Assembly (NCBI RefSeq): GCF_028713515.1
Contig: NZ_JAQTOD010000002.1
Coordinates: 62,001 to 126,000, forward strand
Reading direction: 5' to 3'
From: Sulfurimonas sp.
GTDB taxonomy: Bacteria > Campylobacterota > Campylobacteria > Campylobacterales > Sulfurimonadaceae
Length of the DNA: 64,000 nucleotides
Notes under the pieces: generated by a model
What the model was told of the DNA's origin: nothing
What the model saw: only the letters and a program-made list of their open reading frames with translations
Database searches by the model: none
Position numbers and translations under genes: made by a program
In this document: positions 1-64,000 of the stretch, in pieces
How the letters are laid out: the number at the start of each line of letters is the position of its first letter
Numbering within the stretch: the stretch's first letter is position 1

Positions 1-1
1 A

Positions 2-1021
2 GGAGTTGGCGATTACGACAAAATTGATGAGCTTTTGATTGAGAAAAAGAGCCGTTTTTCTAGTGAAGTTTTTTTGATTGATGGAGCCGAGAGAGTTGTG
101 ACGGGCTCAACTTATCATGCTTATATAAAACTCTCAGAGGGGTGCAATCAAGCCTGTAGCTTCTGTGCGATTCCATCCTTTAAAGGCAAACTAAACTCAA
201 GAAGCTTGGACTCAATAGCCAAAGAAGTTGAAGGCTTAGTCAAAAAAGGGTACTATGATTTCTCTTTCGTTTCACAAGACAGCTCATCTTTTCTTCGCGA
301 TCAAAACATAAAAGATGGACTAAGTCTGCTGATGCAGAGAATCGAGCTAATTGATGGCGTAAAAAGTGCTAGAATCCTCTACCTTTATCCATCCACAACA
401 ACCATAAACCTGCTAAAAAACATTGCAAAAAGTGAGATTTTTCACAACTATTTTGATATGCCTATTCAGCATATAAACGACGATATGCTTCGCATTATGA
501 AGCGAGGATTTGGCAAAAAAGAGACTCTTGAGCTTTTAGAGTTTATGAGAGAGCTTCCTAACTCATTTATACGAACCAGTTTCATTGTCGGGCATCCAAA
601 TGAGACGCAAGAGATGTTTGATGAGATGTGTGAATTTGCTGCATCTTTTGGTTTTGACCGTATCAATGTATTTGCCTATTCTGATGAAGAGACAACACCA
701 GCTCACGAGATGAGCGATAAAATTCCAGCAAAAACGATTGAAAAAAGAGCAAAAATTCTTGGAAAAATTGCCTCAGAGTGTACGCAAAAATCTCTAAAAA
801 ATGAGATTGGTAAAGAGGTAAAGATTATTATAGATGGCGAGAGCGACGAACATGAGTATATATTAAGTGCGAAAGAGCTTATCTGGGCACCTGAGATAGA
901 TGGCGAGCTTTACATAAACGACAGAACTAGTGATAACGAGCTAATCTTTGGCAAGATATATAGTGCCACAATAACTGATATTGCAGGGGATATTTTAACC
1001 GCAACAGTTGATAATGCTTAA
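2..1021 (+). CDS. rimO: Ribosomal protein S12 methylthiotransferase RimO (5' end outside window)
   Basis: Radical SAM methylthiotransferase that adds a methylthio group to an aspartate of ribosomal protein S12. The frame is open to the left edge of the window, so the N-terminal UPF0004 domain is mostly missing; an internal TTG at 35 is not a real start. The radical SAM cluster CxxxCxxC is seen as CNQACSFC about 50 residues into the visible part, followed by the SAM-binding barrel and a C-terminal TRAM-like domain ending in short beta strands (YSATITDIAGDIL). The protein is a RimO rather than MiaB because a clear MiaB is present at 5590-6891 and the sequence around the cluster (CAIPSFKGK) is RimO-like. 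The stop codon overlaps the start of tilS, so the two are cotranscribed. Confident in family, the gene is partial. Confidence 0.9.
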   Translation, partial: GVGDYDKIDELLIEKKSRFSSEVFLIDGAERVVTGSTYHAYIKLSEGCNQACSFCAIPSFKGKLNSRSLDSIAKEVEGLVKKGYYDFSFVSQDSSSFLRDQNIKDGLSLLMQRIELIDGVKSARILYLYPSTTTINLLKNIAKSEIFHNYFDMPIQHINDDMLRIMKRGFGKKETLELLEFMRELPNSFIRTSFIVGHPNETQEMFDEMCEFAASFGFDRINVFAYSDEETTPAHEMSDKIPAKTIEKRAKILGKIASECTQKSLKNEIGKEVKIIIDGESDEHEYILSAKELIWAPEIDGELYINDRTSDNELIFGKIYSATITDIAGDILTATVDNA

Positions 1022-2012
1022 AGAAAAAACACTTTCACATCTAAAAGACAGAAAAAATCTCTTAGCGTTTTCTGGCGGAGCAGACTCTACGGCTCTATTT
1101 TTTCTTCTGATAAAACACAACATCATCTTTGACATTGCAATCGTAAATTATGGTGTGCGAGAGCAGAGCAAACAAGAAGTTGCTTACGCTAAAGAGCTTT
1201 GCACTTTACACAATCTCACTTGCCATATACACAATGCCGCAGAAATTAAAACAAATTTTGAGGCAAAAGCCAGAGAAATTAGATATGATTTTTTTGAAGA
1301 GCTGATTTTAAAACATGGATATGAAAATCTTCTAAGCGCACATCATCTAGGAGATCGCTTTGAGTGGATGCTTATGCAGTTTTGCAAAGGCTCTGGTTGT
1401 GCAGAACTCGCTGGCATGAGGACTTTGGAGCAGAGAAAAAACTACAAACTTATCCGCCCACTTCTGCATTTAGATAAATGCGAGCTTCTCATTTATCTAA
1501 AACATAGCTCAATTAAATATTTTGAAGATGAGAGCAATTTTTATGAAAACATAAAAAGAAATAGTTTTAGGCATAACCACTCAAATCCGCTTTTAGCCGA
1601 ACATCTAAGTGGCATAAAAAAAAGCTTTGAGTATTTAGACGAGGATAGAGACAGTTTAATCAAAGAGATAGATGTTTATTCTGAAGATGAGTTTGTTTAT
1701 TTTAAAAATTTTGGCGATATAAGAAGCAGCATCTATGCGATAGATAAATATCTAAAATCGAAGCTTTATATGCTTAGCGCAAAAGAGAGAGAGCTTTTAA
1801 AGGGTGAAAAAACAGTAGTTGTTGGACGGAAATTTGTAATTAGCCAAAATAGTGATTTTATATTTATGTCACCATTTGTAAGAGAAGTTGTTATGCCAAA
1901 GAAGTTTAAAGAGGAGTGTAGGGTTTTAAAAATAGAACCTAAACTTCGCCCATATCTTTTTAAAAATGATATAGTTTTCCAAGAGATAAAAAAAATATTA
2001 ATTGGAAGTTAA
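1014..2012 (+). CDS. tilS: tRNA(Ile)-lysidine synthase TilS
   Basis: Modifies C34 of tRNA-Ile(CAU) with lysine, using ATP, so that the tRNA reads AUA. The PP-loop motif SGGADST lies at residues 20-26, and a second conserved segment (SAHHLGDR) follows about residue 112. Length of 332 residues fits the short TilS of Campylobacterota, which lack the long C-terminal domain of E. coli TilS. The ATG at 1014 is preferred over the in-frame TTG at 1008; both lie inside the end of rimO, so translation is probably coupled. The gene is followed closely by the convergent PilO-like gene. Confidence 0.92.
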   Translation: MLKEKTLSHLKDRKNLLAFSGGADSTALFFLLIKHNIIFDIAIVNYGVREQSKQEVAYAKELCTLHNLTCHIHNAAEIKTNFEAKAREIRYDFFEELILKHGYENLLSAHHLGDRFEWMLMQFCKGSGCAELAGMRTLEQRKNYKLIRPLLHLDKCELLIYLKHSSIKYFEDESNFYENIKRNSFRHNHSNPLLAEHLSGIKKSFEYLDEDRDSLIKEIDVYSEDEFVYFKNFGDIRSSIYAIDKYLKSKLYMLSAKERELLKGEKTVVVGRKFVISQNSDFIFMSPFVREVVMPKKFKEECRVLKIEPKLRPYLFKNDIVFQEIKKILIGS

Positions 2013-2048
2013 ATCTTTTTTTTGAATTTAGTCTGCTTTTTATCGTGT

Positions 2049-2612
2049 TTACTTTTTTATATCATCTTCTTTAGTTTTACTGCTGTTTAAATCTTTTTTA
2101 TTACCATAAACTTTCATTTTAAACGATGAGTTAATTATTTCACCATCTCTTTTGAAATCTATTGGAAGGTTTATAGATATTATCCAATCGCTCTTGTTTA
2201 CGGTATCCAAGAAGTTGTAAAAGCTCTTTGGCGAGCTGATTTTTGAGCTTGTATTTACTTCATAGACACTAAAGTCATCTTCGCTCTCAACTTCAATTTT
2301 TTTTGATAACATCAATGAATTAAAAAAACTTTTATGCTGTTTTTCAAATTTTTCAGGAGAGAAGCCACTACTAAATGCACCTATTATATGTGAATTATCC
2401 GCTTTTAGTTTTTTATATACAGTTGCTGTTTCATCGTGAAACTCTACTGTACGAGCAAGTTCAACACTCTCTTTTTTTAACTTAGATCGCTTAGACCTAT
2501 ACTCTTTTCCCTCTGGAATCAAAACAGCAAAAGAGAAAACAAAAACAAATATCAACAGCACAGTAGAGAGCGCCAACAAATATATGCTTTGTCTAGTTAT
2601 GCTACTCTTCAC
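2049..2612 (-). CDS. PilO-like inner-membrane protein, last gene of an xerH-linked cluster
   Basis: Not firmly recognised. The 187-residue protein has one N-terminal membrane segment (residues about 10-32), then a charged region likely to form a coiled coil (about 35-75), then a periplasmic-type mixed domain. This is the topology of PilO, GspM and related platform proteins of type IV pilus, type II secretion and DNA uptake machines. Its start overlaps the preceding gene by 11 nt, and that gene is PilN-like, which supports a PilM-N-O-like trio. The C-terminus is lysine- and aspartate-rich. The family call is inferred from topology and order rather than from residue motifs. It could be one of the Cts transformation proteins known from Campylobacter. 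Confidence 0.5.
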   Translation of the reverse strand: MKSSITRQSIYLLALSTVLLIFVFVFSFAVLIPEGKEYRSKRSKLKKESVELARTVEFHDETATVYKKLKADNSHIIGAFSSGFSPEKFEKQHKSFFNSLMLSKKIEVESEDDFSVYEVNTSSKISSPKSFYNFLDTVNKSDWIISINLPIDFKRDGEIINSSFKMKVYGNKKDLNSSKTKEDDIKK

Positions 2613-3123
2613 TTACTGTCTCCTCTTCTAGATAGTTCGTAGATACAAATCGAAGCCAACCATTTTCAGCAGGATAAAAACTACTATAAGTTTGATGAAA
2701 GATTGATCGAAGAGGCGCTAAAAGCATAAAGTTATAGACATCCTGATTTGGCGTGATACCATATAAAATCAAGCCATTTTCCATTATTTTTGCTTCTGAT
2801 AAAACTATCCTTCCAGGCACCAAATCAAATAAGTTGCTTATGCTATCTTTAAGAAGGCTATTTTTCGTAAACACTTCCTCAGATAAATCAACTTGTTTTT
2901 CTATGTATGCTATCTCATTTTTCATCTTCTCTGTACTTTTTACAAAATCATCTTTTTGCTTGAGTGTCTCTGCCATATCTTGTTCAAAATTATGATTTTT
3001 TAGTAACAAAAGGTTGTGCGTAGCAAAAAGCATAAAAATGGTGACACTAAAAAAGGCAAACAGAAGCTGAAACTCTTTTGTAAAAATTGTTTTGCCGGAT
3101 GCCTTTGTATAGCTATATTTCAT
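2602..3123 (-). CDS. PilN-like inner-membrane protein
   Basis: A 173-residue protein with a short cytoplasmic N-terminus, one membrane helix (about residues 17-38), a heptad-rich segment (about 40-85) and a small C-terminal domain, which is the layout of PilN/GspL-C. The ATG overlaps the stop of the upstream PilM-like gene as ATGA, and its own end overlaps the PilO-like gene by 11 nt, so the three products are likely made in fixed proportion. No catalytic motif is visible. Function as part of a pseudopilus or DNA-uptake platform is inferred from topology and neighbours only. Confidence 0.5.
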   Translation of the reverse strand: MKYSYTKASGKTIFTKEFQLLFAFFSVTIFMLFATHNLLLLKNHNFEQDMAETLKQKDDFVKSTEKMKNEIAYIEKQVDLSEEVFTKNSLLKDSISNLFDLVPGRIVLSEAKIMENGLILYGITPNQDVYNFMLLAPLRSIFHQTYSSFYPAENGWLRFVSTNYLEEETVSEE

Positions 3124-4121
3124 TTTATCTCTATCTTTGCAAGGTTACAAATCTCTTTGGCTAACTCTATCTTTCGCGAGTAGACACTCAAAAACATCTC
3201 ATCCTCTAGATATCCTTTTAGTTCATGATTCAACCCAATAGCATCAGCAATATAAACAACCTCAACAAATCTGCTGTCGTATTTCTCATCTTTATAAAAA
3301 CTATTTAATGACTCCTGTATGGATACAAACCTTTGATAGTCTTCACCAAAACCATTTAAAGTCAATTTCTCTTCAGGGACACTTAGAGGTTTTTTTATCT
3401 CACTCTCTTCTGAAAATTCATTTATATCATCACTATCATCCAGATTTTCTATGCTTGCGTACTCCTCTGCAAAACCCACATCATCTAAATCTATCTCCCC
3501 CATATCTAGAGATAACTCTTCACTATCATCATCCAATAGCTGACTATCATAGGGGTTCTCTTCCTCGTCAAGCAAATGATCTGCATTTATAAACTTTGCA
3601 AACAATAATTTAGAGTTCTCAAAAATAGCCAGAGACAGATAGCTCTCCTCTACTAAAATAAACATTGCCATCGTTAATTCTATTTTATCTTTAAAAAACT
3701 CTCTCATAATCAAAAAAGGAGAGAAAATAAAATCAACTCCAACTTCCTTATATTCCCGTTTTATAGAATTTATACTGCTTTCTAGTGTATAAAATGCCAA
3801 ATCTTTCGCATAGCATACGAGCTTTATTTTACTATCTCTATTGAGATTATCTATCTCGTTAATTTTGCATGTTGAAACCGCACACTGAGTTGACGAGTGA
3901 TCAATAATTGAAATATAGTGAAACGGCGACTCTTTTTTATAAGATTTTATAAAATTATACATTCTAGTTTTATCTTGAGAAACATCAAACTTCTTTTCAA
4001 TGCTCTCCATTAGAGTGCCTTTTGATGAGTAGATCTCTACATAAACAATGGTCGTTAAGTTTTCAACAACTATATTTATAAAGATTTTTGTATAGATAAA
4101 ACCTAAAAAGTTAAATGCCAT
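3120..4121 (-). CDS. PilM-like protein with acidic linker
   Basis: A 333-residue protein with no signal peptide or membrane helix. The N-terminal half (about residues 1-185) alternates short beta strands and helices as in actin-like PilM/GspL cytoplasmic domains, but no clear nucleotide-binding motif can be read. A strongly acidic, low-complexity linker (about 190-250, rich in D, E and S) joins a short helical C-terminal region. The start is taken as the ATG at 4121, which overlaps the xerH stop by one base (TAATG); an in-frame TTG 18 nt upstream gives a longer version that is less likely. It is followed by PilN-like and PilO-like genes. PilM role is inferred mainly from that order. Confidence 0.45.
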   Translation of the reverse strand: MAFNFLGFIYTKIFINIVVENLTTIVYVEIYSSKGTLMESIEKKFDVSQDKTRMYNFIKSYKKESPFHYISIIDHSSTQCAVSTCKINEIDNLNRDSKIKLVCYAKDLAFYTLESSINSIKREYKEVGVDFIFSPFLIMREFFKDKIELTMAMFILVEESYLSLAIFENSKLLFAKFINADHLLDEEENPYDSQLLDDDSEELSLDMGEIDLDDVGFAEEYASIENLDDSDDINEFSEESEIKKPLSVPEEKLTLNGFGEDYQRFVSIQESLNSFYKDEKYDSRFVEVVYIADAIGLNHELKGYLEDEMFLSVYSRKIELAKEICNLAKIEIK

Positions 4122-4984
4122 TACTTGTCTGCTCCGCAAAGTGGGTGTGCTTTATCATAATTTTTCTGCTTCAATGCACTACCCAGCTTTGTGTATATTT
4201 GTGTTGTTGCCATAGATGAGTGTCCTAAAAGCTCACTCACATCTGCGATTGGCGCATTGTTGTTCAAGAGCTCTGTCGCGTACGAATGACGAAGCTGATG
4301 TGGTGAAACTTTTATGTTTACTCTTTTAAATACTTTTATTACGATATATCTTAGACTGTTTTCGCTTAATTTTTCGCCATTTTTTTCAAAAATGAATTTT
4401 TTCTGTTTTGATAAGCTAAGATAATCATTTAGCATCTCCTCAAGCATAGGCAAAAGAGGCATATCTCGCTGTTTGCTTCCCTTACCAAAAACTCTAATCC
4501 AACCTTGCGATAAGTCTTTGGTTTCAAGGGATGCTAACTCAGATATTCTAACTCCAAGAGCATAAAACATGGTTACGATTAGCCTCTCAAATGGTTCGGC
4601 CAACAACAATGCTTCAGTAATGATTTTATGTGAAATTGGTTTCGGAAGAGTTTTTGCAACTTTAATACTATCATCGGCTCTCACAACAACTCTCTCTCCT
4701 TTGTCGTTTAAATATTTTGCAAATGAGCGGATTGCACTGAGCTTTTTGCTTATGGTTTTTGAATTAAGTGAGGCGATTTTTATGCGATAGGGCATAAGAT
4801 TAAAAATTCTGTTTTTATCTTCTTGAAATATCTCTATATTTTTAGCAGCTTCACTCTCTTTATGGTTTAAAAATGCCTCTTTTAGTGTTTCATCATAACT
4901 CTTTATGGTCAAGTCAGAATATCCTCTTATCTCTTCAAGGTATTTTAGAAACTCTTTTATCTGATTATTTATCTGTTTTTTCAT
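4121..4984 (-). CDS. xerH: XerH/XerD-type tyrosine recombinase
   Basis: Site-specific recombinase of the single-Xer system of Campylobacterota, which resolves chromosome dimers at a dif site. All catalytic residues are visible: Arg in GVRISELASLE, Lys in GKGSKQRDMPL, the HQLRHS box, the second His in LLGHSS and the nucleophile Tyr in QIYTKL near the C-terminus. An N-terminal SAM-like core-binding domain covers about residues 1-95. The ATG at 4984 gives 287 residues; an in-frame upstream start at 5005 would extend the overlap with the acyltransferase gene. The gene is inside a long minus-strand run and its stop overlaps the start of the PilM-like gene. The symbol assumes the Campylobacterota single-Xer type. 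I did not identify a dif site in the window. Confidence 0.85.
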   Translation of the reverse strand: MKKQINNQIKEFLKYLEEIRGYSDLTIKSYDETLKEAFLNHKESEAAKNIEIFQEDKNRIFNLMPYRIKIASLNSKTISKKLSAIRSFAKYLNDKGERVVVRADDSIKVAKTLPKPISHKIITEALLLAEPFERLIVTMFYALGVRISELASLETKDLSQGWIRVFGKGSKQRDMPLLPMLEEMLNDYLSLSKQKKFIFEKNGEKLSENSLRYIVIKVFKRVNIKVSPHQLRHSYATELLNNNAPIADVSELLGHSSMATTQIYTKLGSALKQKNYDKAHPLCGADK

Positions 4985-5597
4985 AGTTGTTGAGTCTGTT
5001 TTCAATCATATCTCGTGCTTCTTCAAGCCCTAAGTCTTCCATGGCTATTGGTTGCGTCATATAGTAACTTATGGTTCCAAAAGGCTTAGGAATCATAAAC
5101 CTATCCCAACTATTAAGCTGCCAATATTTAGAAGCAATTATTCTAACTAGTACTATTTTTTTTGATGTTTTTTGAGCCATGACAATCATGCCGTCTGCGA
5201 CTTTGTGCCTTGGACCTTTTGGGCCATCAGGAGTGATGCCTATGTCATAGCCATCTTTTAGAGCTTTTATGGCTTGGATTAGAACTTTTGCAGCATTTCT
5301 GTTTGTTGAACCAGCTATCGTTCCCAATCCAAAATAAGTGATAGTTTTTGAGATTAAAAGACCATCAAAATGGCTTGAGATTAAAACTTTTGCATGAGGA
5401 GTTTTTCTGTACTTCTGATATGCATACGGCAACATAAGAAGCTCTCCATGCCAACAAGCAAATATAGTTGATTCATCTGGGATTGTCTCTGGAGAGTAGA
5501 ACTTTTTTTTATTTGTGGCGTAGATGATTCTTATAAAAATTGAAGCAAGAAAAGGAACAGCTAATAGCGCAAAAGCGCGTAAAAACTTTTTAATCAA
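4965..5597 (-). CDS. DUF374 lysophospholipid acyltransferase-like membrane protein
   Basis: A 210-residue protein with a membrane helix at residues about 5-25 and the features of the DUF374 branch of the LPLAT family: [12 protein letters not shown] (His of the acyltransferase motif, here WH), [11 protein letters not shown] in the middle and [16 protein letters not shown], which is the best-conserved block of DUF374. These proteins are thought to transfer acyl chains in lipid A or phospholipid synthesis at the inner membrane. The start overlaps miaB by 8 nt and the end overlaps xerH by about 20 nt, so it belongs to the same operon. The exact substrate is unknown. Confidence 0.8.
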
Positions 5598-6891
5598 TAA
5601 TCTTTCCAGTTAAAATTGTTCGTCCAATTGCAGTAATCTCAACATCTCTAAACTGACCTAAAAGCTCATCTGAGCCTTTAGCTTTGATTAGCATATTGCC
5701 ATCACTCCGTCCGCTTACAAAATAGTCACTATTTAGATCTTCAAAGTAAACTCTATATATTTTTCCAAGTTGTACGCTATTTTTCTCATCTAATATTTTG
5801 GTGTTCAAATCTTGGATGGTCGTCAATCTAAGAGATGCAACATCTTCATCAACCACATTCGTGAAGTGTTCAGCTTCTGTCTCAGGACGAGGAGAGTATT
5901 TAAAAGAGAATATTTGATCAAACTTTACTCTGTTCATTACATCTAGCGTATCTAGAAAATCTTCATTACTCTCCCCCGGAAAGGCAACGATTATATCGGT
6001 GGATATGCTTACCTCAGGACAAAGAGCCCTAAGTTTTTCAACCCTTTCTAGAAACCACTCTTTTGTATAACCTCGTTTCATATCTTTTAAAACTTTAGTG
6101 GAACCACTTTGAAGTGGCATATGCATTGACTTGCAGATTTTAGGATTTTTTGCAAACTCATCTATAAACTCATCATCCATATGAAATGGGTGTGGAGAGG
6201 TAAAACGAATGCGCTCTAAGCCATCAATCGCACTTAAGCGACGAAGAAGCTCTGTAAAGTTCACTTTTTCATGTTCGCCTGAAAAACGGCGACCATAGTT
6301 ATTTACATTTTGTCCCAAAAGAAAAATCTCTTTTGCTCCATTCTCAACCGATCTTTTTGCTTCTCGCAATATAAGCTCATCAGGAATAGATATCTCTTCA
6401 CCGCGAGTTTTTGGAACAATACAATATGTACAGGATTTATCACAACCAATGGATATATTTATAAAAGCCTTATATGGAGATGTTCTAAAATCATCAAAGG
6501 CGAACTCACTCTCATCATAATTTATATCAACCTCAACAGCTCTTTCTCTATGTATAACATCTGTAATTTTAGATACATTTCTAGCACCTAAAACAAAATT
6601 AACATAAGGAGCTCTCTTGATTATCTCTGCACCCAGATGTGAAGCAGTACAACCACAAACACCTATTTTTGCGCCATCTTTTTTCTTTTTATTAAAAATT
6701 CCAAGTTCTGAAAAAAGTTTAGCTACTGGCTTTTCTCTAACTGAACATGTATTTATTAAAATCAAGTCAGCTTCTGAAATATCAGTTGTCGTTTTATAAT
6801 TCTCTTTTTCACTAAGCTCCGCAATAATATGCTCACTATCGCGAGAGTTCATGGCACAACCTAGAGTTTCAATATATAATTTTTTGCTCAT
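5590..6891 (-). CDS. miaB: tRNA-2-methylthio-N6-dimethylallyladenosine synthase MiaB
   Basis: Radical SAM enzyme that converts i6A37 to ms2i6A37 in tRNAs reading codons starting with U. The N-terminal UPF0004 domain carries three Cys (in [16 protein letters not shown] and GVCGCTAS); the radical SAM cluster CDKSCTYC lies near residue 152, and a TRAM domain ends the protein. Length of 433 residues is normal for MiaB. It overlaps the DUF374 gene by 8 nt and follows the HP0268-like gene after 19 nt. The same pairing of HP0268-type gene and miaB is known from Helicobacter pylori. Confidence 0.95.
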
Positions 6892-6910
6892 TAATAGTGC
6901 TATGTTTAAA

Positions 6911-7156
6911 TTAGTTTATAATATGAACTTGATACACATACTCTTCATCAGAGAGTCCGTATTTAACTTCGCTCATATAAAAACTTTTACCTTTTGACTC
7001 AAAGTGGTCTTGAAGTTCTAGCAGGTCTTTGTGAGAATTGTCTCTATCAAAATAAAAAATAACACTACTCTCTTTCTCAACGCTATCTTCCAGTTTAGAT
7101 AATTCAACTTTTTTAGGCTTCATCCCTATATCAGTTCTTGCAAATTTTAAATCCAT
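6911..7156 (-). CDS. HP0268 family protein
   Basis: An 81-residue protein that matches, by memory of the sequence, the small H. pylori protein HP0268: both share a central block ([14 protein letters not shown]), a GKSFYMSEV-like block and the C-terminal ending VYQVHII. HP0268 has been reported to have nicking nuclease and ribonuclease activity. A Shine-Dalgarno sequence (AGGAAAA) lies just upstream of the ATG. It is the first gene of the minus-strand operon that continues with miaB. The nuclease role in this organism is inferred. Confidence 0.75.
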
Positions 7157-7239
7157 GGTTTTTTCCTATTTGTAAATATAGGGGATTATAGTAAAACTCT
7201 ACTAAAAAGTTAATTAAAGCTGTTTTTATACATTTTGGA

Positions 7240-7245
7240 TATAAT
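7240..7245 (+). promoter_or_regulatory. -10 box (TATAAT) for nusA
   Basis: Perfect TATAAT about 72 nt upstream of the nusA start codon, in the AT-rich space between the divergent HP0268-like operon and nusA. The start codon is preceded by AGAAGG at suitable spacing. No clear -35 box, as is usual for Campylobacterota sigma-70 promoters. Confidence 0.55.
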
Positions 7246-7317
7246 TTCATACTTCATAAAGAATCCCCAATTTTTTAACACTGTTTTTTATGAGATTACC
7301 CTATAGAAGGATTTTCA

Positions 7318-8451
7318 ATGGAAAAAATATTAGACATAATCAACGCAATTGCGCATGAGAAAAATCTTAACCCAGAGAGCGTTACTGAGGCACTTAAAAC
7401 TGCATTTATTCAAACTGCAAAAAGAGTAATAGACTCAAAATTTAATTTTGAAGCAGTAATAAACAAAGAGACAAAATCAATAGATGTTATACAAATAATT
7501 ACTGTCGTAGCAGATAATGATGAGAGACTGCAAGATGAGCATATTGCGCCAGCATATATCTCAATAACAGATGCCAGAGAGTATGATGACCAAGTTGAAC
7601 TTGACGACCAACTTCAAATCCCTCATGACCTAGAAGAGCATGGACGAACTGCCGCAGCTTCTCTTCACCGTGAAATAGAGTATCACATCCAAAAACTTGT
7701 AGAGAGTGAGGTTTTTAACAAGTACAAATCAAAAATTGGCACGCTAGCTTCTGGACGAGTTACAAGAGTTGACCCAAACAACACAACTTATGTTGAAATA
7801 GATGAAATCAAAGCAACACTTCCGATGAAAAGCCGTATAAAAGGTGAAGTTTTTAAAGTTGGTGACCACATAAAAGCTGTTGTCCGCTTAGTAAATATGG
7901 ATAGAGAAAATGGCATCGCGATAGAACTCTCAAGAACTTCTCCAAAGTTTTTAGAAGAACTTTTAGCGCTAGAGGTTCCTGAGATTTCTGATGGAACCGT
8001 AATTATTGAGAGATGTGCGCGAATCCCTGGCGAGAGAGCAAAAGTAGCACTCTTTAGTACTCATCCGCAAGTTGATGCAGTTGGAGCAACTGTTGGTGTA
8101 AAAGGCGTTCGTATCAATGCTGTTAGTCAAGAGTTGATTGGGGAAAATATAGATTGTATCGAGTACACTTCTGTCCCTGAGCTTTTTATCTCAAGAATAA
8201 TGAGCCCTGCTATCATCTCAAATGTTGTAATAATAAAAAATGAAAATGGTGAAGCAGAAAAAGCTATTGTCTCACTGGCATCTGATCAAAAATCAAAAGC
8301 GATAGGAAAAAGTGGTATTAATATTCGCCTTGCCTCTATGCTTAGTGGTTTAAACATTGAACTTGTTGAAAATGATAATAGCAGTAGTGCACAAAGCGGT
8401 AATCATCCAGCCAAAGACGGAGTTGATGCGCTAGAGGCATTGTTTAACTAA
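7318..8451 (+). CDS. nusA: Transcription termination/antitermination factor NusA
   Basis: RNA polymerase-associated factor for pausing, termination and antitermination. The 377-residue protein has the N-terminal NusA domain (about 1-125), an S1 domain (about 135-200, GRVTRVDPNNTTYVEI) and two KH domains (about 205-350), including the GERAKVAL and GVRINAV signatures and SKAIGKSGINIRLAS. It lacks the C-terminal acidic repeats of enteric NusA, as is normal in this phylum. It stands alone, with its own promoter and an AGAAGG ribosome binding site. Confidence 0.95.
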   Translation: MEKILDIINAIAHEKNLNPESVTEALKTAFIQTAKRVIDSKFNFEAVINKETKSIDVIQIITVVADNDERLQDEHIAPAYISITDAREYDDQVELDDQLQIPHDLEEHGRTAAASLHREIEYHIQKLVESEVFNKYKSKIGTLASGRVTRVDPNNTTYVEIDEIKATLPMKSRIKGEVFKVGDHIKAVVRLVNMDRENGIAIELSRTSPKFLEELLALEVPEISDGTVIIERCARIPGERAKVALFSTHPQVDAVGATVGVKGVRINAVSQELIGENIDCIEYTSVPELFISRIMSPAIISNVVIIKNENGEAEKAIVSLASDQKSKAIGKSGINIRLASMLSGLNIELVENDNSSSAQSGNHPAKDGVDALEALFN

Positions 8452-8499
8452 AACATCTATAGCTTACCTTTTAAAAGAGGTAGGCGACCAAAAGAAGAT

Positions 8500-9459
8500 T
8501 TACCCTCTTTGTATATATGGATTTAACCTCAATAGTGCAAGATCTGCCACTATATTTCCCAGAAGCGTTAAAAATGCCGTCATCATCAGTGTTCCCATAA
8601 TTATTGGATAATCACGACTAATTGCACTCATATAAAAAAGTTGTCCCATCCCATCAATACCAAAAATAGATTCTAAAATAACGCTACCACCTATTAAGCC
8701 AGGCAGAGACAATCCTAACAGTGTAATTATTGGGGGCAGAAGGTTTGGATATATGTAGTGATTTAACAACTGTTTTTCACTAAGTCCACGAGAGAGTGCA
8801 TAGTAGTAGTAATCACTCTTTAATATCTCTAGCGTTAGGGAGCGAATATAGATTATCATACTTCCAAGACCTACAAATATCATGACGCTTATCGGCAAAG
8901 TTAGATGCCAAGCCATATCAAAATAATTCATAACTCCCTCTTTTGGCTCAATTGAGTGAAGTCCTGAGATTGGAAAAATAGGTACTGCTAGAGCAAAAAA
9001 TATTATAAAAATTAAAGAGAGATAAAATGATGGCATAGCAAAAGATACAAGAGAGATTTGGCGGATAATATAATCGGGCTTTTTTTCGTAACTGAGCGCT
9101 GATTTTATTCCGAGCTTCAGAGATAAAATAAACACTACGACCAGTGAGACACTATTCATAACAAGAGTAACTGGTATCCGCTTAAGTATTTCAGAGCTAA
9201 CATCCTCTCCGCTTACAAACGAGATGCCAAAATTCAGATGAACTATATTGATAACCCAATCAAAATATTGCTCTAGCAGTGGCTTATCGAGCCCATAAAC
9301 GGCCTTTAGTGTGGCTATTGCTTCTTTTGTCATATTTGGGTTAAGCTCCCCTGCTCCAAAGAAACTATTGGGTGCAGCGTGGATAGCTAAAAATGAGATA
9401 ATAGAGATAATTAGCAACATAAAAGAGATATAAGTGATTTTATTTATGAGTGTAAACAT
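8500..9459 (-). CDS. Peptide/nickel-type ABC transporter permease (DppB/OppB family)
   Basis: Inner-membrane permease of the binding-protein-dependent transport (BPD_transp_1) family. Six hydrophobic helices are visible, with the long periplasmic loop after the first helix that is typical of OppB/DppB (residues about 35-90) and the EAA-like loop (ALSRGLSEKQLLNHYIYPNLLPP) before the last two helices, which couples to the ATPase. The ATG at 9459 gives 319 residues; an upstream TTG at 9501 is rejected because it lies inside a hairpin. The partner DppC, ATPase and binding protein are not adjacent within this window: the next gene upstream is a porin. Substrate cannot be told. Confidence 0.85.
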   Translation of the reverse strand: MFTLINKITYISFMLLIISIISFLAIHAAPNSFFGAGELNPNMTKEAIATLKAVYGLDKPLLEQYFDWVINIVHLNFGISFVSGEDVSSEILKRIPVTLVMNSVSLVVVFILSLKLGIKSALSYEKKPDYIIRQISLVSFAMPSFYLSLIFIIFFALAVPIFPISGLHSIEPKEGVMNYFDMAWHLTLPISVMIFVGLGSMIIYIRSLTLEILKSDYYYYALSRGLSEKQLLNHYIYPNLLPPIITLLGLSLPGLIGGSVILESIFGIDGMGQLFYMSAISRDYPIIMGTLMMTAFLTLLGNIVADLALLRLNPYIQRG

Positions 9460-9488
9460 AGTGGAAATTATAGCTAAAATATAAGATG

Positions 9489-9519
9489 TCTGATTCTCCA
9501 AAAAAGAAAGAGAATCAGA
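9489..9519. terminator. Hairpin terminator between porin and permease gene
   Basis: A perfect 10-bp inverted repeat (TCTGATTCTC and its complement at 9489-9498 and 9510-9519) with an 11-nt loop. It begins 11 nt past the porin stop codon. The T-run lies on the plus-strand side, but the place suggests it separates the highly expressed porin mRNA from the permease gene downstream, possibly with some read-through. Confidence 0.6.
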
Positions 9520-9530
9520 TTTTTTATTAG

Positions 9531-10847
9531 TTAAAAATTATATTTTAGGTAAAGCTGGATATCTGTTGACTTAACATCACTTGCATTATTTACATAATTT
9601 TTATCTGCAAATATAAGAGCTGCTGAAGTCTCAAGAGGTCCGAAAGCTTTAGATGCAACAATTGTCGCTTCTGTAACTTTTCTATCAGTAGTAGTAGGGG
9701 CATTGTTATCTATATCAGAGTAGTAAATCCCTCCAAGAAGTTGTATTTTTGGTCCAACTTCCCCCTCAGCCGTTAAGCTGTATGAAGTAGCACCTTGAGC
9801 GGATACATTTCCATAGTTCCACCACATTTCAGTATAGAGCTTAGATTGGCCGCCTTTAGTCCAAGATGTTCCAGTTGCCGTATTTGCAACACCCAAAGCA
9901 CCGCCACTATCAACCGATGAGAATGCAGCTTTAATAGTTGCCACATCTTTTATAACATACCCAGCCATCAAAGAGTAAGCAGTTGTGTCTGCACTTGGAG
10001 CAGCTTCTGCTTTTGTGTTTGCAAACTGAACACCCAAAAGAACATTATCAATCAGGGAACATTTAACATCTGCTTGTAGCCAGTAAGCTTTTGCTAGGAA
10101 AACCATATCATAGTACCAAGCTTGAACTGTAACTGGTTTAAAAGAGTTATTGATTGCACCAATAGCGTAAACACCATTTGTTCCAAATGTGTTAAATCTT
10201 CCATTGCCAGCAACATAACTTCCAACTCCGTAAGTACCTATATAGGTTGGGGTAGGAGAAGCATTTCCTAGCGTACCCGCTTCCTCATCAGCGGAACCAT
10301 TTGACTTACCGATGAATGTAGCTACTAAGGTAGTATCTTTAATGCTCTGGTTAACCAAAACAACTGCTTCAAATGTATTTTTATCTAAACCCCATGTTTC
10401 AGTAAAAGCTAATGGAGTATCTAATGTTTGACGACCAACTTTTAAAGTTGTATCAAACGCACTTCCTGCCAACCAAACTTCATCCATCCACATTGCACTA
10501 TCAACTTGTTTTCCACCAGCAAAGTGTGAACCAGCAGAATCGCTCACGCCATGTGCACCAGACCAAACATTGCTAACCAGGTTGTTCTCAACGCCAAGTG
10601 TTGTTACAACCTGCATTCCAACACCAGCTGAGATACCTTTTGTTAAATCTGTTGTTAGCCCTAAATGTAATGAAATATCAGTATACGAAGCGTCTTTGCT
10701 AAAAAAACCACCATTTCCTGCTGCATTTGAATCTGTTGTGCCATAATATAATCTTGCGTCTCCAGAAACCTTAGTATTCTCGATTGCAAAAACAGTCGAT
10801 GTTGTAAGTAGTGCTACTGCTACTAAACTTAATTTTGTTAATTTCAT
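9531..10847 (-). CDS. Outer-membrane porin (Opr family)
   Basis: A 438-residue outer-membrane beta-barrel protein. A Sec signal peptide covers residues 1-21 (ending TVFA), followed by many alternating amphipathic strands and turns rich in G, N, S and D, and a C-terminal strand ending in Phe (YLKYNF), the Bam recognition signal. It fits the Campylobacterota Opr/major outer-membrane porin group. Base use is strongly adapted with GCA, ACT and GGA codons, as expected for an abundant protein. The ATG is preceded by AGGAGA. It is a single gene with its own promoter and a hairpin terminator. The substrate is unknown. Confidence 0.85.
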   Translation of the reverse strand: MKLTKLSLVAVALLTTSTVFAIENTKVSGDARLYYGTTDSNAAGNGGFFSKDASYTDISLHLGLTTDLTKGISAGVGMQVVTTLGVENNLVSNVWSGAHGVSDSAGSHFAGGKQVDSAMWMDEVWLAGSAFDTTLKVGRQTLDTPLAFTETWGLDKNTFEAVVLVNQSIKDTTLVATFIGKSNGSADEEAGTLGNASPTPTYIGTYGVGSYVAGNGRFNTFGTNGVYAIGAINNSFKPVTVQAWYYDMVFLAKAYWLQADVKCSLIDNVLLGVQFANTKAEAAPSADTTAYSLMAGYVIKDVATIKAAFSSVDSGGALGVANTATGTSWTKGGQSKLYTEMWWNYGNVSAQGATSYSLTAEGEVGPKIQLLGGIYYSDIDNNAPTTTDRKVTEATIVASKAFGPLETSAALIFADKNYVNNASDVKSTDIQLYLKYNF

Positions 10848-10938
10848 CTTTTTCTCCTACCTTAAATATTGTCACTATTGTGTCATATACATCTTTAATA
10901 TAAGTTTAATTTAAATTTACAATCTTAAAAAGTTTATG

Positions 10939-10944
10939 TATAAT
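10939..10944 (+). promoter_or_regulatory. -10 box placed directly before the lipoprotein start codon
   Basis: TATAAT ends only 5 nt before the ATG at 10950. A transcript starting 6-7 nt after this box begins at or within one base of the start codon, so the lipoprotein mRNA is probably leaderless. No Shine-Dalgarno sequence is seen upstream of the ATG. Confidence 0.5.
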
Positions 10945-10949
10945 CTCAA

Positions 10950-11300
10950 ATGAAAAAAATATTACTCTTAGCAACAGCGCTTATTTTTAGTGGTTGTTCA
11001 AAAATAAATAATCAAAATCCGTCTCAAAATAGTGCTCTCAGCAAAATTGCTGGAAAGACACAAGAGAATGATAGTGGATTTTTACAAAAATCACTTGATG
11101 GCTGGATAGAGAAAGAGTGGACTCCTGCGGTTGAAAAAAATGATAAGATTAAAGACATAAATACTAATGAAAATAGAAGTTTCACTATACAAGAGTATAT
11201 AAACAAGATAAGAATTTATAACAGGGATAAAAATCAAACTCTAGAGGATTCCAATATAAAAAAAATCGACTCGATGCCCGTTATAGGCAAGAGTAGATAA
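10950..11300 (+). CDS. Small hypothetical lipoprotein
   Basis: A 116-residue protein with a lipoprotein signal peptide: Lys-Lys, a hydrophobic stretch and a lipobox LIFSGC with the acylated Cys at residue 16. The mature part is hydrophilic, rich in K, N, D and Q, with no recognisable fold. It is transcribed divergently from the porin and converges on fabI, 6 nt from its end. Function unknown. Confidence 0.7.
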   Translation: MKKILLLATALIFSGCSKINNQNPSQNSALSKIAGKTQENDSGFLQKSLDGWIEKEWTPAVEKNDKIKDINTNENRSFTIQEYINKIRIYNRDKNQTLEDSNIKKIDSMPVIGKSR

Positions 11301-11306
11301 TTATTT

Positions 11307-12143
<837 letters not shown>

Positions 12144-12150
12144 TTATTGT

Positions 12151-12861
12151 TTATTTTTTTTCTAAAAGTTGTGCACTCTCGCACATAGAACAAAAATGTT
12201 CTGCATAAAGCGCTGCACTTCCAACTAAAACACCATCAACACCATCAAGAGATAAAACCTCTTGAACATTAGTAACTTTTACACTACCACCATAGAGAAG
12301 AGGCGCAGTTGACTTAGTTTTTAGTTCTTTATGTATCGTTACTATATCTTCAGGTGTTGGAGTGAGTCCACTACCTATTGCCCAAACTGGTTCATATGCG
12401 ATAATCAAGTTTTTATACATGACATCTATGCCCTCATATTGTCTAGATATATACTCCATCATCTTATCATGTCCAGACTCTCGCACACTTAAAGGCTCGC
12501 CAACACAATAGACTATTCTAAACCCAAGTTCTTTATAAAAATTGAATTTTTTTACCAGCTCTTCTTGAGTCTCGCCCATCACATGTCTTCGTTCGCTATG
12601 GCCAATCAAAATAGTTTTTATCTCAAACTCTTCTAGTTGCTCATATCCTATCTCACCAGTAAAAGCGCCATTTATAGCTGGATAAGCATTTTGCGCACCA
12701 ACTTTAATACCTGCTTGATGTTTCACTAAGCTACTTGTTGCAGGAAAAACTAAAACTTCTTGAGTGATGCTGTTTTTCTCTATAAATCTCTCTACTTCAT
12801 TTAAGTAGCTTATAGTTTTTGCCCGTGTTAAATTTGTTTTTAGATTTGCTGCAATTATCAT
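12151..12861 (-). CDS. tpiA: Triosephosphate isomerase
   Basis: Interconverts dihydroxyacetone phosphate and glyceraldehyde-3-phosphate. The N-terminal AANLKTN has the active-site Asn and Lys, GHSERR holds the electrophilic His, and AYEPVWAIGSG the catalytic Glu; the phosphate loop GSVKVTN and GVLVGSAAL close the barrel. At 236 residues it is a short TIM, as usual in this phylum. It lies 3 nt after pgk. Confidence 0.95.
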   Translation of the reverse strand: MIIAANLKTNLTRAKTISYLNEVERFIEKNSITQEVLVFPATSSLVKHQAGIKVGAQNAYPAINGAFTGEIGYEQLEEFEIKTILIGHSERRHVMGETQEELVKKFNFYKELGFRIVYCVGEPLSVRESGHDKMMEYISRQYEGIDVMYKNLIIAYEPVWAIGSGLTPTPEDIVTIHKELKTKSTAPLLYGGSVKVTNVQEVLSLDGVDGVLVGSAALYAEHFCSMCESAQLLEKK

Positions 12862-12864
12862 AAG

Positions 12865-14064
12865 CTAAATCTTTTTTATAATTAACGGAGCGACACCTGG
12901 CAAGATTTTACCCTCTAGTAGTTCCAAAGAAGCACCACCACCAGTAGAGATAAAAGTCATCTGCTCGTCTAAATCTATTCTTTGAACCAAGTCGGCCGTA
13001 TCTCCACCACCAACAACAGTTGTAGCATAGCTATTTGCCAGATAGTGTGCTATTTTATTTGAGCCTCCAGCAAATTTATCCATCTCATAAACGCCCATCG
13101 GTCCATTCCATAAAACTGTTTGAACATCACTTAAAACCTCTTCATAAAGCTTTACTGTTGCTGGCCCAATATCGAGTCCCATCCAACCTTTTGGTATCTC
13201 TTGAACTGTTGTTATTTTACTAATTGAGTCTTCTGAAAACTTTTCTGCTGCTATCACATCTATTGGCAAGTAAAATTTAACTCCGAGTTTTTTTGCTTCT
13301 TGCATAATATGCTCAGCCTCTTCAAGTAGATCACTTTCAACAAGTGAAGCGCCGACATCATACCCCATCTGCTTAAGAAATGTGAATGCCATTCCTCCGC
13401 CAATAATGACCTTGTCTACTCTAGGGAGAAGATTTATAAGGGCCTCAAGTTTTCCAGAAACTTTGCTTCCTCCAACAATAGCCGCAAATGGACGAACAGG
13501 TTTTTCAACAAGTTTTCCTAAAAACTGAATCTCTTTTTGAAGTAAAAATCCGGCAGCTTTATGTTTGTTATCAAAAAACTTAGTGATTCCCTCAACAGAA
13601 GAGTGTGCACGATGACTAACACCGAACGCATCATTAACATAAAAATCAACCATAGAGGCTAGCTTCTTAGAGAGTTCAATACTATTGTCGGTCTCTCCTT
13701 TTTCATAACGAAGATTCTCCAAAAGCAAAACTTCACCAGACTTCAAAGTAGAAGCCTTTGCAAGGGCATCTTCTCCGACCACATCCTTGGCAAGAATAAC
13801 TTCTCTTTTTAGAAGATGCTGTATTCTTTTAGCAACTGGAGCAAGTGAGTATTTTGACACAACTTCACCATCTGGACGACCCAAATGTGAACCCAAAACA
13901 ACCGCGCAATCTTGATCTAGGCAATAGTTTATAGTAGAGAGCGCCGAACGAATACGACGATCATCGGAAATATTACCAAACTCGTCCATAGGGACATTAA
14001 AGTCGCATCTTATAAAAACTTTTTTACCAACGAAATCTAGATTTTTAATATTTAATAGTTCCAT
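12865..14064 (-). CDS. pgk: Phosphoglycerate kinase
   Basis: Reversible transfer of phosphate between 1,3-bisphosphoglycerate and ADP. The substrate-binding RCDFNVPMD lies at residues 19-27, GSHLGRPDG follows, and the nucleotide site is seen as [10 protein letters not shown] and the C-terminal [13 protein letters not shown]. Length of 399 residues is normal. Spacing of 7 nt after gap and 3 nt before tpiA shows one operon. In an autotroph the set likely works mainly in the gluconeogenic direction, which is an inference. Confidence 0.96.
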
Positions 14065-14071
14065 TTTTTTC

Positions 14072-15076
14072 CTATTTGCTAATGTGAAGTGCCATATCTA
14101 TAAGTCTTGAAGAGTATCCCCACTCATTATCGTACCAAGCCATTATTTTAACCATATCACCATCTATAACTTGTGTTAAATCTTCCGCAACAATAGCGCT
14201 ATATGTAGATCCAACAAAATCTTGAGATACTCTCATCTCTTTGTCCATCAACAAAATCCCGCCAAGAGTTGTATCTGCCATTTTGTTAAATACAGCCGTT
14301 ACTTCCTCTTTTGATGTCTCTCTTCTCACAACAACATTTAAGTCAACCATTGAGACATCAGGAGTTGGAACACGAACACTTTGACCATGAAGCTTACCGA
14401 CGAGCTGGGGAAGAACTAACCCAATAGCTTTTGCTGCACCCGTAGTTGTTGGAATCATATTAATCGCCCCTGCTCTTGCACGGCGTTTGTCTGATGAGTG
14501 TTTAACATCTAAAATATTTTGATCATTTGTATATGAGTGAATAGTTGTCATTAAGCCTTTTTTTATACCAAAAGCATCATCTAAAGTTTTTGCAACAGGC
14601 CCAAGGCAGTTTGTTGTACAAGAGGCATTTGAAACAATTTTTTGCCCATCATAAAGATGTTCATTTACACCTATAACAAAAGTAGCTGTCTCTTTGTCTT
14701 TTGAAGGAGCCGAAAAAAGAACCTTTTTTATACCGTTATTGATATGAATCTGTGCAGACTCTTGAGTTAGAAAAACACCAGTACACTCCAAAACCATATC
14801 AGCACCAAAATCAGCAAATTTAAGATTTTTTGGATCACGGTCATTAAAAATTTTAATATTTCTACCATCTATGCTGATAGTATGCTCATCAATCTTATGT
14901 ACTTCACTTTTAAAAATTCCGTGAACAGAATCATTTTTTAGCAGATAAAGCATCATATCCATACTAGCCATATCATTTATGGCTACAATTTCTATATCAC
15001 TCCTAGCTGCAGCAATTCTAGCCACACAGCGACCAATTCTACCAAATCCGTTAATTGCTATTTTTAGCGCCATCAT
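14072..15076 (-). CDS. gap: Glyceraldehyde-3-phosphate dehydrogenase
   Basis: NAD(P)-dependent oxidation of glyceraldehyde-3-phosphate with phosphorylation, or the reverse. The NAD-binding INGFGRIGR is at residues 8-16, the catalytic Cys is in [13 protein letters not shown], and the His and phosphate site are in TIHSYTNDQ. Length 334. Two tandem ATGs at the start (15076 and 15073) are both possible. It is the first gene of the operon, divergent from nadD across 64 nt that must hold both promoters. Confidence 0.96.
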
Positions 15077-15123
15077 ATTTCCTAAGTCAAAATAAAAGTT
15101 CAGCGATTTTATCTAAAATAAGC

Positions 15124-15129
15124 TATAAT
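15124..15129 (+). promoter_or_regulatory. -10 box for nadD, leaderless arrangement
   Basis: TATAAT ending 11 nt before the nadD ATG (15141). The expected transcription start is about 4-5 nt from the ATG, leaving no room for a Shine-Dalgarno sequence, and none is present. Confidence 0.5.
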
Positions 15130-15140
15130 TCGCTTTAAAT

Positions 15141-15689
15141 ATGGATACAATCGCACTTTTTGGTGGCTCTTTTGACCCGCCGCATATCGGTCACGAGGCT
15201 ATTGTTAAGGCTTTGATACAACTCAAAGAGATAGACAAAATTATCATTATGCCAACATTTTTAAACCCGTTTAAATCTACTTTTTTTGCTCCCTCATCTC
15301 AAAGAGTGAAGTGGTTAAGAGATATTTTTAGCGAATATAAAAATGTTGAAGTCTCAACTTATGAATCCAAGCAAAGCGCTGCAGTTCCTACGATTAAAAC
15401 CGTAAAACACCTTCTAAAGAGTTATAAAAAAATATTTCTCGTTATAGGTGCAGATAACTTTAAAACCCTTGATTCATGGGATAATTATGATGAACTTAAA
15501 GAGTTGGTTACCATAGTAGTAGCCAAAAGAGATGGTGTTGAGATTCCATCAGCAATCACAACCATTGATATTAATGAGAATATTTCATCAACATCAATAA
15601 GAGAAAAAATGGAAATTTCAAAATTACCAAAAAAATGCGCCAAAGAGATATATAACTTTTACAAGGATAAAAAATGGAAGACAGAATAG
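15141..15689 (+). CDS. nadD: Nicotinate-nucleotide adenylyltransferase
   Basis: Joins ATP and nicotinate mononucleotide in NAD synthesis. The nucleotidyltransferase motif GGSFDPPHIGH is at residues 8-18, and the second motif is visible as SSTSIREKM near the C-terminus. Length of 182 residues is typical of the short NadD. The last 16 nt overlap rsfS, an arrangement seen widely in bacteria. Confidence 0.93.
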   Translation: MDTIALFGGSFDPPHIGHEAIVKALIQLKEIDKIIIMPTFLNPFKSTFFAPSSQRVKWLRDIFSEYKNVEVSTYESKQSAAVPTIKTVKHLLKSYKKIFLVIGADNFKTLDSWDNYDELKELVTIVVAKRDGVEIPSAITTIDINENISSTSIREKMEISKLPKKCAKEIYNFYKDKKWKTE

Positions 15690-16009
15690 AAAAAATAGTA
15701 CAAACACTAGATAATAACAAGGCAGATGAGATTGAGGTTTTTGATCTTCGTGAAAAAAACTACTTTGTAGATTATGCAATAATAGCTTCATCGCTCGGCT
15801 CAAAACATACATTTGCTCTACTTGATCATTTAAGAGATGATCTTAAGCCGCAAGAAAAATTTATCAATGTTGAAGAGAGCGGAGATTGGATTGTCGTTGA
15901 TTTAGGCGATATACTTATCCATATTATGACTCCAGAATATAGAACAAAGTATGATATGGAAACATTCTTAAGTAGTCTTGCAAACGGCAGAGAAGGCGAT
16001 ACTATCTAA
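15674..16009 (+). CDS. rsfS: Ribosome silencing factor RsfS
   Basis: A 111-residue Iojap/YbeB-type protein that binds L14 of the large subunit and blocks joining of subunits in starvation. The family blocks are DNNKADEIEVFDL near the start, DYAIIASSLGSKH in the middle (usually D-x-x-x-I-x-S/T-G), and GDWIVVDLGDILIHIM near the end. It overlaps nadD by 16 nt. Confidence 0.92.
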   Translation: MEDRIEKIVQTLDNNKADEIEVFDLREKNYFVDYAIIASSLGSKHTFALLDHLRDDLKPQEKFINVEESGDWIVVDLGDILIHIMTPEYRTKYDMETFLSSLANGREGDTI

Positions 16010-16057
16010 TTCTCTTCTAGCTCCTAAGGCTACAAAATAAGTATTTTGCATAACAAA

Positions 16058-16087
16058 AGAAAGATAAACTAAAGTTTATTTCTTTTT
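16058..16087 (+). terminator. Hairpin terminator after rsfS, overlapping the 3' end of the MltF-like gene
   Basis: Imperfect inverted repeat around GATAAAC and GTTTATTT with a 4-nt loop (TAAA), followed by a run of five T on the plus strand. It lies 50 nt after the rsfS stop and covers the stop codon of the convergent gene. Confidence 0.5.
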
Positions 16088-17503
16088 ATCTTTCTTATCC
16101 GCATTTAGAGCTTCCTCGTTCTTCTCTAAAATATCTTTATAATCGTATATTTGATCAACATACTTAACTGGCTCACTTCCTCTTGCATATCCATGCTTAA
16201 GATCTTTATGATACTTTTCTTGTGAGAGAAGAGGTAGAGCTTTCTTTAAATCACTCCATACATTTTGGTTTAATCCCATTTTTTTGGCAAGCAGTTGCGC
16301 ATCCAAGATATGTGACATCCCAATATTATAAGCAGCTAGTGCGAACTTAAGTCTATCCTCTCCTTCAACTTCGACTGGAACATCTTTTATCATCTGCTTA
16401 AGGTGTCTTGCTCCACCATATATACTCTCTTTTGGACTAGACCTATCCTTTACCCCAAGCAATGTTGCTGTGTCTTGGGTTAGCATCATCAACCCTCTAA
16501 CGCCAGTATAACTTCGTGCATCTATGTTCCAATGTGACTCTTGATATGACAAAGCGGCCAAAACGGAGTATGGTATATCATAGCGTTTGCTAGAATCTTT
16601 AAAGTATTTTTGATACTTGGGTAGTTCACTTTCTATTCGTTTATAAAACATACTCGTATTGTAATAATCAAAAAACATTACATAACTATAATAGTGATCT
16701 TTCAGCTGCGACAGCTCTCCACTTTGGCTAATAGTGTTTAGCCATACAAACATACTCGCTTTTAGTTTTTTAGAATCAGGTGCCAATACCCATGCTATCT
16801 GCTCTCTTGGGCTTATTGTAAAAGCCAATGCTATATTTGGAAAGTATCTTTGATTTAATGAGTATATGTTTGAATCTGCAACAGTACAATCTATTTCATG
16901 TGTCGCAACTTTCTCTAACAACTCTTCAGTTGAGAACTCGGATGTATATGTTGCGTTTATATCAAAACCATCTTCTTGTAGTCTATGAATAGTCTCTCTA
17001 TAGCTCGTTGCTTCTCCAACCATTATATTTAATCCAGCCAAATCCTCTACGCTCTTTGGAAATTTATCACCCCATAACATTTCACGATTACAAACCATCT
17101 GCTCTTGAACCTCAAAATAAGATGGTCCAAAATTTAGATTTTTTTCTCGTTCTTTAGTCTTTGTTAATGAAGCGGAAGTTATATGGATATTTGGATTTTT
17201 ACTAAGAACAATCGCTTCTTGTGTTGTCTTTGCTGTAGTTATGTTTAACTTTACTCCCAAATATTTTGCATATGAACTCAAAAGGTCATATTCAAAGCCT
17301 TGGGGACCATCTGGTCCAATATAGTAAGTTGATTGTGAGTTTAGGAGAACGACATTTAGCGTTTTTGAATTTATAATTTTTTCAATCTCTAGTCGTGCCC
17401 CATTTTTATCTACGGGCGAATAGACTGTACGGCTCAACCATCCAAAAACAAAAAAAAATACGGCAAAGAAGATACCAACCGTCATTCTGATTCTATTATT
17501 CAT
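16076..17503 (-). CDS. mltF: MltF-like membrane-bound lytic murein transglycosylase
   Basis: Cleaves peptidoglycan glycan strands at the outer or inner membrane face. An N-terminal membrane anchor (residues about 7-25) is followed by a solute-binding-protein type 3 domain (about 45-270) and an SLT transglycosylase domain (about 290-440) with the catalytic Glu in ALSYQESHW and the motifs [13 protein letters not shown] and YNIGMSHI. The pairing of SBP_bac_3 and SLT is diagnostic of MltF. Length 475. The C-terminus is lysine-rich. It lies 23 nt after the sensor kinase gene, so may be part of its regulon or operon. Confidence 0.9.
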
Positions 17504-17526
17504 TACATTAGTTTACAATTAAAAGC

Positions 17527-18801
17527 TTACGCAAATATAAAACGATTTACTCCATTTTCATACTCGTGTGCCAACACTTGGTTATGTGCTTTTAAGATTG
17601 AATCAACCAGATACAGCCCCAAGCCAAAACTATTTTTTGAAGGATTCTCTTTTGTAAATGGTTCTATATAGTAGCTAAGAGGATGGGATATACACTCTCC
17701 CGCACTCTCAAAAGAGAGCTCACCATTTTTAACTAAAATCTTAACATGAGCATCTGATGAGTATTTTATGCCATTGTCTATCATGTTTTTTATGGCTGTT
17801 ACATAGAGTCTATAATTAGCATGTATTTTTATTTTTGCATCCACATCAATAGTTACACTTTTTATATCAACCATAGCCATATCAATAGCACTATCAACAA
17901 TATCAATTAGCCTATACTCCTTAAACTCTTTTTTGTTGTTAATGCTTGTAACCTCTTCTATTAGAGCAAATTCATTAACTAATGACTCCAATCTCCCAAA
18001 AATAGAGCTAAATCTATCTATCTGTTTTTGTGAATCAAGCATTTGAGTTGCAATGGTTCCTTTTGCAATTGGTGTTTTAAGTTCATGCATAATATTTCGC
18101 AAAAAAAGAGTTCTTGATTCTAGAATCTTGTTTATATTCTCTTTTGTAGCTTCAAGCTCATTTGAAATCAGTGCTATCTCATCATATCCGCTTGTCTTAA
18201 AAGATATATTCATATTACCATTGCCATAAAGTGCTATTTTCTTTCTCAGCCTTATGAGTGGTTTTAACCTCTGAAGTATCAGCACAAAGGACAAGAAAAT
18301 CACAAAAATAACAGTTAAATAAACATAGGCTAAAGGCCAATATGTATATGGTTTTAGCTCAGTATCTAAAATCAAGGCTGATAAAAACGGAGTCATAACA
18401 AGAAAATATATATTTTTGTCATGCTGCAACATTTTTATCTCCAGATTTGTTGCAGTGCTTTGAGAGTAGATATCACCATTAGTAAATCTTAAAGATGTAT
18501 CAATATTTTTTATCTCTTTTGATTTTAGAAGTTTGGAGGTCTTAATTATATGCTCTACTTTGTCATCTTTTTCAATAACAAAATTATAGATAGCTAGATT
18601 TGCCTCAAGCGCAACAAAAGAGACAAATCCTTGTTGATGCTGACGAAATATTTGTATTATTGTTGTGTGTTTAGTAAAGATTTGTTCTATATGGTGTTGT
18701 TTGTTTGATTTAAAAAATTCCCAAAAAACGGCGCTTATACTAACAATTGTTACCGCAAAAGCAAATAAAACAGTTATTAAGACAGCATTTTTTCGTATCA
18801 A
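17527..18801 (-). CDS. Sensor histidine kinase (ArsS-like)
   Basis: Membrane histidine kinase of a two-component pair. Two membrane helices (about residues 7-27 and 150-175) enclose a periplasmic sensor region, then comes a HAMP-like linker, the phospho-acceptor His in NIMHELKTPIAKG (about residue 240), an N-box (KNMIDNGIKYSS) and a glycine box (FGLGLYLVD). The G1 region is written ESAGECIS rather than DxGxG, so it is less canonical. The sequence around the His is like ArsS (acid-responsive HP0165) of Campylobacterota. It follows its response regulator by 14 nt. Confidence 0.85.
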   Translation of the reverse strand: MIRKNAVLITVLFAFAVTIVSISAVFWEFFKSNKQHHIEQIFTKHTTIIQIFRQHQQGFVSFVALEANLAIYNFVIEKDDKVEHIIKTSKLLKSKEIKNIDTSLRFTNGDIYSQSTATNLEIKMLQHDKNIYFLVMTPFLSALILDTELKPYTYWPLAYVYLTVIFVIFLSFVLILQRLKPLIRLRKKIALYGNGNMNISFKTSGYDEIALISNELEATKENINKILESRTLFLRNIMHELKTPIAKGTIATQMLDSQKQIDRFSSIFGRLESLVNEFALIEEVTSINNKKEFKEYRLIDIVDSAIDMAMVDIKSVTIDVDAKIKIHANYRLYVTAIKNMIDNGIKYSSDAHVKILVKNGELSFESAGECISHPLSYYIEPFTKENPSKNSFGLGLYLVDSILKAHNQVLAHEYENGVNRFIFA

Positions 18802-18815
18802 AGAAACTCCCTTGT

Positions 18816-19481
18816 TTATGATTTTAGAAGTTTGTATCCGACACCTCTAACTGACTCTATTAGAGATTTATCCCCTAGTTTATTTCTGATTCTACCAACC
18901 ATAACATCTATACTTTTATTTGAAGAGTCTTCATTTATAGCGTTTACATTGTGTATGAGATCTTCTCTTGAGACCACAAGTCCCTGCTTTGCAATCATAT
19001 ATGACAAAATCCCAAACTCTGCATTTGTAAGATCTATATTTCTGTTTTTATACAGAATCGTCATAGATGATGTATCGCACTTAAAGTCACTCTTTGAGTC
19101 AACTTTTTCCTGCGATTTTGCTTCATAGCGTCTAAGAACAGAGTGGATTCTAGCCTCTAATTCTCTTGGGTCATACGGTTTTGGTATATAATCATCGGCT
19201 CCTAATTCAAGGGCTTTTACTTTATCGCCAAGATCGCTTCTTGCAGAGGAGATTATAATAGGTATATCTTGTCTCTCTCGAATTGCTTCACAAACCTCTA
19301 ATCCATCCATTCCAGGAAGAGTTAAATCCAAAATAACCAAATCAAAAGGTTCTAATTTTAATATACTTACCGCTTTAAACGGGTCATCTTCTGTGACAAC
19401 CTCAAATTTAAACTGCTCAAGATACTCAGTCAATATCTCAGCTAACTCTAAATCATCTTCAATCATTAATATTTTTTTCAT
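18816..19481 (-). CDS. OmpR-family response regulator (ArsR-like)
   Basis: A 221-residue regulator with a receiver domain (about 1-118: acidic IEDD, phospho-acceptor Asp in VILDLTLPGMDG, Lys in DYIPKPYD) and a winged-helix DNA-binding domain (about 128-220, ending in the SVRGVGYKLL motif typical of the family). It is the partner of the kinase at 17527-18801. The pair may control the MltF-like gene or metal uptake, but no target site was identified. Confidence 0.9.
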   Translation of the reverse strand: MKKILMIEDDLELAEILTEYLEQFKFEVVTEDDPFKAVSILKLEPFDLVILDLTLPGMDGLEVCEAIRERQDIPIIISSARSDLGDKVKALELGADDYIPKPYDPRELEARIHSVLRRYEAKSQEKVDSKSDFKCDTSSMTILYKNRNIDLTNAEFGILSYMIAKQGLVVSREDLIHNVNAINEDSSNKSIDVMVGRIRNKLGDKSLIESVRGVGYKLLKS

Positions 19482-19544
19482 AAATGAATCTTAACAGATA
19501 TGAACTAATAACAGGTTAATAATTCATAAATATCTACTATCCTC

Positions 19545-21683
19545 CTACAGGTAAATAGCCGAAGCAATATTAAACGCAATAAAAGCGAGCGAATAAGCTG
19601 CTATGGAAGTAAATATCAAAAGATAAAAAAAGTATTTTATTCCACCTGCCTCGCGTGTAAAAACAACCGATGCCGCCAAACAAGGAAGATATATCATAAC
19701 AACAACTATAAATGCAACCGCAGATGGAAAAGATATATTTTTAGAGATTAAATTTTTTAATGAGACACTATTTTCATCTACTTCGGCGCCTTGTGAATAA
19801 AGAACTCCAAGCGTAGATACAACTATCTCTTTTGCTGCAAGACCTGTTTGAAGTGCAACGCTCATTTTCCAGTCGAAGCCAAGTGGTGCAAAAATAGACT
19901 CAGTAGATTTACCAATACGCCCTAAATAACTCTGCTCAAGCTGGGCTTCTAAAAACATATTTTGCAGAGCTATCTTATCACTCTTTTTTACTGCCACTTC
20001 AATTTTAGAGTTGTACTCTTTTTTTAGATCAATATTTTTAGGGTAGTTACTTGAAAACCAAATCAACATTGATGCAGCCGCTATAAAAGTACCAGCTTTT
20101 CTAATATACATCCATGTTTTTGTGGTAACAGTATGCCAAATCAGCTTGAGCGATGGTAGTCTATACTTAGGCATCTCCATAACAAAAGGCTCATCTAAAC
20201 CCCTAAATGCTGTAAGTTTTAATATTTTTGCAGCAAAAAGTCCTAACAAAGCACCCGTTATGTAAATTGCAAAAAGAATATTTCCTGCCATTGCTGTAGA
20301 AAAGAATGCACCGGCAAAAAGAACATATACTGGAAGTCTTGCTCCACAACTCATAAAACCTATGATAAAAAGTGTTAAAAGCCTATCTCTGTCATTCTTT
20401 AAAATTCTCGCCGACATGTAAGCAGGAATAGAACATCCAAAACCTGTCACAAGGGGAATAAACGACTGTCCATGCAGTCCAAACTTATGAAAAAATCCAT
20501 CGAGCAAAAATGCTACTCTTGACATATAACCAGTGCTCTCAAGAAGAGCTATTCCTATAAAAAGAATTACAATATTTGGAACAAACAATACAACCGCTCC
20601 AACACCAGAGATAATCCCATCCACCACCAATGAGCGAACATCGTCGTTCGCTATTGTCGCACCTACGGTATCTCCAAACCATCCAAATAAGCTATCTATC
20701 CACTCCATTGGAATTGAACCTATCTCAAATGTCAGCTGAAACAGAGCCCACATAAAAAATAAAAATATAGGTATTCCAAAAATTTGATGTATCAATATGG
20801 AGTCTATTTTATCGGTTATACTCTTTTTTTCACTCTCCTTGCTTTGCTTTAACACCTCGGCAACAACACCTCTATTAAATGAGGCATATTCTGATGCAAA
20901 AGCTTCTTTTATATCATCACTATCATGGTGTAGCTCCACATGTCTTGATGCTTCTATTAGAATTGGCTGAAGCTCCGTCCATACAGGGTCGTCATGAAGT
21001 TTTGCATAAGTTTTTTTATTATTTTTTAAAAGGTTTATTGCTATGTTTCTATACGAATTAAAATCTTCATATTTATGCTTTACTAGATACTCAACTATCA
21101 GTGTTATCTCTTCTTCAATAGGTTCACTAAAGATAAGCTTATGCTCCATCTTGTGTGATTCATACTCTTTTATAAGAGATTCTATAAGCTCGCCTATTCC
21201 TGTTTTTTTTGCAGCAGACACCTTTACACATGCAAATCCCAAGAGCTGTGACATATATTTATCATCTATCTCTATTCCCTCTTTTTGCGCTTCATCACTC
21301 ATATTGAGCGCAACAACCATCTTCTTACCAACGCTCATAAGCTCTGATGTGAGCTGAAGATTTTTTTCCAGATTTGTAGAATCCACCACATTTATAATAA
21401 TATCATAGTCATTTTCAGATAGATACTCACTAGTAACTCTCTCCTCAATGCTATAATCATTTAGTGCATATGTACCTGGTAGGTCCACAACTGTAAAATG
21501 ATAATCCTTGTAGTCAAAAAGAACTTCACTCTTCTCGACAGTAACACCTGTAAAGTTTCCAACATGTAGATGTGCATTTGAAATTGAGTTTATCAACATG
21601 CTTTTTCCAACATTTGGCTGACCAACTAGAGCTACTTTGATATGCTTTGCTGTTATCGGGCATGATTTTTTAATCTTGCTCAT
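19545..21683 (-). CDS. feoB: Ferrous iron transport protein B
   Basis: Inner-membrane Fe(II) importer with an N-terminal GTPase. G1 is GQPNVGKSMLIN (residues about 20-31), G3 DLPGTYAL, G4 NMSDEA; the membrane part has the two gate regions with conserved Cys (GFGCSIPAYMSARIL and the segment GLAAKEIVVSTLGVL). Length of 712 residues is normal. Its start overlaps feoA by 4 nt (ATGA). Confidence 0.95.
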   Translation of the reverse strand: MSKIKKSCPITAKHIKVALVGQPNVGKSMLINSISNAHLHVGNFTGVTVEKSEVLFDYKDYHFTVVDLPGTYALNDYSIEERVTSEYLSENDYDIIINVVDSTNLEKNLQLTSELMSVGKKMVVALNMSDEAQKEGIEIDDKYMSQLLGFACVKVSAAKKTGIGELIESLIKEYESHKMEHKLIFSEPIEEEITLIVEYLVKHKYEDFNSYRNIAINLLKNNKKTYAKLHDDPVWTELQPILIEASRHVELHHDSDDIKEAFASEYASFNRGVVAEVLKQSKESEKKSITDKIDSILIHQIFGIPIFLFFMWALFQLTFEIGSIPMEWIDSLFGWFGDTVGATIANDDVRSLVVDGIISGVGAVVLFVPNIVILFIGIALLESTGYMSRVAFLLDGFFHKFGLHGQSFIPLVTGFGCSIPAYMSARILKNDRDRLLTLFIIGFMSCGARLPVYVLFAGAFFSTAMAGNILFAIYITGALLGLFAAKILKLTAFRGLDEPFVMEMPKYRLPSLKLIWHTVTTKTWMYIRKAGTFIAAASMLIWFSSNYPKNIDLKKEYNSKIEVAVKKSDKIALQNMFLEAQLEQSYLGRIGKSTESIFAPLGFDWKMSVALQTGLAAKEIVVSTLGVLYSQGAEVDENSVSLKNLISKNISFPSAVAFIVVVMIYLPCLAASVVFTREAGGIKYFFYLLIFTSIAAYSLAFIAFNIASAIYL

Positions 21684-21913
21684 ACTCTTTTTACCTCAAT
21701 CATCTCTGCTTCATGGGCACGAAGAGCAATCCTCATCTTGCCTACTTTTATCTCAATAGTGCTTTTTGCAGGAGCGTGTTCCAAAACCTCTATTATTGCT
21801 TCTTTCATTATTCCAAAAGAGATTAGCCTCTGCTTTAATTCAGAATCAGCATTTAGCTTCACTACTTTTACAACCCAAGTTTTATCACACTCACTTAATT
21901 TTTTTATACTCAT
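21680..21913 (-). CDS. feoA: Ferrous iron transport protein A
   Basis: A 77-residue SH3-like protein that supports FeoB. The family pattern is visible as RLISFGIMKEAIIEV, then KVGKMRIALRAHEAEMIEV. The ATG at 21913 (MSIKKLSE) is preferred over the in-frame TTG at 21937. The operon shares a 119-nt space with the divergent pssA gene. Confidence 0.9.
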   Translation of the reverse strand: MSIKKLSECDKTWVVKVVKLNADSELKQRLISFGIMKEAIIEVLEHAPAKSTIEIKVGKMRIALRAHEAEMIEVKRV

Positions 21914-22007
21914 ATGCCAAACTTTTATAATTTTCAAATAATGAAAACAATATCACATTAATAGTTAATTAATCCAACTAATTGTTTATCCGTATCAATT
22001 TTTTTGT

Positions 22008-22013
22008 TATAAT
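22008..22013 (+). promoter_or_regulatory. -10 box for pssA that decides its start
   Basis: TATAAT located 20 nt upstream of the GTG at 22033. Because it lies downstream of the in-frame TTG at 21982, a transcript from it cannot use that start, and the GTG with AAAAGG upstream is favoured. Confidence 0.5.
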
Positions 22014-22032
22014 TTCCCAAAAAAGGCAATTA

Positions 22033-22590
22033 GTGAAATTTCTATACAGAAGCAACTCCCATTTTAATCTTGCAAATCTTTTCACATTCGTAAACATTAC
22101 CGCTGGACTTATGGCAACTTATTTTATTACTCAAAACAACTTTTTTGCAGCAATTATCCTAGCTTGGATTGGTGGTGCTTTTGATATATTTGATGGCAAG
22201 ATTGCGAGAAAATATAAACTCTCAAATGAATTCGGAGTGCAATTAGATAGTTTTGCGGACTTTTTAAGCTTTGTGCTTGTTCCTGTATTTTTAATTTTTC
22301 AAGCAGTTTATGCCACATCGTTGTCTGGTGTTTGGATGATTCTTGCTTCTGTTATTAGCATCTACTATGTAATCTCTGGACTAAGAAGGCTTATACAGTT
22401 TAACATAAACGCGGATGCTGGAGAAGTTGATAAATTCTTTACAGGTATTCCGACGCCTCTTGGAGCAATCTTACTATGGTTTGTATATTTAGCAAACAGC
22501 TATACTCTTCTGCCGGCTTATTTGGTTATTTTTCTAATGGTCATAATCGGATGGAGCTTAAACTCAAAGATAAAAATTCCTCATCTTTGA
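22033..22590 (+). CDS. pssA: CDP-diacylglycerol--serine O-phosphatidyltransferase
   Basis: Makes phosphatidylserine, the precursor of phosphatidylethanolamine, at the inner membrane. The CDP-alcohol phosphatidyltransferase motif D-G-x2-A-R-x8-G-x3-D-x3-D is complete, beginning at FDGKIAR (about residue 57) and ending at LDSFAD. About six membrane helices are visible. GTG start at 22033 gives 185 residues. It could also be another CDP-alcohol transferase, but the N-terminal NLANLFTFVNITAGL resembles PssA. Confidence 0.85.
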   Translation: MKFLYRSNSHFNLANLFTFVNITAGLMATYFITQNNFFAAIILAWIGGAFDIFDGKIARKYKLSNEFGVQLDSFADFLSFVLVPVFLIFQAVYATSLSGVWMILASVISIYYVISGLRRLIQFNINADAGEVDKFFTGIPTPLGAILLWFVYLANSYTLLPAYLVIFLMVIIGWSLNSKIKIPHL

Positions 22591-22597
22591 GCCGTGC

Positions 22598-22622
22598 ATA
22601 TATCCTTTTTAGATGGATATAT
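22598..22622. terminator. Convergent hairpin between pssA and the DoxX gene
   Basis: Perfect 8-bp inverted repeat (ATATATCC at 22598-22605 and its complement at 22615-22622) with a 9-nt loop rich in T, placed between two converging genes. It can serve both strands. Confidence 0.45.
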
Positions 22623-23005
22623 TATTTGTTGTTGACTCCATATTTTCCACTTCCAAGCATTACAACAAGCAAAGACATAATAAAGTACAAAAATGGTAGC
22701 TCCATAAGCGGTGCTCCATGCTCCCCCAAAAGAAGCCAAGAACTTCCTTGGGCTAGAAAGATTGCAACTAACATATTGAATGCTAAAATAGATGATGCAA
22801 TCCTTGAATAAACGCCAAGCAGAATTAATATCGGCATAACTACTTCACCAACATAAACACCATAAGCCATAAATTCTGAAAGTCCTGCGCTTTTAATTAA
22901 ATATTTTACACCACCTATTCCATGAATAACTTTGTCGAAGCCGTGAAAAAGAATCATAATTGCAAGAGTTGCTCTTAAAATTAGTTTTGCTATCTCATTT
23001 CTCAT
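22622..23005 (-). CDS. DoxX family membrane protein
   Basis: A 127-residue protein with four predicted membrane helices and the DoxX fold pattern: LRATLAIMILFHGFDKVIHG at the N-terminus, GEVVMPILILLGVYSRIAS in the middle and a C-terminal hydrophobic segment. Family members are inner-membrane proteins linked to redox or thiosulfate:quinone chemistry in some cases; most have no known role. It follows the 62-residue gene by 14 nt. Confidence 0.75.
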   Translation of the reverse strand: MRNEIAKLILRATLAIMILFHGFDKVIHGIGGVKYLIKSAGLSEFMAYGVYVGEVVMPILILLGVYSRIASSILAFNMLVAIFLAQGSSWLLLGEHGAPLMELPFLYFIMSLLVVMLGSGKYGVNNK

Positions 23006-23019
23006 ATTTCACTCCCTAT

Positions 23020-23208
23020 CTATTGTAGCGCTCTAAATCTACAAGCACCAACTGTTATTATTTTACCATTTTTTATGGCCTCTTTAACATACTCTAGTGT
23101 GCCTTTTGGATCAGCATCGCCTATCTCTTCTTCAACCATCCTTAATAAGTCTTTCTCCTGCGTTGTGGTCCATATTTTTTCATATATATACTGAGTTTGT
23201 ATCTGCAT
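23020..23208 (-). CDS. Small conserved-looking hypothetical protein
   Basis: A 62-residue soluble protein with no motif I recognise. It begins with a helical QIQTQYIYEKIW segment, has an acidic middle and a short C-terminal beta part containing one Cys. AAAAGGAAAA lies upstream of the ATG at suitable distance, and a TATACT box lies about 40-45 nt upstream, which supports it as a real gene. It is the first gene of a pair with the DoxX gene. Confidence 0.55.
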   Translation of the reverse strand: MQIQTQYIYEKIWTTTQEKDLLRMVEEEIGDADPKGTLEYVKEAIKNGKIITVGACRFRALQ

Positions 23209-23376
23209 AAATCTATTTTCCTTTTTATTCTTTTGTTACTAAAATTTTCATCGTAGTATAATCTTAAAAATATATTTTAGAGGTAAAAAAAGAGCTACAA
23301 GTACCCATTTTTACATAATATAAGCTTAAACAATCCTAAATACACAAATATTAAATTAATTATGTGTATATTTAGA

Positions 23377-23382
23377 TATAAT
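23377..23382 (+). promoter_or_regulatory. -10 box for the DEAD-box helicase gene
   Basis: TATAAT with an expected transcription start near 23389, giving a leader of about 65 nt. The leader holds a small hairpin at 23409-23423 (TCTCT, 5-nt loop, AGAGA), which could affect expression in the cold. Confidence 0.5.
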
Positions 23383-23454
23383 TCGCGAAATACTTTAGGG
23401 GAAGGTGCTCTCTCGTTCAGAGAAGCTTGTATCATCTCCTAATATTAAAGGAAA

Positions 23455-25101
23455 ATGATGCAGGAAAATGCACAAACAAATAAAATTCAACACGAAGATG
23501 CACCAACAATCACATTTGCTGATTTAGGCTTAAAAAAAGAGATACTTGAGAGTATCAAACAAGCTGGTTTTACAACTCCAAGCCCTATCCAAACTGCAGC
23601 AATACCATTTGTTTTAGCTGGTCGTGATATAGTTGGTCAAGCGCACACAGGAACTGGTAAAACAGCAGCGTTTGGACTTCCAGCGCTTAACAATATCAAC
23701 CCAAACAATGGAGTTGGTATCTTAGTTATTACTCCAACTCGCGAACTTGCAACTCAAGTAAGCGATGAATTATACAAATATGGCAGAAATATCGGAGCAA
23801 GAACGGCAACTGTTTATGGTGGTAGCTCTTATAGTCGACAAATTGACCTTATTCAAAGAGGAGCAAGTGTAGTTGTTGCAACTCCAGGAAGACTTCTTGA
23901 TATTCTTAAGAAAAATTTATTAAAGAACTTCGTTCCACAAATCGTTGTACTTGATGAAGCTGATGAGATGCTAGATATGGGCTTTTTGGATGATATTAAT
24001 GAGATTTTCTCGTATCTTCCAAAAGAGAGACAAACGCTTCTTTTCTCTGCAACAATGCCAAAACCAATCAAGCTTCTTGCTGAGAGAATTTTAAATAATC
24101 CAGAATTTATCAGCATCACAAAAGGTGAAACTACAAATTCTGACATTGCTCAAGAGTATTATGTAATTGAAGAGAGCGAAAGAGATGACGCTATTATCCG
24201 TCTAATGGACTCTGAAGAGAGCAAAAAATCTATAGTTTTTTGTAGAACAAAAAGCGAAGTAGATAGACTCTCAAATGTTCTCTCAAACGCTGGATACTTA
24301 GCAAATGGTCTTCATGGTGATATGGAGCAACGCCAACGCGAAACTGTCATTAAGGGTTTCAAAAGTGATAACATCAAAGTTTTAGTTGCAACAGATGTTG
24401 CAGCGCGTGGTATCCATGTTGATGATATCTCTCATGTATTTAACTACCATATCCCTTTTGACTCTGAGTCTTATGTTCACCGTATCGGAAGAACCGGTCG
24501 TGCTGGAACTAAAGGAAAAGCTATCACTCTTTTAACTCCATTAGAGTTTAAAGAGCTTCAACGCATCAAAGCAAAAGTTGGAACAACAATGACCCACGCA
24601 TTTGTTCCAAGCAAAAACGATTTAAAAGCAAGTAACTTAAAATCTATCGTTACAAAAATAGAAGATCAACATATCTATGATGAAGCACACAAAATCCTTG
24701 ATCTGCTAAAAGAGGATATTGATGAAGAGACAATCATCTTTAAATTGATCTCTATGATTTTAGACAGACAAACTATCGCTGGCCCAAATGCAATCGGGAT
24801 TCCTGCTGACAAATTGGCTGCAATTTTAGACCGTGCTGACAAAAGAAGAGACTCAAGAGGCGGAGCTGGTGGCGGTCGTGGCGGCTACAGAGGAAACAGA
24901 AGTCGTCCTAATGGTAGCGGAGATAGAAATAGATCAAGCGAAGGCAGTGGTTCTGGAGACAGAAACAGAAGTCGTGATGGCGGCAACAGTGGTGGTGGCT
25001 ATCGTGGTGACAAACCTCGCGAAGCTGGAAGCACTGGCGGCGGATACCGTGGCAACAACTCAGGCGGTGGTGATAGAAATCGTAGCAGAAACAGAGACTA
25101 A
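23455..25101 (+). CDS. DEAD-box RNA helicase with RGG-like tail
   Basis: ATP-dependent RNA helicase for ribosome assembly or cold growth (DeaD/CsdA/RhlE group). The Q motif (FTTPSPIQTAAIP), Walker A (AHTGTGKTAAF), DEAD box as VLDEADEM, SAT, and HRIGRTGRAG are all in order within the first 380 residues. The last 85 residues are low-complexity, rich in R, G, S, N and D with repeated GGGYRG and GDRNRS units; such tails bind RNA nonspecifically. Two ATGs at the start (23455, 23458). It ends at a strong bidirectional hairpin. Confidence 0.93.
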   Translation: MMQENAQTNKIQHEDAPTITFADLGLKKEILESIKQAGFTTPSPIQTAAIPFVLAGRDIVGQAHTGTGKTAAFGLPALNNINPNNGVGILVITPTRELATQVSDELYKYGRNIGARTATVYGGSSYSRQIDLIQRGASVVVATPGRLLDILKKNLLKNFVPQIVVLDEADEMLDMGFLDDINEIFSYLPKERQTLLFSATMPKPIKLLAERILNNPEFISITKGETTNSDIAQEYYVIEESERDDAIIRLMDSEESKKSIVFCRTKSEVDRLSNVLSNAGYLANGLHGDMEQRQRETVIKGFKSDNIKVLVATDVAARGIHVDDISHVFNYHIPFDSESYVHRIGRTGRAGTKGKAITLLTPLEFKELQRIKAKVGTTMTHAFVPSKNDLKASNLKSIVTKIEDQHIYDEAHKILDLLKEDIDEETIIFKLISMILDRQTIAGPNAIGIPADKLAAILDRADKRRDSRGGAGGGRGGYRGNRSRPNGSGDRNRSSEGSGSGDRNRSRDGGNSGGGYRGDKPREAGSTGGGYRGNNSGGGDRNRSRNRD

Positions 25102-25108
25102 AATTACT

Positions 25109-25138
25109 CTTTAAACCCCTATTTATTGGGGTTTAAAG
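25109..25138. terminator. Bidirectional hairpin terminator
   Basis: Perfect 11-bp inverted repeat (CTTTAAACCCC and complement) with an 8-nt loop, sitting between the helicase and the converging YdhR-like gene. GC-rich centre and A/T-rich base give a terminator shape on both strands. Confidence 0.75.
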
Positions 25139-25149
25139 ACTCAGCTTAT

Positions 25150-25452
25150 TCAAAAAATTGGAGCTTTTGTAATCTTCGATAGAGCCTCATTTACTTCAAA
25201 AGTCTTAGATCTAATATTTGTAACACCAAAACCCTCAAGTCTTTTCGTATGCATCTCAAGATAAGCATCTAGCGATGATAAATCTTCAAACATATATATT
25301 CCACCAGCCTCTTTTGTCTCTCTGTTTTCTGTCCATATTTTAAACATCAATCCTTTTTCTTTTGCAATAGAGTTTGCCAAATCATCAAACGCCTCAGCCA
25401 TCTCTTTACCAACTGGTCCACTATATGGAAAATCTATTTGTAAAAGTATCAC
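25150..25452 (-). CDS. YdhR-like putative monooxygenase
   Basis: A 100-residue protein of the YdhR family, which has a dimeric alpha/beta barrel. The match to E. coli YdhR as I remember it is clear: LLQIDFPYSGPVG at the N-terminus, FKIWTENRETKEAGGIYMF in the middle and a C-terminal FEVNEALSKI. The biochemical role of the family is not settled; related folds act on aromatic compounds. Start codon is a GTG with AAAGGA upstream. Confidence 0.75.
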   Translation of the reverse strand: MILLQIDFPYSGPVGKEMAEAFDDLANSIAKEKGLMFKIWTENRETKEAGGIYMFEDLSSLDAYLEMHTKRLEGFGVTNIRSKTFEVNEALSKITKAPIF

Positions 25453-25529
25453 TATTTATCCTTTAAATTTAGTACCGAAATAATAGCTTCTTTCAGTAAA
25501 GCAATCCAACTGAAGCTGGATAAATTTGA

Positions 25530-25535
25530 TATAAT
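25530..25535 (+). promoter_or_regulatory. -10 box for the HIT-family gene
   Basis: TATAAT 23 nt upstream of the ATG at 25559; a GAGAGAAG ribosome binding site lies between. Confidence 0.5.
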
Positions 25536-25558
25536 TTATAAAAAAAGAGAGAGAAGAT

Positions 25559-25927
25559 ATGATTATTTATGAAGATGATGAACTTTATATAGAAAATGAG
25601 AAGAGTGAAATTCCATGGTTAAAAATCTTCACAAAAAAGCCATACAAAGAGCTAGGGGATATTCCAAAAAAACTAAGAGTTAGACTTTGGGAAGTTTACG
25701 ATATTGTAGAAGATGAAATGAAAAATTACTACACTCCCAAAAAGATAAATATGGCATCTTTTGCAAATATGCTACCAAGAGTTCACATCCATGTAATGGC
25801 CAGATTTGAGGAAGATAGCTACTTTCCAAATCCAATGTGGGGAGAAAAACTAAGAGAGGCGTGCTTAAATCTTCCAAATAAAGAGAAGTTCTACAGAACA
25901 GTTAAAAATGCTTTAGAAAATAGATAA
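25559..25927 (+). CDS. HIT-family nucleotide hydrolase/transferase
   Basis: A 122-residue protein with the histidine triad region RVHIHVMARF (about residues 76-85), close to H-x-H-x-H but with the third His replaced by Ala/Arg positions, so the active site is not fully canonical. The N-terminal half (IIYEDDELYIENEKSEIPWLKIF) is like the HIT fold. Likely acts on a small nucleotide conjugate. It stands alone with its own promoter and is followed by a repeat-rich intergenic region. Confidence 0.65.
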   Translation: MIIYEDDELYIENEKSEIPWLKIFTKKPYKELGDIPKKLRVRLWEVYDIVEDEMKNYYTPKKINMASFANMLPRVHIHVMARFEEDSYFPNPMWGEKLREACLNLPNKEKFYRTVKNALENR

Positions 25928-26161
25928 ATTCAAGACTTTTTTCACAATTAAAACTTTAGATTTTGTTATAGTCTGGGGCAAAATTTAGTTTTTCTGAAAA
26001 AAAGATAGCAAAAACAGCCTTTTTCACAATTAAAATTCTAAATTTTGTCATAGTTTGAGGCGAAGTTTGTTTTTATTGAGGAGCATACTGTAAGTATATG
26101 ACGAAAGAAAACCAAACTTCAACGAAGAAATCTGGCAAAAGTGTTATTTAATTTTGAAAAA
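25928..26161. repeat. Direct repeat plus long imperfect palindrome
   Basis: An intergenic stretch of 234 nt without a gene. Two imperfect direct copies of about 55 nt begin with TTTTTCACAATTAAAA (25938-25992 and 26019-26073). The second copy is the left arm of a long palindrome ending at about 26161: GAAGTTTG at 26062-26069 pairs with CAAACTTC at 26113-26120, and TTTTG/CAAAA and TTTAATTTT-type stretches further out also pair. The centre holds a shorter palindrome around ACTGTAAGT. It may be a mobile palindromic element or a strong mRNA 3' structure for fabH. Confidence 0.6.
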
Positions 26162-27160
26162 TTATTTTAGTGGCGAGAATGGAACTAAAGCACTTCCCCA
26201 TGTCAAGCCTCCACCAAAAGCATCAAGCAACATAAGCTCCCCAGCTTTAAGATTACCACTCTCGTAAACATCATTAATCGCCATTGGAATTGATGCGCTT
26301 GATGTATTTCCATACTTCTCAACCGTAAGAACAACCTGTTCATCTTTTAACTTTAATGCATCACCAACCGCTTTTATAATCCTAAGATTAGCTTGATGAG
26401 GAACAAAATGCTTTATCTCTGAACTATCTATATTATTTGTCTCTAAAATTTCTTCAACATCTTTTGTTAGGGTTCGTACTGCAACTTTGAAAGTCTCATT
26501 TCCCTTCATTTGCATAAAACAGCTGCTAGCTTCTTGTGCCAACGAATCATGAGCTGAACCGCTACCGCCGTTTGGCGTCATTAGCAGATCTGCATACTCT
26601 CCATCTGAACCAGTATGAATATCAATAATTGCTTCGCTTTTGTCTTTTGTTGCACTTATTACCGCAGCACCAGCGCCATCACCAAAAAGTATGCATGTTC
26701 CTCTATCTGTATAGTCAGTTATCGCAGATAGTTTTTCTGCTCCAACTATAAGCACATTCTTTTTCATACCAGACTCTATAAATGCTTTTGCTATTGAAAG
26801 AGCATAAACAAAACCAGTACAAGCTGCTGAGATATCAAATGCAGTTACATTTTTTAAATCGAGTTTATGAGATATGATAGTTGCAGTTGAAGGCATACAA
26901 AAATAATCAGGTGAGATTGTAGCACAGACAATCATATCTATCTCGTCTCTATTTATTCCGCTTCTATCCAGTGCGATATTTGCTGCACTTACGCCCATAT
27001 CACTAGTAAATTCATCTTTAGCTGCAATATGTCGCTCTTTAATCCCTGTTCGCTTAATAATCCATTCATCTGAAGTATCAACCATTACTGAGAGTTCTTC
27101 ATTTGTTAATATTTTACTAGGAGCATATGCACCTATTGAACGAAGTGCTGCATACATCAT
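26162..27160 (-). CDS. fabH: 3-oxoacyl-[acyl-carrier-protein] synthase III
   Basis: Starts fatty acid synthesis by joining acetyl-CoA and malonyl-ACP. The catalytic Cys lies in [11 protein letters not shown] (about residue 112), the His in VPHQANLRI and the Asn in [10 protein letters not shown]. Length of 332 residues. Its start overlaps the plsX stop by one base (TAATG), so the pair is translationally coupled. Confidence 0.95.
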
Positions 27161-28158
27161 TAATCTTCCTTGCTCTTTAGCATCTCTAGTCTCTCAACAA
27201 TATGCTCATTCACATTAGTATCTACATAATTTATTGCTTGAAAAATTGCATTTTTTATAGCTTTTGGATTACTTTTTCCATGTCCTACTATTGCACAACC
27301 ATGAATTCCAATAAGTGGTGCACCACCAATCTCGGCATAGTCCATCTGCTCTTTCAATAGCTTAAACACTTTTCTCATTAAAAGTGCTCCAGTTATAGCA
27401 ATAGGAGACTTTCTAATATACTCTTTAATAAGTCCTGTTATCGTTGAGGCTACTCCTTCGGATGCTTTTAACACCAAATTACCAACAAAACCATCGCAGA
27501 CTATAACATCACAACTTGCATTAAAAATATCACTACCTTCAACATTTCCTTTAAAGCCTTTATAGCCTTGAAGCATTTTAAAAGTTGTTTTTGTTAGCTC
27601 ATTACCCTTAGAATCCTCTTCACCATTCGCGAGTAAGCCAATAGATGGGGTTGATATTTTGAACATATCTTCAGCATAGCATCCACCCATTATAGCGAAT
27701 TGTAACAGATGTTCTGGTTTTGAATCAACATTTGCTCCAACATCAAGAACAACTGATTTACGAGAATTTTTTGTTGGCATAAGAGTTACTAATGCTGGTC
27801 TTAAAACACCTTTTAAGCGTCCAAGTCTAAGAGTAGCTAGAGTCATTGTCGCTCCGCTATGTCCAGCAGATACGACACCATCAGCTTCACCGTTTTTTAC
27901 AAGATCAACTGCCTTATAAATGCTACTCTCTTTTCTTTTAACTGCGTCAGTTGCTGAGTCATGCATAGATATTACATCATCGGCTTCAACTATTAAAATC
28001 TTATCTCTATAACGCTTCGGTAACAGAGGTAAAATTTCTGATTTTTTTCCAACTAAAATAGGAATGAAAAGCTTCTGTTTTAAAGCCTGAATAGTGCCTT
28101 CTATGATTGGAGCAGGACCAAAGTCCCCGCCCATTGCGTCAATAGCAATTTTTACCAT
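27160..28158 (-). CDS. plsX: Phosphate acyltransferase PlsX
   Basis: Makes acyl-phosphate from acyl-ACP for phospholipid synthesis. The N-terminal [10 protein letters not shown] is the family hallmark; [12 protein letters not shown] and [12 protein letters not shown] follow in the expected places. Length 332. It follows rpmF after 3 nt and overlaps fabH, the normal rpmF-plsX-fabH order. Confidence 0.96.
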
Positions 28159-28161
28159 TGA

Positions 28162-28311
28162 CTATTTATACTCACCAGTCGTTGGATTGATATGGTGTGG
28201 AAGCTTATATGTTCCATCTTTGTCTTTAATTGGACGAGCTAAAGAAATCTTATAGTGAGTTCTTCTTTTTGCTGCGCGAGAATGAGACACTCTTCGTTTT
28301 GGTACTGCCAT
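28162..28311 (-). CDS. rpmF: 50S ribosomal protein L32
   Basis: A 49-residue basic protein, too short for many gene callers. The start [17 protein letters not shown] and the C-terminal [11 protein letters not shown] identify L32. The zinc-binding Cys pairs of some L32 forms are absent, so this is the Cys-free type. It lies 3 nt upstream of plsX, as in many bacteria. Confidence 0.95.
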
Positions 28312-28410
28312 GATATTTTCCTTTCATTTGATTAGCTTACAAAAGAGACAAAGTAACTTTTGCTTCACTGAAGCCGTTTTGGCTACTAAAGCTTGTCTAA
28401 AAAACAAACA

Positions 28411-28767
28411 CTATTTAGTTTTACAACCCTCACAAGATAGATAATCACTCTTAATGAGCGCTATCTCTGAGTTCATAATTTCTTCTAAATCAACAACGGA
28501 ATTTAGTACTTCTATAATATCCTCAGGATACTCTTCACTACTTTTATAAAGACCATCTGAGATAAAAAGCTCTAAATCTTCATCAATATCTAACTTAAAC
28601 TCATCAGCACAGATATTACAATCTGTAGTGATTTTCCCACTTAATTTCGCTTTTAGTAAAATTAATTTGCCGGAATCATACTGCAAATAACCTTTAAAAG
28701 TTATTTCATCAGATTTTACTTCGAAATCTAGCGGGATTTTAGTTATTTTTCTTAGAGCTATCTGCAT
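28411..28767 (-). CDS. DUF177 (YceD-like) protein
   Basis: A 118-residue protein of the family that precedes rpmF in most bacteria and affects 23S rRNA levels. A CNIC motif lies in the middle (TTDCNICADEFKLDID) and a CxxC pair (CEGCKTK) ends the protein; together these could bind a metal. It lies 6 nt after ndk and 99 nt before rpmF. Confidence 0.85.
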   Translation of the reverse strand: MQIALRKITKIPLDFEVKSDEITFKGYLQYDSGKLILLKAKLSGKITTDCNICADEFKLDIDEDLELFISDGLYKSSEEYPEDIIEVLNSVVDLEEIMNSEIALIKSDYLSCEGCKTK

Positions 28768-28773
28768 GAAAAA

Positions 28774-29187
28774 TTATGAAATTTCTCTCTCTGAGAAAAA
28801 GAATGCAATTTCTACAGCTGCATTTTCAACAGAATCACTTCCATGAACTGCATTTGCATCTATATTTTCAGCAAAATCAGCACGAATAGTTCCTGCTGCT
28901 GCTTCTTTTGGGTTAGTTGCTCCCATAAGATCGCGGTTTTTTTGCATTGCATTTTCACCTTTTAAAACCGAAACAACAACTGGACCGCTAATCATGAAAT
29001 CAACTAAGTCTCCAAAGAAAGGTCTCTCTGCATGAACTGCATAAAAAGCTTCAGCATCTGCACGAGAAAGTTGAATCTTTCTTGTTGCTGCTATTTTTAA
29101 ACCATTACTCTCGAAACGGTCTAAGATTTTTCCAACAACACCCTTTGCTACAGCATCTGGCTTTATGATTGATAGAGTACGCTCCAT
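28774..29187 (-). CDS. ndk: Nucleoside diphosphate kinase
   Basis: Equalises nucleoside triphosphate pools. The N-terminal [12 protein letters not shown], the substrate segment and the active-site His in [10 protein letters not shown] (about residue 115) are clear. Length 137. The ATG is preceded by AGGAG. Confidence 0.96.
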
Positions 29188-29293
29188 AAAATCTCCTATT
29201 GATTATATAAAATTAGAGTGGAATTATATCGGAAAAAGAGTGTGTTTTAAATTAAATTGGAAAATTTATCGATTGAAAAGATTTAGATGGGGG

Positions 29294-29320
29294 ATTACAA
29301 AGTGAAAAACACTTTGTAAT
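29294..29320 (-). terminator. Hairpin after the ferredoxin gene
   Basis: Perfect 11-bp inverted repeat (ATTACAAAGTG and complement) with a 5-nt loop of A, placed 6 nt beyond the ferredoxin stop codon on the minus strand. There is no long T-run, so it may also protect the mRNA end. Confidence 0.55.
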
Positions 29321-29325
29321 TGGAA

Positions 29326-29610
29326 TTATTTTACTACAGGTTCTCTGTTTGAACGCTGAGCATCAGTAATATCTTCGCGGTGAGATGGACTTTCGCCAAT
29401 TTCACTCCAAGTTATACATCCTTCAGTAGGACAAGCAGTAGCACATGCCGGCTCATCATGATGTCCAACACACTCTACACATTTGTCACTATATACATAA
29501 TAAATTTCTTCTCCAGTTGGATTATCATCCTCATCAACAATCGCTTCTACTGGGCACTCGTCAATACAAGCACCACAGTTAATACAAGTATCACCAATAA
29601 TTACTGCCAT
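29326..29610 (-). CDS. 2[4Fe-4S] ferredoxin
   Basis: A 94-residue low-potential electron carrier. The first cluster motif is CINCGACIDECP. The second is CVECVGHHDEPACATACP, with an eight-residue insertion between the second and third Cys, as in the YfhL/Alvin type ferredoxins. Electron donor and acceptor are unknown; in autotrophs of this group such ferredoxins serve the reductive TCA cycle, which is an inference. AGGAG precedes the ATG. Confidence 0.92.
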   Translation of the reverse strand: MAVIIGDTCINCGACIDECPVEAIVDEDDNPTGEEIYYVYSDKCVECVGHHDEPACATACPTEGCITWSEIGESPSHREDITDAQRSNREPVVK

Positions 29611-29688
29611 AATAGTCTCCTAATTTTATTTTCGTGATAAGTTTAGCTAAAGATTTTTAAAGATAGCTAAAAAAGCTTTTTTCGAACA

Positions 29689-29711
29689 AGTAACAATAGG
29701 AATCTGTTACT
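29689..29711 (-). terminator. Hairpin after metK
   Basis: Inverted repeat AGTAACA / TGTTACT with a 9-nt loop, 47 nt beyond the metK stop on the minus strand, followed on that strand by TTGTT and another T-rich stretch. A second palindrome (A6GCT6-like, 29668-29682) lies just downstream. Confidence 0.45.
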
Positions 29712-29757
29712 CTTTTGTAAGCAACAAATTTCATACTGCTAAACTTGATAATTGTTA

Positions 29758-30915
29758 TTAAATGTTTAGATATTTTTTGATATCTTCTGCTCTATCTGTT
29801 TTTTCCCATGAGAACCCATCTTCTTCTCTTCCAAAATGCCCGTATGCGGCAGTTTTTCTATATATTGGGCGAAGAAGGTCAAGTGAAGTGATTATTCCTT
29901 TTGGAGATAGGTCAAAAAGTGCTTTCACACACTCTTCTATTTTTTCCTCTTCAACTTTACCCGTACCGTGCGTATCAACCATGATTGAAACTGGTTTCGC
30001 TACACCAATAGCATAAGCAACTTGGATTGTAGCTTTATCACAAGCACCTGACGCAACAAGGTTTTTTGCTACATGTCTAGCCGCATAAGCCGCACTTCTA
30101 TCTACTTTGGTTGGGTCTTTTCCAGAGAAAGCACCGCCGCCGTGTGGACAACTTCCGCCGTAAGTATCTACGATGATTTTTCGTCCAGTTAGTCCAGCAT
30201 CACCCTGTGGTCCACCGATTACAAAGTTACCTGTTGGATTAATGTGAAAAACAACATCTTTACTCATAAGCTCCGCCGGAATAACTTTACTTATAACCTC
30301 TTTGATAACATCTTCATGAATCTTCTCTTGAGGTATATCTGGAGCGTGTTGTGTTGAAATAACTACAGTCTCAACTGAAACCGGCATACCGTCTATGTAT
30401 TTAACACTTATTTGTGCTTTTCCATCAGGACGAAGATATGGAATAATTCCCTCTTTACGAACTTGTGCCAATCTTTGAGTTAGTCTATGAGCCAAATGAA
30501 TTGGAAGTGGCATTAAAACATCTGTTTCACGACAAGCATAACCAAACATAAGACCTTGATCTCCTGCTCCTATCTCACCACCAGCTTGATCAACACCTTG
30601 ATTTATGTCTGCTGATTGCTCACCAATTCCATTTAGCACTGCCGCTGAGCGATAATCAAAACCATAAGTTGCATCAGTGTAACCAATCTCTTGGATAACT
30701 TTTCTTGCAATCTCTTGCATCGGGGCATAAGCCGTTGTTTTTAATTCGCCTGCAATTACACAAAAACCATTAGATACTAGTGTCTCACACGCAACGCGTG
30801 CATTAGCATCTCGTTCAATAATATAATCCAGAATTGCATCACTAATCTGATCTGCCATCTTATCAGGATGCCCTTCTGTTACAGACTCTGAAGTAAATAT
30901 ATACTCTTTTGTCAT
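29758..30915 (-). CDS. metK: S-adenosylmethionine synthetase
   Basis: Makes SAM from methionine and ATP. The ATP-binding [16 protein letters not shown] lies at residues 16-31, [12 protein letters not shown] near 118 and the P-loop-like [19 protein letters not shown] near 260. Length of 385 residues is normal. A hairpin leader ends at the start codon (see separate entry). Confidence 0.97.
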
Positions 30916-30957
30916 CGATTTTCCTTATTGAGATACAGAGTCCAGCTCCGTAAATCG
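30916..30957 (-). promoter_or_regulatory. Structured leader directly before the metK start codon
   Basis: In the minus-strand RNA, CGAUUU at the upstream side pairs with AAAUCG that touches the AUG, and inside it ACGGAG pairs with CUCUGU around a 5-nt loop (one G-U pair). The outer helix would hide the bases between the weak ribosome binding site (AAGGAA) and the AUG. A SAM-sensing or translational control role is a guess from place and shape; no known SAM riboswitch class was recognised. Confidence 0.35.
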
Positions 30958-31072
30958 TCGCAAGTATATCATATATTTATTATTTCTTAAACCGTATAAA
31001 ATGGCTAAATTAATTATAAATCTATTACTATAGTTTCGTTAAAATTGCACAAACAACTTAAAAGGATTATAT

Positions 31073-31669
31073 ATGTTAGTAACAAATAAAGCTCCAGATT
31101 TTACGGCTACGGCGGTTTTGGCAGATGGCTCGATTGATGAAAAATTTAACTTAATGAAAAACTTAGGTGCAAAAGGTGCCGTGCTATTTTTCTACCCACT
31201 TGACTTTACTTTTGTATGTCCATCTGAAATCATTGCGTTTTCTCATAGAGTTGAAGATTTTAAAAGTCGTGGCATAAATGTTATTGGTGTTTCAGTTGAT
31301 AGCCAGTTTTCACACTTTGCATGGAGAGAAACTCCTATTGAAAAAGGTGGTATCGGAAGAGTTAAATATCCACTTGTTGCAGATTTAACTAAACAGATCT
31401 CAAAAGATTATGATGTTTTGTTTGGAGAATCAGTTGCTCTTCGTGGAAGTTTTTTAATTGATGGCAAAGGTGTGATTCGTCATGCTGTGATAAATGACTT
31501 GCCCCTTGGAAGAAATATTGACGAAATGATTCGTATGGTAGATGCAATGCAGTTTACCGATGAGCATGGTGAAGTTTGTGCCGCTGGTTGGGTAAAAGGT
31601 GATGAGGGCATGAAAGCAACAACTGCTGGCGTTGCTGAATATTTGGCGAAAAATAGCGAAAAATTATAA
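31073..31669 (+). CDS. 2-Cys peroxiredoxin (AhpC/Tsa family)
   Basis: Reduces hydrogen peroxide and organic peroxides. The peroxidatic Cys lies in FTFVCPSEI (about residue 49) and the resolving Cys in GEVCAAGW (about residue 170), which makes it a typical 2-Cys enzyme. Length of 198 residues. AAAGGA precedes the ATG. It is followed by a clear terminator. Confidence 0.95.
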   Translation: MLVTNKAPDFTATAVLADGSIDEKFNLMKNLGAKGAVLFFYPLDFTFVCPSEIIAFSHRVEDFKSRGINVIGVSVDSQFSHFAWRETPIEKGGIGRVKYPLVADLTKQISKDYDVLFGESVALRGSFLIDGKGVIRHAVINDLPLGRNIDEMIRMVDAMQFTDEHGEVCAAGWVKGDEGMKATTAGVAEYLAKNSEKL

Positions 31670-31673
31670 AAAA

Positions 31674-31699
31674 AGAAAAGAGGAATTTGTTCCTTTTTT
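31674..31699 (+). terminator. Rho-independent terminator after the peroxiredoxin gene
   Basis: Short stem AAGAGGAA / TTCCTTTT with loop TTTG, followed by a run of T. It lies 5 nt after the stop codon. Confidence 0.65.
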
Positions 31700-31728
31700 C
31701 ACCCCATCAAACTCTCTCCAAGATTAGA

Positions 31729-31734
31729 TATAAT
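31729..31734 (+). promoter_or_regulatory. -10 box for tRNA-Arg
   Basis: TATAAT ending 8 nt before the first base of the mature tRNA, so the primary transcript starts almost at the tRNA 5' end. Confidence 0.5.
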
Positions 31735-31742
31735 TCCACTTC

Positions 31743-31819
31743 GCGTTATTAGCTCAGCTGGATAGAGCAACGGCTTCCTAAGCTGTAGGCCGCAGGTTCA
31801 AATCCTGCATAGCGCACCA
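31743..31819 (+). tRNA. tRNA-Arg (anticodon CCU)
   Basis: A 77-nt cloverleaf. Acceptor stem GCGTTAT pairs with ATAGCGC (one G-T pair), D-arm GCTC/GAGC, anticodon arm ACGGC/GCTGT with loop TTCCTAA giving anticodon CCT, and T-arm GCAGG/CCTGC with TTCAAAT loop. The 3' CCA is encoded. It reads AGG. Confidence 0.95.
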
Positions 31820-31951
31820 TTTTCATTCACAATGCTCGCTCGTATAGATAAATAAACATTAATTATAGCTATAAAAGCAGAACTCTCTAACACATATACT
31901 TTATTACCTTTTCACAGTAGATAAAGCTATTTTTACATTAAAAATTTTGAG

Positions 31952-31972
31952 ATGAGTCAATGATTGATTCAT
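31952..31972. promoter_or_regulatory. Inverted repeat over the -35 region of the PAS-GGDEF gene
   Basis: Two 10-bp arms (ATGAGTCAAT and ATTGATTCAT) around one base, with a single mismatch. It ends 10 nt before the TATAAT at 31983, so it covers the -35 region and looks like an operator. Confidence 0.45.
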
Positions 31973-31982
31973 ATAAATTTTG

Positions 31983-31988
31983 TATAAT
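31983..31988 (+). promoter_or_regulatory. -10 box for the PAS-GGDEF-PAS gene
   Basis: TATAAT 34 nt upstream of the ATG at 32023 and downstream of the in-frame ATG at 31960, which argues against the earlier start. Confidence 0.5.
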
Positions 31989-32022
31989 ATATATGTATAT
32001 ATCTAAATTAAAATTGGGAAAA

Positions 32023-34239
32023 ATGAATAAATATAGATTAAACTTACACTTTCCGTTAATTGGCTCAGTTCTTGCAATGTTTATTATCACTATATTTAGT
32101 TTTATGTATTTTCAAGAAACTGCAATTCATGGAAATAAAAAAAATATAGTTGATAAATTTTTTAATAATTTAGAGCTAGAATCCGAATACGATACAAAGG
32201 TTTTTTCAAACTTCATCGATATGGTTGGCTCAGATAGCTCAATCATCAAATCATTTGAATCAAAAAATAAAAAAGAGTTATTTGATTTAACTAAACCACT
32301 ATTTGACAAGCTAAACAAAGATATTGACTTAACGCACTTCTATTTTATTTTAAATGATGGCACAGTCTTTTTAAGAGTTCATAACTTTAACAAAGATGGC
32401 GATACAATAAAACGAGCTACATTCCTAGATGCTCAAAAAACAAACTCACTCTCAAGCGGACTTGAGTTTGGCCTTATGAAGAGCTATACACTTCGCGCCG
32501 TAAAACCATGGATTGTAGATGGCAAGAAAATTGGGTATATTGAGTTTGGCAAAGATATAGGCAAGACGATAGAGAGTCTCTCAAAACTTTTGGACACGCA
32601 GATATTTATAGCCGTAAAAAAAGAGATATTTACAGATGCACCAAAAGAGGTAAAAAACAGGCTTAGCGATAAGATATCTACAAAAAATGACTATATCAAA
32701 TACAATACCACTATCATCCCAAAAGAGATAAATGATATCGTAAATGGAAAGTTAAACAATACGGATATAAATCTTGGTGATGGCACATATTTTGTTTCAC
32801 TAGCGCCAATGAAGGATATATCAAAAAAGAAGCTTGGTTCTTTTATCTTTTTAAGTAATGTATCATCTGAACATTCACTTATGTATAGCTCAATCAAAAT
32901 ATTGACTCTGTTTTTAACTGCTCTCACTTTAATATTACTTACAATAGGGTTTGGTTTAATAAAAAGAAGAGAGGACACAATATCTACTCTTACCGAACAG
33001 CTAGACAAAAAAAATAGAAAACTTCAAAAACTTTTTGATATCCAAAAAAACATAATTATTATTTCTGATGGCAAAAAGACTTTGTTGGTAAACGAAGCTA
33101 CATTAAACTTCTTTGCCGTAGAAAGCATAGAAGAATTTAGAAAAATCAGCGAAGATATTAGCGGAAGATTTATTGCTTCGAATGGCTATTTTAGTTTAGA
33201 AAAAGTTCCGAATAATAAAAATTGGATAACAACAATTGAACCATTATCGGGCGATGCAAGAATTATTACTATGAAAGATGCGGATGGTGCATCTCACACA
33301 TTTAATATTTCGATAAGTCAATTTGAAGAGGAACAATACCTAATATCATTTACAGATATAAGTGCAACTATGGTTGAGAAAATTAACTTATCTAAAAAAA
33401 TAGAAAAAGATGAATTAACTGACGCTTTTAATAGAAAATTTTTCAATAAAAATATTGCTTCAATCATAAAGAGTTTAGATAGTCACACCTATCTCGGGGT
33501 TGCAATGATTGATATTGACTTTTTCAAAAAGGTTAATGATACACATGGACACAATGCTGGAGATATTGTCTTGCAGCAGTTTTCACAATACATTAAATCC
33601 TCTATCAGGTTAGATGATTTTTTAATCAGATGGGGCGGTGAAGAGTTTATAATTTTAATCAAAACTAAATCTAAAGAAGCACTTCTAAGAGCAGCCGAAC
33701 ACATAAGACAGAAAATTGAAAAAAGCAAGTTTGATATAGTAGGAAATATTACTTGCAGCATAGGAATCACCATATATATTCCCGGCGAAGACATAATAAG
33801 GACAATAGAGAGAGCCGATATTGCTATGTATAAATCTAAAGAGAGTGGAAGAAACATGGTTAGTCAATTGGAAAACAGTGACACCAATGAACTTGAAGTG
33901 CCTACAAACGAAGAGTGCTTAAGAGCCGTTTTAGATGAAAATGCAATCATAGTTAATTTCGAGTCTAATTTACTAGATAATCATAGATATCTACCTGAAG
34001 AGGTAATTGGTAAAAACTGGTTTGATATATTTATAGATACATCTGACACAAAAGAAACAATGAATTATTTTAAAGAAATACTTTCTGCCAAAGATGGAAA
34101 AATAGATAAACATACAAACGATATTATTCTTAAAGATAAAACTCATATGCTTTTAGATTTTGAAAATACAGTTTTTACAAAAGAGGCAAAGAGATTTGTA
34201 TTGTTTGTAGCAAAAGAGCATAGTGAAACTTATCTGTAG
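32023..34239 (+). CDS. Membrane diguanylate cyclase, Cache-PAS-GGDEF-PAS
   Basis: Makes cyclic di-GMP. From the ATG at 32023 (GGGA upstream) the 738-residue protein has a membrane helix (about 10-30), a periplasmic Cache-type sensor (about 35-275), a second helix (about 285-310), a PAS domain (about 320-445), a GGDEF domain (about 455-620) and a second PAS-like domain at the C-terminus (about 635-735). The active site is intact as GGEEF, and an inhibitory RxxD site (RLDD) lies five residues upstream, so product inhibition is expected. A PAS domain after the GGDEF domain is uncommon. It stands alone, downstream of the tRNA. Confidence 0.88.
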   Translation: MNKYRLNLHFPLIGSVLAMFIITIFSFMYFQETAIHGNKKNIVDKFFNNLELESEYDTKVFSNFIDMVGSDSSIIKSFESKNKKELFDLTKPLFDKLNKDIDLTHFYFILNDGTVFLRVHNFNKDGDTIKRATFLDAQKTNSLSSGLEFGLMKSYTLRAVKPWIVDGKKIGYIEFGKDIGKTIESLSKLLDTQIFIAVKKEIFTDAPKEVKNRLSDKISTKNDYIKYNTTIIPKEINDIVNGKLNNTDINLGDGTYFVSLAPMKDISKKKLGSFIFLSNVSSEHSLMYSSIKILTLFLTALTLILLTIGFGLIKRREDTISTLTEQLDKKNRKLQKLFDIQKNIIIISDGKKTLLVNEATLNFFAVESIEEFRKISEDISGRFIASNGYFSLEKVPNNKNWITTIEPLSGDARIITMKDADGASHTFNISISQFEEEQYLISFTDISATMVEKINLSKKIEKDELTDAFNRKFFNKNIASIIKSLDSHTYLGVAMIDIDFFKKVNDTHGHNAGDIVLQQFSQYIKSSIRLDDFLIRWGGEEFIILIKTKSKEALLRAAEHIRQKIEKSKFDIVGNITCSIGITIYIPGEDIIRTIERADIAMYKSKESGRNMVSQLENSDTNELEVPTNEECLRAVLDENAIIVNFESNLLDNHRYLPEEVIGKNWFDIFIDTSDTKETMNYFKEILSAKDGKIDKHTNDIILKDKTHMLLDFENTVFTKEAKRFVLFVAKEHSETYL

Positions 34240-34288
34240 AAGTTCTTGCTACACGAAAAATAGACTCGCTTTTTTAGTTTTACAAGGA
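34239..34288. repeat. Short palindromic intergenic element, copy A
   Basis: A 50-nt stretch just past the PAS-GGDEF-PAS gene that begins GAAGTTCTTGC and ends TTTTACAAGGA. These ends match, in the same order, the ends of the longer stretch at 60214-60303, and they are partly complementary to each other (TTCTTG / CAAGGA). Confidence 0.35.
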
Positions 34289-34333
34289 ATCCAAAAAATC
34301 ATATCCGCCTAAGAGTCTAGTAGGATATATTTT

Positions 34334-34449
34334 TTAGTATTTAGCATAAGTTAAGTTTTGAAGCTTACTGTTAAGTTCAGCCGTATTTTCACCAATTCCA
34401 TTTGCCACATTTGGTCATAGAGCTAATGCTAGTGGTATTTGAACAGTTA
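34334..34449 (-). pseudogene. Remnant of a chemoreceptor C-terminus (frameshifted)
   Basis: On the minus strand the translation gives CSNTTSISSMT, then after one extra A the frame continues VANGIGENTAELNSKLQN and a stop after 6 more codons. This is nearly the same as the last 30 residues of the methyl-accepting protein at 61091-62734 ([29 protein letters not shown]). Upstream of the Cys the likeness ends at about 34449, seven bases from the helicase stop codon. The rest of the receptor is gone. It is too short and broken to be a gene. Confidence 0.8.
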
Positions 34450-34455
34450 CATAAC

Positions 34456-35724
34456 TCAACTGCCCCTTACAAATCTCAAAGCTTTTTGGTTTACAAAAAC
34501 TATATCTCTCCACTGTTTTCTTGGTGCAATAAGTGTTAATCTTTTTGGATTTGAACTTCTTGAGATTGCTACATAGAACTGTGATGGAGCAAAAATTTCA
34601 TTTGTCTCTACAATCAAATCCTCAATGCTCATGCCTTGTGACTTGTGTATTGTTATGGCAAATGCTAGTTTTATAGGGAACTGATAGACGCTAAATAGCG
34701 ATTCCTCTACAATCTCTTTTTTTGAGCCAATTGATTTTTCTATCCATGACTTCTTACTTTGGGCAATTGCTTCAAGTTTTACAACTGTACCATCACTTTT
34801 CCTAACATATACAAACTCGCTCTCTATTTTTACAACCAAACCTCTCTCACCATTAAAGTAGTTCCATGCGTTTCTTGTAAAAAGTACGGGGGCGCCTAGT
34901 TTTAACTCTAGGTTTTTATCAACTCTTGCATCACTCATAAACCTCTCAATCTCAGCATCTTTGACACTTTTTTGATGTTTTACAACCTCGGCTATTTTTA
35001 TGAAAAGCTCACTCTCAATGAACTCCAACTGATTTTTATTGTGCCTTGAAGCCGACTCATTTTTCCCAAAAAGAAATGTAAACTGACTCAAATCTTGCGG
35101 CAGAGGTTTTATGAACTCATTCAAAATATTATGAACATTCTCATCAACATATCCACTTCTAATATCCTTTAAAAGCTCTATAAAATCCTTATCGTCGGTT
35201 CTATAAATATGAGTTAGTTCCACCACTTCAAACGCAAATTTACTCCATGATGATGACTCAAATGCAAACCTAACTTCAGATGAACCACGAACAACTGGTG
35301 GAAGCTGTAAAAAATCGCCAACTATCAAAAGTGAACCTTTAAAGTCCGCTTGAAGCAGTCTTAGATGCACCATCTCTAAAAGTGCATCACTCACCATTGA
35401 AACCTCATCTATAACAAGAAGACTCATACTAGAGAGTACTTTTTTAACTTTTTTGCTGATGTCAAGCTTACCGTTTAGTTCTAACTCTTTTAAATTTCCG
35501 GCAATTCCAAAATCCAAAAAACTATGAAGCGTTTGTCCATCTATAAGGGTTGCCGCCATTGCAGTTGAGGCTAGTTTTGCAACTTTTTTTGCATCATCTT
35601 CATAGTGCTTTATGATATTTTTTGTAATTGTTGTCTTTCCAACTCCAGCACCACCTGTTAAAAAAACACTCTTTTTATCTTTTAATTTTTCTAAAATATT
35701 GTTTGTTAAATCCATAAACAACAC
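34456..35724 (-). CDS. PIF1-like AAA helicase
   Basis: SF1B DNA helicase related to PIF1 and RecD. Walker A is GGAGVGKTTI (about residue 24), Walker B is LLVIDEVSMV (about 105), motif III is LLIVGDFLQLPPV, and the C-terminal 2B/UvrD-like part has AITIHKSQGMS and FYVAISRSSNPKRL. Length 422. The first ATG-like start (MLF) or the next (MDL, 35715) are both possible. The gene is divergent from the REC-REC-GGDEF gene and its end abuts the chemoreceptor remnant. Confidence 0.88.
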   Translation of the reverse strand: MLFMDLTNNILEKLKDKKSVFLTGGAGVGKTTITKNIIKHYEDDAKKVAKLASTAMAATLIDGQTLHSFLDFGIAGNLKELELNGKLDISKKVKKVLSSMSLLVIDEVSMVSDALLEMVHLRLLQADFKGSLLIVGDFLQLPPVVRGSSEVRFAFESSSWSKFAFEVVELTHIYRTDDKDFIELLKDIRSGYVDENVHNILNEFIKPLPQDLSQFTFLFGKNESASRHNKNQLEFIESELFIKIAEVVKHQKSVKDAEIERFMSDARVDKNLELKLGAPVLFTRNAWNYFNGERGLVVKIESEFVYVRKSDGTVVKLEAIAQSKKSWIEKSIGSKKEIVEESLFSVYQFPIKLAFAITIHKSQGMSIEDLIVETNEIFAPSQFYVAISRSSNPKRLTLIAPRKQWRDIVFVNQKALRFVRGS

Positions 35725-35777
35725 TCTATCAACAGTAATTAAAAATAGAGATAAAAAATGGTAAAATTTTTGACCAA

Positions 35778-35783
35778 TACAAT
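35778..35783 (+). promoter_or_regulatory. -10 box for the REC-REC-GGDEF gene
   Basis: TACAAT 16 nt before the ATG at 35800, with AGGA between. Confidence 0.4.
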
Positions 35784-35799
35784 TTAGGAATCAAAAAAA

Positions 35800-37044
35800 A
35801 TGGAAAGAATTTTAATAATCGAAGACAACAAAACGCTAGCAAAATTAATGGCAAAAAAAATTAGTTCCGAACTTAGTCTAGAAGTTGATATCGCACACTC
35901 TCTTTCTGAAGCAAAACTCTTTACAAAAAAATATAGTTATTTTTTAATACTTACTGATTTAAATCTACCTGATGCTCCAAATGGCGAAGTTGTTGATTAT
36001 ATTTTAGAAAAAAACAATCGTGTTATAGTTTTAAGTGGCAATATAGACAAAGAGTTTAGAAAAAAGATGCTTCAAAAAAATATTATAGATTATGTAAATA
36101 AGGGTGGAGTGGATGATGTTAACTATATTATTCAGTCTATAAAAAGGCTAAAGAAAAATAAAAATCATAAAATATTGGTTGTTGATGACTCTCTCGTATT
36201 TAGAAAACAGATACAAGGTATGCTTGAAAATATGTTTTACAAAGTAATAACCGTAGCCCATGGAGAGGAAGCCCTTGGAATGATTCACTCAAATCAAGAT
36301 ATAAGTCTAGTTTTAACAGACTACAATATGCCAGTTATGAACGGATTAGAGCTAACAAGAGAAATCAGAAAGGAGCATAACAAAAACGATGTTGGCATTA
36401 TTGCCATCTCCTCTGACTCTGACGATGAAACAACTGCTATATTCTTAAAAAGTGGTGCGAACGACTACATCAAAAAGCCTTTCTCCAAAGAGGAGTTTTC
36501 ATGTCGCATAAACAACTCTATAGAAGCTCTTGAGAATATTCAAATCATAACAAATCATACAAATAGAGATTTTTTAACAGGTCTTTATAATAGAAGATAC
36601 TTTTATGAAAATATTGATGGGTACTTTAAAAAAGCAGTGGATGAGAATGAGAAGTTTGCCATTGCTATAATAAACATAGATAACTTCAAAAAGATTAGTG
36701 ACACATTTGGTCATGATGCCGCAGATAGCGCTATAGTTAGCCTAGCTGATGTCCTAAGAGCAACCATAAATCCGGATGATATGGTCGCTAGATTCAATAG
36801 CGAAGAGTTCTGTGTCGTACTAAAGAACACAACCGAAGATGAAATCCTTGAAAAGCTTGAAGAGCTAAAAACAAATGTGCAAAATCACACAACAACCACA
36901 AGTAAAAATGAAAAAATAAACTTCACAATATCTATCGGCGCTGTCTTAAACCGCGAAGATACACTAGATGAGACGATTGGCAAAGCGGATATGCTACTAT
37001 ACAATGCAATGCAAAACAGCACGAACCAAGTTGTACACGACTAA
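35800..37044 (+). CDS. Response regulator, REC-REC-GGDEF with degenerate active site
   Basis: A 414-residue PleD-like protein. The first receiver (about 1-118) has IIEDN and the Asp in ILTDLNLPDAP; the second (about 125-243) has VVDDS, the Asp in VLTDYNMPVMNG and Lys in YIKKPF. The GGDEF domain (about 255-410) keeps FLTGLYNRRYF and DNFKKISDTFGHDAAD, but the signature is FNSEEF in place of GGDEF/GGEEF, and no RxxD inhibitory site precedes it. The two glycines that bind GTP are lost, so the domain may be inactive or serve as a GTP or c-di-GMP sensor. Its end overlaps the VWA gene by 4 nt in convergent order. Confidence 0.85.
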   Translation: MERILIIEDNKTLAKLMAKKISSELSLEVDIAHSLSEAKLFTKKYSYFLILTDLNLPDAPNGEVVDYILEKNNRVIVLSGNIDKEFRKKMLQKNIIDYVNKGGVDDVNYIIQSIKRLKKNKNHKILVVDDSLVFRKQIQGMLENMFYKVITVAHGEEALGMIHSNQDISLVLTDYNMPVMNGLELTREIRKEHNKNDVGIIAISSDSDDETTAIFLKSGANDYIKKPFSKEEFSCRINNSIEALENIQIITNHTNRDFLTGLYNRRYFYENIDGYFKKAVDENEKFAIAIINIDNFKKISDTFGHDAADSAIVSLADVLRATINPDDMVARFNSEEFCVVLKNTTEDEILEKLEELKTNVQNHTTTTSKNEKINFTISIGAVLNREDTLDETIGKADMLLYNAMQNSTNQVVHD

Positions 37045-38183
37045 TCAATCACCAAAACAGTCCCAAATGGCGCGGTCGTATCTTTTGGAGATATCCATTT
37101 AACTTGGTATAACGGCTCTTTATCTGGAAAAATCCCATCTAAATCACTAAAATATAGTAGCAGATTTACATCATCGAGCTCTTTTTCCACAAACTCAAAA
37201 ACTGCCCTAAAATCCGTTGCTCCACCACCAATTAAGTTTACTTCCAAAGTATCCCCGCTATAAAAAGTTGTATGGGAACGGATTTTATCATCGCAGACTA
37301 GAAGCTCTATCTGGTAGTTTTGAACTAAACTCATCATAAAATCTACTTCATTTAAAAAAGTGTTTAAAAGTTTCTCATCAACCGAGCCTGAACTGTCTAC
37401 CGCAATCACAAGTTTAACTCTTTGACTAGTGGAAGATGGCAGGTAAACTCCCATATGCAAAAACTTTTTGCTCGGTGGCAAAAGAGTAAAATCATCTTTA
37501 TGAAACCGCTCTAGCGCGACTTTTAGCTCATCTCGCCAATCTATCTTGCTGTTGTAAGAGAGATTGAAAAACCTGTTTATGCCCTTTGGAGCATCTCCTT
37601 TTTTTATCTCTGCGTCAAGTAACGCTAGGGCTTCCTCCATAAAAAGTTGCTCTTTTAGTCCGCCATTTTCACTCTCTTGAGGAGTTTTGTTTTTTTGTTC
37701 ATCTTCATTTTGATTTTGCTCATCACTCTTTATGTCATCCTTATCATCAGCTTCATATTCGAGCTCATCTCTTAAAATATCCTCTTTGAGTTGCTCGTAA
37801 ATCTCTTCTGCATAAAGTCCGACAAATCTTTTAGAGTAGTGCGCCTCATCTGGGCGAGAGAATCCATTTTCCACTAACATATCATTGATAGCGTAGTCGG
37901 TAGAGAGTTGCCAGAGCCAAGAACTTCTTTGACCTCGTCTGTTTTCATGAGAGAGTGAAGCGTGCATAGCGCCATTTGCAAAGATAAATTCCATCTCATC
38001 GAGGGTTAAACGGGCAAAAAAATCTTCGTTATACTCAAGCGTTTTTCCATTGCTTTTGGAAGCTTGAATATCGTTGTTTAAAATCAACTCAAGCTTAGAT
38101 GCTATCACACCAAAAAATGGGTAATTTACTAGGAGTTTTGCTTTAGCTTGAGATATTTTTTGCTCTAAATGTATCACTTCCAT
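37041..38183 (-). CDS. VWA-domain protein (DUF2201 family)
   Basis: A 380-residue soluble protein. The N-terminal half is the DUF2201 metallopeptidase-like domain; where the family has a HExxH-like zinc site, this protein reads MHASLSHENRRG, so the Glu is absent and activity is doubtful. A highly charged linker (about 150-185) leads to a C-terminal VWA domain with a MIDAS motif (DSSGSVD, then T in GGGATDF and D in YFSDLDG). Such proteins work with a MoxR AAA ATPase; one is encoded at 46332-47327 on the same strand, 8 kb away across an inserted segment. Confidence 0.8.
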   Translation of the reverse strand: MEVIHLEQKISQAKAKLLVNYPFFGVIASKLELILNNDIQASKSNGKTLEYNEDFFARLTLDEMEFIFANGAMHASLSHENRRGQRSSWLWQLSTDYAINDMLVENGFSRPDEAHYSKRFVGLYAEEIYEQLKEDILRDELEYEADDKDDIKSDEQNQNEDEQKNKTPQESENGGLKEQLFMEEALALLDAEIKKGDAPKGINRFFNLSYNSKIDWRDELKVALERFHKDDFTLLPPSKKFLHMGVYLPSSTSQRVKLVIAVDSSGSVDEKLLNTFLNEVDFMMSLVQNYQIELLVCDDKIRSHTTFYSGDTLEVNLIGGGATDFRAVFEFVEKELDDVNLLLYFSDLDGIFPDKEPLYQVKWISPKDTTAPFGTVLVID

Positions 38184-38193
38184 CTATAAAAAA

Positions 38194-38712
38194 CTAAACT
38201 GCTAAACTCTTTTTCAAATCCTGCACAAACTCAGTTATATCATCATGAAGTGTTTGCAAATCCTCTTCATGTCCCACTTCATCGCCCAAAATCTGGGAAA
38301 CTATATCGTAGGTTACTATGTCTTTATTTTTTGTGAATTCAACTATGTTTGAGTAGGTTTTGATGGCGCACTGTTCACCATTTATAGCATCTTGAAGTAT
38401 TGCCACAACATCAAAATTCTTAGGCTTATCATAACCGCAATTTGTCTGTTTCATCCACTCTTTTGGATGCAAAAGCGGCGTTCCGCCAAGCTGAATAATC
38501 CTATCCGCTATCATTGTAGCATGTCTTAGCTCATCCGCCGCATGCTGGTTCAACTCAACAATAGCAGCATCCTTCATAATGCCTTTAACAACTTTACTCT
38601 CAATAAAATATTGATAATAAGCCAACCATTCATCTGCATAAGCCCTATTAAGCAGCTCAACAAGTTCTTTGATATCTATGCCCTTAATAATCGAATTACC
38701 AACTCTAGCCAT
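38194..38712 (-). CDS. Ferritin-like (Dps/bacterioferritin-type) protein
   Basis: A 172-residue four-helix protein. Diiron ligands are visible: Glu in YADEWLAYYQY, Glu/His in HAADELRHATMI, Glu in NGEQCAIKTYS and Glu-x-x-His in GDEVGHEEDLQ. It fits the Dps-like/ferritin-like domain proteins that oxidise Fe(II) and protect from peroxide. The start at 38712 (MARVGNS) has AGGAG at good spacing; a longer version from a TTG at 38751 is rejected. It lies 10 nt upstream of the VWA gene. Confidence 0.82.
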   Translation of the reverse strand: MARVGNSIIKGIDIKELVELLNRAYADEWLAYYQYFIESKVVKGIMKDAAIVELNQHAADELRHATMIADRIIQLGGTPLLHPKEWMKQTNCGYDKPKNFDVVAILQDAINGEQCAIKTYSNIVEFTKNKDIVTYDIVSQILGDEVGHEEDLQTLHDDITEFVQDLKKSLAV

Positions 38713-38765
38713 AACAAACTCCTGATGAAAATTTATATCATTATCGTACAACGAAATTGGTTAAT

Positions 38766-41243
38766 CTACATTATTCCATCGTTTATTTCAGCTAATTCAG
38801 TCCTTGCCACAATAGCATCGTATCCGCCAACATATTCACTTAGTTTATCTCCACCAGCATAAGTCAAACTCCCCTCTTCAAATCTTTTAAAAGCGAAAAT
38901 TGCAGAGTTCATAACTTGTGAATTAAAAACACCAATCTCAGCAAGAAGCTCAAAATCTTTAACTTTCAAACCTGTTACCTTTGTAAAAAGCTCAGGCTCA
39001 AGCTCCGTAATAACATCTTGAAGTGTCTCTTCGCGATTATCGGTCAAGTACATAAAAATAGGCACTCTAGTGGCAAATTTGATAAGCTTTTCTCTAAGAA
39101 TTTTTTTAAATCCTTGATTCTCTTTTTTCTCTTTTTCTTCTTTTTGCGTAAGCTCACTTTTTTCTTTTTTGGCTTTGTTTAGTGCTTTTTCAGATGAGAT
39201 AACTTTTTTTATATCCTTAGACAAACCTCTAAACGCTTCTATATTTTCTAAGGCATCCATAGCTATATCATTGTTTAAAAGTTTTTCAAGCGTCATATTG
39301 TCTACATTTACCAGTTGAGCACTTTGCCATCTTTTTGCAAGCATGGTTGAAGCTGTTCCTGAAGCTACTATGTCAAGCAATTCTCCTGCATTAAGTTCTG
39401 TCATTGAGTAGCCGTCATAACAAAGTACTGGTAAAAATTTTATAAACTCTTCTACTCTTTTTTCAGGACTACTCGTATCTTTTAAATCAAGTCTTGCACT
39501 ATATTCAGAGATGAGCTGTAAAGCACGGTTTGGTGCAAAATCAAAAACATAACATATTGTTTTTAATATTTCAGATTTATTTGGTGATTTTTTATCTATA
39601 TTTTTCACACTCCACGGTGTTTGTACACGAAATGCGGCTTGAAAATAGGTTTCTGGACTTGATGTATTGCGAAGCATAAAAATTCCACTCCATGGAGGCA
39701 CGGAGACACCTGTTGTAAGTTTTCCACATGAAAGCGTTATTGTTTTTGTTTTCAGTGGATTTTTCATCGCTTTTTTTACAGGAGGTAAAGCTTTTTCTCC
39801 TATTCCTGCCCCCGCTCCAGCGGCAATTATTATATGATAATCATGATAAAATGTATTTACCTTGGCTTTAAGTAACTTGTCCATTGCAAAACATGAAGCC
39901 ACAGAGGGCAAAAACCAAAAAGTATGCAATAGCGTATTCAAAAGTCTCGTATCCTCAAAGGGTATCGGCGGTTTTATTGCGTCACTTCCTGCTATCGGGT
40001 TAGCAGACATGTGTTGTCCTCTAATAAGATTAAGCCACTTTTGCACCTCATTTTCATACTTAAAAATTTCATTTTCTGCTTTGAAAAATTCACTCAAATC
40101 AAACTCGTTATTCTCTCCCTTGAGTGCTACCTCTCGTATATCTTCAGGCATTTGATAAGTCATGAGCGTCATTTGAGGTAAAGAAGCATAAGGGTTTTCA
40201 CCTTGAAGCTTCTCATTCCAAAGAGTTTTTTCTCTTTGTTCATCTGAATAAGTCCAGTTAAATATCTGATCTTCCAAAAACTCCCCCGAAGAAACTGCAC
40301 GAAACGGCGTGCCAGAAAGGTACAAAAAAGCATTTACACTTAGTGGAAAAACCTCTTCATTGAGCTCTTCATCTAAAAGTTTATCTTCATTTTTAAACTC
40401 TTTTTGCTCGCTCGGATCGCCATCATACAAGTCTCTTGCACTATCTCGCCATGACCCAAAATGATACTCATCTAAAATACAGCAATCCCAATCAGTCAAG
40501 TGTGCAGCTTCAAGTCTCTCTTTTATTTTTCCATCTTTTGTTTTGCCTAAAATGTCCTGAAATGAAGCGAACCAAACAAATGGTTTACTCTCATCTATGC
40601 CATCAAAACTCTCTCCACTTCCGATAAACTGCCAACCATCAAAATCTACATGTGAAGCCAAATCTTCTCTCCATGCATTTTGTACAGCTGGCTTATAAGT
40701 AAGTACCAAAATCTTTGTCCATCCCATGTTGAGAGCTAATTGATAGCTTGCAAATGTTTTTCCAAATCGCATTTTTGCATTCCACAAAAAGTGTGGAGCT
40801 TTTTTCTCTTTTGATTTTGAATATCTGTCAAAATATTCACTTGTTACTCTTACTGCTTCGGCTTGTTCTGGTCTCATGGGAAAGTTTGATGCTCTTGTTT
40901 GTTGCACTGTTGTGTTGGATTTTATCTCATTGATAACACTTTTTATATCTTTGACATTGCATTTAAACCACTCGCCATTAACCCTCTCAAAACCTTTTTG
41001 TTCCAATCTTCTATGCACTTCATGGTCGTCAAAAAATAGATCATTATCATCTACGGCAACTTCATCTAAGAGTATCTCATAAGGATTTTTATGTGGAGAT
41101 TTTGTAGGAAACTGTTCAGAGATTCGCACATCAACATCTCTGGTGGTATAGCCAATTTTCAGAAATCCTTTGTGTTTAAATTCTGGTGTTGTATAGGCAT
41201 AGATTTTTGGCTTTACAGGAGCGGCGATGTTCTCTTTTGCCAT
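38766..41243 (-). CDS. GIY-YIG (T5orf172-like) nuclease fused to SF2 helicase
   Basis: An 825-residue protein that looks like the restriction and translocation subunit of a modification-linked system. Residues about 10-105 form a GIY-YIG/T5orf172-type nuclease: YAYTTPEF, FLKIGYTTRDVDVRI with the Arg, and HEVHRRLEQ plus NGEWF with the catalytic Glu. A helicase follows (about 120-700): motif I MRFGKTF, motif II LDEYH, SGTPF, and a motif VI-like FQAAFRV. The last 150 residues are helical and lysine-rich. The ATG overlaps the stop of the methylase gene as TAATG, so the two are coupled. Known R-M types pair SF2 helicases with other nucleases more often. Confidence 0.82.
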   Translation of the reverse strand: MAKENIAAPVKPKIYAYTTPEFKHKGFLKIGYTTRDVDVRISEQFPTKSPHKNPYEILLDEVAVDDNDLFFDDHEVHRRLEQKGFERVNGEWFKCNVKDIKSVINEIKSNTTVQQTRASNFPMRPEQAEAVRVTSEYFDRYSKSKEKKAPHFLWNAKMRFGKTFASYQLALNMGWTKILVLTYKPAVQNAWREDLASHVDFDGWQFIGSGESFDGIDESKPFVWFASFQDILGKTKDGKIKERLEAAHLTDWDCCILDEYHFGSWRDSARDLYDGDPSEQKEFKNEDKLLDEELNEEVFPLSVNAFLYLSGTPFRAVSSGEFLEDQIFNWTYSDEQREKTLWNEKLQGENPYASLPQMTLMTYQMPEDIREVALKGENNEFDLSEFFKAENEIFKYENEVQKWLNLIRGQHMSANPIAGSDAIKPPIPFEDTRLLNTLLHTFWFLPSVASCFAMDKLLKAKVNTFYHDYHIIIAAGAGAGIGEKALPPVKKAMKNPLKTKTITLSCGKLTTGVSVPPWSGIFMLRNTSSPETYFQAAFRVQTPWSVKNIDKKSPNKSEILKTICYVFDFAPNRALQLISEYSARLDLKDTSSPEKRVEEFIKFLPVLCYDGYSMTELNAGELLDIVASGTASTMLAKRWQSAQLVNVDNMTLEKLLNNDIAMDALENIEAFRGLSKDIKKVISSEKALNKAKKEKSELTQKEEKEKKENQGFKKILREKLIKFATRVPIFMYLTDNREETLQDVITELEPELFTKVTGLKVKDFELLAEIGVFNSQVMNSAIFAFKRFEEGSLTYAGGDKLSEYVGGYDAIVARTELAEINDGIM

Positions 41244-42745
41244 TACAACATCTCCTTAATCATGCTCTCTATAAAAGCTATCTCATCTTTTGTAAGTGCA
41301 TATCTTTCATAAAGTTTTTTATCGCTCCACTCTATTTTCATATCTAGTTTTGGAACAAATATAAGAGTCTTTGATGGCATATCTTGAGTAGATTTGATCA
41401 AAGAGATTAAAAACCTTACAAATTTTGTTTTTAGATATTTTTCTAGATTTAAGGCTTTTTCAATATTATCATAATAGCCTGCCACTAAATATGTTTCAGT
41501 ACATACTGAATTTGGTTCAACAAAAAAAGGTTTTCCTATGATTTGATGAGGATAACCTTCACCTGCACCGTATGCTTTTGATATTAAAACTTTATACATA
41601 TCTATCCACTCATTATTTTTTACAATGTGTACTGGATTAACATAACCAATAAATTTATTGCCATATATCTTATAATGTCCATCAATTTTTTTAGTTGTTA
41701 TAGTTTTAAAATTTGTTGGTAAACCAAATGGTTTTCGTGAAGAAACTTGTGTATCTAAAGTTACTTCATTTTTACTCTTTACTTTATTTAGAATTGAAAT
41801 TGCTTCATTAAATCTTACAAAAACATCATTTTCATTGAGTGCCCTTTGCATAGGCAATAGTGCGGTACCATTGGATATTGTCCTCACATTACAATCGCCA
41901 TTATGATTTTTATCCCAGAGAAAATAACAAACACCGCCTTTAATTTCTACTCCTGGAAAACACTCACTTGCATTTGGATAATCTACAAGTTCTTTGATGC
42001 GTTTGTCATTGAGCATTGACTCTCTAAAACTATCAAGCCCTTTTCCACCAGCAAACCAACGGCTTGGGATAATCATTGTGAGATATTTTGGATTCATAGC
42101 TTTTGCCTGTTCCACAAACCTATGATAAAGCGGTGAAGCACTTGCTCCATGTCCTCCATCTGAGAGTTGATACGGCGGATTCCCTACGATTACATCAAAT
42201 TTCATATCTCTAAACTCCTCTTTCATCTCTTTATGTATAAATCTATAAGCGTGATTTTCCAAACTATTATCATCAAACACGCCTTTTACAGCTCCACAAT
42301 AAACACATTTAGCATCTTTGTACTCATGTTGCGTATGCTTATAGATGATATTTCCATCTTTCTTATCCATTTTTACAACTGAAAACTCTGCATTGTCTGC
42401 ATTTTTTGTGTAGTACAAACTTCGTCTTGAAATCAGCGATGTTATTTCAGTAATTGCCATCCCAAAAACCATATTTTTGTAAATATGCTCTTTTCTTTCT
42501 AGCTCATTTGGTATTTTTTCTTTTAATCCTTCTAAGAGTCTTTTTGCAATCTCTCGCAAAAATACGCCCGATTTTACACTTGGATCTAAAAACTTTATTT
42601 CAGGATTCAACCACAATTCTTGTGGTAACAAATCCAACATTTCAGCTACAATCTTTGGCGGAGTAAAAACCTCGTCACTGCTTAGGTTGGAGAGACAATC
42701 AAGTATATCTGGAGTGTGTGAACCTGTAATATTGCTAACCAACAT
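41243..42745 (-). CDS. Eco57I-like adenine DNA methyltransferase
   Basis: A 500-residue N6-adenine DNA methylase. The catalytic motif IV is GNPPYQLSDGG (about residue 188) and a SAM-binding motif I is seen as FLDPSVKSGVFL (about residue 51), in which PACGSG is replaced by PSVKSG. An EVFTPP start motif lies at about 26-31, a CVYCGAV zinc-like pair lies at about 150, and the C-terminal half is the likely target recognition part. Its start overlaps the short methylase by 11 nt and its end overlaps the helicase start. Confidence 0.88.
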   Translation of the reverse strand: MLVSNITGSHTPDILDCLSNLSSDEVFTPPKIVAEMLDLLPQELWLNPEIKFLDPSVKSGVFLREIAKRLLEGLKEKIPNELERKEHIYKNMVFGMAITEITSLISRRSLYYTKNADNAEFSVVKMDKKDGNIIYKHTQHEYKDAKCVYCGAVKGVFDDNSLENHAYRFIHKEMKEEFRDMKFDVIVGNPPYQLSDGGHGASASPLYHRFVEQAKAMNPKYLTMIIPSRWFAGGKGLDSFRESMLNDKRIKELVDYPNASECFPGVEIKGGVCYFLWDKNHNGDCNVRTISNGTALLPMQRALNENDVFVRFNEAISILNKVKSKNEVTLDTQVSSRKPFGLPTNFKTITTKKIDGHYKIYGNKFIGYVNPVHIVKNNEWIDMYKVLISKAYGAGEGYPHQIIGKPFFVEPNSVCTETYLVAGYYDNIEKALNLEKYLKTKFVRFLISLIKSTQDMPSKTLIFVPKLDMKIEWSDKKLYERYALTKDEIAFIESMIKEML

Positions 42746-43331
42746 AATCTAGCTCCAAATACTTTGTAATCATATGTTCTTGAATAGGTCGCAGTTTGAA
42801 AAGATAGCTGTTTTGCATACTCAAATCACGAAACAAAAACTCTCTTCTTTTGAAAAAGTAGAGTTTAGGGGATGTAAATTCTGTAAAGATTATGTTGTTT
42901 TGAGGGTTAAGCGTGTCGCCTACTTGAATATTTTTGTTTAACACAAAATCTACACTTTTATAAAATCCGCTATATGGCTTTTTTGTGTTTTGTGAAAAGG
43001 AGTAGTGTTCTATGACAAGAGCATGAAGTCTGGCTTTTGCTTCATTTATATTCTCTTGGCAAATATCAATTCCATAAATGTTTGCAAGTGATTTTATAGT
43101 GTAAAATTCAAAATCTTGCTGTTTTTTATATTTACTAGTTACTGTGTGGAGCTTGCGTTTGAGTATCTCTACTAAAAAATTCCCATTTCCACATGCAGGT
43201 TCCAAATATCTGGTCTCAATCTTTTCAGAGAAATTTTTTGTAAGGTCAAGCATAGCATGTACTTCTCGCTCACTCGTATAAACCTCCGCTAAATCCCTAA
43301 CACGCTCTTTTGATTTTGTTTGTGGAGTCAT
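42735..43331 (-). CDS. Short N6-DNA methylase-like protein (motif I only)
   Basis: A 198-residue protein with the start of an adenine methylase: VYTSEREVHAMLDL, then the SAM-binding motif I in YLEPACGNGNFLVEIL (about residues 43-58) and IYGIDICQENINEAKARL for motif II. The catalytic NPPY motif is not present, and the protein ends soon after, so it may act only in complex with the Eco57I-like methylase or bind SAM as a regulator. ATG at 43331 with GAGGG upstream. It is the first gene of the cassette, read away from the palindromic control region. Confidence 0.78.
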   Translation of the reverse strand: MTPQTKSKERVRDLAEVYTSEREVHAMLDLTKNFSEKIETRYLEPACGNGNFLVEILKRKLHTVTSKYKKQQDFEFYTIKSLANIYGIDICQENINEAKARLHALVIEHYSFSQNTKKPYSGFYKSVDFVLNKNIQVGDTLNPQNNIIFTEFTSPKLYFFKRREFLFRDLSMQNSYLFKLRPIQEHMITKYLELDYVG

Positions 43332-43346
43332 TATTCCCTCTTTTTT

Positions 43347-43366
43347 AATAATTACAAGTAATTATT
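43347..43366. promoter_or_regulatory. Perfect palindrome in the leader of the methylase operon
   Basis: AATAATTAC, two bases, GTAATTATT: a perfect 9-bp inverted repeat, 16 nt before the first methylase ATG and just past the likely transcription start. A site for a dimeric regulator or an mRNA hairpin over the leader. Confidence 0.6.
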
Positions 43367-43375
43367 GCAGAGCAA

Positions 43376-43381
43376 ATTATA
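43376..43381 (-). promoter_or_regulatory. -10 box for the methylase-nuclease operon
   Basis: TATAAT on the minus strand, with expected start near 43369, giving a leader of about 38 nt. The box lies between the two palindromes. Confidence 0.5.
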
Positions 43382-43388
43382 CATACAT

Positions 43389-43430
43389 AGAATTATTACT
43401 TGTTTAAATATATTTAAATGGAATAATTCT
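43389..43430. promoter_or_regulatory. Nested palindrome over the -35 region
   Basis: Outer arms AGAATTATT (43389-43397) and AATAATTCT (43422-43430) are perfect complements; between them lies a perfect 16-bp palindrome TTTAAATATATTTAAA (43403-43418). It covers the -35 area of the methylase promoter and lies 53 nt before the HTH gene start, so it may control both directions. Confidence 0.6.
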
Positions 43431-43483
43431 AATGTTGTTTTATCATCAAGAGACTTGTAAGTTGCTTCTTAAAAAGGTAATTT

Positions 43484-43669
43484 ATGACAAAAAGAGATAT
43501 TGCAGGATTTTTAAATGTGGATATTAAAACGCTCTATAATTGGGAAAAATTCAAGCCAAACCTCTACGAAACAGTTATGAAAGGTTTAGCTTTTGACGAA
43601 ATAGTAGAAGCTCAGAAAGAGAGTTATGAGAAGGCGAAAGAGTTGCAAAATAGATATAAAAAACTTTAA
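43484..43669 (+). CDS. Small HTH-like protein, candidate controller of the R-M cassette
   Basis: A 61-residue protein whose first 30 residues (KRDIAGFLNVDIKTLYNWEKF) form a helix-turn-helix as in MerR or phage-type regulators, followed by a lysine- and glutamate-rich helix. AAAAGG precedes the ATG. It is divergent from the methylase operon across the palindromic region and is of the size of restriction controller (C) proteins, though the sequence is not a typical Xre-type C protein. The regulatory role is inferred. Confidence 0.6.
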   Translation: MTKRDIAGFLNVDIKTLYNWEKFKPNLYETVMKGLAFDEIVEAQKESYEKAKELQNRYKKL

Positions 43670-43831
43670 GATTTGACAACAACTTAAAATGAATATTTAA
43701 GCTCTAAGTTTATACAGATATCTGTTATTTTTATTCAAAGAATTTGGTGTAGGTCATGTTTTGTATTGATTAAATATACTCAATTTATAAGTTGGAATTT
43801 TTTCTAATCTAAAATTATCTAGACTTTGTAG

Positions 43832-43837
43832 TACAAT
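43832..43837 (+). promoter_or_regulatory. -10 box just before the P-type ATPase start
   Basis: TACAAT ends 5 nt before the ATG at 43843. No ribosome binding site is seen, so this mRNA is probably leaderless. Confidence 0.4.
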
Positions 43838-43842
43838 TGTGC

Positions 43843-46347
43843 ATGAACGAAAATAAACTACCTCATGGTCTTAGCGCTGTCGAAGCACTTCAAAGACGCA
43901 ATAAAGAAGGTTTTAATGAGCTAGAGATAAAACATAACCGCTCTACTTTTAAGATAATTCTTGAAGTTGTGCGTGAGCCGATGTTTCTGCTTCTGTTGTC
44001 TGCCGGAGGGATTTATCTCATCATGGGGGATGCTCATGAAGCCGTTATCTTGCTGGGATTTGTCTTTGTCATTATGGGAATTACTATTATTCAAGAGAGA
44101 CGAACAGAAAAAGTCCTTGAGGCACTTCGTGATCTCTCTAGCCCTCGCGCTCTGGTTATTCGTGATGGAGTACAAATTCGAATATCAGGCAGAGAGGTTG
44201 TTCGTGGCGACACTCTTATCTTAAACGAGGGAGACCGCATCCCTGCAGATGGTTTCATTCTCTCCTCGCATGACCTTGCCGCTGATGAGTCTATGCTTAG
44301 TGGCGAATCAGTTGCTATTGCCAAATATGCCGATGATCCCTCAAACAACAAACTCTACGCTGGAACACTCACTATCAGAGGTCAAGCTATCATTGAAGTA
44401 ACTGCCATCGGTGCACTTACTGAACTTGGAAAAATCGGTAAATCTCTGCAGAGTATCGAAAATGAAGCATCTCCTCTACAAAAAGAGACCGCTCTGCTAA
44501 CCAAGCATCTTGCAATTGTTGGCATAGCTCTATGTTTTGTCGTAATTATTCTATTTGTTCTGTTTCGTGGAGGATGGCTAGAGGGAATATTGGCAGGTAT
44601 TACACTTGCCATGGGAATACTTCCTCAAGAATTTCCCGTTATTATGATTATCTTCATGGCACTTGGTGCTAGGCGTATTGCACAGCATAATGTTCTCACT
44701 CGTCGTCTTAGCGCTATTGAAACGCTAGGTAAAACGACTGTTTTATGTGTTGATAAGACAGGAACTCTAACCAAAAATCAGATGGCGGTCGCCGCACTGG
44801 CGCTTAGGGATAAATTTTTAAGTATTGCTAATCTAGATGAGCTCCCTGAAGATTTTCATGAGATTGTTGAATATTGCATCCTAGCCAGCCAAACTGACCC
44901 TCATGATCCTATGGAAAAAGCTTTTTATACACTAGCAAATAGATATTTACTCCACACCGAGCATCTTCACTTTGATTGGAATCTAACTAAAGAGTATGAA
45001 CTGGCTCCAGACCTCTTGGCTATGTCACATTTATGGCAGATTCAAAAGCAGCATCACCATCCGGTAGCAACTAAAGGAGCTCCTGAAGCAATTATTGACC
45101 TTTGTCATCTTGATGCTCAAAAAAGAGATGAAATTATGCAGCAAGTGGCAGCAATGGCGGATCAAGGGTTGCGTGTTCTGGGAGTAGCTAAAGCAGTTCA
45201 TATTGGGGAAGAGTGGCCAGCCATCCAACATGACTTTGAATTTGAATTTTTAGGTCTTGTCGGGCTTGCAGATCCGTTGCGTGATGAAGTTCCACAAGCT
45301 GCAGTTGAGTGTCGCAGTGCAGGCATTCGCATCGTCATGATTACTGGTGACCATCCAAGAACCGCAAAAGCAATAGCTAAACAGGCAGGGATTGACTCAA
45401 CAACCGTCATAACAGGGGCAGAACTAGAAACTCTCCATGGAGATGAATTGGCAGCTTGTATACAAAAAGCCTCTGTTTTTGCCCGTGTATCACCTCAGCA
45501 GAAATTACAAATAGTGGAAGCACTAAAAAGTAATGGCGAAATCGTTGCTATGACCGGCGATGGAGTCAATGATGCTCCAGCCCTTAAATCTGCTCATATT
45601 GGCATAGCTATGGGAAAAAGAGGAACAGATGTTGCCCGCGAGGCCGCCTCCCTTGTTTTACTAGAAGATAATTTTGGCGCCATAGTTGAGGCAATCAAAC
45701 TTGGCAGACGCATCTTTAACAACCTGCGCCACGCTATGATTTATACAATCGCCGTGCATATTCCCATCATTGGGCTATCAATTCTCCCCATTATCTTTGG
45801 CTTGCCACTAGTTCTCGCACCGATTCATATTGTCTTTTTAGAACTGATTATTGACCCTGCATGTTCTGTTGTGTTTGAGGCAGAAGAAGCCTCAGCAGAT
45901 ATTATGGCACACCCTCCAAGACTCTCTCATGAGCATCTGATTTCATCAAAACATCTTATACTTAGTCTGCTGCAAGGTGGTCTTGCTGCCATCGCCGTTG
46001 CCCTGCTCTACTCGACATCACTGAGCGTCGGTGTCGATGTGGCAGAGGCTCGCGCCATGGCTTTTATAGCTCTCGCTAGTGCAAATACGGTTCTAATCTT
46101 TAACAGTCGATCACATGAGCACTCTTTTCGTCAATCATTTACCGCTGTTTCCACTATCGGCCTCTGGGTTATCTCCACTACACTCTTAAGCCTAATGGCC
46201 ATCACCATAATGCCATCTATCGCTATCTACTTCTCATTTGCTCCACCGTCTCTGTCTAATTGGCTCATCGCCTTTGGTACAGGTATCAGCATGTTTGTTT
46301 TATTTGAAATAGTGAAAAAGGGTGTTTTATCTTATTCAAGTAGATAA
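43843..46347 (+). CDS. P-type cation-transporting ATPase (P2-like)
   Basis: An 834-residue membrane pump. The phosphorylation motif CVDKTGTLTKNQ lies near residue 305, the N-domain KGAPEAI near 410, and TGDGVNDAPALK near 570. About ten membrane helices are seen. The M4 motif reads GILPQEFPV rather than PEGLP, and the M6 region reads LIIDPACSVVFEAEEA, so it belongs to a less studied group and the ion cannot be named (Ca2+ or another cation). Its codons use more C and G than the neighbours, which suggests transfer. The ATG at 43843 is used; its end overlaps the MoxR gene by 16 nt in convergent order. Confidence 0.85.
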   Translation: MNENKLPHGLSAVEALQRRNKEGFNELEIKHNRSTFKIILEVVREPMFLLLLSAGGIYLIMGDAHEAVILLGFVFVIMGITIIQERRTEKVLEALRDLSSPRALVIRDGVQIRISGREVVRGDTLILNEGDRIPADGFILSSHDLAADESMLSGESVAIAKYADDPSNNKLYAGTLTIRGQAIIEVTAIGALTELGKIGKSLQSIENEASPLQKETALLTKHLAIVGIALCFVVIILFVLFRGGWLEGILAGITLAMGILPQEFPVIMIIFMALGARRIAQHNVLTRRLSAIETLGKTTVLCVDKTGTLTKNQMAVAALALRDKFLSIANLDELPEDFHEIVEYCILASQTDPHDPMEKAFYTLANRYLLHTEHLHFDWNLTKEYELAPDLLAMSHLWQIQKQHHHPVATKGAPEAIIDLCHLDAQKRDEIMQQVAAMADQGLRVLGVAKAVHIGEEWPAIQHDFEFEFLGLVGLADPLRDEVPQAAVECRSAGIRIVMITGDHPRTAKAIAKQAGIDSTTVITGAELETLHGDELAACIQKASVFARVSPQQKLQIVEALKSNGEIVAMTGDGVNDAPALKSAHIGIAMGKRGTDVAREAASLVLLEDNFGAIVEAIKLGRRIFNNLRHAMIYTIAVHIPIIGLSILPIIFGLPLVLAPIHIVFLELIIDPACSVVFEAEEASADIMAHPPRLSHEHLISSKHLILSLLQGGLAAIAVALLYSTSLSVGVDVAEARAMAFIALASANTVLIFNSRSHEHSFRQSFTAVSTIGLWVISTTLLSLMAITIMPSIAIYFSFAPPSLSNWLIAFGTGISMFVLFEIVKKGVLSYSSR

Positions 46348-47327
46348 GCAAACTTTTTAACCCATGCCCTAAAGAGTTCTGAGTGCTCCATATTTACGCC
46401 ACTTCTTTGCAAGTCTTGAACTATCATGACGGCAAATTCACTTTTCATCTCCAGAGTGTATTTCAGCAGATTATCCAACTTCTCGTCACTTGCATCTCGC
46501 AAATATGCACTCACGAGTCCAACACAAAGAGCATAAAGCACATCAACCTCATCACTATATCTGCCGTTTCCATTTTCTAGAATATTTTGGATGTCAGGGA
46601 GCTTTGCACTAACTCTTCTAAATGCTAAAAAAGAGACTGCAACATCTTTGCCAACTGCTCCGCCTAATGTTTCCAAAAGTAGCTCTTTTGATATTTTACT
46701 TTTTAGTATACTATCTACAAACTCCCAGCTTCTCGGAGTTGCAAAACTTTTTGCATCACTCTTAGCGTCGAATGTGAACAGATGTTCATTTTTGTATGAT
46801 ATGTATGAGATAATGCTCTCATCAATCCCATTTTTAAATGCCCAAAACCGCCAATCTTGAACATCAACACTCATCTCAAAGTGAACAAATCTATTTGCTA
46901 GTGGACTTGGCATCCTGTAAGTTAACCCTCTGTCTCCCTCGCGGTTTCCAGCGGCAACTATTGCCCAACCATCAGGAAGAGAGTATTCGCCAATTTTTCT
47001 ATCTAAGATAAGCTGATATGCTGAGGCTTGAACCGATGGTGCGGCGGAGTTTAACTCATCTAAAAACAAAATCCCCTCACCCTCTTTTGGCAAAAAAGCA
47101 GGAGGTGCCCAGAGTGCTGTATGTGACTCTTTATCATAAAATGGGATTCCTTTTAAGTCGGTTGGGTCCATAAGTGAGAGTCTTAAATCTATAAAACCAA
47201 TTTTGCTATCTTTTGCTATCTGCTTAATGATGGAAGATTTTCCAATCCCTGGTGCACCCCATAAAAATGTTGGAACCCTCTGCTCTACCAAAGAGCCTAT
47301 TATGCTTATTAACTCAGTCGCCTTCAT
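46332..47327 (-). CDS. MoxR-type AAA ATPase
   Basis: A 331-residue AAA+ protein. Walker A is WGAPGIGKSSII (about residue 22), Walker B ILFLDELNSA (about 85), sensor 1 AAGNRE and an arginine finger in PLANRFVHFE. It fits the AAA_5/MoxR chaperone group that works with VWA proteins to activate metal enzymes or remodel complexes. The ATG at 47327 overlaps the stop of the upstream repeat-protein gene (ATGA). Its likely partner, the VWA protein, lies at 37041-38183 on the same strand. Confidence 0.87.
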   Translation of the reverse strand: MKATELISIIGSLVEQRVPTFLWGAPGIGKSSIIKQIAKDSKIGFIDLRLSLMDPTDLKGIPFYDKESHTALWAPPAFLPKEGEGILFLDELNSAAPSVQASAYQLILDRKIGEYSLPDGWAIVAAGNREGDRGLTYRMPSPLANRFVHFEMSVDVQDWRFWAFKNGIDESIISYISYKNEHLFTFDAKSDAKSFATPRSWEFVDSILKSKISKELLLETLGGAVGKDVAVSFLAFRRVSAKLPDIQNILENGNGRYSDEVDVLYALCVGLVSAYLRDASDEKLDNLLKYTLEMKSEFAVMIVQDLQRSGVNMEHSELFRAWVKKFAYLLE

Positions 47328-48499
47328 ACTTCCCATCCTATATTTTCTGTTTGGATATGTCTACCAAATCCAGCATTTGTTTTTACCGCTCTCTCATATC
47401 TGCTATCGAGCTGTAATTGGTATAAAATCTCTATCGGTGTATTTTCATTTTTTGCCAACTCTTCAAGATACTCACCATTTTTATATGCCGCTTGAAGTAT
47501 CTCTGTAGGAGCTGCCTTGTTTGCATATATGCTCGATAGAATACTTTTATCTCTACTTTTTAAGAGCATATTTAAAATCTTTTGATGAAGATTATCATTA
47601 AGAGCCAAGGCACAATTTACTTTTTTATCGCCAAGAGCAAATAGCTCCTCTTGCATTTTTAAAGTTAGAGTTTCATTTAACGCCAAATCTATTTTTTGAT
47701 TTTTGCAAAGAATAAAAAGTTCATCTGTTAATCTTATACTTTTTGCTACATTTTTTCCAAGTTCAACATCTCTTAAAAATTCCTCTACAAGAGACGGTTT
47801 CAAGTTTTCATTTAGTGAGAGAGCTTCTAGTACTCTAGGATTTTTTGCTTTCTTGAAAAAATACTCTTGCATCTCCTCGTCACACTCTGGGCTCATGGCA
47901 ATTGCACACTCTATCTTAGGATGAAACTTTATAGGCTCAAGTAGTGAGATAGCCCTTAAAAGCACCGCACTTTTAGTCTGTCCGACAAGATGGAAAATAC
48001 CCGTAGTTGCATACTGAACATTATGATTTCTCTCAATATTTTCATAAAAGCGTGATATTAGCGCGGCACTAACATCGCGGTTATCATCATTTTCAAAAAA
48101 ATCTTCATTACTCCATGAGTACATCTTTAAAAGTCTAAAAAAAAGCTCATCGTTAAGGATTGGATTTTGTATAAAACTCTTTAGTCTCTCTCTGTTTTTG
48201 CTAAGTTTCAAGCTCATCAAAAGCGTATCCGCATCTATATGTTTTGCCAGCTCATTTTCCAAAACATCAATAGATATAAACTCTAAAGTAGCCGTCTTTC
48301 GCTCATAAAGTGCATCACTTTCATTTTGCTCATACGGCGTCATCATTCTGCCATCAACCACGAGTGCAACACTATCATCAACCTTGCTAACAAGCTTGAT
48401 CTTATGAAACTTTAGTTGTGATTCAAACTCGTCACTACTAAAAGCACGACTTTTACCAAAAAGTAAAATTGATTTCTCTTTTAATTCTTTTAAATTCAT
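47324..48499 (-). CDS. Hypothetical protein with BRCT-like start and LRV-like repeats
   Basis: A 391-residue soluble protein. The N-terminal 80 residues (ILLFGKSRAFS, VALVVDGRMMTPYE) resemble a BRCT-type fold. The rest is made of helical repeats of the LRV or HEAT kind, most clearly at the C-terminus (LAKNENTPIEILYQLQ, then KTNAGFGRHI). No enzyme motif is present. It is coupled to the MoxR gene and may be a scaffold for that ATPase. Functional assignment is weak. Confidence 0.6.
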   Translation of the reverse strand: MNLKELKEKSILLFGKSRAFSSDEFESQLKFHKIKLVSKVDDSVALVVDGRMMTPYEQNESDALYERKTATLEFISIDVLENELAKHIDADTLLMSLKLSKNRERLKSFIQNPILNDELFFRLLKMYSWSNEDFFENDDNRDVSAALISRFYENIERNHNVQYATTGIFHLVGQTKSAVLLRAISLLEPIKFHPKIECAIAMSPECDEEMQEYFFKKAKNPRVLEALSLNENLKPSLVEEFLRDVELGKNVAKSIRLTDELFILCKNQKIDLALNETLTLKMQEELFALGDKKVNCALALNDNLHQKILNMLLKSRDKSILSSIYANKAAPTEILQAAYKNGEYLEELAKNENTPIEILYQLQLDSRYERAVKTNAGFGRHIQTENIGWEV

Positions 48500-48566
48500 G
48501 TTCAGATTGTATCATCAGCGCTCTTTTATAACACTAAACTTACTAAGTATTAAAAAAAATAAGTGT

Positions 48567-48572
48567 TATACT
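48567..48572 (+). promoter_or_regulatory. -10 box for the multiheme cytochrome gene
   Basis: TATACT 28 nt before the ATG at 48601, with AAAGGAAA between. Confidence 0.4.
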
Positions 48573-48600
48573 TTCAGATTAATACAACCAAAGGAAATTT

Positions 48601-49731
48601 ATGAAAATTTTATCTCTACTTTTCACTCTAGCTTTTGCCCTTTTCGCAAATGACGGGGCACATGAATTTGCCCCAAGTAAGGATTGTCAAACTTGTCACA
48701 CACAGATTTATGATGAGTATTATGGCTCCATGCACGCAAACTCTACACCAGACAAAGACGCCATACATAAAGTCATATGGGATAAACATCCACACAATAC
48801 AAAACTTGAACAGTACTCTTGTGGGAAGTGTCATACTCCAGCGGCTAACAATCTAGACAAAATGTTAACAAAGGGTGAAAAGGCTATGCCAGATGTTAAC
48901 AACAAAACACATCAAGAAGCCATCAGTTGTGCTTATTGTCACCGCATACAAGACATCGAGAAACATAAACAGAGCAATACAAATATTATGAGCAAAACTA
49001 TGAAGAGTTATTTTAGTTCAAAAAGTAGCTCAGATATCTCAAAAGAGAATCTTAAAGAGTCCTCGTATCACAAGATTATAACAACACAAAACGAGCATTT
49101 TAAAAATGGAAATGTGTGCATCGGATGTCACTCACACAATGTAAATCAATTTGAGTTAAACATCTGCTCTACAAATGAAAACGAGGTAATGAACTATGCA
49201 AATTGCGTAAGTTGTCATATGCCAAAAGTAAAAGGGAGTGCTTCAACTGTAAATGATACAAAAACTCACTCATTCCATGGCTTTGCCGGAGCTCACTTTA
49301 ACCACGAAATGCTAGAGAAGCATATTGTTATCTCTATACAAAAAAACAGTGATGACTTTAATATCTTTGTTGACAACCAAACATCACATGCTCTTTTAAT
49401 GCACCCCCTTAGATTGGCTGTTTTAAAAATTAGCGTAGTAAGAGCAAATAAAACCATAGAGCTCGAAAAAGAGGTTTTCGTCAGAGTGATAGGCAAGGAT
49501 GGAAAACCTGCGATGCCATGGGTTGCAAATGAAGTTATCAAAGACACAATGTTAAAAGCTAATGAAAAAAGAACTATTAACAGAGCTTTTAGAATCGAAT
49601 CAGACGATAGGGTAGATGTTGTTCTTGGATACTTTCTAGTAAATCCAGTCGCGCTAGATTCTCTTGGCTTAAAAGAGAACAAAGCAGCAACAGAGTTTCA
49701 TCTGCTTAAAAAAGAGAGTTTCAAGTTTTAG
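48601..49731 (+). CDS. Periplasmic pentaheme cytochrome c
   Basis: A 376-residue exported protein: signal peptide at residues 1-16, then five CxxCH haem sites (CQTCH, CGKCH, CAYCH, CIGCH, CVSCH) in the first 210 residues, with several extra His that can be distal ligands. The spacing is like the cytochrome c554/multihaem 'cytochrome_C554' group. The last 150 residues have no haem sites and look like a beta-rich domain. It may carry electrons in nitrogen or sulfur metabolism; the partner is not encoded beside it. Confidence 0.82.
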   Translation: MKILSLLFTLAFALFANDGAHEFAPSKDCQTCHTQIYDEYYGSMHANSTPDKDAIHKVIWDKHPHNTKLEQYSCGKCHTPAANNLDKMLTKGEKAMPDVNNKTHQEAISCAYCHRIQDIEKHKQSNTNIMSKTMKSYFSSKSSSDISKENLKESSYHKIITTQNEHFKNGNVCIGCHSHNVNQFELNICSTNENEVMNYANCVSCHMPKVKGSASTVNDTKTHSFHGFAGAHFNHEMLEKHIVISIQKNSDDFNIFVDNQTSHALLMHPLRLAVLKISVVRANKTIELEKEVFVRVIGKDGKPAMPWVANEVIKDTMLKANEKRTINRAFRIESDDRVDVVLGYFLVNPVALDSLGLKENKAATEFHLLKKESFKF

Positions 49732-49742
49732 TTATATTTGGC

Positions 49743-49748
49743 TACAAT
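49743..49748 (+). promoter_or_regulatory. -10 box for the glycine-zipper gene
   Basis: TACAAT 28 nt before the ATG at 49777, with AAAGGAAA in the leader. Confidence 0.4.
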
Positions 49749-49776
49749 GAACCAGTTTACATAAAGGAAAACTTAT

Positions 49777-50100
49777 ATGAAAAAAATTAATTTAATTCTT
49801 GCGTTAGTCACAACAGTGACTCTCTCTTTCGGTGGGGACATAGATGGGAATGCCGTACTAGGAAGTATGGTTGGAGCTGGTGTTGGTTCAGCTGTTGGTT
49901 CAGCTGTTGGCGGTAAAAATGGTGCTATCATCGGAGGTGGTGCAGGTGGTGCGTTAGGTGCGGCAGCTGGCTCTACTAAAAAAACTAACACATCCGAGAG
50001 AGTTGTCTATGAGGATGACGATCGTAGAGATAATAAACATCGCAAACACCACGACAATGGAAGACATAAAGGCTGGGATAAAAACGGTCACAACGACTAA
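49777..50100 (+). CDS. Small glycine-zipper membrane protein
   Basis: A 107-residue exported protein. A signal peptide (about 1-19) is followed by a glycine-zipper segment with repeated G-x3-G spacing (GAGVGSAVGSAVGG and GAIIGGGAGGALGAAAG, about 32-65), and a very polar C-terminus with many H, K, R, D and N. Proteins of this kind sit in the outer membrane or envelope (Rick_17kDa-like). The His-rich tail may bind metal; this is only a suggestion. Confidence 0.65.
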   Translation: MKKINLILALVTTVTLSFGGDIDGNAVLGSMVGAGVGSAVGSAVGGKNGAIIGGGAGGALGAAAGSTKKTNTSERVVYEDDDRRDNKHRKHHDNGRHKGWDKNGHND

Positions 50101-50148
50101 ACTTGCAACTATACAAAAATATCCTACTTGCTCCCTATGTGGGAGTGT

Positions 50149-51174
50149 TTACTTAAGTTTTATCTCACACCCATCAAACTCAAAATCTAACTCTTTTGGC
50201 ATCTCTTTGTAAAGCAGAGGACTATCTAAATCTACATATTTTATAACATCTCTATAAGCTAAAGCTAAATGCAGTGCCACATTTATGGAGTATGGTCCCT
50301 CTAGCATCGAACCTAACATACAAGTGATGTTCTTCTCTCTTGCATATTCCAGAATCTCTATCGCTTTTGTGACTCCGCCACACTTCATGAGCTTAATGTT
50401 TATCATATCAGCACTATCAGACTCTATAACTTTTTTTACATCTTCAAGTGTGAAAACCGCCTCATCTGCTAGAATCGGGATGTACGAAGAAGCTGTTATG
50501 ATTTTTAAACCCTCCAAATCATAGGCAACAACAGGCTGCTCTATAAACTCAACTTCAACATCACTCATAGACTCTATAAACCTCAGCGTATCTGCCCTGC
50601 TCCACGCCTGATTTGCATCTACTAAAATCTCTGCTTGAGGAAGCTCATGTGATATACTTCTTACAACTTCTATGGCATGTTCTATGTCGCTACCGACCTT
50701 TACTTTTAGCATCTCCATACCTGCTTTATAAGCATTTTTTGCATCTTGAAGCATAATGCTTGCCTCATTTAGGCTGATAGTAATATCTGTTTTTAGACTA
50801 CTTAAATCTTTTGCACCAAAGTAGTCATAAAGAATTTTATGATTCTCTTTTGACAACAACTGCACAAACGACATATCAAGCGCAGCTTTAGCACTTGAGC
50901 CGATTTTTAGTTCTTTATGAAGAAGAGTAAGGGCATCTTTTAGGGAGAGATTTAGCAGAGAATCTTTTGCGCTATTTATTGAGTTTAAAATATCCTCAAT
51001 CCCCTCTCCTGTTATAGCTTTTGTAGCAGGTGCCTCGCCAAACGCGCTAAAACCATTCTCGCACTCAACCAAAACTCTAACAAACTCAACTGTTGAAGTC
51101 TCTCGCAGAGCCGTTTTGAAAGGTGTTTTTAGCTCTATCTGCTTTATCTCTGTTGTTATTTTTACTATTTTCAT
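50149..51174 (-). CDS. L-Ala-D/L-Glu epimerase (enolase superfamily dipeptide epimerase)
   Basis: Epimerises L-Ala-D-Glu from peptidoglycan turnover to L-Ala-L-Glu. The superfamily residues are all visible: KVKVG with the catalytic Lys (about residue 158), metal-binding D in VDANQAW, E in VEFIEQP, D in LADEAVF, and the second Lys in INIKLMKCGGV. Length of 341 is normal. It overlaps the DUF819 gene by 4 nt; upstream of that is an amidase, so the three form a wall-recycling operon. Confidence 0.87.
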   Translation of the reverse strand: MKIVKITTEIKQIELKTPFKTALRETSTVEFVRVLVECENGFSAFGEAPATKAITGEGIEDILNSINSAKDSLLNLSLKDALTLLHKELKIGSSAKAALDMSFVQLLSKENHKILYDYFGAKDLSSLKTDITISLNEASIMLQDAKNAYKAGMEMLKVKVGSDIEHAIEVVRSISHELPQAEILVDANQAWSRADTLRFIESMSDVEVEFIEQPVVAYDLEGLKIITASSYIPILADEAVFTLEDVKKVIESDSADMINIKLMKCGGVTKAIEILEYAREKNITCMLGSMLEGPYSINVALHLALAYRDVIKYVDLDSPLLYKEMPKELDFEFDGCEIKLK

Positions 51175-52328
51175 TCTGCTATCCTAACTAAAATATTTCC
51201 TAAAATTATCCCACCGAAAGTTCCTATGACATAGCCCATTATTGCCATCAAAACACCGATCCCGACGAGTGCTCTGCTGTATGCTGCTGCCAAAATAGAA
51301 GCTGATGCAACTCCGCCTATACTTGCTAAACTTGCAACTGCAATACTAAAGAGGTTTAGTTTGAAGATTTTTGCTCCAATAACCATTATTGTGGCATGAA
51401 TCACTAAGATACAAAATCCTGCGAAGATATATACTCCAACACCATTAAAATTTTGAAAAACTGCTTTTGAGCCAATTAAAGCCAGAAGAAGATAGAGCAT
51501 TATTGTAGATGCTTCTCCAGAGCCATTCACAAACTTTAGTTTTGAAAATGAGCCAAAAATACCCAAAAGGGTTGCCAAAACAACTGTTGTGGTTGTGTAG
51601 TTTAGCAAGATAAAACCACTCTCTGCTATGAGGTTTACGGTATAAGCAACCATGAGAGAAAGCGAAATCAAAAGCCAATATTTTTTAACGCCGATAGCAT
51701 AAACAGACTCAATTTTCTCTAGTCTTGCCATCTCTTCATATGAAGCTGTAAAAATGTTAAAGCGGTGGGCAAATGGTACCAAAAAGAGCAAAAACATAAT
51801 CCAAATTGTGTAATTAAAACTATCAACTATAAGTGTGTATCCAAAAGCTTCCTGCGACACGCCAAGAGCCGAACCGACGGCTATCATGTTTGCTGTTCCA
51901 CCAATCCAGCTTCCGCTCAACGCACCAAAAGAAGCTGCCATCTCTTTGTTAAAATCAAAAATCAAAGAGACAGAGATAAAAGCAACAAACAGTGAAAAAA
52001 TTGCCAGTACATAGGCTATAAGTAAAGATTTGCCGAGTTTAAAAAAGTCTCTTAAATCAACTCGCAGCAGCATCAAAAAAAGCATAGATGGGAGCAGAAT
52101 TTTTTGCAGATTGCTATAAACTTCATCTATATTTTTGTTTTGCTCAAACACTCCAATGCCAGCCAGAAACATACATGAGAGATAAATCATAACAACCACA
52201 GGAACAAATTTAAATACTTTTAGCTTGGTTTTTCTCTCCAGCAAAACAAACAACAAGACAACCAATGCAAGAGTAGCGAGATAGGCAAATGTGGAACTAA
52301 TCATCTGTCTCTTTGGCACATAAAGCAC
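51171..52328 (-). CDS. DUF819 family membrane protein
   Basis: A 385-residue integral membrane protein with about ten helices, of the DUF819 family (YjcL-like), which is related in pattern to ion-coupled transporters. Conserved glycine-rich segments are GALSGSWIGGTANMIAVG (about 140) and the C-terminal ASIGGVASASILAAAYS. It overlaps the epimerase by 4 nt and the amidase by about 30 nt. Context suggests it imports wall-derived peptides or amino acids. Confidence 0.78.
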   Translation of the reverse strand: MLYVPKRQMISSTFAYLATLALVVLLFVLLERKTKLKVFKFVPVVVMIYLSCMFLAGIGVFEQNKNIDEVYSNLQKILLPSMLFLMLLRVDLRDFFKLGKSLLIAYVLAIFSLFVAFISVSLIFDFNKEMAASFGALSGSWIGGTANMIAVGSALGVSQEAFGYTLIVDSFNYTIWIMFLLFLVPFAHRFNIFTASYEEMARLEKIESVYAIGVKKYWLLISLSLMVAYTVNLIAESGFILLNYTTTTVVLATLLGIFGSFSKLKFVNGSGEASTIMLYLLLALIGSKAVFQNFNGVGVYIFAGFCILVIHATIMVIGAKIFKLNLFSIAVASLASIGGVASASILAAAYSRALVGIGVLMAIMGYVIGTFGGIILGNILVRIAE

Positions 52329-52965
52329 CCTTGAATCCCTCTATCTTCTCTCTCACTTCTCTCATAAATCTCTTTGATGGGTCATCTTTATATGTCCTGT
52401 AGCCTCTATCTGCCTCGAGCCAAAGTGGGCTTTTCTCTAAGCACTTATACTCATAATGCCCTATCACATACTCAATTGTTGGGAATTTCTTCTTAAGCTC
52501 ATTTATAAGCTCTATGTTTGCCTTAAGTTGCGCAGGAGTTAAGTTGTCTTTTGAGTGCGCACCACCAACATTTTCTATACCGATGGAGTTGTAGTTTAGC
52601 CCTATAACATGTCTTGCCATGATGTCAAGCGGCATCAACTGATGGATGGTTCCATCTTGCTCAACCATAAAGTGAGCGGAGACATTTACGCTTCCGCCTT
52701 TGGTGATTTCTGGTCTATCACTAGGAAGTGTTTGCGAGGTGAAACGAGATAGTGACTCGTTAAAATCGTCTATTGCAGTATGATGAATAACTATAATTTT
52801 TGGAACTATCTTGATGTTTTGAACATCTAGTTTGTAGTGCTCTTTTATGTATTGCTTTGTCAGTTCAACTCTTGTTTCACCAAAATTTATGGGCGTTTGT
52901 GTCATCTCAATGGCGCCAACTTGTAAGCAAAGTAGAACCGATAGTAAAATAGTTTTATACATCAA
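52297..52965 (-). CDS. N-acetylmuramoyl-L-alanine amidase (Amidase_2)
   Basis: Zinc amidase that cuts the bond between MurNAc and L-Ala. An exported form: signal peptide at residues 1-18, then the zinc and catalytic residues in IVIHHTAID (about residue 59), SAHFMVEQDG, SIGIENVGG and IGHYEYK. Length 222. AMPD/AmiD-like. It starts the operon with the DUF819 and epimerase genes and overlaps the next gene by 32 nt. Confidence 0.88.
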   Translation of the reverse strand: MMYKTILLSVLLCLQVGAIEMTQTPINFGETRVELTKQYIKEHYKLDVQNIKIVPKIIVIHHTAIDDFNESLSRFTSQTLPSDRPEITKGGSVNVSAHFMVEQDGTIHQLMPLDIMARHVIGLNYNSIGIENVGGAHSKDNLTPAQLKANIELINELKKKFPTIEYVIGHYEYKCLEKSPLWLEADRGYRTYKDDPSKRFMREVREKIEGFKGALCAKETDD

Positions 52966-53061
52966 ATATCCTCATCTAGGGTAGGAGTTTAACATATTGC
53001 TATTTTAAAGCTAATAAAGTCTAGGGTTTATTTTATCTTCAAACCCTAGGCATCTTGTATA

Positions 53062-56000
53062 TTAATCTTTAAGTACAAACCTACGATAGAGTATAGGAAG
53101 CAAGATTAGAGTTAGAAATGTTGAAGAGACAAGCCCATTTACGACTACTATTGCTAACGGTTTTTGTATCTCAGAACCAGGGCCAGTTGCCAAAAGCATA
53201 GGAACAAGCCCGAGCGCTGCAATGAACGCAGTCATCAGAACTGGTCGAACTCTTCTTATTGCACCCTGTTTTACTACCTCTAGCGGATTATCAATCTTCT
53301 CTGCTAACTGATTAAAATAACTTACCATAACAATTCCATTTAAAACCGCAATACCCATCAGAGCAATAAATCCAACACTTGCAGGAATACTCATATACTC
53401 ACTGTTTAGATAAAGCCCAATGATTCCGCCAATAAGCGCAAAAGGAATATTCATGATAATAAGAAACGCTTGAAGCGTTGACCTAAATGTAACAAGCAAC
53501 AAAATAAAGATAAGCAAAATTGCAATTGGAATGACAATAGTCAATTTTTTAGAGGCTCTTTGTTGATTTTTATACTCTCCGGCATACTCTATAAAATATC
53601 CACTAGGAAGTTTTATCTCTTTTTCAATCTTTGTGCTAAGCTCATCAACAAAACCAACCAAGTCACGACCCTCTACATTTATCATAACTGAACTTTTTCT
53701 CATTGTGTTTTCATGCTCAACTTGAACTGCGCCTTGAGTCATTTTAAACTCAACAAGCTCATTTAACTCAACGCTTGAGCCATCTTTTAATATGTATTGA
53801 AGATTTGCATTTTGACTCATGCTTGTTCGCATCTCATTTGAGCCACTTATTACAAGAGGTATTCGTCTGAGTTCCTCTTGAATAATACCAACCTTAACTC
53901 CATCAACAACACTCTTTAGATAGGCGGAGAGCTCATCTCTGCTTACTCCATATCTTGACATCGCATCATCTTTAAAATTCAGCTCCCAGTAGGCAACCCC
54001 CTCATTGCTCTTCTTGTAAACATCGCTATTTCCCTTTATACTTTTTGCGATTTTTACTACATTTTTTGAGATACTATCAAGTTTCTCGCTCCCTTCGCCA
54101 TATGTTTTTACAACAATATCTCCCCTTGAACCGCTCAGCATTTCCGATATTCTCATCTGAATCGGCTGAGTAAAACTATACTTAACCCCTATAAATTCAT
54201 CGAGTACTTTGCGGATTCTCTCCAATAATACCTCTTTTGATGGATTGCGCCACTCCTTTTTTGGCTTTAGAACTAAAAATGTATCTGTCTCATTTAGTCC
54301 CATAGGGTCTAGTCCTATTTCATCACTTCCACTACGAGCGACAATTGAGATTATTTCCGGTACATCTCGCATAAGAGCTTTTTGAATTTTTGTATCAATC
54401 TCTCTGCTTGCTTCAAGAGAGATAGATGAGCTCTTTTCAACACTGATTATAATGTTACCCTCATCAAGATTTGGCATAAATGTTTTGCCGACCTGCGTAA
54501 AAGCCCCGATTGTTGCTATCCACAAAATCAGCACTGCAATAAAAATATGTTTCTGATGAGACAGCGCATAATCAAGAACAATTCCATAATTTTTCTCTAA
54601 AAAAAGCACAATAGCAGACTTCGCATGAGTCTCTTGCTTTAAGACATACAGACTCACAATTGGTATAAATGTAAGTGTGAGCAACAGCGAAGCAGCAAGA
54701 GCAAAAACTACACTTAACGCAACTGGAACAAATAGTTTTCCCTCTAAGCCCTCAAGCGTAAGAAGAGGTAAAAAAACTATGATTATGATTAGCACGCCGA
54801 TAAAAATTGAGTTTGAGACCTCTTTTGCGGACTCTAAAACAACACTATATTTTGGAATATTTTTATATCTCTCACTCTGGAGTCTCTCACTTATATTCTC
54901 AACCATAACAACACTTGCATCAACAAGCATTCCAATGGCAATAGAAACCCCGCCCAAACTCATAAGATTAGCACTTATTCCAAAATAATCCATAGAGATA
55001 AATGTCATCAAAATTGCAAACGGAAGTATGATTGCAACATTAAAAGATGCCCTAAAGTTTCCTAAAAAAACATACAATATTATAACTATCAGCAAAAGTG
55101 CCTCTAAAAGCGCTTTTGCTACTGTATTTATAGCTTTTCCAACTAGATCGGAGCGGTCATAAAATATCTCTATTTTTGTACCTTTTGGCAAATCTTTTTG
55201 TATCTTTTGAATTTCCGCCTTTACATTTTTGAGCAGTAACGAAGCATCAACACCCTTTCTTGCAAGAATCAAGCCCTCAACAGCCTCGCCTTTTCCGTCT
55301 TTTGTTACAAATCCAGAGCGAACAAGCGAACCTATCTCAACGCTACTCACATCAGAGATTCGTATGTTTGCTCCACCGTCTTGCTTGATAATCAGATTTG
55401 AAATTTCATCTATATTTTTTACTCTTCCCTCAGAACGCACAAATAGACTCTGCTCTCCAAGCGAAAGCCTTCCAATACCATCATTTTGGTTATTTTTGAT
55501 GATAGTATCTTGAAGATTTTGCATCGTAATGCCATGTTGCTTCATCTTAAGATAGTCTGGGATTATCTCATAGCTTTTTACAAATCCGCCAAGAGCATTA
55601 ACTTCAGCAACTCCGTCAATAGGACGAATTCTCTTGTTTATTACCCAATCAAGTAGAGTTCTTTTTTCTGTTAGACTTAGCGTTTTTGACTCCACGCTAA
55701 ACATCAAAACTTCACCAAGCGGAGTCGTAATTGGTGCCAATCCACCACTTATGCCAGAAGGCAGATCATCCATTGCTTCGCTAAGCTTTTGTGCAACTTG
55801 TGCCCTCGCCCAGTAGATATCAACCCCATCCTTAAAATCAATCGTAATATCACAAATACCATACTTCGACAAAGAACGAGTTACTGTCTGATTTGGTATA
55901 TTTTGCATATTCTGCTCAATCGGAACCACTACACGAGACTCTATTTCAGCTGGAGTCATTCCAGAGGATTTCAATATAATTTTTACCTGATTTGGTGACA

Positions 56001-56124
56001 CATCTGGATACGCATCAACGGGCAACCTTGTAATAGAGTAGATACCAAAAGCAATAATAATCAAAGAGACAATAAGTATAAAGACTCTCTGAGATAGTGC
56101 AAAAGTGACTAATCTTTCACTCAT
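53062..56124 (-). CDS. Heavy-metal efflux RND pump (CzcA/CusA type)
   Basis: A 1020-residue inner-membrane proton antiporter with twelve helices and two large periplasmic loops. The N-terminal PVDAYPDVSPNQV and the TM4 motif AIGMLVDASVVMVEN (near residue 400) mark the heavy-metal branch of RND pumps. The AIG-x3-DAS-x3-EN form differs from the DFG-x3-DGA-x3-EN of the Co/Zn/Cd type and is nearer to the copper/silver or the Campylobacterota Czn type, so the metal cannot be fixed. The start overlaps the adaptor gene by 4 nt. Confidence 0.92.
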   Translation of the reverse strand: MSERLVTFALSQRVFILIVSLIIIAFGIYSITRLPVDAYPDVSPNQVKIILKSSGMTPAEIESRVVVPIEQNMQNIPNQTVTRSLSKYGICDITIDFKDGVDIYWARAQVAQKLSEAMDDLPSGISGGLAPITTPLGEVLMFSVESKTLSLTEKRTLLDWVINKRIRPIDGVAEVNALGGFVKSYEIIPDYLKMKQHGITMQNLQDTIIKNNQNDGIGRLSLGEQSLFVRSEGRVKNIDEISNLIIKQDGGANIRISDVSSVEIGSLVRSGFVTKDGKGEAVEGLILARKGVDASLLLKNVKAEIQKIQKDLPKGTKIEIFYDRSDLVGKAINTVAKALLEALLLIVIILYVFLGNFRASFNVAIILPFAILMTFISMDYFGISANLMSLGGVSIAIGMLVDASVVMVENISERLQSERYKNIPKYSVVLESAKEVSNSIFIGVLIIIIVFLPLLTLEGLEGKLFVPVALSVVFALAASLLLTLTFIPIVSLYVLKQETHAKSAIVLFLEKNYGIVLDYALSHQKHIFIAVLILWIATIGAFTQVGKTFMPNLDEGNIIISVEKSSSISLEASREIDTKIQKALMRDVPEIISIVARSGSDEIGLDPMGLNETDTFLVLKPKKEWRNPSKEVLLERIRKVLDEFIGVKYSFTQPIQMRISEMLSGSRGDIVVKTYGEGSEKLDSISKNVVKIAKSIKGNSDVYKKSNEGVAYWELNFKDDAMSRYGVSRDELSAYLKSVVDGVKVGIIQEELRRIPLVISGSNEMRTSMSQNANLQYILKDGSSVELNELVEFKMTQGAVQVEHENTMRKSSVMINVEGRDLVGFVDELSTKIEKEIKLPSGYFIEYAGEYKNQQRASKKLTIVIPIAILLIFILLLVTFRSTLQAFLIIMNIPFALIGGIIGLYLNSEYMSIPASVGFIALMGIAVLNGIVMVSYFNQLAEKIDNPLEVVKQGAIRRVRPVLMTAFIAALGLVPMLLATGPGSEIQKPLAIVVVNGLVSSTFLTLILLPILYRRFVLKD

Positions 56125-57182
56125 CTCGTGCTCTCTAATGCGCTATGAAGAGCAGAAGTTGAGCTTATGGCTAGCTCATCACTCTCTTTTAGATTTGAAT
56201 CTACAATATAACTATCTGCTTCTTCACTAATAATTTTTACCTCTACGGCATCAAAACCAGATGTAACTCTCTTAAAAACCAAAGATCTACTTCCATCAAA
56301 CACTAAGGCACTTTTTTTAATCTTGAGAGCTCGTTTTATAACTTTTGATATAGTGACTCCATAGATTCTGTTTATCAAAACATCTCCACTCTTTTCAATC
56401 ACCGCCCTTACTTGAACTGATTGTGATGAACCATTAACTACATTTGAGATGTTGACAATTTTGGCACTATACTTATCAAAAGAGCAGATGTCGCCACGAG
56501 ATAAATTCTGCGAAACCCTCAAAGGTACACTCATCTCTATAAATCTTTGTCCAACTCCATTTATTGTTAAAATTGGGCTTTGTGGCATAATAATTCCGCC
56601 AGTATTTATGTTGATTTTATCCACAAATCCATCTCTGGGTGCCACAATACTTATCTCAGCAATAGGCATATGTGTTTTTTGCAACCTAGCAAAAAGTGCC
56701 GCTGTAAAACCACTTTGAAGAAGTTGATTTTTACTCATGTTCACTCTCAAATCACTACTTTGTTTCTCGCTTTGTGAGCTAAGAACCCTTTTTTGCGCAA
56801 TAACTCCATCACTATAAAGTTTTAGATCTCTATTATAAATTCTATCTACACTTTGACTCTGAATTTGTGCCTCAAGATAATCTTTTTGAAGACTCAAAAG
56901 CTCACTAGAGCGAATCGAGAGAAGTTTTTGACCTTTTTTTACAAAATCAAACTCTCTAACATATATAGCAGACGCTACTGCTTGTATGTTTGAACTGACA
57001 AGCAAAATATCTTTTTTATCCAGAGTTACACTCCCATTATATGGTCCATATAAAATATTATTAACTCTCTGCACAACCTCACTTTTCACTCCCAGATCAC
57101 TCTGCTGTTTTTGTGTAATAACAACACTCTTTGCTCCAAATAGTGATAGATTTATTAAAATTAAACTAACTATTATTCTCAT
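56121..57182 (-). CDS. RND efflux periplasmic adaptor (CzcB type)
   Basis: A 353-residue membrane-fusion protein with a signal or anchor sequence (about 1-18), a helical hairpin (about 95-150) and lipoyl-type halves on either side (KKGQKLLSIRSSELL and APRDGFVDKININTGG). It links the RND pump to the TolC-type channel. It overlaps both neighbours by 4 nt. Confidence 0.88.
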   Translation of the reverse strand: MRIIVSLILINLSLFGAKSVVITQKQQSDLGVKSEVVQRVNNILYGPYNGSVTLDKKDILLVSSNIQAVASAIYVREFDFVKKGQKLLSIRSSELLSLQKDYLEAQIQSQSVDRIYNRDLKLYSDGVIAQKRVLSSQSEKQSSDLRVNMSKNQLLQSGFTAALFARLQKTHMPIAEISIVAPRDGFVDKININTGGIIMPQSPILTINGVGQRFIEMSVPLRVSQNLSRGDICSFDKYSAKIVNISNVVNGSSQSVQVRAVIEKSGDVLINRIYGVTISKVIKRALKIKKSALVFDGSRSLVFKRVTSGFDAVEVKIISEEADSYIVDSNLKESDELAISSTSALHSALESTR

Positions 57183-58366
57183 ATTATTTCTCCAAATTCT
57201 TTGTCGGCTACTTTATAGAGCTCAAACAGCTCTTTATAGTAACTTTTTTTTATCTCTAACATTTCCAACATATTTTCTGAATAAGAGCGACTAGCATCTA
57301 TGTACTCCAAAATCATCCCCTCACCCTCATCAAGTGCTATTTTTGAGAGTTTTACCAACTCTTCGCTAAGAGGTATCACCTCATTTTTCAGATTATAATG
57401 CTCATTATAGAGCGTTTTGATGCGTATCTGAAGTGATTTTGACGATAGTTCTATCTCTTTTTTTAATGACTCTTTCTGTAAGCCAATCGACGATGAGTGA
57501 TTGAGATACTTTGTTCTCGCTTGTTCTTTTTGCGCCGTCAGTGAACTAAGAGGGATACTTATGCCAACTGCATATCTTTTTGTGTCAAGTTCATCAGCAA
57601 ATGAAGCAAAGTATCCAATAGAGCTAAGCGGTGCACTATAAACATCATAAGAGGCAAGGGAAGATTTCTGTTGAAACTCTAAATCTTTTATCTCATCATG
57701 CTCATCAATATTTCCAAGCTTTACATCTTCCGTTAGATTTAGAAGGTCACTACATGAGAGGCTGTTTATCTCTATATTCTCAGCACTCTGTTGCAGTGAT
57801 GAGAGCTCTTGAAGATACTCTCTTTTGTAGCCATTAGTTTTTTTACTCAACTTTACCAAATCTAGCTTATTAAAAAGCATATCTTTTTTAGAAACCTCTC
57901 CTAGCTCATAAGCTTTTTTAACCTTAGCAAATCTCTCATTTTGCATAGAAAGAAGCATAGCGGCACTCTCTTGCATCTCCTTCGCAACACAAGCGCTATG
58001 ATACTTTGACGCAACCTCCAATGATGCAATGTGCATATCATGAACTGCTGCTTGTTTAAATGATTTTGTTGCAAAGTCAGTTGCATTTTTCTTACTGCCA
58101 GAGGAAAAAGGGTGGGATATATTTTGTGAAAATATAACTGTATATTCGCTCCCACTTCTTTGTGTATCTTTTGCATGAGCAACTGTTGCTCCTAACGATG
58201 GAGCATCATACGAGAAGAGCAGTTCATTGTTGGCTATCTCCGAATCTCGCTTAGCTTTTATGGAATTTATCTTTTTGCTTTTAGCTAGTGAGTCTAAAAT
58301 CTCCTGCAGATTTTGAGCATACACACTAACAGCCATCGATAAAATTAGAAATATTTTTAATCTCAT
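57179..58366 (-). CDS. TolC-family outer-membrane efflux protein (CzcC type)
   Basis: A 395-residue outer-membrane channel with a signal peptide at residues 1-17, two long helical blocks with coiled-coil pattern, and the inner repeat of the OEP family (GEVSKKDMLFNKLDLVKLSKK and GEGMILEYIDASRSYSENML). It is the first main gene of the efflux operon. Confidence 0.85.
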   Translation of the reverse strand: MRLKIFLILSMAVSVYAQNLQEILDSLAKSKKINSIKAKRDSEIANNELLFSYDAPSLGATVAHAKDTQRSGSEYTVIFSQNISHPFSSGSKKNATDFATKSFKQAAVHDMHIASLEVASKYHSACVAKEMQESAAMLLSMQNERFAKVKKAYELGEVSKKDMLFNKLDLVKLSKKTNGYKREYLQELSSLQQSAENIEINSLSCSDLLNLTEDVKLGNIDEHDEIKDLEFQQKSSLASYDVYSAPLSSIGYFASFADELDTKRYAVGISIPLSSLTAQKEQARTKYLNHSSSIGLQKESLKKEIELSSKSLQIRIKTLYNEHYNLKNEVIPLSEELVKLSKIALDEGEGMILEYIDASRSYSENMLEMLEIKKSYYKELFELYKVADKEFGEII

Positions 58367-58467
58367 TATGAGCCTTTATTATGATCTGTTTGTATTAACT
58401 GATTTTTATAACTGTGACTAAAATAGCATTAAAGCGATATTTAGTATTTTATATTAGAGGGGGGTGA

Positions 58468-58773
58468 TTAGTTGATTGGTGGTCGCTGAAGAACGAGTTT
58501 GCTTATTGAGGCTAAACTATCTCTAAAGAAGAAAAGTTCTTTTTTTTTGGAGATAAATACTATTTTTAGCTCACTTATAATTGGGACCGACAAAATAGTG
58601 TGAATATTATCATGGATTTGAAAAGTAGCACCGATATTTGTACTAGTATGTTTTGAGCAACAGATTTCATAATTGGTATCATAGTTTTTATCTTGCACAA
58701 CATAATCATGTGCAACAAGAAAGGAAAAACTTAAAAGTAGAACCAATATTATTTTAAACTTTACTCTTTTCAT
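58468..58773 (-). CDS. Small secreted His/Cys-containing protein ahead of the efflux operon
   Basis: A 101-residue exported protein: signal peptide at about 1-20, then a short mature part with HDYVVQ, a CCSKH motif and further His in QIHDNIH, which could bind metal. The ATG at 58773 is chosen; a TATAAT lies just before it, so the upstream GTG at 58791 is unlikely. It lies 101 nt before the TolC gene on the same strand. Its place is like that of small copper-linked proteins before Czc-type pumps, but I do not recognise the family. Confidence 0.55.
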   Translation of the reverse strand: MKRVKFKIILVLLLSFSFLVAHDYVVQDKNYDTNYEICCSKHTSTNIGATFQIHDNIHTILSVPIISELKIVFISKKKELFFFRDSLASISKLVLQRPPIN

Positions 58774-58837
58774 AGTAGGCATTATATACACTATTGTTTA
58801 TTTGATACTTAAAAATATAGACTACAAATTTCTCTAG

Positions 58838-60079
58838 TTAATTCACAGAAGCTTTAGCAGCCAATTCTCTGGCTTTATCTTTTTTACTTTTTCCTTTGCC
58901 TTTTATAGGTTCTTTGCCTTGCTCTTTTATTGGAGTCTCTCCACTAAGTTCAAAACCTGCAATCTGCTCTCTCTCTAGCTTAACTCCAGAGCGTTTTTCT
59001 ATAAGAGAGAAATGCTCTTTATCTTCATGCCCGATAAAAGATACCGCAACTCCATCTCTGCCAGCTCTTCCTGTTCGCCCAATTCTGTGAATATAATCTA
59101 GCGGTGAGCGAGGAAGGTCAAAGTTTACAACGCACGATATCCCATCGATATCAAGCCCTCTTGCGGCGATGTCCGTAGCAAACAGAATATTTATCTTTTT
59201 AGCTCTAAAGCGTTCTAGCGTAAAGATTCGCTCCTCTTGGAGTAAGTCGCCATGAAGTGAATCTGCTAAAAAACCATACTTCTTAAACTTCTGCGCAATA
59301 TTATCAGCGGAGCGCCTATTTGCCATAAAAACAAGCGCTTGTTCCCACTTTTCACTACCCAGCAGATACCGTAGTAGCGGACCTCTATTTTCACGATTTA
59401 CCAAAATTGCGCGCTGAAGTATGCTCTGCACAGCAACTTCTTTGCCAGAAGATGAGATGTGGAGTGGATCTTTAGTGATTTTAGATGCAATAAGTTGCAT
59501 TTTTGGAGGATAAGTTGCAGAAAAAAGAAGATTTTGACGCTTTAATGGTAGCTCTTTTAAAATAAGATCAAGCTCCTCTGAAAAGCCCAAATCAAGCATT
59601 CTATCTGCCTCATCAAGAACAAAAAAATCAAGGTGCGATAAGTTCATCTGTTTTTTAGTGACGATGTCAAGCAATCTTCCAGAAGTTGCAACCAAAATAT
59701 CGCAACCTTGCTGAATATCATAAAGCTGATTACCGATACTCTCTCCGCCGATAATACTAAGAACTTTTGGTTTTCTATCTAAAAAGACTCCAAATGTAGA
59801 AAATGCATCAGCTATCTGGATGGTTAACTCACGAGTTGGAGTTAAAACTAGCACTTTTATCTTCGCTTTGCCCTCTCCAACTTGCTTCAACCATAGTTCT
59901 AAAATAGGCAAAATGAAACTAGCACTCTTCCCACTTCCTGTCTCAGCCCTGACTATGATGTCGTGCTTTGCTAGAACAAGAGGAATTACCTCTTTTTGTA
60001 TTGGCGTAGGCTGCGTAAATCCACGATGCTTGAGTGCTTTTTGTACAGGAGATGAAAGTCCTAGTTGTGAAAATGACAT
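58838..60079 (-). CDS. RhlE-type DEAD-box RNA helicase
   Basis: A 413-residue RNA helicase. Q motif FTQPTPIQKEVIP, Walker A AETGSGKSASF, DEAD in FVLDEADRML, SAT and HRIGRTGRAG are all present, with a short lysine-rich C-terminal tail (KGKGKSKKDKARELAAKA). It differs from the helicase at 23455 by its short tail and RhlE-like start. It ends near the small secreted protein gene. Confidence 0.93.
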   Translation of the reverse strand: MSFSQLGLSSPVQKALKHRGFTQPTPIQKEVIPLVLAKHDIIVRAETGSGKSASFILPILELWLKQVGEGKAKIKVLVLTPTRELTIQIADAFSTFGVFLDRKPKVLSIIGGESIGNQLYDIQQGCDILVATSGRLLDIVTKKQMNLSHLDFFVLDEADRMLDLGFSEELDLILKELPLKRQNLLFSATYPPKMQLIASKITKDPLHISSSGKEVAVQSILQRAILVNRENRGPLLRYLLGSEKWEQALVFMANRRSADNIAQKFKKYGFLADSLHGDLLQEERIFTLERFRAKKINILFATDIAARGLDIDGISCVVNFDLPRSPLDYIHRIGRTGRAGRDGVAVSFIGHEDKEHFSLIEKRSGVKLEREQIAGFELSGETPIKEQGKEPIKGKGKSKKDKARELAAKASVN

Positions 60080-60213
60080 TTAAAACTCCTGTTTTGATAA
60101 TCTTATTTTATACGAAATTCAATTAAATATTGATGTTACGCGCTAAAGCAAATAAGGCTCCTGCATAAGAGTGAAAAAGTTAAGGGTTTTTCTTTATAAT
60201 TTGAGATTGTATT

Positions 60214-60303
60214 GAAGTTCTTGCAAAACCAAAGAACAGACCTGCCAAGGCTTTGCTTTGCTGCAAAATCGTTCGCTTAGTTTTTTATTTTTACAAGAAG
60301 TCT
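60214..60303. repeat. Palindromic intergenic element, copy B
   Basis: A 90-nt stretch between the RhlE-type helicase and the exonuclease gene. It begins GAAGTTCTTGCAAAA and ends TTTTTACAAGAAGTCT, which are inverted repeats of each other with few mismatches. A shorter relative with the same ends lies at 34239-34288. It also covers the place of the exonuclease promoter. The inner part has a G/C-rich centre (TTTGCTTTGCTGC). Confidence 0.4.
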
Positions 60304-60316
60304 ATTTAAAAACAGG

Positions 60317-61069
60317 ATGGTAAATTTGGCAAAAAGATATATTATTTTAGATACAGAGACAACCGGTGTGGATGAAAAAGATAGAGTAATCCAACTCGGC
60401 TTTATGGTTCTTGGAGAAAAAGAGGTGGAAGTTCAAAATGAGTTTTTCAGCTCTGATGTTCCTATAAGCATAAAAGCAATGGAGACCCATGGAATCACGC
60501 CAGAGATGCTCGAGGGCAAAGCACCATGCAGAGAGAGCCAATCATATAAAAGACTTCTTGAACTAAATATAAATGACAACTATCTCATCATCCACAATGC
60601 CCCTTTTGATATAAAAATGCTTGAAAAAGAGGGCTTCAAGACGCAAATGAGAGTTATTGATACGCTAAGAGTTGCAAAACATATATTTGCAGACGAAGAG
60701 GCTCACAGACTTCAATATTTTCGCTATAAAATGCAACTCTACAAAGATGAACAAAAAGAGGCGGATACGCTGGGTGTAGTTGTAAAGGCTCATGATGCAA
60801 TTGGAGATGTTTTAGTTTTAAAACTATTTTTATCCAGATTAAAAGATGAAGTCGCAAAACAATTTCCACATGATAATCCGGTCGATAAAATGGTTAGCTT
60901 AACAAATACTCCAATTCTCATAAGCTCATTTAAATTTGGAAAATACAAAGGCAAAACTCTTCAAGAGGTAGCAGCAAGCGATACGCCATACCTAAAATGG
61001 ATGCTTGCAAACATGGAAAATCTAGATGAAGATATGCGTTATTCCATAAACAGTGCTTTAGGAGTTTAA
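60317..61069 (+). CDS. DnaQ-like 3'-5' exonuclease with DUF3820 C-terminus
   Basis: A 250-residue DEDDh exonuclease. Exo I is LDTETTG (about residue 12), Exo II HNAPFDIKML (about 94) and Exo III HDAIGDVLVL (about 157). The last 50 residues (FKFGKYKGKTLQEVA, YLKWMLAN) are the DUF3820/ExoX C-terminal domain. It acts in repair or RNA/DNA trimming. The ATG at 60317 touches AGG; the TTG at 60326 has a better-placed AGGATGG and may be the true start. Confidence 0.85.
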   Translation: MVNLAKRYIILDTETTGVDEKDRVIQLGFMVLGEKEVEVQNEFFSSDVPISIKAMETHGITPEMLEGKAPCRESQSYKRLLELNINDNYLIIHNAPFDIKMLEKEGFKTQMRVIDTLRVAKHIFADEEAHRLQYFRYKMQLYKDEQKEADTLGVVVKAHDAIGDVLVLKLFLSRLKDEVAKQFPHDNPVDKMVSLTNTPILISSFKFGKYKGKTLQEVAASDTPYLKWMLANMENLDEDMRYSINSALGV

Positions 61070-61090
61070 GTAAATCAATGTAATATTTAG

Positions 61091-62734
61091 TTAGGTATGA
61101 AATTTTTGAAGCTTATTGTTAAGTTCAGCGGTATTTATACCAATACCATTCGCAACATTAGTGATTAAGCTGATACTATCTGTATTTGAGCAGGCAATAG
61201 CATTAATGGAATCAATTTTTGATGAGATTATACTCATCCCTGCTCCAATATTTATAAGCCCCATATTTGAATCATGGACACTTTTTGTAGCAATACTCAT
61301 TAAAGACGAGGATGTTTTAATTATGGCTTGAACATCATTGGAATCCTTAGAAACTATTAAGATTGAACTAGTAGATTTATCCATTTTAAAACTAGTAGTA
61401 GTAATGGCATCTACAATAGTGCCAATGGTGTTATTTATTTGAGACAAACTATCTTGTGTGCGCTCTGCTAATTTACGAACTTCATCTGCAACAACTGCAA
61501 ATCCTCGACCGTGATCGCCAGCGCGCGCAGCTTCAATTGCTGCATTAAGAGCCAACAGATTAGTCTGATTGGCAATATCTCCAATAATATCAAGAACTCC
61601 CTTAACCTCTTGTGCGCTAGAAGATAGGATTTTTAAGTCATCTGAGAGCAGCTTCTGTGTTTGGGCAACAGCTTGAATGTCTGTATTCATTTGAGAAATT
61701 TGATTACTTGCTTTTGCGAGATGGTTAGACGCCTCGCCAATTTTTATATTTGTATCGTCCGAGGCCACTGAAGCTGAGTGGACAATATCTTGCAGGGTAA
61801 TGATCTGCCCATGAGTTTGTGATATATCCGATGCACTCTCTTCTAGTCGATCTTTAATGACTTCGCAAACTTTATTTAGTTCTTGGGCTGAAGAGATACC
61901 GTTATGAGAAGAAGATTTCATGCCATTAACTATTTTTTGCAGCTCATCCATTGAGTCATTCATATCTTTTGCAGCAGTTGAAAGTTCATCTTCTCCGCTT
62001 GAATCTATACGCTCAAGCAAATCTCCAGACCGAAGATGTTGCGCCATTTTAGTCAAATTAGCAATTTTTTTGAGTAAATATTTAGTAATAAAATGTAAGA
62101 CAGTATGGACAAGTACCATGCCTAGCAGAAAAATAACAGTAATGAGAAAAAGAGTCTTCTTAAACTCTTTTTGAGCCACAAGATAAAGGTTATTTGCATT
62201 CGTGATTTGAAGCTCAATCAAACCGTCCAACTCTGCACTTGCAGGAGCAATACTGTATGGAAAATCACTTTGGAGTAGATCAAGTATGCTCATAAGCTCT
62301 TTTTTTTGTATTGCCTCTTCTAGCAAAATAATCGACTTATCGGCACGATTCATAATCTCTTTAGCTTTTAAAAATTGCTGCATTTCCTGTGCAGTCATTA
62401 CACCCTTGGAATATATATTCCATTTTGTCGTAAAAAGATAATGCGATTTTTGAACAGAGTTAAGGGTTGACTCATAATTCCCAACTCCCTCGGATAGATT
62501 CTTGGCGTTTAGTAAAATATCTTTATCAAGTATGTTTTTACAAAAGCGAAGGTTCTGCAGAGGCTGGAGACTCTGTGTGTGAATTGTATTTAAAGAAGCG
62601 TTAGATAAAAAAATACCAATAACCCCAATAATGATTGCTACAAAAGCAAAAATCTGAGCCATAACAACAATCAAAGTAATTTTCTGTCGTATTGAAAGGC
62701 GAGCAAACAGTGATGATGATTTTTGAGAAACCAT
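61091..62734 (-). CDS. Methyl-accepting chemotaxis protein
   Basis: A 547-residue chemoreceptor. Two membrane helices (about 18-42 and 190-212) bracket a helical periplasmic sensor of about 145 residues; a HAMP domain follows (about 213-265) and the signalling tip has the hallmark [31 protein letters not shown]-type segment (about residues 385-415). No C-terminal CheR/CheB pentapeptide is visible. The C-terminal 30 residues are shared with the pseudogene at 34334-34449. Confidence 0.93.
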
Positions 62735-62869
62735 AAAAGAACCTTTATATAAAAAGTTCAGAAGTTTAAATACTTATGGTTACGATAGAATAACATCAAG
62801 TGTGGACAATTTAGAATGCCGAAGAATCAAAGTGACTTCTTCGTTAAAAATAAACTAAAAAATAGTCTG

Positions 62870-64000
62870 CTAAGAGATAAAACTAAAAACTACAAATAGC
62901 ACTAAAGCAACTGCTCCGCTTATAAGTGCGTATGGCAGTTGGGTTCTTACATGTTCCATGATGTCACAATCACTTGCCATAGCGGATATGATAGTTGTAT
63001 CTGAAACTGGTGAGCAGTGATCTCCAAAAACACCGCCAGAGATTACAGCACCAATACAGAGAGCAATATTTGCATCCATAGAAGCAGCCATAGGAACAGC
63101 AACGGGCATCATAATGCTAAATGTGCCCCAGCTTGTTCCGGTTGAAAATGAGATAATAGCGCCAATTAGAAAAATAACCGCTCCAAGCATATAGACACTA
63201 AGGTTCTCATTTGCTAAAGAAGAGAGATAAAGACCTGTTTTAAGTGTAACCGTACTCTCACCAAGAGCAAAAGCCAAAAGAAGTATAAAAGCGATTGGGA
63301 CAAGCGTAACAGCTCCGGAAAACGCCGTTTCACCCCACTGTGTAAAACTCATATTTTTTGTACCGATGAAGTAAAAAAACATAAAAACGAGTGTGGCAAC
63401 CATTGTGTAGAATATACTGCTTGAGCCACTGCCTTTAAGCATATCCCCATCTCCTGTGATATATAAAAAAACAAACACCAAACCGACCATAAGCGTTATA
63501 GGAATTAGCATTAAAAACATGCTTGCCGGTTTTTGAGAGAGCATCATCGTCTTGTGTGGCTTGAGCGTGGCATTTTTCATAGCACCTATGTCAATGTTAT
63601 ACCAGATAGACACAAAAGTGACAACAAGAGCACTCATAGCATAAAAGTTATAGAGTACCGAATCCATTAAAATATCTATACCGTTGCCGCTAATTTGTCC
63701 TAATGAAATCTGAGTTGCTATAAGCCCCAAAAGAAGTGCGCCCCATCCATTAAAAAGTATAAGTGAGCTTACGGGAGCAGATGTTGAGTCGCACACAAAA
63801 GCAAGCTTAGCTCGGGGGACTTGATACTTATCGCACAACGGTTTTCCAACGGCACCAGCCACAAGCGATGTTATGCTTGATTCTACAAAGATTATAACTC
63901 CAACAATATAGCTAAGCATAAGAGACGATCTTGCGTTTGTTACAAACGAGTTTTTATTGTCAACGAAATCAACAAAACCCTCAATTCCACCGGACTTTTC
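62870..64000 (-). CDS. NhaC-family Na+/H+ antiporter-like protein (5' end outside window)
   Basis: An integral membrane transporter of the NhaC family. The frame is open to the right edge, so the visible part of 376 residues lacks the true start; the internal ATG at 63919 is not the start. About nine helices are visible. Family blocks include DSTSAPVSSLILFNGWG, TGTSWGTFSIMMPVAVP and GAVISGGVFGDHCSPVSDTTI, the last being diagnostic. Exchange of Na+ for H+ or a substrate such as an amino acid or malate/lactate is possible; the family does both. Confidence 0.85.
   Translation of the reverse strand, partial: EKSGGIEGFVDFVDNKNSFVTNARSSLMLSYIVGVIIFVESSITSLVAGAVGKPLCDKYQVPRAKLAFVCDSTSAPVSSLILFNGWGALLLGLIATQISLGQISGNGIDILMDSVLYNFYAMSALVVTFVSIWYNIDIGAMKNATLKPHKTMMLSQKPASMFLMLIPITLMVGLVFVFLYITGDGDMLKGSGSSSIFYTMVATLVFMFFYFIGTKNMSFTQWGETAFSGAVTLVPIAFILLLAFALGESTVTLKTGLYLSSLANENLSVYMLGAVIFLIGAIISFSTGTSWGTFSIMMPVAVPMAASMDANIALCIGAVISGGVFGDHCSPVSDTTIISAMASDCDIMEHVRTQLPYALISGAVALVLFVVFSFIS

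What the first reader, a model, noticed from the sequence alone, without database searches (positions are those of the whole stretch)
38766..43669. R-M-like cassette: GIY-YIG nuclease fused to SF2 helicase, two methylases, small HTH gene
Three overlapping minus-strand genes (11-nt overlap, then TAATG) encode a short methylase with motif I but no NPPY, an Eco57I-like methylase with NPPY but a changed motif I (PSVKSG), and an 825-residue protein with a T5orf172/GIY-YIG nuclease at the front and an SF2 helicase behind. The two methylases look complementary, as if motif I and NPPY work in trans. Sharing of this set with a divergent HTH gene suggests a self-contained defence island. Related Eco57I-like methylases are known; the exact layout may not be described.
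Basis: partly seen in the sequence, partly recalled or inferred. Interest (0 to 1): 0.65.

Follow-up and report, generated by a model that had tools for sequence, protein, structure and literature searches.

The report
DrdVI-type split-methylase restriction system
These three genes are a bacterial DNA-defence system of an already described kind (DrdVI-type), in which the protective methylating enzyme is divided between two proteins, one with the cofactor-binding signature and the other with the catalytic one; the layout is known, but the conservation of that division across more than 120 relatives helps show how such enzymes may work.

Summary
In detail: three overlapping minus-strand genes encode a 198-aa methylase half (M1), a 500-aa methylase (M2) and an 825-aa GIY-YIG/SF2-helicase protein (R), with a divergent 61-aa HTH gene. 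The layout is not new. It is the DrdVI kind of Type IIG R-M system (M1 38%, M2 49%, R 52% identical to the pDrdVI locus), called 'split methylase/RM genes' in the literature, where M1+M2 of DrdVI (GCAGCC) and MaeIV (GCACY) were expressed together in E. coli and gave m6A. Natural variants drop M2's N-terminal half and fuse M1 straight to the catalytic half, or keep M1 beside an M2 that begins just before NPPY. How M1 contacts M2 is unresolved. The HTH gene is not part of DrdVI systems: with its 150-bp promoter it occurs in this bacterial family in front of unrelated R-M systems (Type III, EcoRI-type) and some other genes.

The parts
42735..43331 (-). M1: 198-aa cofactor-binding half-methylase (motifs X, I, II, III; no NPPY)
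   Evidence: 38% identical to M1 of the pDrdVI locus
43176..43202 (-). M1 motif I, EPACGNGNF (residues 44-52)
41243..42745 (-). M2: 500-aa Eco57I-type methylase, catalytic half plus target recognition region, with an altered cofactor half
   Evidence: AlphaFold pLDDT 90.6, CamA Z 22.6 over 13-484; 49% identical to M2 of pDrdVI
42560..42586 (-). M2 altered motif I, DPSVKSGVF (residues 54-62; Lys58 in 123/123)
42170..42181 (-). M2 catalytic motif IV, NPPY (residues 189-192)
38766..41243 (-). R: 825-aa GIY-YIG (T5orf172) nuclease fused to SF2 helicase/translocase
   Evidence: 52% identical to R of pDrdVI
40923..41204 (-). T5orf172/GIY-YIG domain of R (residues 14-107; Y15, Y17, K29, G31, R40, E91 conserved)
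40755..40763 (-). Walker A GKT (161-163) of the SF2 motor
40461..40472 (-). Walker B DEYH (258-261) of the SF2 motor
43332..43483 (.). divergent promoter region, 78-85% identical to regions in front of Type III mod genes in related genomes
43484..43669 (+). 61-aa HTH-like protein, a regulator candidate shared with other R-M systems of the family; not a DrdVI component

Best explanation
An intact, probably functional R-M system of the DrdVI kind. M1 and M2 together form one m6A methyltransferase that marks one strand of a short asymmetric site (the site cannot be read from sequence). M1 brings the S-adenosylmethionine (SAM)-binding half (motifs I-III) and M2 brings the catalytic NPPY half and the target-recognition region. 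M2 also keeps a copy of the M1-type half whose cofactor residues are altered (GxG to KSG, motif II acid to Ala/Gly). R is recruited to unmethylated sites, translocates with its SF2 motor and cuts with its GIY-YIG domain. Shown: gene order, motif complementarity over 123 M1 and 123 M2 proteins, absence of M2's N-terminal half in natural variants; from papers: co-expressed M1+M2 of DrdVI and MaeIV methylate in E. coli. Inferred: SAM held by M1 during catalysis, the M1-M2 contact, translocation-dependent cleavage, regulation by the HTH protein.
For: pDrdVI locus has the same three genes in the same order, identities 38/49/52%. PMC6430315: M1-2.DrdVI, GCAGCC, m6A, IIG, cloned in E. coli. [quoted passage not shown] PMC4996451: DrdVI is 'a fused translocase and REase'. 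123 M1: E-P-x-x-G-x-G with Gly48 123/123, motif II D/E 123/123, motif III D/N 123/123; 123 M2: Lys58 123/123, motif II acid replaced by A/G/S/P in 123/123, NPP[YF] 123/123. M1 next to 123 of 125 KSG-type M2; 0 of 146 M1 have NPPx; of 11 relatives with GxG in cis only one, weak, has a separate M1-like neighbour; Fisher p about 2e-12, not corrected for relatedness. M1-half fused to M2 catalytic half without the KSG half in L134 and L135, each sister to a different KSG protein (support 0.95 and 1.0); M2 starting 8-13 residues before NPPY beside M1 in L137, L161, L163, L165, L168. M2's N-half is homologous to M1 (hhalign probability 98.3, E 1.4e-14).
Against: AlphaFold folds M2 alone into a complete methyltransferase that aligns end to end with CamA, so M1's half has no obvious free slot beside NPPY. 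In the model of the natural fusion L135 (pTM 0.68) the two halves match known structures separately, apart from one poor 12 A match to BrxX spanning both, so no composite fold is seen; its alignment rows were unpaired. A joint M1+M2 model could not be made. Lys58 is invariant, so it may be functional rather than decayed. Two KSG-type M2s (L128, L149) have no M1 in the stretch held. No paper found here tested M1 or M2 alone.
Confidence: 0.75

Rival explanations
1. M2 is the whole methyltransferase: DPxxKSG is a working, unusual SAM site, and M1 is an accessory subunit (DNA bending, stability, or allosteric SAM sensing).
For: M2 alone models as a complete fold matching CamA (Z 22.6); Lys58 is invariant; M.TaqI also lacks the first Gly of motif I (from memory).
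Against: M2 also loses the motif II acid in 123/123 while M1 keeps every cofactor motif; several natural M2s lack the KSG half altogether and occur with M1 next door or fused.
Confidence: 0.17
2. The cassette is decayed or silent: an R-M remnant like the DrdVI-like genes of Bibersteinia or DnmA-YeeB-YeeC of Bacillus subtilis.
For: Both those systems are reported as inactive or fragmented in the hosts studied.
Against: All three window genes are full length, tightly overlapping, with every conserved catalytic residue.
Confidence: 0.08

Closest known systems
DrdVI (Deinococcus wulumuqiensis 479, plasmid pDrdVI; PMC6430315)
   Same: Three genes in the same order, M1 with EPACGSGNF, M2 with DPCTKSGVF and NPPY, R with N-terminal GIY-YIG-like region and helicase; 38/49/52% identity
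   Different: Sequence specificity unknown here; no divergent HTH gene of the window's kind found at DrdVI-type loci
MaeIV (Methanococcus aeolicus; PMC10113651)
   Same: M1/M2 'split methylase' said by its authors to be similar to DrdVI
   Different: Archaeal; sequence not compared here
PADLOC PDLC03626 REase_MTase_IIG
   Same: R and M2 match consecutive stretches of this 1359-aa model
   Different: Fused in one chain in that model and in L013, L015, L131 and others; separate genes here
DnmA-YeeB-YeeC (Bacillus subtilis; PMC9973331)
   Same: Methylase + SF2 helicase + T5orf172 inventory
   Different: Nuclease and helicase on separate genes, DnmA is an MmeI-like methylase; not compared by sequence here
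Type ISP enzymes (LlaGI, LlaBIII)
   Same: Nuclease, SF2 translocase, adenine methylase and recognition region (from memory); M2 model matches both (Z about 19)
   Different: Single chain; the different nuclease and the complete cofactor site are from memory

Membership tests
DrdVI-type split-methylase Type IIG | M1-M2-R gene order with M1 cofactor half | tested here: met
DrdVI-type split-methylase Type IIG | R with GIY-YIG/T5orf172 domain fused to SF2 translocase | tested here: met
DrdVI-type split-methylase Type IIG | Sequence homology of all three proteins to DrdVI | tested here: met
   38/49/52% identity
DrdVI-type split-methylase Type IIG | m6A at a short asymmetric site by co-expressed M1+M2 | not testable with these tools
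   shown for DrdVI and MaeIV in papers
Type ISP | all functions in one polypeptide | tested here: not met
   three separate genes
Type III R-M | Mod subunit of the N6_N4_Mtase (beta) type plus ResIII Res | tested here: not met
   M2 matches Eco57I, not N6_N4_Mtase, and models as a gamma-type fold
C-protein controlled R-M | HTH_3-type controller that is part of the R-M system | tested here: not met
   no Pfam match for the HTH gene even at E 0.5; absent from 173 DrdVI-type and related loci

The most novel reading that the evidence does not exclude
An obligately split adenine methyltransferase in which SAM is held by one protein (M1) and the methyl group is transferred by the NPPY of another (M2) that keeps a conserved non-binding copy of the cofactor half, replaceable by M1 as the natural fusions suggest; in this bacterial family such systems can also be put under a portable HTH-plus-promoter cassette shared with unrelated R-M classes.
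Probability: 0.4. Interest if true: 0.6.

Novelty: new member of a known kind. Interest (0 to 1): 0.4.

Why it matters
The conserved division of motifs makes a clear prediction about an enzyme whose cofactor site and catalytic site lie on different proteins, and the natural fusions offer single-chain constructs to test it. The HTH-promoter cassette found in front of several R-M classes suggests a shared regulator that could be tested directly.

Tried and rejected
AlphaFold of the natural fusion L135 did not place the halves together. PDB sequence searches: nothing for R even with a profile, nothing for single M1 or M2, weak profile hits only (3ufb, MmeI, BrxX). A triple-repeat operator in the HTH intergenic region was not better than shuffled sequence in the window (34 of 60 shuffles reach it), so no operator is claimed. 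Considered and rejected: Type III, Type ISP, C-protein control, M1 as a broken gene copy.

Full report
What is there. Reading down the minus strand from 43331: M1 (198 aa), M2 (500 aa, 11-nt overlap) and R (825 aa, TAATG junction), with a divergent 61-aa HTH gene 152 bp upstream of M1. Pfam places T5orf172/MUG113 at the front of R and Eco57I in M2; 27 of 30 R proteins scanned also match ResIII, though the window's own does not. R's GIY-YIG residues (Y15, Y17, K29, G31, R40, E91) and SF2 motifs are conserved in 104 aligned proteins.

What it is. Searches of plasmids and phages found the same order M1-M2-R, among others on pDrdVI of Deinococcus wulumuqiensis NEB 479. The genome paper lists M1-2.DrdVI, GCAGCC, m6A, type IIG, cloned in E. 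coli (PMC6430315); [quoted passage not shown] The window proteins are 38, 49 and 52% identical to the three pDrdVI proteins. PADLOC model PDLC03626 (Type IIG, 1359 aa) matches R and M2 in sequence, and one-chain R-M2 fusions with a separate M1 exist (L013, L015, L131, L136, L138, L140-L142).

Do the methylases complement each other? Over 123 M1 proteins the cofactor motifs are intact (Gly48 123/123; motif II acid 123/123; motif III D/N 123/123); a tally over 146 M1 neighbours finds no NPPx. Over 123 M2 proteins NPP[YF] is intact, motif I is DPxxK(S/T/N)G with an invariant Lys, and the motif II acid is replaced by A, G, S or P in every one. An M1 lies next door for 123 of the 125 KSG-type M2s whose upstream DNA is held (two, L128 and L149, lack it); of 11 relatives with GxG in cis only one, weak, has a separate M1-like neighbour. 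Fisher p is about 2e-12, but the proteins are related, so this overstates the evidence. M2's N-terminal half is homologous to M1.

Natural variants. In L134 and L135 an M1 half runs directly into an M2 catalytic half, with no KSG half; each is sister to a different KSG protein in a FastTree tree of the catalytic half (support 0.95 and 1.0), so the fusions look independent. In L137, L161, L163, L165 and L168 M2 begins just before NPPY with M1 immediately upstream. PHROG 11371 matches M2's end and M1 in the reverse order within one profile. These favour M1 supplying the cofactor half. These variants come from viral contigs, some distant, and none has been tested.

Structure. AlphaFold of window M2 (pLDDT 90.6, pTM 0.88) gives a complete methyltransferase aligned with CamA over residues 13-484 (Z 22.6, rmsd 4.5, 407 aligned). 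So M2 alone has both halves of the fold, one with altered cofactor residues, and how M1 reaches the NPPY site is not shown. The L135 fusion model is good within each half but uncertain between them (pTM 0.68), and the halves match solved structures separately, apart from one 12 A match to BrxX spanning both. The contact between M1 and M2 is the main open point.

Surroundings. The cassette, with a P-type ATPase gene not found at E 1e-150 in 59 other genomes of the genus, lies between a ferritin-like gene and W46332; in G252 these two are neighbours, an empty site. In G433, G432 and G287 the region around the same slot holds Type III mod/res genes or an EcoRI-type methylase plus GmrSD/HNH gene. 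In all three, and at other places in the family, a relative of the window's HTH gene lies divergent to the first R-M gene: of 28 loci examined, window included, 10 face Type III mod-like genes, 6 EcoRI-type methylases, 1 a helicase, 1 the DrdVI-type set, and the rest other genes or none (the classes rest on clustering by BLAST, with Pfam/PADLOC run on members from L194, L195, L228, L229 and L240 only). The 150-bp region between them is 126/149 identical between the window and L228, whose downstream gene is a Type III mod (z about 23 against shuffles). The HTH gene is absent from 173 loci of the DrdVI type and its relatives. It is therefore a lineage-specific regulator candidate that can be coupled to different R-M systems, not a part of the DrdVI system.

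Verdict. A new member of a known kind, with an observation that survives and a mechanistic idea that gains support.

Noticed in passing
43332-43669; L194, L195, L196, L199, L200, L228-L233, L236, L243, L246: A 61-65 aa HTH gene with its roughly 150-bp divergent promoter region recurs in the family in front of Type III and EcoRI-type R-M genes and this DrdVI-type set (18 of 28 loci with R-M or helicase genes); the rest face other genes.
   Followed up: partly
38766-46347 against L202 (G252), L194, L195, L200: Slot near ferritin/DUF2201 genes: empty in one relative, filled with different R-M systems in others.
   Followed up: partly
43837-46347: P-type cation ATPase of higher GC (43-45%) beside the cassette, without a match at E 1e-150 in 59 other genomes of the genus; looks acquired.
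   Followed up: no
41243-42745, M2 residues 140-171: Invariant His140, Cys147, Cys150 and His171 in 76 aligned KSG-type M2s, a possible zinc site between the altered cofactor half and NPPY.
   Followed up: no
L128:2775-5965: A KSG-type M2 with R but no M1 in the stretch held; upstream are a 727-aa protein whose start resembles EcoRI-type methylases and a 334-aa protein.
   Followed up: no
M1/M2 junctions in 94 loci: M2 is in the +1 frame relative to M1 in 72 of 94 overlapping junctions (8, 11, 14 nt and so on), as expected for translational coupling.
   Followed up: no
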